Origin: an uncultured Eubacteriales bacterium
Lineage (GTDB): Bacteria; Bacillota; Clostridia; Peptostreptococcales; Anaerovoracaceae
Assembly: GCA_902766185.1 (NCBI GenBank)
Contig: CACXCQ010000278.1
Location: 1 to 20,386 of the forward strand
Direction: 5' to 3'
DNA length: 20,386 bases
Under the pieces are notes generated by a model. That model was given only the letters and a program-made list of their open reading frames with translations. It searched no databases and was not told the DNA's origin. A program made the translations under genes and the position numbers. This document shows, piece after piece, positions 1 to 20,386 of the stretch. Position 1 is the stretch's first letter; the number at the start of each line of letters is the position of its first letter.

Positions 1-30
1 GAGGTTACCCCCGCTCCGGCGAGCTTTTTT

Positions 31-59
31 AGTATATGACAAGTGCAACCATTTGTCAA
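31..59 (-). promoter_or_regulatory. Near-consensus vegetative promoter reading out of the window
   Basis: On the minus strand a perfect -35 box TTGACA (54-59) is followed by a 17-nt spacer and a -10 box TATACT (31-36), which is 11 of 12 matches to the sigma-70/sigma-A consensus. Transcription would begin near position 24 and leave the window at its low end, so the driven gene is not visible. In relatives with this gene order the next genes are yabP, yabQ and divIC, but a stable-RNA gene would fit equally well. The first transcribed bases can form a short GCTC/GAGC hairpin. Confidence 0.75.
37..58. promoter_or_regulatory. Candidate operator: inverted repeat inside the edge promoter
   Basis: TGACAA (37-42) and TTGTCA (53-58) are perfect 6-bp inverted arms separated by 10 bp. 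They fill the spacer and overlap the -35 box of the promoter at 31-59, a position typical of a repressor site. Arms this short can occur by chance in AT-rich DNA, so this is suggestive only. No regulator gene is nearby to pair with it. Confidence 0.3.
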
Positions 60-144
60 CAACTTTTTTTCGATTTTTTTCAATTATTTTATTGACCATT
101 TTGAGGCATTTGTATACGGGTCATATACAGGCAATTTACCCGGT

Positions 145-387
145 CTATTCGATCACTTCGTACATCCCCGCGGCGTCTTCCTTGCGCACTGTGGAGGGCG
201 TGGCGGTGACCCTGGCCCGCAGACTGCCGTTGCCGAACTGGATGAAGATCTCGTCTCCCGGCTTCACCTCGGTCCCGGGCTTCGCCGTCTTATCGTTGAC
301 GAAGATCCTCCCCTGCTCGCAGGCTTCCTTCGCCACCGTCCGGCGTTTGATGATTCGCGAGTTCTTCAGATACTTATCTATTCTCAT
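145..387 (-). CDS. rqcP: S4-domain RNA-binding protein RqcP (YabO family)
   Basis: This 80-residue protein is almost entirely one S4 RNA-binding fold: it opens MRIDKYLKNSRIIKRRTVAK and continues through GRIFVNDKTAKPGTEVKPGD, the usual S4 core. It matches the Hsp15/YabO family in length and layout. In Bacillus, RqcP binds the stalled 50S-peptidyl-tRNA complex and works with RqcH to add C-terminal alanine tails to stalled nascent chains. The gene follows a MurJ-like flippase gene and an HU gene, the Clostridia version of yabM-hup-yabO. The ATG start has an AGGAGG about 10 nt upstream. The hup terminator lies just ahead, so expression depends on read-through or an unseen promoter. No clear terminator follows the stop. 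Family assignment is firm; the RQC role is inferred from orthology and synteny. Confidence 0.88.
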   Translation of the reverse strand: MRIDKYLKNSRIIKRRTVAKEACEQGRIFVNDKTAKPGTEVKPGDEIFIQFGNGSLRARVTATPSTVRKEDAAGMYEVIE

Positions 388-419
388 TCCAACAGATCCT
401 CCTGCCGAAAAAACAGAAA

Positions 420-447
420 GAAAAAACGGGCAGCGTCAACTGCCCGT
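420..447 (-). terminator. Rho-independent terminator after hup
   Basis: An 8-bp perfect stem, ACGGGCAG pairing with CTGCCCGT (arms 440-447 and 426-433), has a 6-nt loop and runs into a stretch of six T on the minus strand. It begins 14 bases past the hup stop codon and lies between hup and rqcP, so it should cut rqcP expression from the hup promoter to read-through levels. Confidence 0.9.
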
Positions 448-461
448 CACTTTGCTTGCGA

Positions 462-740
462 TTATTTGTTCACCGCATCCTTGAGGGCCTTACCAGCCTT
501 GAAGACCGGCGCCTTGGAAGCTGCGATCTTGATGACTTCGCCAGGCTTTCTCGGGTTTCTGCCCTGTCTTGCTTTTCTCTGACGAACTTCAAATGTTCCA
601 AATCCAATCAGCTGAACCTTCTCATCCTTCTTCAGAGCCTCTTCTACAGTCGTCACGAAAGCGTTAACTGCCAGTTCTGCTTCTTTCTTTGTTGATCCGG
701 TTTTCTCAGCAACAGCTGCGATTAATTCTGCCTTATTCAT
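462..740 (-). CDS. hup: HU family DNA-binding protein
   Basis: The 92-residue product is a classic bacterial HU: it opens [19 protein letters not shown], has the dimer-core stretch [19 protein letters not shown] and the Asn-Pro DNA-intercalating tip at GRNPRKPGE, and ends in the standard helix [12 protein letters not shown]. Length matches the usual 90 or so residues. HU dimers bend and compact DNA in the nucleoid. The ATG has a textbook AGGAGG 8 nt upstream. It has its own promoter (821-849) and its own terminator (420-447), so it is a single-gene unit set between the flippase and rqcP, as expected for a highly expressed nucleoid protein. Nothing is unusual in the coding sequence. Confidence 0.97.
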
Positions 741-820
741 TAATAAATCCTCCTTGTATTTTGCTAAACGGCCATTGGCCTTTTATCTGACTGGCTCCAG
801 CCGCCAAACAATTCTTATTC

Positions 821-849
821 ATTTTCCCATTTTTACTTGCGGTTGTCAA
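821..849 (-). promoter_or_regulatory. Promoter for hup
   Basis: A perfect -35 box TTGACA (844-849), a 17-nt spacer and a weaker -10 box GAAAAT (821-826) lie in the 156-nt gap between the flippase stop and the hup start. The predicted leader is about 75 nt and contains an 11-bp palindrome, GGCCATTGGCC (770-780), close to the ribosome binding site. The -35 is convincing; the exact -10 is less certain. Confidence 0.65.
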
Positions 850-896
850 TATTATTTCAGCATTTTTCGTGCATTCTTGAACTATTATGCCCTTTG

Positions 897-2540
897 CTAC
901 CATAATCTGAGACGATCGCACACCGATGCCAGCTTTCTTCCGACGGAGATCTCCATCATCTCTTCTCTGCTGATCGCCCTGGTTTTGATGATCATCAGCC
1001 CGTAGACGATCACGCCGATAAGGATGCCGATCAGCGTGATGAGCGCGTTGCTTCCCAGAGAGTCGCTCCCCATGGCCGCCTCCAGCCCGCGGTAGACCAG
1101 ATAGACCAGTCCTCCCATGACCACTGCGGAGATGCCCGGCTTCACGATCATTTTGCGCAAAGGCAGGCGAACCCCGGTAAAGCGAAGGACGCACCACATA
1201 TCCAGAGATCCGGCTACCAGGTAGGCGGCAATGGTTCCCAGAGGTGCTCCCACGATGTTCACCTGGGGGATCCCCACAAGGATCCAGGTGATCACCACTT
1301 TGAAGAGCAGACCGATGAACAGATTGATCACTGGATAGACCTGTTTCCCCACCCCCTGCAGGATGCCGGTCATGATGGTGATCAGCGCCAGAAAGATGAA
1401 GCTGACGCTCAGCGTCTGCATGCAGGGCACCGCGCTGATGGCGCTTTCCTTCTGGGTGAAATACAGCGTCAGCAGGACCGGCTGCGCCAGCGCGAAGAGT
1501 CCTGCCGCACAGGGGAACGCGATGATGGTGGTCATCCGCATGCCCAGTGAAATGGTATCGTGCAGTTTTTCCGTATCCCTCACCTTGTTGGCCGCGGCCA
1601 CCATGGGAACGATGCTCATGACGATGGCGGACATCAGCACCTGGGGGAATCCGATGAGGGGCTCGCAAAAGGCGGTCAGCTGTCCGTAAAGCTTCTCCGC
1701 CATGACATCGTCGAAGCCGGCCACCTCAAGGCGGATCTTTACCACCGAAGCGTCTACCAGATTCACCAGCGGCATCAGCGTCGCGCCGATGGTGATGGGG
1801 ACGGCGATGCCGATAATGGACCGCAGGATCGATCCCGCGGACTCCCGGTCTCCTTTGCTGCTGCGGCGGATCCGCTGCTTCAGTCCCTTCCGGGCCATCA
1901 GATAGATCATGACCATCACTGCAAGTCCGCCGACCGCTCCCGCGGAGGCGCCGAAACATCCTCCGGCCGCTCCCTTCTGCAGGGAGGTGTAGGATTCGGA
2001 AAGGAAACTGCTGCGCATCAGAATCACCGCCAGAGCCAGCCCGATCCCCACGCGGAACACCTGCTCCACCACCTGGGAGATCGCCGTGGGAGCCATCAGC
2101 TGCTGCCCCTGGAAATACCCCCGGTAGGAGGACATGATCGGAACCAGAAGCAGGGCCGGCGCCGTGGCCTGCATGGCGAGTGCCGATCCTTCCAGATGCA
2201 TGGCGGCCGCAATGGGTCTGGAGAAGAAGAACAGCACGATGAAGCCCACTACACCCAGAGAGATCATCAGCTTTCGCGAAATGTGGAACACCCGGTCCGC
2301 CTCATCGAACCTGCCGATGGCGTATCGTTCGGATACCATCCGGGAGATGGCGATGGGGATACCGGATGTGGAGATGACCAGAAGAACGGCATAGAGACTG
2401 TAGGCCGGCGTATAATACGCCATGCCCTGATCCGTGACGATATTAGCCAGGGGGATCCTGAAGAATGCCCCCAGGACCTTGACGAATATTCCGGCGACAC
2501 CCAGTATCGCCGCTCCTTTGACCAGTGATTTCTCTGTCAT
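897..2540 (-). CDS. MurJ/YtgP-like lipid flippase (SpoVB/YabM family, MOP superfamily)
   Basis: This 547-residue polytopic membrane protein has many hydrophobic helices, about 14 expected for the family. It opens SLVKGAAILGVAGIFVKVLG, the usual first helix of SpoVB/MurJ-type polysaccharide exporters. The segment SYRGYFQGQQLMAPTAISQV (about residues 138-157) is the signature shared with Bacillus YtgP/MurJ. Such proteins flip undecaprenyl-linked precursors such as lipid II across the membrane. By position, just before hup and rqcP, it corresponds to Bacillus yabM, whose substrate is unclear. The usual mazG (yabN) gene between them is missing here. Start: ATG 12 nt after the cardiolipin synthase stop, with AGAGGAA as the binding site, so co-translation is likely. 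No terminator is evident after its stop. Family is firm; which of MurJ, SpoVB or YabM it equals is not resolved. Confidence 0.9.
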   Translation of the reverse strand: MTEKSLVKGAAILGVAGIFVKVLGAFFRIPLANIVTDQGMAYYTPAYSLYAVLLVISTSGIPIAISRMVSERYAIGRFDEADRVFHISRKLMISLGVVGFIVLFFFSRPIAAAMHLEGSALAMQATAPALLLVPIMSSYRGYFQGQQLMAPTAISQVVEQVFRVGIGLALAVILMRSSFLSESYTSLQKGAAGGCFGASAGAVGGLAVMVMIYLMARKGLKQRIRRSSKGDRESAGSILRSIIGIAVPITIGATLMPLVNLVDASVVKIRLEVAGFDDVMAEKLYGQLTAFCEPLIGFPQVLMSAIVMSIVPMVAAANKVRDTEKLHDTISLGMRMTTIIAFPCAAGLFALAQPVLLTLYFTQKESAISAVPCMQTLSVSFIFLALITIMTGILQGVGKQVYPVINLFIGLLFKVVITWILVGIPQVNIVGAPLGTIAAYLVAGSLDMWCVLRFTGVRLPLRKMIVKPGISAVVMGGLVYLVYRGLEAAMGSDSLGSNALITLIGILIGVIVYGLMIIKTRAISREEMMEISVGRKLASVCDRLRLW

Positions 2541-2552
2541 ATACTCATTCCT

Positions 2553-4151
2553 CTACATCAGCGGGGCCACGATCCGCAGCGCCCTGCCCGCGATCTTCGC
2601 CGGCACGCTGTAGTTTCGGCACTCCTCCAGAGTGATCCGCTGACATTTTCTCAATGTCTTCTGAAAGTCCTTTTCCATGTCGTCAACGACCGGATTGTTG
2701 TAGATGTACGCAGCGCACTCGAAGTGCAGGTACAAGCTGCGGTAATCCAGATTGATGGTTCCCGTCACGCCCCTGATGTCGTCGCTGACGAACACCTTGG
2801 CGTGAACGAATCCGGGAGTGTACTCGTAGATCTTCACCCCTCCCCGGATCAGCTCGCCGTAATAGGTCCTGGCCAGCCAGTAGGCGTATTTCTTGTCGGG
2901 GATGTGAGGCAGGATGATCTTCACCTCGATCCCCCGCTGCGCGGCGAAGATCAGCGAATGGATCATGGTCTCCGTCAGGATCAGATACGGCGTCATGATG
3001 TGCACGTACTTGTCCGCCCGGTTGATGATGTCCAGATAGACCTTCTCCCCCACCGCCTCCGTGTCCAGGGGCGAATCGCCGAAGGGAGCGATGAGCCCGC
3101 CCTGCTTCATCCCGGGATCGGGACTTCCGGTCTCGGTAACGATGTAGCGGTGGTACTCTTCCCTTCTGGTCTCGTCGATGTTCCACATCTGCAGGAACAT
3201 CAGCGTGAAGCTGTTCACCGCCTTGCCCTCCACCATGATGGAGGCGTCCTTCCAGTGGCCGAACCTCAGCCGGCGGTTGATGTATTCATCCGCCAGGTTG
3301 ACGCCACCGGTGAAGGCCACGTGCCCGTCGATGACGGCGATCTTGCGGTGATCCCGGTTGTTCTGGTGCGTGGAAAGGAACGGGACCATGGGCGCGAACA
3401 CCTTGCACTGGATCCCCAGCTGCTCCATCTCCTGCGGATACTTCCGGGGAAGCAGGGACAGCGTACAGGTGCCGTCATACATCAGGCGCACCTCCACGCC
3501 CTGCTCTGCCTTTGCCTTGAGCACATCCAGGACCGCATCCCACATCTGCCCCCGGTCGATGATGAAATACTCCAGGAAGATGAATTTCTCCGCCCGCCGG
3601 AGCTGGTCCATCAGCTCTTTGAACTTTTCCTCCCCGGAGGGCAGGTATTTCACGCAGGCATCGTCGTAGGACGGGTAATGCCCGTCCTCGTAGATGTACT
3701 TGAATATCCCGTATTCCTGTCTGGCGTCCACCAGCTCCCGCTCGATGGTGCAGCGGTCCGGCGCCAGGTAGGTCCGCTGCTCGTTCAGCAGCTGCTCCAC
3801 CCGGTTGGCTATGGATGCCGTGCCCGGCTGGATCCTGGTGTAGATGAACAGCGTCACTCCGAATACCGGCACCGAAGCGATGAGGATGATCCACATGAGC
3901 TTGAAGTTGGCGTCGGAATTGGAATTCAGCAGATAGACCAGGATCAGGACGGAGAGAAAGCCGATCACGTAGTTGATGACGATGACCTTGGATCCCAGAA
4001 AATAAGATCCGCCCAGCAGCGCCATTGCCTGAATCAAAAGCAGAAGGACGAACATGGTCGTCCTTCCGAACAGCAGCTTCCACAAGCCGCCCAGCCGCCG
4101 GAGCAGCCGTTCATCTTCAGCTTTTTTGTACAGATCCGTTTCTTCAGTCAT
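2553..4151 (-). CDS. cls: Cardiolipin synthase, phospholipase D type
   Basis: At 532 residues this is close to the usual bacterial Cls length of about 480-510. The N-terminus has three hydrophobic segments (about 31-53, 56-77 and 85-105) that anchor it in the membrane. Two HxKxxxxD phospholipase D motifs follow: H268/K270/D275 in HRKIAVID and H450/K452/D457 in HAKVFVSD, both complete, with the expected downstream TGGVNLADEY and TGTINLDYRS. Both half-sites being intact argues for an active enzyme joining two phosphatidylglycerols into cardiolipin plus glycerol. Its ATG lies inside the last codons of the upstream giant repeat gene, overlapping by 8 nt (ATGACTGA). With no strong binding site of its own, it is probably translationally coupled. 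The next gene, a flippase, starts 12 nt after its stop. Confidence 0.95.
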   Translation of the reverse strand: MTEETDLYKKAEDERLLRRLGGLWKLLFGRTTMFVLLLLIQAMALLGGSYFLGSKVIVINYVIGFLSVLILVYLLNSNSDANFKLMWIILIASVPVFGVTLFIYTRIQPGTASIANRVEQLLNEQRTYLAPDRCTIERELVDARQEYGIFKYIYEDGHYPSYDDACVKYLPSGEEKFKELMDQLRRAEKFIFLEYFIIDRGQMWDAVLDVLKAKAEQGVEVRLMYDGTCTLSLLPRKYPQEMEQLGIQCKVFAPMVPFLSTHQNNRDHRKIAVIDGHVAFTGGVNLADEYINRRLRFGHWKDASIMVEGKAVNSFTLMFLQMWNIDETRREEYHRYIVTETGSPDPGMKQGGLIAPFGDSPLDTEAVGEKVYLDIINRADKYVHIMTPYLILTETMIHSLIFAAQRGIEVKIILPHIPDKKYAYWLARTYYGELIRGGVKIYEYTPGFVHAKVFVSDDIRGVTGTINLDYRSLYLHFECAAYIYNNPVVDDMEKDFQKTLRKCQRITLEECRNYSVPAKIAGRALRIVAPLM

Positions 4152-7100
4152 TCACGATTTCCCATGTGAGGCGGATCGGTTCCGTCACCTGATGGTTCGG
4201 CAGGGGCGGGATGTTCAGGTAGGCCTTCGCCTCGTAAACGCCCGGCTCCTTTGCCGTGTTCCCTTCGTAGCGGACGGTGGTTCCCTCCGGAAGTCCAAGG
4301 TACTTCACGTCCTTGTTCTTTCCGAACAGTCTGCCCACGGCTCCCCTTTCGGGTCCGTCCGCCTGCAGCGTCACCGTACGGTTTCGTCCTCCAGCCTTGA
4401 AGGGTCCCTCATAGTTCCAGCGGACGCCGCTGACATCCAGAGGCGCTTTCGCGATCTCCCAGGTGCAGGAAAGCTCCGCCGGCGGGTTGTAGTTGTTCTC
4501 ATCGTAGAGGAACCTGGCTGTTGCGGTATACACACCCGCGTCCACTCCGGTGTTTCCTTCGTAGATCGGTTCCAGTCCGTCCTCGAGTCCCGTCAGCATG
4601 ACCGACTTGACGGTTCCGTCGTAGACGAATCCCTCCTGCCCTGTCCATACTGCGGTGCTCATGTCGTAATCCCGCTTGCCGATCCTCCACTCCAGAGGCG
4701 GAACGGCAGGCGCTTCGTAATTCATCGGGTCGGCCATGATCAGCGTAGCCTGAGCCACATAGTCTCCGGCCTCGATGGCGGCGTTGCCCTGATAACGGGC
4801 GGTGATCCCTTCCGGAAGATCCACCAGCTCCACCATCTTCTCGTACCCGTCATAGGTGAACTCGAACGCATAGCTCCAGGCTACCTCGGAAATGTCCGGT
4901 ACAGCCTTTGCGATGGTCCATGTGCAGCCCTCGATCTCGGGCGCTGTGTAGTTGTTGCTGTGGGTGGAGAGGACTGCGGAGGCGTGGTATGTTCCCGCGT
5001 CCACCGCCACATTGTTCTCGTATTCCACGGAGATGTCGTCCGAAAGCCCGGTAAGTCCCACCACCTTCAGGGTGCCGTCGTAGACCAACTCTCCCGAGGA
5101 GGCCCACATGACGCCGGCGATGTCGATCTCCGCCTTTTCGATCTCCCACCGGTAGGGTTCCACCACGCAGGGCAGGAAATTCCGGTCATCCTCGGGCTCC
5201 AGCACAGCGCTGGCGATGTACTGGCCGGCGTCCACCGCCGTGTTCCCCTGGTAGACCGGGTTGACGCCCTGGGGCAGGCCCGCCAGGCGGATGCTGTGGG
5301 GTTCGCCGTCGTAGATCAGGTCGTCTCCGCCGCTGATCCAGTAGGTGCTCTCCGCGCTGATCTGGGCTTTGGCCACAGACCATTCGTACTGCATCCTGCG
5401 CGGGGTGTTGTAATTCCGCTGATCCTTCGGCCGGAAGTCCGCGGTAGCGATGTAGTAACCGGCGTCAGCCGCGGCGTTGCCCTCGTAGACCGCCTCGACC
5501 AGATCCGGCAGGTTCTGCAGCAGTACGCGGTGGACCGTTCCATCGTAGACGAAGGTCTCGTAACCGGTCCAGGTGGCTTCGCTGATGTCGATGTCCGCCC
5601 TGCCGATCTGCCAGCTGCAGCCGCCGATCTTCGGGGGCTCAAAGTTGTTCTCATCGTAAGGGGTGAGCTTCGCTTCCGCCCGGTATGACCCGGCATCCAC
5701 TGCCTCGTTTCCGGTGTATTCCACGCGCAGTCCGGCGGGAAGTCCCTCCAGATGCGCCTCCTTCAGCATGCCATCGTAAACGCTGTCCTCCGGAAGGACC
5801 CAGAAAGCGTCGCTGACGTCGATCTGCGCCTTGTTGATCCGCCACACCTTGCCCAGGATCGGTGTCCTGTGGAAGCTGCTTCCCTCTGGCGGGATGAGCT
5901 CTGCCCGTGCGGCGTATTCGCCGGCTTCGCTGGCCACATTTCCAGTGTACTCCGCGGTGACCCCCTCCGGAAGGCCCGTGAGGAGGATCTGCTTTTCGCT
6001 GCCGTCATAGGTGAACGGATCGCTGTAATCCCAGCGGATCCCCTTCAGATCGATGGCCGCCGGTTCAATATTCCAGGTCACTTCCCGCGGCTGCGGCGGA
6101 ACGAAGTTGCTCGTATCCTCCACGGCAAACACTGCCTTTGCGCGGTACTCGCCGGCCTCAATGGCCTCGTTGCCTTCGTAGCTCACGCTGACTCCGGCCG
6201 GGAGTCCCTTCATCTGCACGAACTTGCCCGCGCCGTCGAAGATCCTCTCCTGATCCGTATCCCAGAAGGATCCGGTGATGTCGAAGACCGCCTTGCGGAT
6301 CTCCCAGGTCAGCTCCTTCGGCTGGGGCGTATTGAAGTTGTCGGGATCGAGAGGCGTAATGAACGCTCTGGTCGTATGTGTCCCGGCATTCACCGCGCCG
6401 CCGTTCTCGTAGCTTACCGCCGCGTTATCCGGAAGTCCGGTAACGTGGACCTGATGCTCCCCGCCGTCGTAGGTGAATGGCTCGTCGTAATCCCAGCCAA
6501 CATCCGAAAGCTTCAGGTTCGCCTTCAGGATGGTCCACCGGCAGTCCGGGATGACCGGCGGATTGTAGTTCTCCTGATCGTAGGTGAATTCCGCTCTGGC
6601 CAGATAACTTCCCGCGTTCGTTCCCCGCTCTCCGCTGTAGCTCACCGCCTGGATCTGCTCAGGAATGCTCTTCAGCTCCACGGTTTTTTCCATGCCGTTG
6701 TAGATATACGGGCTGCTGTAGTTCCAGCGCATCTTCGACAGATCGATGTCCGCGCGCCGGATCTCCCACTTCACGGTGATGGGATCCATCTGGTTATAGT
6801 TGTTCAGATCGTCTACGCAGAACTCTGCGCGGGCGGTGTATTCTCCCGTCTCGATCCCCCGGTCGCCTTCGTAAAGCACGCTGACGCCCTCCGGAATGCC
6901 TTCCAGGTGCACGCCCTGCTCTTCCCCGGTGTACACCAGGCTGCAGTTGGTCCACGCCATGTTCTCCACATCGTGGTCCGCCTTCTGGATCTGCCAGGAG
7001 AAGGCTACGGGATCCGGCAGCTCATAGTTCACCGGATCGTCCGGAACGAAGACAGCCCTGGCGGTATATATTCCCGCGTCCGACGCAACGTTGCCGGTGT

Positions 7101-8862
7101 ATTCTGCCCGAAGGCCTTCCGGCAGTCCCGCCAGCTCCACCTTCTTCGGGGTCCCGTCATAGGTGAATACTCCGGAGCCCTCCCAGTGGACGTCGCTCAT
7201 GTCATGGGTGGTCTTCAGGATCTTCCATGTGCAGGGAGCCACCGGATCGGGGCTGCTGTAGTTATCGATGTCGTAGTCAAGACCCGCCGTGGCCACATAC
7301 GTGCCGGCATTCACGGCATCCGCTCCCGCGTAATAGGGAACGGTCCCGTCGGGAAGCCCCTCCAGCCGGACGCTCTTGGGCTGGCCGTCATAGGTGAAGG
7401 CCTCCATATAGGACCAGTTCAGGCCGGACATCTGATACCTGCCTTTGGATATGCTCCAGACCAGATCTTCCACCGGCCGGGGAGCGAAATAATTGTCCTC
7501 ATCGTAGCTGAGGATGGCCGCGGCCCGGTACTGTCCCACCTCGGTTGCCGTGTTTCCCGCGTATTCTGCGGTGACACCCTCCGGAAGGCCCTCCAGGGCC
7601 ACCGTTTTTTTCTGGCCGTCATAGGTCAGATCCTCCGGCAGCGCCCAGTGCGCGCCGCTCATATCGTATTCGGCCCGAAGGATGCGGACCGGTTTTTCCT
7701 CGGAGATCGTCTCGCCCACGAAGTTCTCCGCCACGTACCGGATCCTGGATCCGCTCATGGCGACGGGCAAAGGCTGGTCGTTGCTGAATTCCTCCCAGCG
7801 GCTGTCCGGAGCCTGCCAGATCTGGACCTTCAGAGAGGTGATCTCTCCGTGGCGCGGATCGATGACGGGATCCTTCAGTTCAAGAAGCTGTCCGTATTCC
7901 GTCTCCGGAATGTCATAGACCTGCTCAAAGACCGGGGTTCCCGCCCAGATGGCGTACAGCGTCATGTCTTTGTGGACGTTGAACAGCTGCCCGGGCTGAA
8001 TGCCCCTTCCGCTGCCGTCCCTTCTGGTGTTCCATTCCTTGAACACCAGGCCTTCGGGAGCCAGGAACAGGCCGCGCTTCGCCCGAAGCTGTGTACCGGC
8101 TTCGCAGGTCTGCTGCAGGGGTTCCTCAGAATCGCGCTCTCCCCCGTTTCCGTCGTATTTCATGGTGAACTCTGTGCCGGCGATGTACAGAACGCCATCG
8201 GTAGATGTGCGCCAGTCGGAAGCCCGCACGGTATCTTCGCTATCCTCCTGCGCGTCCTCGTCTTCACTGAATTCCGGCATGGAAATGATGGCCCTTCCGC
8301 CGCCGCCCAGGGAGAAGTTCTTTCCCGGGTCAAGGGCGCGCAGCCCGCTGCAGCCGAAGAGCATATCGTCTGTCATTTGCAGAGAACGATTGTCCAGAGT
8401 CGAAAGATCGAGGGATTTCAGATCGTTGCAGTACATGAACATTTTGGAAACGTCCATGACGGAGGAGATATCGATGCTGCCCAGTTCCACTTCCTTCAGA
8501 CTGCTGCAGGAAAGGAACATGCAGCTCATGTCCATCACCTTGCCGGTATCCAGCATCGACAGATCGATACGCTCCAGCGATCTGCACCCGCAGAACATCC
8601 AGGAAAAGTCCACCGCGTTCGAGGTGTCCAGACCCCGCAGGTCCGCCTCCTCGAGTGACGGGCAGTTCATGAAGGCTCCGATCAGGCTGACCACGCCGGT
8701 CACCTCTCCATCAAAGGATATCCTGCGGATCTTCTCCCTGTACTCGTCCCACGGATACGTGCCGTCTGCAGATACGCTCTCGGCGGTGCCGGCCGAAAAG
8801 ACCAGTTCCCCGTCTTCTGAAAGCGTCCATTCACATGTTCCCCAGTTTCCAGTGGCAATCAC
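4144..8862 (-). CDS. Giant leaderless repeat protein: BspA-type LRR, Listeria-Bacteroides repeat and 15 MBG/YDG-type repeats
   Basis: The 1572-residue product is modular. Residues 4-50 (NWGTCEWTLSEDGELVFSAG) resemble the lead-in of BspA-like surface proteins. Residues 53-178 are five leucine-rich repeats of the DUF285 type, with the conserved Cys at 67, 93, 119, 145 and 171, exactly 26 apart. An acidic linker (197-210) leads to one Listeria-Bacteroides-type repeat (231-308, KYDGNGG to LYAIW). Residues 399-1572 are fifteen repeats of about 77 residues with TYDG, GLPEG, YEGN, AG.Y.A.A, NY and a W-I-KA link, like MBG/YDG bacterial Ig-like domains. No signal peptide, membrane helix or LPXTG-like end is seen. 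The GTG start has GGGAGGT 6 nt upstream, and an in-frame TGA sits seven codons upstream, so no leader was missed. It lies 40 nt after hpt and overlaps cls by 8 nt. The fold suggests binding or scaffolding; function and cell location are unknown. Confidence 0.88.
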   Translation of the reverse strand: MIATGNWGTCEWTLSEDGELVFSAGTAESVSADGTYPWDEYREKIRRISFDGEVTGVVSLIGAFMNCPSLEEADLRGLDTSNAVDFSWMFCGCRSLERIDLSMLDTGKVMDMSCMFLSCSSLKEVELGSIDISSVMDVSKMFMYCNDLKSLDLSTLDNRSLQMTDDMLFGCSGLRALDPGKNFSLGGGGRAIISMPEFSEDEDAQEDSEDTVRASDWRTSTDGVLYIAGTEFTMKYDGNGGERDSEEPLQQTCEAGTQLRAKRGLFLAPEGLVFKEWNTRRDGSGRGIQPGQLFNVHKDMTLYAIWAGTPVFEQVYDIPETEYGQLLELKDPVIDPRHGEITSLKVQIWQAPDSRWEEFSNDQPLPVAMSGSRIRYVAENFVGETISEEKPVRILRAEYDMSGAHWALPEDLTYDGQKKTVALEGLPEGVTAEYAGNTATEVGQYRAAAILSYDEDNYFAPRPVEDLVWSISKGRYQMSGLNWSYMEAFTYDGQPKSVRLEGLPDGTVPYYAGADAVNAGTYVATAGLDYDIDNYSSPDPVAPCTWKILKTTHDMSDVHWEGSGVFTYDGTPKKVELAGLPEGLRAEYTGNVASDAGIYTARAVFVPDDPVNYELPDPVAFSWQIQKADHDVENMAWTNCSLVYTGEEQGVHLEGIPEGVSVLYEGDRGIETGEYTARAEFCVDDLNNYNQMDPITVKWEIRRADIDLSKMRWNYSSPYIYNGMEKTVELKSIPEQIQAVSYSGERGTNAGSYLARAEFTYDQENYNPPVIPDCRWTILKANLKLSDVGWDYDEPFTYDGGEHQVHVTGLPDNAAVSYENGGAVNAGTHTTRAFITPLDPDNFNTPQPKELTWEIRKAVFDITGSFWDTDQERIFDGAGKFVQMKGLPAGVSVSYEGNEAIEAGEYRAKAVFAVEDTSNFVPPQPREVTWNIEPAAIDLKGIRWDYSDPFTYDGSEKQILLTGLPEGVTAEYTGNVASEAGEYAARAELIPPEGSSFHRTPILGKVWRINKAQIDVSDAFWVLPEDSVYDGMLKEAHLEGLPAGLRVEYTGNEAVDAGSYRAEAKLTPYDENNFEPPKIGGCSWQIGRADIDISEATWTGYETFVYDGTVHRVLLQNLPDLVEAVYEGNAAADAGYYIATADFRPKDQRNYNTPRRMQYEWSVAKAQISAESTYWISGGDDLIYDGEPHSIRLAGLPQGVNPVYQGNTAVDAGQYIASAVLEPEDDRNFLPCVVEPYRWEIEKAEIDIAGVMWASSGELVYDGTLKVVGLTGLSDDISVEYENNVAVDAGTYHASAVLSTHSNNYTAPEIEGCTWTIAKAVPDISEVAWSYAFEFTYDGYEKMVELVDLPEGITARYQGNAAIEAGDYVAQATLIMADPMNYEAPAVPPLEWRIGKRDYDMSTAVWTGQEGFVYDGTVKSVMLTGLEDGLEPIYEGNTGVDAGVYTATARFLYDENNYNPPAELSCTWEIAKAPLDVSGVRWNYEGPFKAGGRNRTVTLQADGPERGAVGRLFGKNKDVKYLGLPEGTTVRYEGNTAKEPGVYEAKAYLNIPPLPNHQVTEPIRLTWEIVND
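4147..7668 (-). repeat. Array of fifteen coding repeats of about 231 nt (77 residues)
   Basis: Repeat units begin near residues 399, 476, 553, 630, 706, 783, 860, 937, 1014, 1091, 1168, 1246, 1322, 1399 and 1475, so spacing stays at 76-78 throughout. Each starts D-[MIVL]-S-x-x-x-W and contains TYDG or a variant near position 15 and GLP about 12 residues later. Unit 4 has YTG and unit 7 has FDG in place of YDG. The last unit lacks YDG and has an insertion of roughly 18 residues (about 1501-1520). The copies differ widely in sequence, so this is an old domain array rather than a recent DNA-level amplification. Confidence 0.9.
8329..8706 (-). repeat. Five 26-residue leucine-rich repeats (BspA/DUF285 type)
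   Basis: Within the giant protein, residues 53-178 repeat a pattern of M-F-x-x-C-x-S-L-x-x-x-x-L-x-x-L-D-T-S-x-V-x-D-x-S. The conserved cysteines at 67, 93, 119, 145 and 171 fall at an exact 26-residue period. This layout is known from BspA-like surface proteins and from the mycoplasma DUF285 family. The repeats end in LRALDPGKNF, a common capping phrase for this family. Confidence 0.85.
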
Positions 8863-8902
8863 GTTGCTACCTCCCTGTGCTCAAAAAAGAATATAAACCG
8901 TA

Positions 8903-9442
8903 TCAATCCTCCAGGTACGTGATGTACGGGAGATTTCTGTACCGCTGGTCATAGTCGAGACCATAGCCTACGATGAACCGGTCGTCCACCGTGAACCCGA
9001 TGTAGTCCACATCGATCTCCACCCTGCGGCCTTCCGGCTTGTCCAGAAGAGAACAGATCCTGACCACCTTCGCTCCGCGGCTGACAAAGTATCCCCGCAG
9101 ATAGTTCAGGGTCACGCCGCTGTCCACGATGTCCTCAACGATGATGACCGTCTTTCCCTCGATGTCCGTATCCAGGTCCTTGTTGATCTTCACGACACCG
9201 GAGGATTTGGTGGCTGCGCCGTAGCTGCTCACCGCCATGAAATCGATGGTCATGTCCAGATTCACGTTCTTCATCAGATCCGCCATCCACAGGACAGCTC
9301 CGCGAAGAATGCCGACCATGACGATCTGTTCGCCCTGGTAGTCCTCCGTGATCTGTCTGCCGATCTCCTTCGCCTTGGCGAGGATCTCTTCCTGCGTGAT
9401 CATGATGGTGCCGATGGTGTTATTGTGCGTGTCCGTCTGCAT
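8903..9442 (-). CDS. hpt: Hypoxanthine phosphoribosyltransferase
   Basis: The 179-residue enzyme salvages hypoxanthine and guanine by joining them to PRPP to give IMP and GMP in the cytoplasm. The PRPP-binding loop VIIVEDIVDSGVTLNYL is complete, with the acidic pair E-D. The family landmarks VGILRGAVLWMADL, DFMAVSSYG, LLDKPEGRR and VGYGLDYDQRYRNLPYI are all present. I chose the ATG at 9442 because AGAGG lies about 6 nt upstream and because the segment before MITQEEI aligns with the start of Bacillus HprT. The internal ATG at 9403 has no binding site. The gene overlaps the end of the DUF1232 gene by 23 nt and the giant repeat gene follows 40 nt later, so it is co-transcribed in the tig operon. 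Confidence 0.96.
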   Translation of the reverse strand: MQTDTHNNTIGTIMITQEEILAKAKEIGRQITEDYQGEQIVMVGILRGAVLWMADLMKNVNLDMTIDFMAVSSYGAATKSSGVVKINKDLDTDIEGKTVIIVEDIVDSGVTLNYLRGYFVSRGAKVVRICSLLDKPEGRRVEIDVDYIGFTVDDRFIVGYGLDYDQRYRNLPYITYLED

Positions 9443-9818
9443 TTTCTTCCTCTGCTTCCTCCTGCTCAGTTTCAGCCTGTTCGGCCTCCCCTTGCTCTTC
9501 TCCCTCGTTCACGTTATATTCTACATCATCCACTACGGTTTTACCACGGAATTTTCGGGAATAGTCCTTGGGCTTCTCCCCGATCCAGTATTTGTCCAGT
9601 TCGCTGGACAGATACCACAGGATAAGAGCCCACACCAGGATGTCGTCCAGGATCCCGAAGGGGAAGATAATGGGCGGAATGATATCAAAAGGCAGAAAAA
9701 GATAAACGATCCCCGCGACGATGATGGCCTTCTTTCTAAGCGGAACAGTCTTGTCTGCCATCATGAAGCGGATCGCCTTGATCCTTTTGATCAGTACGCG
9801 AAATCCAAAAAACTGCAT
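9420..9818 (-). CDS. DUF1232 (YkvA-like) small membrane protein
   Basis: This 132-residue protein has the DUF1232 core at about residues 22-70: D-K-T-V-P-L-R-K-K-A, then a hydrophobic helix ending LFLPFDIIPP, then GILDDILVWALILW. The PxDxIP and LDD motifs are the family hallmark. Two membrane helices are likely. The last 35 or so residues are a low-complexity acidic tail rich in Glu and Gln (about 99-128), outside the conserved domain. The family's biochemical role is not known to me. Its ATG directly follows the engB stop codon, with GGAGG inside the end of engB, so the pair is translationally linked. Its tail overlaps the start of hpt by 23 nt, which may partly explain its composition, since the AG-rich stretch carries the hpt binding site. 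Confidence 0.85.
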   Translation of the reverse strand: MQFFGFRVLIKRIKAIRFMMADKTVPLRKKAIIVAGIVYLFLPFDIIPPIIFPFGILDDILVWALILWYLSSELDKYWIGEKPKDYSRKFRGKTVVDDVEYNVNEGEEQGEAEQAETEQEEAEEENADGHAQ

Positions 9819-10406
9819 CTATTCCTCCAACAACTGTTCCATTACATCCAGCAGATCCTCCTGCCCTGTCTTCTTCAGGGCGGATACGGGGATCACCGGA
9901 TCCGCGGGGTCAAGGTCCAGACTCCGCCGGATCATGGCGATGTGCTTCTGCAGATGATTTCTGGAGATTTTATCCGCTTTGGTCGCCACCACGATGCCGT
10001 CAAGGCCGTAGTGCCGCAGATAATCGTGCATCTGCCGGTCCTGGGCGGAGGGCTCGTGGCGGATGTCCACCAGCTGGATCACCGCGACCAGGTTTTCCCG
10101 GCTCTCCAGGTACTGTTCCATCATCTTGCCCCAGCTCTCGGAAACGGAGCGGGACACCTTCGCGTAGCCGTATCCCGGCAGGTCAACGATCCGGAAAGCG
10201 TCGTTGATCCGGTAGAAGTTGATGGTCCTGGTCTTTCCCGGGCTCCCGCTGGTGCGGGCCAGCTTCCGCCTTCCGGTAAGCAGGTTCAGCAGAGATGATT
10301 TGCCCACGTTGGAGCGGCCGGCGAAGGCGATCTCCGTCAGGTCCTCCGGCGGGTACTGATCCGGCCGTACTGCCACGGCCTCCAGTTCTGACTGTTTGAT
10401 CTTCAT
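9819..10406 (-). CDS. engB: Ribosome biogenesis GTP-binding protein EngB/YsxC
   Basis: The 195-residue protein is a single GTPase domain of the TrmE-Era-EngA-YihA class. Visible motifs are G1 GRSNVGKSS (30-38), G2 around GKTRTINF (57-64), G3 DLPGYGYAKV (from 75), G4 TKAD (142-145) and G5 SAL (175-177). EngB is an essential GTPase acting late in 50S subunit assembly in Bacillus. Length fits the family. The ATG at 10406 lies 4 nt after the lon stop codon, with AAGGGTGAT spanning the lon end as the probable binding site. Lon followed by engB is the standard order in Bacillota, so co-expression with the protease block is normal. Confidence 0.96.
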   Translation of the reverse strand: MKIKQSELEAVAVRPDQYPPEDLTEIAFAGRSNVGKSSLLNLLTGRRKLARTSGSPGKTRTINFYRINDAFRIVDLPGYGYAKVSRSVSESWGKMMEQYLESRENLVAVIQLVDIRHEPSAQDRQMHDYLRHYGLDGIVVATKADKISRNHLQKHIAMIRRSLDLDPADPVIPVSALKKTGQEDLLDVMEQLLEE

Positions 10407-10410
10407 GGCA

Positions 10411-12756
10411 TCACCCTTTGATCAGCACCTGCTTCAGCGCGTCTTTCGCGGTCTTCAGCAGGACGAACTCCATTTCATTGCGGACGGTCTCCGGAATCTC
10501 CTGGATGTCCACTTCATTCTCCGCAGGCAGGAGCACCTTGCGGATCCCTGCCCGGTGTGCCGCCATCACCTTTTCCCGGATCCCGCCTACCGGCAGCACA
10601 TTGCCCCGGAGGGTGATCTCGCCGGTCATGGCCACATCCTTTCTGGCGGGTATTCCCGTCAGCGTGGAGACCAGGGCCGTGCACATGGTCACTCCTGCCG
10701 AGGGGCCGTCCTTGGGGATCGCCCCTTCGGGAATGTGGATATGGATGTCGTATTTCTTATAGAATTCCTCTTCGATCTTCAGCTCTTTGGCGATGGACCG
10801 GATATAGCTCAGTCCGGTGCGGGCGGATTCCTGCATCACGTCCCCCATCTGTCCGGTGAGCACCAGCTTGCCACTGCCGGGGACCGCCACGGTCTCGATG
10901 AACATGGTATCCCCTCCAACGATGGTCCAGGCGAGGCCGGTGGTGACACCCACCTCCTTCTTTCCCCGGATGATATCGAAGTGGTATTTCTTCTTTCCCA
11001 GATATTCCTCGACCCGGGCCGCGGTAACGCTGACCCGGCTCTTGTCTCCGCTGACGTACTTTCTGGCCGCCTTGCGGCAGATGTTGCCGATCTCACGCTC
11101 CAGATTACGGACGCCGGACTCTCTGGTGTAGTAGTTGATGATGGTCTGCAGACCTGCCTTTGTGAAGGAGATATCGCTCTTCTTCAGGCCGTTCTCGCTG
11201 ATCTGCTTCGGCACCAGGTACTGCCTGGCGATGTGCAGCTTGTCGTCCTCGGTGTAGCCGGTGACCTGGATCACCTCCATCCGGTCCAGCAGAGGCCGGG
11301 GAATGGTCTCCGTAGTGTTGGCCGTGGTGATGAACATGACCTTGGACAGATCGAAGGGCACCTCCAGATAGTGGTCGGTGAAATCCTTGTTCTGCTCCGG
11401 GTCGAGCACCTCCAGCAGGGCCGATGCCGGATCTCCCTTGTAGTCCGCGCCGATCTTGTCCACTTCGTCGAAGAGGAAGACCGGATTGGACGTTCCGCTG
11501 TCGCTGATGGCGCTGATGATCCTGCCCGGAATGGCTCCGATATAGGTCCTGCGGTGACCGCGGATCTCCGCTTCATCCCGCACGCCGCCCAGGGACATAC
11601 GGACGAATTCCCTTCCGATGGATCTGGCTACGCTTCTGGCGATGGAGGTCTTGCCGGTTCCCGGCGGCCCCACCAGACAGAGGATCGGGCCCTTCAGCCC
11701 CTCTGAGAGCTGCATGACGGCCAAATATTCCAGCACACGCTCCTTGACCTTCTCCAGACCGTAATGGTCTTCGTTCAGGATCTTCTCCGCCTGGATCAGA
11801 TCGATGTTGTCTTCGCTGTATTTGTTCCAGGGCAGGTCGAGGATGGTCTCGATGTAGTTGCGGCTCACCGTGGCTTCCGCGGAGGATGCCTGCATTCTGG
11901 AGAACCGGTTGATCTCCTTGACCACCTTCTCTCTGGTCTTTTCCTCAAGGTCCAGAGCCTCCAGCTTTTCCATGAAGCCGGCCACCTCGTCCTCAACGTC
12001 ATCGGCGCCGCCCAGTTCCTCCTGGATGGCACGCATCTGCTCCCGCAGGTAGTACTCCCGCTGATTCTGGTTGATCTGGGACTTCACCTTGGTGGAGATG
12101 TCCTGCTCGATCTTCAGGATCTCGATCTCCTTCAGCAGAATGCCGTTCAGCTTCTCCAGCCGTTCCTTCGGATCCAGCGTCTCCAGAAGCAGCTGCTTGT
12201 CCTCCAGACGAATCTCCATGTGAGAGGCGATCATGTCGGCCATCCGGCCAGCCTCTTCGATGGTCACCACGGAGGCGAAGACCTCCGGCGCCAGATTCTG
12301 GTTCAGGTTGATGTATTCATCGAAGCTGGCGAGTACCGTGCGCATCATGGCTTCTGTAGCCGCTTCTGACGAGGTGGACTCCTCCTCCACCAGGGGCCTG
12401 ACCTTGCACCGGAAGTAAGGCACCTCGAAGAGGACCTCCTCGATGGTCCCTCTGCAGATCCCCTCCACGAGCACCCGGATAGAATCTCCGGGGAGGCGGA
12501 GCATCTGCTTGATCCTGCCGATGGTCCCCAGATGATAGAAGTCCTCCGGTGTGGGAAGGTCCGTATTCTCATCGATCTGCGAGGCCAGGAAAATATACTG
12601 GTTGCTGACCATGGCCTTTTCCAGGGCGCTGATGGACTTTTCTCTGCCGATATCGAAGTGGAGCACCATGTTCGGGAACACAGAAAGGCCCCGAAGCGGT
12701 ATCATGGGCAGCTCCACCATTTCCTGCATGACTATGTTTCTATCTTTCTCTTCCAC
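10411..12756 (-). CDS. lon: ATP-dependent protease Lon (LonA)
   Basis: The 781-residue protein has all LonA parts: an N-terminal substrate-binding domain (about 12-210), a coiled-coil stretch, the AAA+ module with Walker A GPPGTGKT (363-370) and Walker B FLFDEVDKIG (427-436), and the protease domain with the Ser-Lys dyad at S686 (KDGPSAGVT) and K729 (GGIREKV). Lon degrades misfolded and regulatory proteins in the cytoplasm. The GTG start used here has AGGAGA about 10 nt upstream. An ATG nine codons later (12729) would give the N-terminus MQEMVELPMIPLRG, closer to Bacillus Lon, but has a poorer binding site, so the start is uncertain by nine residues. A hairpin sits between clpX and lon. EngB follows 4 nt after the stop. 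Confidence 0.97.
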   Translation of the reverse strand: MEEKDRNIVMQEMVELPMIPLRGLSVFPNMVLHFDIGREKSISALEKAMVSNQYIFLASQIDENTDLPTPEDFYHLGTIGRIKQMLRLPGDSIRVLVEGICRGTIEEVLFEVPYFRCKVRPLVEEESTSSEAATEAMMRTVLASFDEYINLNQNLAPEVFASVVTIEEAGRMADMIASHMEIRLEDKQLLLETLDPKERLEKLNGILLKEIEILKIEQDISTKVKSQINQNQREYYLREQMRAIQEELGGADDVEDEVAGFMEKLEALDLEEKTREKVVKEINRFSRMQASSAEATVSRNYIETILDLPWNKYSEDNIDLIQAEKILNEDHYGLEKVKERVLEYLAVMQLSEGLKGPILCLVGPPGTGKTSIARSVARSIGREFVRMSLGGVRDEAEIRGHRRTYIGAIPGRIISAISDSGTSNPVFLFDEVDKIGADYKGDPASALLEVLDPEQNKDFTDHYLEVPFDLSKVMFITTANTTETIPRPLLDRMEVIQVTGYTEDDKLHIARQYLVPKQISENGLKKSDISFTKAGLQTIINYYTRESGVRNLEREIGNICRKAARKYVSGDKSRVSVTAARVEEYLGKKKYHFDIIRGKKEVGVTTGLAWTIVGGDTMFIETVAVPGSGKLVLTGQMGDVMQESARTGLSYIRSIAKELKIEEEFYKKYDIHIHIPEGAIPKDGPSAGVTMCTALVSTLTGIPARKDVAMTGEITLRGNVLPVGGIREKVMAAHRAGIRKVLLPAENEVDIQEIPETVRNEMEFVLLKTAKDALKQVLIKG

Positions 12757-12782
12757 GTTGCTGTTTCTCCTGTATCAACGAT

Positions 12783-12805
12783 GCGGCGGCATTCGGTGCC
12801 GCCGC
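12783..12805 (-). other. Intercistronic hairpin between clpX and lon
   Basis: GCGGCGGCA and TGCCGCCGC form a perfect 9-bp GC-rich stem with a 5-nt loop in the 77-nt gap between the clpX stop and the lon start. No T-run follows, so it is not a standard intrinsic terminator. It could pause polymerase, mark an RNA processing or stability point, or lower lon relative to clpX. Confidence 0.6.
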
Positions 12806-12833
12806 AGAATAATCCGTTCCATTAAAATCCGTC

Positions 12834-14177
12834 TCAGGCGGTCTCTCCGGCATCCGGTTCCGCCTTCTTCTCGCGCTTCTTCCTGCCGGTGTTCCTGGCC
12901 GCGCCCTTCTCCCGGTCGGGGGAAGGCAGCTTGACCTCCTTAAAGGTAAGCTTCGGTGGTTCTTCCTTCTCCACCGTCTCTCTGGTGATGATGCACCCGG
13001 AGACATCTGTCCTCGAGGGAAGCTCGTACATGATGCCTGTCATCAGCTTCTCCATGATCCCCCGCAGGCCTCGCGCTCCGGATTTGCGCTCCAGCGTCTT
13101 CTCCGCGATGGCCTCCACGGCGTCCTCCGTCACGGTCAGCTCCACCCGGTCCATGGCCAGCAGCTTCTGGTACTGCTTCACCAGAGCGTTCTTCGGCTCG
13201 GTCAGGATCCGCATCAGCGCCTCCTTGGACAACTCCTCCAGCGTGACCAGCACAGGCAGACGTCCGATGATCTCCGGGATCAGCCCGTATTTCAGCAGAT
13301 CCTCAGGCTGGGCGTGACGCAGAAGGTCTTCATTCTCGATCTTGTTGCCGTCAACGTTGGAGTTGAATCCGATGACCTTCTCGCCGATCCGCTTGCGGAT
13401 GACTTTCTCGATGCCGCTGAAGGCACCGCCGCAGATGAACAGCACGTTGCTGGTATCAAAGGGAATGAACTCCTGATTGGGGTGCTTCCTGCCTCCCTGA
13501 GGCGGCACGTTTGCCACTGTGCCCTCGATGATCTTCAGCAGCGCCTGCTGTACGCCTTCTCCGCTGACGTCTCTGGTGATGGATGGGTTCTCCGATTTCC
13601 GGGCGATCTTATCGATCTCATCCACATAGATGATTCCCCTCTGGGCCCGTTCGATGTCCCAGTCCGCCGCCTGGATCAGCTTCAGCAGGATGTTCTCCAC
13701 GTCCTCGCCCACGTAGCCGGCCTCCGTCAGGGTGGTGGCGTCGGCAATGGCAAAGGGAACGTCCAGGATCCTGGCCAGCGTCTGAGCCAGAAGTGTCTTG
13801 CCGGAACCCGTGGGGCCGATCATGACGATATTGCTCTTCTGGATCTCCACCTCCGGATCCGGGTCCATGCCCAGCTGGATCCGCTTATAGTGGTTGTACA
13901 CCGCCACGGACAGAGCCTTCTTGGCTTCCTCCTGTCCGATGACGTATTCCGACAGCACCTCCGCGATCTCCCTGGGCTTGGGCAGATGTGCCTTCTCTCC
14001 CTGAATGACATCCTCCCGCGCCTCCTGATCCTTCTCGTTGATCAGCTCCAGGCACAGGTCCACGCACTGGTCACAGATGTACACGTCCGGCCCGCTGATG
14101 AGCTGACGGACGCGGCTCTGGGGCCGTCCGCAGAAGGAACAGCATAATTCCTGATTGTCGTCGTATTTTTTTACCAT
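12834..14177 (-). CDS. clpX: ATP-dependent Clp protease ATP-binding subunit ClpX
   Basis: The 447-residue protein carries the N-terminal zinc-binding domain (C13, C16, C35, C38) and a full AAA+ module: Walker A GPTGSGKT (121-128), pore loop GYVG (154-157), Walker [10 protein letters not shown] (182-190), RKH loop (230-232), the IGF tripeptide at 269-271 that docks on ClpP, and sensor 2 GARG (367-370). ClpX unfolds tagged proteins and feeds them to ClpP. The protein is longer than typical ClpX because of a charged tail (about 405-447) rich in Lys, Arg and Glu, which is variable in the family. The gene starts 21 nt after the clpP stop with only a weak binding site, suggesting coupling to clpP translation. 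Confidence 0.98.
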
Positions 14178-14198
14178 ATCTCTTGTCCGAACTATCCC

Positions 14199-14780
14199 CT
14201 ATCTCTCTTTGATCACATGATCGATGATCCCGTACTCCTTGCCCTCATCCGCGGACATGAAGAAATCTCTGTCCGTATCTTTTCGGATGGTCTCCAAAGG
14301 CTGGCCGGTGGTCTCGCTGAGGATGGCGTCCAGCTTTTCCCTGGTCTTCAGCAGCCACTGGGCCTGGATCTTCACATCCTCCGCCTGTCCCCGGGCGCCG
14401 CCCAAAGGCTGGTGGATCATGATCTCCGCGTTGGGCAGCGCGTACCGCTTGCCCTTTTCTCCTGCGGAGAGGAGGAAAGCACCCATGCTTGCTGCCAGTC
14501 CTACGCAGATGGTGGAGATCTTCGGCTTGACATACTGCATGGTATCGTAGATCGCCAGTCCCGCGGTCACTGAACCGCCGGGGCTGTTGATGTATATGTT
14601 GATGTCCTTTTCCGGGTCCTCCGCCTCCAGAAACAGAAGCTGTGCCACCACCAGGCTGGCCAGATGATCATCGATCTCCTCACCGATGAAGATGATCCTG
14701 TCCTTCAGCAGCCGGGAATAGATATCATAGGTGCGTTCACCGCTTCCGGTCTGTTCCACTACATAGGGAATTAGCGCCAT
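14199..14780 (-). CDS. clpP: ATP-dependent Clp protease proteolytic subunit ClpP
   Basis: This 193-residue serine protease has the complete triad S98 (GLAASMGAF), H123 ([10 protein letters not shown]) and D172 (TDRDFF), plus the family start [13 protein letters not shown], where the loop that meets ClpX begins. Fourteen subunits form the barrel that degrades substrates delivered by ClpX. Length is standard. The ATG has a strong GGAGGAGG about 7 nt upstream. It sits between tig and clpX with a 38-nt gap after tig, the common Clostridia arrangement that couples folding and degradation. Confidence 0.98.
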
Positions 14781-14818
14781 TGATGTGCCTCCTCCAATTG
14801 TTATCCAAAATGTTTAGC

Positions 14819-16117
14819 TTACTCGGCGTCCGCGGGCTTCTTTACCGCGTTCTCGTACATGAAGTCCACAGCCTTGCGGATCTTGATGTCTCCCTGGATC
14901 ATGCCGACGTTCTGGGGTCCGATCATCTCTGCCAGCTTGTCCTTCTCCAGGCCGTACTGCTGAGCCATCTTCTCCAGTTCCGCAGCGACCTCTTCCTCGG
15001 AGACCTCGAAGGCTTCCTGATCAGCCACAGCCGTGACGATCATCTGTGTCTTGACCTTCTTGCGGGCATCCTCTCTGATGTCATCCCGGAATTCCGCCGG
15101 TTCCTTGCCCAGATACTGCATGTAGGTTCCCAGATCCATTCCCTGTGCTCTCAGCTGCTGATCGAACTGGTTGATCTGGCTGTCGATCTCCTGCTCCACC
15201 AGCGGTTCGGGCACTTCGATATCGTTCGCGTTGAACACCGCCTCGATGACGCTGTTCTTCATGCTGTTCTCCGCGCTCTCCTTCTTGGACTTCTCCAGTC
15301 TCTCTCTGGCGTCCGCCTTGAGCTCATCCAGCGTATCGAATTCGCTGATGTCCTTGACGAACTCGTCATCGATCTCGGGCAGTTCCATTTCCTTGATCTC
15401 GTGGACCTTGCACTTGAAGACGGCTTCCTTGCCGGCCAGGCTCTGCTCGTGGTACTCCTCCGGGAAAGTCACGGTGACGTCGCGCTGCTCGTCCTTGACT
15501 GCGCCGACGAGCTGCTCCTCGAATCCCGGGATGAAGGTTCCGGAACCCAGCTTCAGGGGCTGACGCTCGGCTGTTCCGCCTTCGAACTGCTCGTCGCCTA
15601 CCCAGCCTTCGTAATCGATGAGGACGGTGTCACCATCCTGTGCCGGACGGTCCACTTCCACCATGCGGGCGTTCTTCTTCGCCATGCTCTCGATCTCGTT
15701 CTCAACGTCTTCGTCGGTGACCTCAGCGGTGATCTCCTCGATCTCCACGCCCTTGTAGCCGGTGACCTCGACCTGCGGATAGACCGCAACGGTAACGGTG
15801 ATATCAAAGCCTTCGCCCTTCTTCAACTGGCCGAACTCCGTTCTGGGATAGTCGATGACGTCCAGATCCAGTTCGTCGATAGCCAACGGGTAATTCAGAG
15901 AGAACAGATTGTTTACCGCATCCTCATAAAAGACGCCTTCACCGTAGTGCTTCTCGATGATGCTTCTGGGCGCCTTGCCCTTGCGGAATCCATCAATCTG
16001 GAATTTATCCTTCTCTTTCTTGTAGACATTGATGACTGCCTGCTCGAATTCTTCGGCAGTGATCTCGATCTTGAATTTCGCTTCTGTGTTTTCTTTTGAA
16101 AGTAATGTCGCCTTCAT
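14819..16117 (-). CDS. tig: Trigger factor (ribosome-bound chaperone and prolyl isomerase)
   Basis: The 432-residue protein has the three trigger factor domains: the ribosome-binding domain with the signature GFRKGKAP (43-50), an FKBP-type prolyl isomerase domain (about 155-240, with DGDTVLIDYEGWVGDEQFEG and GSGTFIPGFEEQL), and the helical substrate-binding C-terminal region. It shields nascent chains at the ribosome exit tunnel. Length matches the family. The ATG has AGGAGG 9 nt upstream and a promoter at 16156-16184. It is the first gene of a long co-directional run that continues through clpP, clpX, lon and engB. Confidence 0.98.
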   Translation of the reverse strand: MKATLLSKENTEAKFKIEITAEEFEQAVINVYKKEKDKFQIDGFRKGKAPRSIIEKHYGEGVFYEDAVNNLFSLNYPLAIDELDLDVIDYPRTEFGQLKKGEGFDITVTVAVYPQVEVTGYKGVEIEEITAEVTDEDVENEIESMAKKNARMVEVDRPAQDGDTVLIDYEGWVGDEQFEGGTAERQPLKLGSGTFIPGFEEQLVGAVKDEQRDVTVTFPEEYHEQSLAGKEAVFKCKVHEIKEMELPEIDDEFVKDISEFDTLDELKADARERLEKSKKESAENSMKNSVIEAVFNANDIEVPEPLVEQEIDSQINQFDQQLRAQGMDLGTYMQYLGKEPAEFRDDIREDARKKVKTQMIVTAVADQEAFEVSEEEVAAELEKMAQQYGLEKDKLAEMIGPQNVGMIQGDIKIRKAVDFMYENAVKKPADAE

Positions 16118-16155
16118 TTATTAAATCCTCCTGTTATGAACGCATAGTACATATT

Positions 16156-16184
16156 ATTGTAACCCTCTCTACCAAAAAAGTAAA
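16156..16184 (-). promoter_or_regulatory. Promoter of the tig-clpP-clpX-lon operon
   Basis: A -10 box TACAAT (16156-16161, 5 of 6 consensus) lies 17 nt downstream of TTTACT (16179-16184, 4 of 6) on the minus strand, between the CYTH gene terminator and tig. The predicted leader is about 30 nt. No HrcA (CIRCE) or CtsR-type operator was recognised nearby, although Clp genes often carry them. Confidence 0.6.
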
Positions 16185-16187
16185 GAT

Positions 16188-16222
16188 AAAAAACAGGATC
16201 CCGCTTTTTCGCGGGAGCCTGT
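16188..16222 (-). terminator. Terminator of the CYTH gene, possibly bidirectional
   Basis: A 12-bp stem with one mismatch (arms 16211-16222 and 16193-16204) and a 6-nt loop is followed by T6 on the minus strand. It lies about 24 nt after the CYTH gene stop. The plus strand also has T6 at 16224-16229 right after the stem, so it could stop transcription from both sides. Confidence 0.9.
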
Positions 16223-16245
16223 ATTTTTTCCGAATAAATGATGTT

Positions 16246-16863
16246 CTATTCGCCGTTGCAGATCATCTCGATCCCTCTGGCGTACTTGCTGGTGTCCTCC
16301 GGCTCGAGCCCGTAGGCTTCTTCCATCTTCTTGCCGATCTGTACCAGCTCCTCCGTCTCTCCGGTGAACAGTTCCACCTCCACCTCCAGAATATCTCTGG
16401 AACCGCAGACGGTGGATACACAGCCTTCGTCCACGGAGATTTCAAACAGGCCGGTTCCGGTATCGATGCGGAACCTTCTTCGTCTCACGTCCGTGCGCAT
16501 CAGCTCCGTCAGTTCCTTATCCTCCAGCAGGCTCTCCAGGTCGCTTCCGATATCGCTCTCCAGAAATACGTCCAGGTTTGGCTTGCTGTCCGTCACCGGT
16601 ACGGTGAGCTCCTCCCGGATGTGGAGTCCTTCATCGCTTTTTCCCTTCCATTTGAGGGTGGAGATCAGCCGGTCTCCCTCTCTGCGCACGCGATAGGCGA
16701 TCTCATTTCTGGCCAGATCCAGTTCCTTCGTGTCGTAGTAGACGGCAAGAAGCGGGATCTCCTCTCTTGAATCCTCCTCCTCGATATCCGAAAAAAGGCT
16801 GTCTTCCCAGATCCTCTCGGCGGTATCTCCGTCGGGGATCCTGTATTTAAATTCGATTTCCAT
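16246..16863 (-). CDS. CYTH-domain protein (putative triphosphate-binding enzyme)
   Basis: The 205-residue protein opens MEIEFKYRI, the ExExK signature of the CYTH superfamily (E2, E4, K6). It then shows alternating charged beta strands expected of the triphosphate tunnel fold: LAVYYDT, IAYRVRREGDRLISTLKWKG, LHIREELTVP, FRIDTG, FEISVDEG and ILEVEVELFTGE. CYTH enzymes include inorganic triphosphatases, thiamine triphosphatases and class IV adenylate cyclases; the substrate cannot be told from sequence. I start at ATG 16863, which has GGGAG 7 nt upstream. An upstream TTG at 16884 would add seven residues before the ExExK motif and lacks support. The gene has its own promoter (16917-16945) and terminator and stands alone between the arginine deiminase cluster and tig. 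Its leader carries a sequence related to the arcA leader inverted repeat. Confidence 0.9.
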   Translation of the reverse strand: MEIEFKYRIPDGDTAERIWEDSLFSDIEEEDSREEIPLLAVYYDTKELDLARNEIAYRVRREGDRLISTLKWKGKSDEGLHIREELTVPVTDSKPNLDVFLESDIGSDLESLLEDKELTELMRTDVRRRRFRIDTGTGLFEISVDEGCVSTVCGSRDILEVEVELFTGETEELVQIGKKMEEAYGLEPEDTSKYARGIEMICNGE

Positions 16864-16877
16864 AAAACACTCCCGGT

Positions 16878-16891
16878 CCTGCAAAGGCAGG
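16878..16891. promoter_or_regulatory. GCAAAGGCAGG motif in the CYTH gene leader
   Basis: The plus strand reads CCTGCAAAGGCAGG, a 5-bp inverted repeat with a 4-nt centre, between the CYTH promoter and its start codon. It contains the same 11-mer GCAAAGGCAGG that makes up each arm of the palindrome ahead of arcA (19343-19364). In RNA it would form a small hairpin shortly before the binding site. Confidence 0.45.
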
Positions 16892-16916
16892 TCCTTTCCA
16901 ACAAAACGTGTCTTTC

Positions 16917-16945
16917 ATAATAACACTACCGGCATGCAAAGGCAA
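16917..16945 (-). promoter_or_regulatory. Promoter of the CYTH gene
   Basis: TATTAT (16917-16922, 5 of 6 matches to the -10 consensus) follows TTGCCT (16940-16945, 4 of 6) with a 17-nt spacer. The -35 box overlaps the motif ATGCAAAGGCA (plus strand 16934-16944), which also occurs in the arcA leader. It lies immediately after the arc terminator. Confidence 0.55.
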
Positions 16946-16947
16946 GG

Positions 16948-16997
16948 AAAAAAAAGGCTGCCGCCCGACGGGTGTCCCCTGCCGGCGCGGCAGCCTT
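16948..16997 (-). terminator. Terminator of the arginine deiminase cluster
   Basis: AAGGCTGCCGC (16987-16997 read on the minus strand) pairs perfectly over 11 bp with GCGGCAGCCTT (16954-16964) across a 22-nt loop that may itself fold, and is followed directly by T8 on the minus strand. It lies about 40 nt after the carbamate kinase stop. Confidence 0.92.
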
Positions 16998-17038
16998 GGC
17001 TGTATATGTGTTGTCTATCCTCTTCCTTTCGGTTCGGA

Positions 17039-17983
17039 TCAGTTGAAGGTGATCACTGTTCCGGTCTCTCCGGCCAGCGCTTCGCAGGCCTTGTCCAAAG
17101 AGGTGATGATAGCCTTCTTGCTGGGATATCTTCTGACGAACTTCATGGCAGCTTCCACCTTCGGGAGCATGCTTCCTGCCGGGAACTGTCCTTCCTCGAT
17201 GTACTTCGCCGCATCCGCCAGGGTCAGGTGATCCAGATCCTGCTGATCGGGCTTGTTGAAGTTGATGGCGACCTTCTCCACCTCGGTCAGGATCATCAGC
17301 ACGTCCGCCTCGACCTCCTCCGCCAGCAGCTCAGCCGCGAAGTCCTTGTCGATGACTGCCGCAACACCTTCCAGGTGTCCGTCCATGCGCTCCACCACCG
17401 GGATGCCACCGCCGCCGCAGGTGATGACGATGCTGCGGTCCCACAGCTGTCTCACCGCGTCGATCTCCACGATCCTCTTGGGGATCGGGGAAGCCACGAC
17501 ACGTCTCCATCCGCGGCCCGCGTCTTCCTTCATGGTCCAGCCCTGAGAAGCCTCCAGCTCTCTTGCCTCCTCCTCAGAATAGAAGGGACCGATGGGCTTG
17601 GTGGGATTCTGGAATCCGGGGTCCTTCTCGTCGACGATCATCTGGGTGGCCACGGTGACCACGGGGATGTTGCGGTTGTCCTTGTTCAGGGCGTACTTCA
17701 GGCACTGCTGGATGTGGTAGCCGATATAGCCCTGGGACATGGCTCCGCAGACATCGAAAGGCATGGCCGGAGTCACATCCTTAGCCGCCTCGCTGGCCAT
17801 AACGATACGTCCCACCTGGGGGCCGTTGCCGTGGACCACGGCGATCTCATATCCCTGACCGCTGATCTGGGCCACGTGCTCGCAGGTCTTCTTCACTACG
17901 TTCAGCTGAGCTTCCGCTGTTGCTTCGCCCTTGCCGGACTGCAGAGCGTTTCCGCCCAGCGCGATTACGATTCTCTCTGTCAT
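17039..17983 (-). CDS. arcC: Carbamate kinase
   Basis: The 314-residue protein opens MTERIVIALGGNALQ, the classic start of carbamate kinase, followed by VVHGNGPQVG, FDVCGAMSQGYIGYH and VITCGGGGIPVV, all family hallmarks of the amino-acid kinase fold. It makes ATP from carbamoyl phosphate and ADP, releasing ammonia and CO2, and is the energy-yielding last step of the arginine deiminase pathway. Length matches the usual 310 or so. The ATG has AGGAG about 12 nt upstream, longer than ideal. It lies 119 nt after arcA, with a strong hairpin in the gap, and is last in the cluster before the terminator. Confidence 0.98.
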   Translation of the reverse strand: MTERIVIALGGNALQSGKGEATAEAQLNVVKKTCEHVAQISGQGYEIAVVHGNGPQVGRIVMASEAAKDVTPAMPFDVCGAMSQGYIGYHIQQCLKYALNKDNRNIPVVTVATQMIVDEKDPGFQNPTKPIGPFYSEEEARELEASQGWTMKEDAGRGWRRVVASPIPKRIVEIDAVRQLWDRSIVITCGGGGIPVVERMDGHLEGVAAVIDKDFAAELLAEEVEADVLMILTEVEKVAINFNKPDQQDLDHLTLADAAKYIEEGQFPAGSMLPKVEAAMKFVRRYPSKKAIITSLDKACEALAGETGTVITFN

Positions 17984-18024
17984 TTCTGGTTCTTACTCCT
18001 ATAATTGAATTCAACTCTGCCGCC

Positions 18025-18055
18025 GGGGCGGGCCCGGACCTTCCGGTCCCGCCCC
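18025..18055 (-). other. Strong intercistronic hairpin between arcA and arcC
   Basis: Two 14-nt arms (18042-18055 and 18025-18038) pair with one mismatch around a 3-nt loop; the stem is nearly all G and C. No T-run follows on the minus strand, so it is not a standard terminator. Such structures often protect the upstream message from 3' decay or cause partial termination, which would make more arcA than arcC. Confidence 0.75.
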
Positions 18056-18102
18056 GTGCGGTCATTGGTTATGGCTTGTTGTTTCCTGTCCGGTCAGAGA
18101 CC

Positions 18103-19323
18103 TTAAAGCGCCTCTCTGTTCACCGGGCAGCTCATGCATCTCGGGCCCCCTCTTCCTCTGGACAGCTCGGAGCTGGGGATAGCCAGCACCTTCACGCCCT
18201 TGTGGTCCAGGATGTCGTTGGTCACATAGTTTCTCTCGTAGGTGACCACGGTACCCGGGGCGATGCACAGGGTGTTGGCACCATCGTTCCACTGCTCTCT
18301 CTGGGCAGCCTGCAGGTCGTTGCCGCCGCAGCGGATCAGATCCACCGCCGGCAGACCCAGTTCTGCCTTCAGGATGTTCTCCAGGCTGTCGGTCATGCTG
18401 GCGAAGTGGGCCTCGCCCTCCTTGTCCAGGGTGATCTCGAACAGCTGAAGCGGTCCCTCGATCTCCGGATGGATGGTGAACTTGTCGAAGTCGACCATGG
18501 TGAACACCGTATCCAGATGCATGAACGCTCTGGACTTGGGGATATCGAAGACGAGGATCTTCTTGAATCCGGAGTCTCCGGAGAGCACGTTTCTGGCGAA
18601 GTGCTCGATGCCGGCCACCGTAGTCCTCTGGGACAGGCCGATGGCGACGATCTCGTCGGAAAGCACCAGCACGTCACCGCCCTCGATGGACTCGGAATCG
18701 TAGTAGTCATACCACTGGTTCGTTCCATCCGGCGCGAAGTCCTTGTTGTACATGTACATGTACTTCAGCAGCAGGGGCTCGCGGCGTCTGGCCGTCGTGC
18801 TCATGTGATGGATGTTCAGTCCGTTGCCCACGCAGGCACCCGGGTCACGGGTGAAATAAAGGTTGGGCATGGGATCCATGTAGTAGGGATATCCGGAGGC
18901 GATGTACTCAGCCAGAGAGCTGGTCTTCACCTGAATCTCGTTCTTCTTGACGCCGGCGATGCACTTTTCCACCATCTCCCGGACGGTCATTTCCATCAGG
19001 TACTCTTCCAGAGCCTCCTTGACCGCCTCGGAGTAGATGTTGCTCTGTCCGATAAACTCTTTCACGAACTGCTGACGCACGTTTCTGTCGGACAGTGCCT
19101 TCACGGTCTCGTCCACATAGTAGACGACTTCCACGCCGTTCTCTCTCAGCACGTCCGCGAATCTGTCGTGCTCGTGCTGGGCGACCTTCAGGTACGGAAT
19201 ATCATCGAACAGCAGACGCTCGAAGTTGTCCGGCACCAGGCCCTCTACCTCGCTGCCCAGTCTGTGGAGCAGCACCTTGTTCAGTTTGCCGATTTCCGAA
19301 TAATTGTTGATTCCTGGTTTCAT
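18103..19323 (-). CDS. arcA: Arginine deiminase
   Basis: The 406-residue enzyme hydrolyses arginine to citrulline and ammonia. Active-site positions are in place: D160 in YFTRDP, E214 in SIEGGD, H269 in FMHLDTVFTMVD, and the nucleophile C396 in RGGPRCMSCP near the C-terminus. The N-terminal INNYSEIGKLNKVLLHRLG and DDIPYLKVAQHEHDRFA are typical. Length matches the family (about 405-420). The ATG has GGAGG 6 nt upstream. It follows the ornithine carbamoyltransferase gene after 69 nt that hold a 22-bp inverted repeat but no clear promoter, so it is probably read from a promoter beyond the window. The order is carbamoyltransferase, deiminase, kinase rather than the common arcABC. Confidence 0.98.
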   Translation of the reverse strand: MKPGINNYSEIGKLNKVLLHRLGSEVEGLVPDNFERLLFDDIPYLKVAQHEHDRFADVLRENGVEVVYYVDETVKALSDRNVRQQFVKEFIGQSNIYSEAVKEALEEYLMEMTVREMVEKCIAGVKKNEIQVKTSSLAEYIASGYPYYMDPMPNLYFTRDPGACVGNGLNIHHMSTTARRREPLLLKYMYMYNKDFAPDGTNQWYDYYDSESIEGGDVLVLSDEIVAIGLSQRTTVAGIEHFARNVLSGDSGFKKILVFDIPKSRAFMHLDTVFTMVDFDKFTIHPEIEGPLQLFEITLDKEGEAHFASMTDSLENILKAELGLPAVDLIRCGGNDLQAAQREQWNDGANTLCIAPGTVVTYERNYVTNDILDHKGVKVLAIPSSELSRGRGGPRCMSCPVNREAL

Positions 19324-19342
19324 ATCGAACCTCCATGTTTCC

Positions 19343-19385
19343 GCAAAGGCAGGCCTGCCTTTGCATGATCTGCGTTTTGGCAGGC
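19343..19385 (-). promoter_or_regulatory. Perfect inverted repeat and alternative stem in the arcA leader
   Basis: Positions 19343-19364 are a perfect 22-bp palindrome with arms GCAAAGGCAGG and CCTGCCTTTGC. On the transcript it can form a 9-bp stem with a 4-nt loop ending 19 nt before the arcA ATG. An upstream GCCTGCC (19379-19385) can instead pair with GGCAGGC inside the palindrome, so two exclusive folds exist. There is no T-run, so it is not a terminator. As DNA it could equally bind a dimeric regulator. Related motifs occur at the CYTH promoter. Confidence 0.6.
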
Positions 19386-19392
19386 TTGTCTA

Positions 19393-20386
19393 TTACGCCA
19401 TGGTGGCGACCATGACTGCCTTGATGGTGTGCATTCTGTTCTCCGCCTCGTCGAAGACCTTGGGGTGTCTGCTCTTGAACACATCGTCGGTGACCTCGCG
19501 GATGTCGTAGCCCAGTTCCATCTGGCTCTTGGCCATGGTGGTCTCGAAATCGTGGAAGGAAGGCAGGCAATGCAGGAAGATCACATCGTTGTTTTCGGTG
19601 GCGTCCAGCATTTCCTTCGTCACTCTGAAGGGGGTCAGCATGCGGACTCTCTCGGGGATCTGCTCTTCTTCGCCCATGGAAGCCCAGATGTCGGTGTACA
19701 GCACGTCAGCGCCCTTGATGCTCTCGATGTCGGAGCTGATCTCGATGCATGCGCCGGTCTCCTCGGCAACCGCTCTTGCTCTGGCAACCACGTCAGCGTC
19801 GACCTGATCCGCCAGCTCAGCCGGTCCGTAAGCCACGAAGTGCATACCCATCTTCGCGCAGCCGTACATCCATGCGTAAGCCATGTTGTTTCTGATGTCG
19901 CCGACGAAGACGACCTTGACCTGACGCAGCGGCTTTGCCACGTGCTCTTCGATGGTCAGCAGGTCTGCCAGGATCTGTGTCGGGTGATCGACATCAGTCA
20001 GTCCGTTCCAGACCGGAACGCCAGCGTACTTCGCCAGATCCTCAACGACCTTCTGGTCATATCCTCTGTACTCGATGCCGTCATAGAATCTGCCCAGGAC
20101 CTTCGCGGTATCCTCCAGAGATTCCTTCTTGCCCATCTGGGAAGACTTGCTGTCCAGGAAGGTGACACCTGCACCCTCATCCATGGCACCAACTTCAAAT
20201 GCGCATCTGGTTCTTGTGGAAGTCTTCTCGAACAGCAGAACTACGTTCTTGCCTGCCAGCAGGTCGCCCTTGATGCCGGCTCTCTTCTTCGCCTTCAGAT
20301 CGTGGGCCAGGTCCAGCATGTAACGGATCTCCTCCGGTGTGAAATCCATCAGTGTGAGAAAACTTCTTCCTTTCAGATTAACAGCC
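19393..20386 (-). CDS. arcB: Ornithine carbamoyltransferase, catabolic (5' end outside the window)
   Basis: The reading frame stays open to the window edge. Upstream of the internal ATG at 20349 the codons read AVNLKGRSFLTL, which is the normal beginning of this family (NLKGRSFLTLxDFTPEEI), so the true start lies just beyond 20386 and only a few residues are missing. Carbamoyl phosphate binding STRTR, the HPTQ motif, the ornithine-site region YTDIWASMGEE and FLHCLPSFHD are all present. In the arginine deiminase pathway it cleaves citrulline phosphorolytically to ornithine and carbamoyl phosphate; the same family makes citrulline in biosynthesis (ArgF). The catabolic call rests on the adjacent arcA and arcC. 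No arcD antiporter gene is in view. Confidence 0.95.
   Translation of the reverse strand, partial: AVNLKGRSFLTLMDFTPEEIRYMLDLAHDLKAKKRAGIKGDLLAGKNVVLLFEKTSTRTRCAFEVGAMDEGAGVTFLDSKSSQMGKKESLEDTAKVLGRFYDGIEYRGYDQKVVEDLAKYAGVPVWNGLTDVDHPTQILADLLTIEEHVAKPLRQVKVVFVGDIRNNMAYAWMYGCAKMGMHFVAYGPAELADQVDADVVARARAVAEETGACIEISSDIESIKGADVLYTDIWASMGEEEQIPERVRMLTPFRVTKEMLDATENNDVIFLHCLPSFHDFETTMAKSQMELGYDIREVTDDVFKSRHPKVFDEAENRMHTIKAVMVATMA

What the first reader, a model, noticed from the sequence alone, without database searches (positions are those of the whole stretch)
4144..8862. Surface-protein architecture with no export signal
The 1572-residue product joins BspA-type LRRs, a Listeria-Bacteroides-type repeat and 15 MBG/YDG-like domains, all normally found in secreted or wall-bound proteins. 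I see no signal peptide, membrane helix or sorting motif at either end. The GTG start has a well-placed GGGAGGT, and an in-frame TGA seven codons upstream plus only 40 nt to hpt leave no room for a leader. Either it is a cytoplasmic scaffold built from adhesin parts, or it is exported by an unconventional route.
Basis: partly seen in the sequence, partly recalled or inferred. Interest (0 to 1): 0.72.

Follow-up and report, generated by a model that had tools for sequence, protein, structure and literature searches.

The report
Giant adhesin-like protein lacking export signal
A 1,572-residue protein built from parts normally found on bacterial cell surfaces has no export signal in this gut bacterium or in the relatives that could be checked, and carries one extra loop that the exported cousins checked lack, so it likely stays inside the cell and would use that loop to sit on the inner face of the membrane.

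Summary
The gene (4144-8862, minus strand) encodes a BspA-type cap and LRR, a Listeria-Bacteroides repeat and 15 MBG repeats, with no leader. It is not an artefact: of 187 proteins listed by three capped searches, 125 share the cap start plus at least 10 MBG repeats, and none has a convincing signal peptide or C-terminal membrane helix. The gene is under purifying selection and present in 43 of 47 genomes of a sister genus. Exported homologs, one in the same genome, carry a signal peptide before the same kind of cap, so this protein starts where a mature adhesin would. Three signs favour the cytoplasm: MBG repeats about five times richer in cysteine than in signal-bearing relatives (with exceptions); one SecA and no EssC above cut-off in 12 genomes; and one extra loop in one repeat in 122 of 125 members, against 0 of 13 exported MBG proteins, often resembling MinD's membrane-targeting sequence (the window's own copy only loosely). 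I commit to a cytoplasmic rod moored to the inner membrane face. Location, membrane binding and function are untested; unconventional export is the main rival. The database label 'BspA family surface protein' is probably misleading here.

The parts
4144..8862 (-). leaderless giant protein gene, 1572 aa, GTG start
8869..8875 (-). ribosome-binding-site-like GGGAGGT, 6 nt before GTG
8881..8883 (-). in-frame TGA seven codons upstream of the start
8698..8862 (-). N-terminal BspA-type cap, aa 1-55; residues 3-7 form a strand in the model (pLDDT about 95)
8347..8685 (-). DUF285 / PARCEL leucine-rich repeats, aa 60-172
7951..8169 (-). Listeria-Bacteroides repeat, aa 232-304 (below Pfam cut-off)
4153..7677 (-). 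15 MBG repeats, aa 396-1570
4297..4362 (-). extra loop in repeat 15, aa 1501-1522 (ADGPERGAVGRLFGKNKDVKYL); short helix predicted at aa 1508-1512, low confidence
8903..9442 (-). hpt, hypoxanthine phosphoribosyltransferase, 40 nt upstream
2553..4151 (-). cls, cardiolipin synthase; overlaps the target by 8 bp
897..2540 (-). SpoVB/MurJ-like flippase (SpoVB model matched below its cut-off)

Best explanation
This is a conserved family of giant proteins that start at the cap which, in exported BspA-type homologs, follows the signal peptide, and they likely work inside the cell as long rods predicted to dock on the inner face of the membrane through one conserved extra loop. SHOWN: no convincing leader in the window or in any relative that could be checked; purifying selection; near-fixation in a sister genus; fixed repeat order within the window's clade; one repeat with an extra loop in 122 of 125 members and in none of 13 exported MBG proteins. 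INFERRED: (1) the protein stays in the cytoplasm, from the missing signal, the cysteine-rich repeats and the lack of SecA2- or EssC-type exporters in the genomes tested; (2) the loop, in many members resembling the MinD membrane-targeting sequence, inserts into the inner leaflet; (3) the array is a rigid spacer (15 repeats at roughly 4 nm each, about 60 nm, from general knowledge of Ig-like domains) holding the LRR head, as a protein-binding end, away from the membrane. UNTESTED: the partner, and any role of the neighbours (cardiolipin synthase and a flippase here; a CNNM protein and SecA in the Mogibacterium-like clade).
For: 125 of 187 listed proteins share the cap start and >=10 MBG repeats; highest N-terminal 15-residue hydropathy 1.59, C-terminal 1.44. 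40 of 40 loci with a readable 5' end have an in-frame stop 11-61 codons before the cap motif. A same-genome BspA paralog and four same-genus ones have signal peptides, as do the four Lactobacillales proteins looked at. MBG cysteine 0.97% (1966/203404) against 0.20% (24/11774) in 13 signal-bearing proteins. Loop in 122 of 125 against 0 of 13; loose MinD-like motif in 95 of 125 inserts and 0 elsewhere in 248,406 aa of the family; MinD sequence KGFLKRLFGG (PMC5471200, passage). One SecA per genome and no EssC above cut-off in 12 of 12 genomes. dN/dS 0.09-0.21. 43 of 47 sister-genus genomes carry it. Repeats 13-15 of 15 in register in six comparisons.
Against: No localisation data. All its domain types are otherwise extracellular. 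Cysteine is not a clean divider: signal-bearing P0127 (1.07%) and L089 (0.78%) are cysteine-rich, window-clade loci go down to 0.25-0.51% (L041 fragment, L038, L035), and two cap-less proteins that begin inside repeats, P0073 (0.14%) and P0176 (0%), are poor; family members are not independent samples. The loop's hydrophobic moment is only weakly above shuffles (mean z 0.45, median p 0.35); the model shows a low-confidence loop with a five-residue helix; the motifs were written after seeing the inserts, and the window's own loop (RGAVGRLFGKNK) matches none of the three patterns. No in-house comparison was possible: MinD-like proteins of these genomes lack such an end and no FtsA passed the cut-off in 14 genomes. 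The cls link is positional: cls stays after hpt where the gene is absent.
Confidence: 0.45

Rival explanations
1. It is a surface or released adhesin that leaves the cell without a signal peptide, by a holin-like route, autolysis or an unknown exporter.
For: Cap, LRR, Listeria-Bacteroides and MBG domains are typical of exported proteins. Precedents: a BspA-family protein without a conventional signal peptide lies at the surface of Entamoeba (PMC5349171, passages), and giant clostridial proteins without a signal peptide leave by a holin-like protein or lysis (search listing with abstract starts).
Against: Single SecA and no EssC above cut-off in 12 genomes; no exporter or holin-like neighbour among the ORFs listed, and 40 nt and -8 nt of spacing leave no room beside the gene; cysteine-rich repeats; relatives exported by signal peptide exist in the same genome. 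Holins elsewhere in the genome and very small ORFs were not searched.
Confidence: 0.28
2. It is cytoplasmic but soluble: a scaffold or filament whose extra loop binds a protein partner, not the membrane.
For: Same evidence for a cytoplasmic site; weak amphipathic signal of the loop; low-confidence loop in the model.
Against: MinD-like pattern in many inserts. Three relatives (P0070, P0072, P0141) lost cap and LRR but kept the loop, so the loop matters without the head; this fits either reading.
Confidence: 0.2
3. The missing leader is an assembly or gene-calling artefact.
For: L065 and L070 have an in-frame hydrophobic stretch upstream of the shared start (12-residue hydropathy 2.94 and 1.76), and P0143 and P0157 are called with such longer starts.
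Against: 40 loci agree. The stretch in L065 and L070 begins in a conserved TATAAT element (read as LYN in frame) found in all 20 loci looked at, so part of it lies at or before the presumed transcription start; in the other 38 loci the frame holds no such stretch. The -35 side of this element is poor (4 of 6 in only 2 of 20), so the promoter reading is itself an inference.
Confidence: 0.02

Closest known systems
BspA-family leucine-rich repeat surface proteins (DUF285 / TIGR02167; e.g. WP_197911523 on a Lactococcus garvieae plasmid)
   Same: Same cap (SG/TG..G...W.ID..G.L.I) and same PARCEL-type LRRs
   Different: Those examined have a signal peptide before the cap or LRRs; here the start codon stands at the cap
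Signal-bearing MBG-repeat proteins (e.g. P0083, P0104, P0109, P0185)
   Same: Homologous MBG repeats, found with the same profile
   Different: Leader present, mostly low cysteine, no extra loop in 13 of 13
Membrane-targeting sequence of E. coli MinD (KGFLKRLFGG)
   Same: Many inserts have the same pattern, e.g. GFLDRLRG, GFFGKLFG
   Different: MinD's lies at the C-terminus of an ATPase (recalled); here it is a loop inside an Ig-like repeat, and membrane binding is untested
Leaderless BspA-like proteins of Entamoeba (PMC5349171, passages)
   Same: BspA-type LRR protein without a conventional signal peptide or transmembrane domain
   Different: Eukaryotic, with LRR_5-type repeats, and seen at the cell surface by microscopy

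Membership tests
BspA-family LRR surface protein | DUF285/PARCEL leucine-rich repeats | tested here: met
BspA-family LRR surface protein | export signal (signal peptide) | tested here: not met
   window and 125 relatives by hydropathy, 40 loci by DNA; SignalP not available
BspA-family LRR surface protein | located on the cell surface | not testable with these tools
   needs fractionation
MBG-repeat adhesin | tandem MBG repeats | tested here: met
   15 repeats
MBG-repeat adhesin | leader or wall/membrane anchor | tested here: not met
MinD-type membrane-targeting sequence | G-hydrophobic-hydrophobic-x-basic-hydrophobic pattern | tested here: inconclusive
   loose pattern in 95 of 125 inserts, 0 elsewhere in the family, but not in the window's own copy
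MinD-type membrane-targeting sequence | amphipathic helix | tested here: inconclusive
   mean z 0.45, median p 0.35; five-residue helix at low confidence
MinD-type membrane-targeting sequence | binds membranes | not testable with these tools
   needs liposome or GFP assay
Holin-exported giant protein | dedicated holin-like gene beside it | tested here: inconclusive
   none recognised among listed ORFs of about 70-90 aa or more; smaller ORFs and the rest of the genome not searched
Substrate of accessory SecA (SecA2) | second SecA in the genome | tested here: not met
   one SecA in each of 12 genomes (G000's is split over two contigs)
Substrate of an Esx/type VII system | EssC in the genome | tested here: not met
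   no match above the TIGR03928 cut-off in 12 of 12 genomes; weaker partial matches in 10

The most novel reading that the evidence does not exclude
A new kind of bacterial intracellular scaffold: adhesin modules (LRR head plus 15-23 MBG domains) that lost their export signal and became 60-90 nm cytoplasmic rods, moored to the inner leaflet by a MinD-like loop grafted into a single repeat, and kept as a near-core gene in gut relatives of Mogibacterium.
Probability: 0.33. Interest if true: 0.82.

Novelty: new variant of a known kind. Interest (0 to 1): 0.62.

Why it matters
BspA, MBG and Listeria-Bacteroides domains are commonly read as signs of a surface location, and named records of this family carry the label 'BspA family leucine-rich repeat surface protein'. 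A conserved, leaderless family with cysteine-rich repeats breaks that rule and would add a giant adhesin-derived rod to the known bacterial intracellular scaffolds. If it is exported after all, it marks an unrecognised export route in gut Clostridia. Either way one localisation experiment decides, and the loop is a small, directly testable handle.

Tried and rejected
Phage or plasmid origin: tblastn found only partial matches, and no record had one place covering 80% of the query (13 phage and 50 plasmid records matched). Anti-phage defence: no PADLOC family at E <= 0.01. Coupling to cardiolipin synthase as the whole explanation: weakened, because in 12 fetched loci from same-genus genomes without an ortholog, cls directly follows hpt in 9, and the Mogibacterium-like clade has the gene near secA. 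PF23249 (PARP14 KH) matches are taken as false hits on MBG repeats. Amphipathic statistics on the loop were weak. Using FtsA or MinD of the same genomes as a yardstick for the loop failed. One-to-one matching of repeats between the window's clade and other clades failed. Fold search of the N-terminal model gave only low-TM matches, best a staphylococcal adhesin; a profile search of solved structures found 4gt6 'Cell surface protein' (E 1.8e-9) and two weaker chains.

Rows left out of counts: the 62 of 187 listed proteins outside the 125 include relatives without the cap motif in the first 70 residues or fragments (P0059, P0070, P0072, P0075, P0141, P0157, P0177). P0157 passed my hydropathy rule for 'signal-bearing' (N-terminal 60 residues >= 1.6, which is how that group is defined) but is a relative with an over-long gene call; with it the signal-bearing cysteine figure is 40/13564 (0.29%, 14 proteins), without it 24/11774 (0.20%, 13 proteins). 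Signal-bearing L090, L092 and L093 (0 cysteines in 3 repeats each) and L089 are not in the 13. The protein searches list only the best 120 of 243, 415 and 819 matches.

Full report
WHAT IS THERE. The window is one contig (G000:C278) of a 1.94-Mb draft genome in 335 contigs, 83% complete. On the minus strand the order is lon, engB, a DUF1232-like gene, hpt, the target, cls, a SpoVB/MurJ-like flippase and an HU-like gene; hpt, cls and the flippase were checked with NCBIfam, the other labels are recalled. The target is 1572 aa: cap (aa 1-55), DUF285 LRR (60-172), Listeria-Bacteroides repeat (232-304, below Pfam's cut-off) and 15 MBG repeats (396-1570; mean pairwise identity 38%).

THE LEADERLESS START IS A FAMILY TRAIT. 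Three protein searches (each lists at most 120 matches) gave 187 distinct proteins. Of these, 125 have the cap motif in the first 70 residues and at least 10 MBG repeats. Their highest 15-residue hydropathy is 1.59 in the first 60 residues (median 0.77) and 1.44 in the last 60. The 1.59 is P0143, whose gene call starts upstream of the Met shared by the others. The 13 proteins I call signal-bearing score 1.8-3.97 (the group is defined by >= 1.6). In DNA, 43 entries were examined (window plus L047-L088) and 3 lack a 5' end; in the other 40 the upstream in-frame stop lies 11-61 codons before the cap motif. Two have a hydrophobic in-frame stretch upstream (L065 2.94, L070 1.76 over 12 residues). 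It begins in a TATAAT element seen in all 20 of the 33 Mogibacterium-like loci that I looked at, so part of it lies at or before the presumed transcription start; the -35 side is poor (4 of 6 in 2 of 20), so this is an inference. The N-terminal model (474 aa, mean pLDDT 88) builds residues 3-7 into a strand at pLDDT about 95, so the N-terminus is part of the fold.

EXPORTED COUSINS HAVE A SIGNAL PEPTIDE BEFORE THE SAME CAP. In the same genome a 436-aa BspA paralog starts MKRLVLVTLFAFILLLGSALSVSAEE and runs into its cap; four same-genus paralogs (L043-L046) also start with hydrophobic leaders. Of 50 plasmid records with matches I looked at four: all four proteins have a leader, and in three the cap follows behind a linker; in the fourth (E. 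faecalis) only leader and LRRs are evident. One of 13 phage records was looked at: Butyrivibrio virus Arian has a leaderless LRR protein without this cap. The target reads like a mature adhesin with a new start codon.

CONSERVATION AND CONTEXT. Besides the window, 8 of 36 same-genus genomes have clear orthologs (one, G009, is a 43%-identical 2425-aa variant). In a sister genus of the same family 43 of 47 genomes match (17 of 18 of the better ones), but only 2 of the 158 genera sampled in the order do (30 of 393 genomes, E <= 1e-60). Named loci are MAGs, with goat, sheep, roe deer and horse gut samples among the titles; 11 of the 33 loci L055-L087 are labelled Mogibacterium, a genus of Anaerovoracaceae. 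dN/dS over ten pairs of five window-clade orthologs is 0.09-0.21 with dS 1.1-2.0. Within the window's clade repeats match in register (13-15 of 15 in six comparisons; 56-73% identity on the diagonal, about 39% off it); of the 125 proteins 23 have 15 repeats, 82 have 23 and 20 have other numbers; register is not kept between clades. In the window's clade the slot is hpt-(phosphate propanoyltransferase in some)-target-cls-flippase; target and cls overlap by 8 bp in 5 of 6 measured cases and 14 bp in the sixth. Of 13 loci fetched around cls, 12 are from genomes without an ortholog: hpt and cls are adjacent in 9, other genes lie between in 2, and no hpt ORF was called in 1; the 13th, from G009, ends inside cls. 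In the 33 Mogibacterium-like loci the next gene is a CNNM protein in 31 (two have no downstream gene held), then SecA in 30 of these 31. So the gene sits in housekeeping neighbourhoods but in no single partnership.

WHERE DOES IT WORK? Cysteine in MBG repeats: 1966 of 203,404 residues (0.97%; per-protein median 0.95%, range 0.43-1.58%) in the 125 proteins, against 24 of 11,774 (0.20%) in 13 signal-bearing ones. Against a clean divide: signal-bearing P0127 has 1.07% and L089 0.78%; window-clade loci go down to 0.25-0.51%; cap-less partial proteins P0073 and P0176 have 0.14% and 0%. Family members are not independent. Twelve genomes have one SecA each and no EssC above the cut-off. No exporter or holin-like neighbour was recognised among the ORFs listed. 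These favour the cytoplasm but do not prove it.

THE EXTRA LOOP. In 122 of 125 members one repeat has an insertion of about 20-40 residues after profile position 29; P0030 has a second insertion elsewhere, and the three without (P0174, P0178, P0179) look truncated or frame-shifted at their ends. None of the 13 signal-bearing MBG proteins has any insertion of 9 or more residues. The repeat that carries it differs (15 of 15 here, 19 of 23 in 80 proteins, others elsewhere), so it is kept although the array changed. Cores read GFLDRLRG, GLFDKLRG, GFFGKLFG, GIMKLIRS; the window's is RGAVGRLFGKNK. E. coli MinD's membrane-targeting sequence is KGFLKRLFGG (PMC5471200, passage). A strict MinD-like pattern is in the insert of 66 of 125 and a loose one in 95 of 125; neither occurs elsewhere in 248,406 aa of the family; a third, shorter pattern is in 100 of 125 and 21 times elsewhere. 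Seven of eight loose hits outside the 125 are in relatives that my filter had dropped, one is a chance hit. Three of those relatives (P0070, P0072, P0141) have no cap or LRR and start with an acidic stretch, still without a leader. Against the membrane reading: the patterns were written after seeing the inserts, the window's own copy matches none of them, hydrophobic moments are weak, the model shows a low-confidence loop with a five-residue helix at aa 1508-1512, and same-genome MinD or FtsA gave no yardstick.

HOW IT MOST LIKELY WORKS. A former adhesin lost its signal peptide; the cap-LRR head and MBG rod were kept as a cytoplasmic spacer; one repeat gained a loop that docks the rod on the inner leaflet. 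Shown: leader absence, homology to caps of exported proteins, selection, loop conservation. Inferred: location, docking, spacer role. The main rival, unconventional export, has precedents (PMC5349171, passages; listing only) and would be decided by fractionation.

NOVELTY. In the held library, the searches BspA + leucine-rich repeat + 'lack a signal peptide', MBG domain + adhesin, Mogibacterium + BspA, MBG domain alone, and leaderless + BspA + surface protein returned no paper that, from its listing, appears to describe this family; most subscription papers are not held. I file it as a new variant of a known kind: adhesin architecture with the export feature missing and a family-specific loop added.

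Noticed in passing
L055-L087 (20 of 33 loci looked at), about 60-150 nt upstream of the target start: A conserved element, roughly TATAATCTACTATGTAT, stands before the target gene in all 20; it may be a dedicated promoter or operator, with a poor -35 side.
   Followed up: partly
L146:2450-4063 (Butyrivibrio virus Arian, MN882551): A leaderless 537-aa DUF285 leucine-rich repeat protein in a phage genome, next to genes annotated as endonuclease and terminase/transposase small subunit.
   Followed up: partly
P0070, P0072, P0141: Relatives without cap and LRR that start with an acidic stretch but keep the MBG array and the extra loop.
   Followed up: no
L032, L039, L040, L047, L050 (between hpt and the target) and L129 (between hpt and cls): A PduL-like phosphate propanoyltransferase gene sits beside hpt in some genomes of the genus and is absent in others.
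   Followed up: no
G172:C6:149-6418: Matches in two open frames (2088 and 2153 aa) suggest two neighbouring copies or a very long array in this 99%-complete genome, whose SecA lies on another contig.
   Followed up: no
window 4144-8862, Pfam PF23249: The eukaryotic PARP14 KH model passes its cut-off on an 18-residue stretch of an MBG repeat and is precomputed for most relatives; it looks like a false-positive domain call.
   Followed up: no
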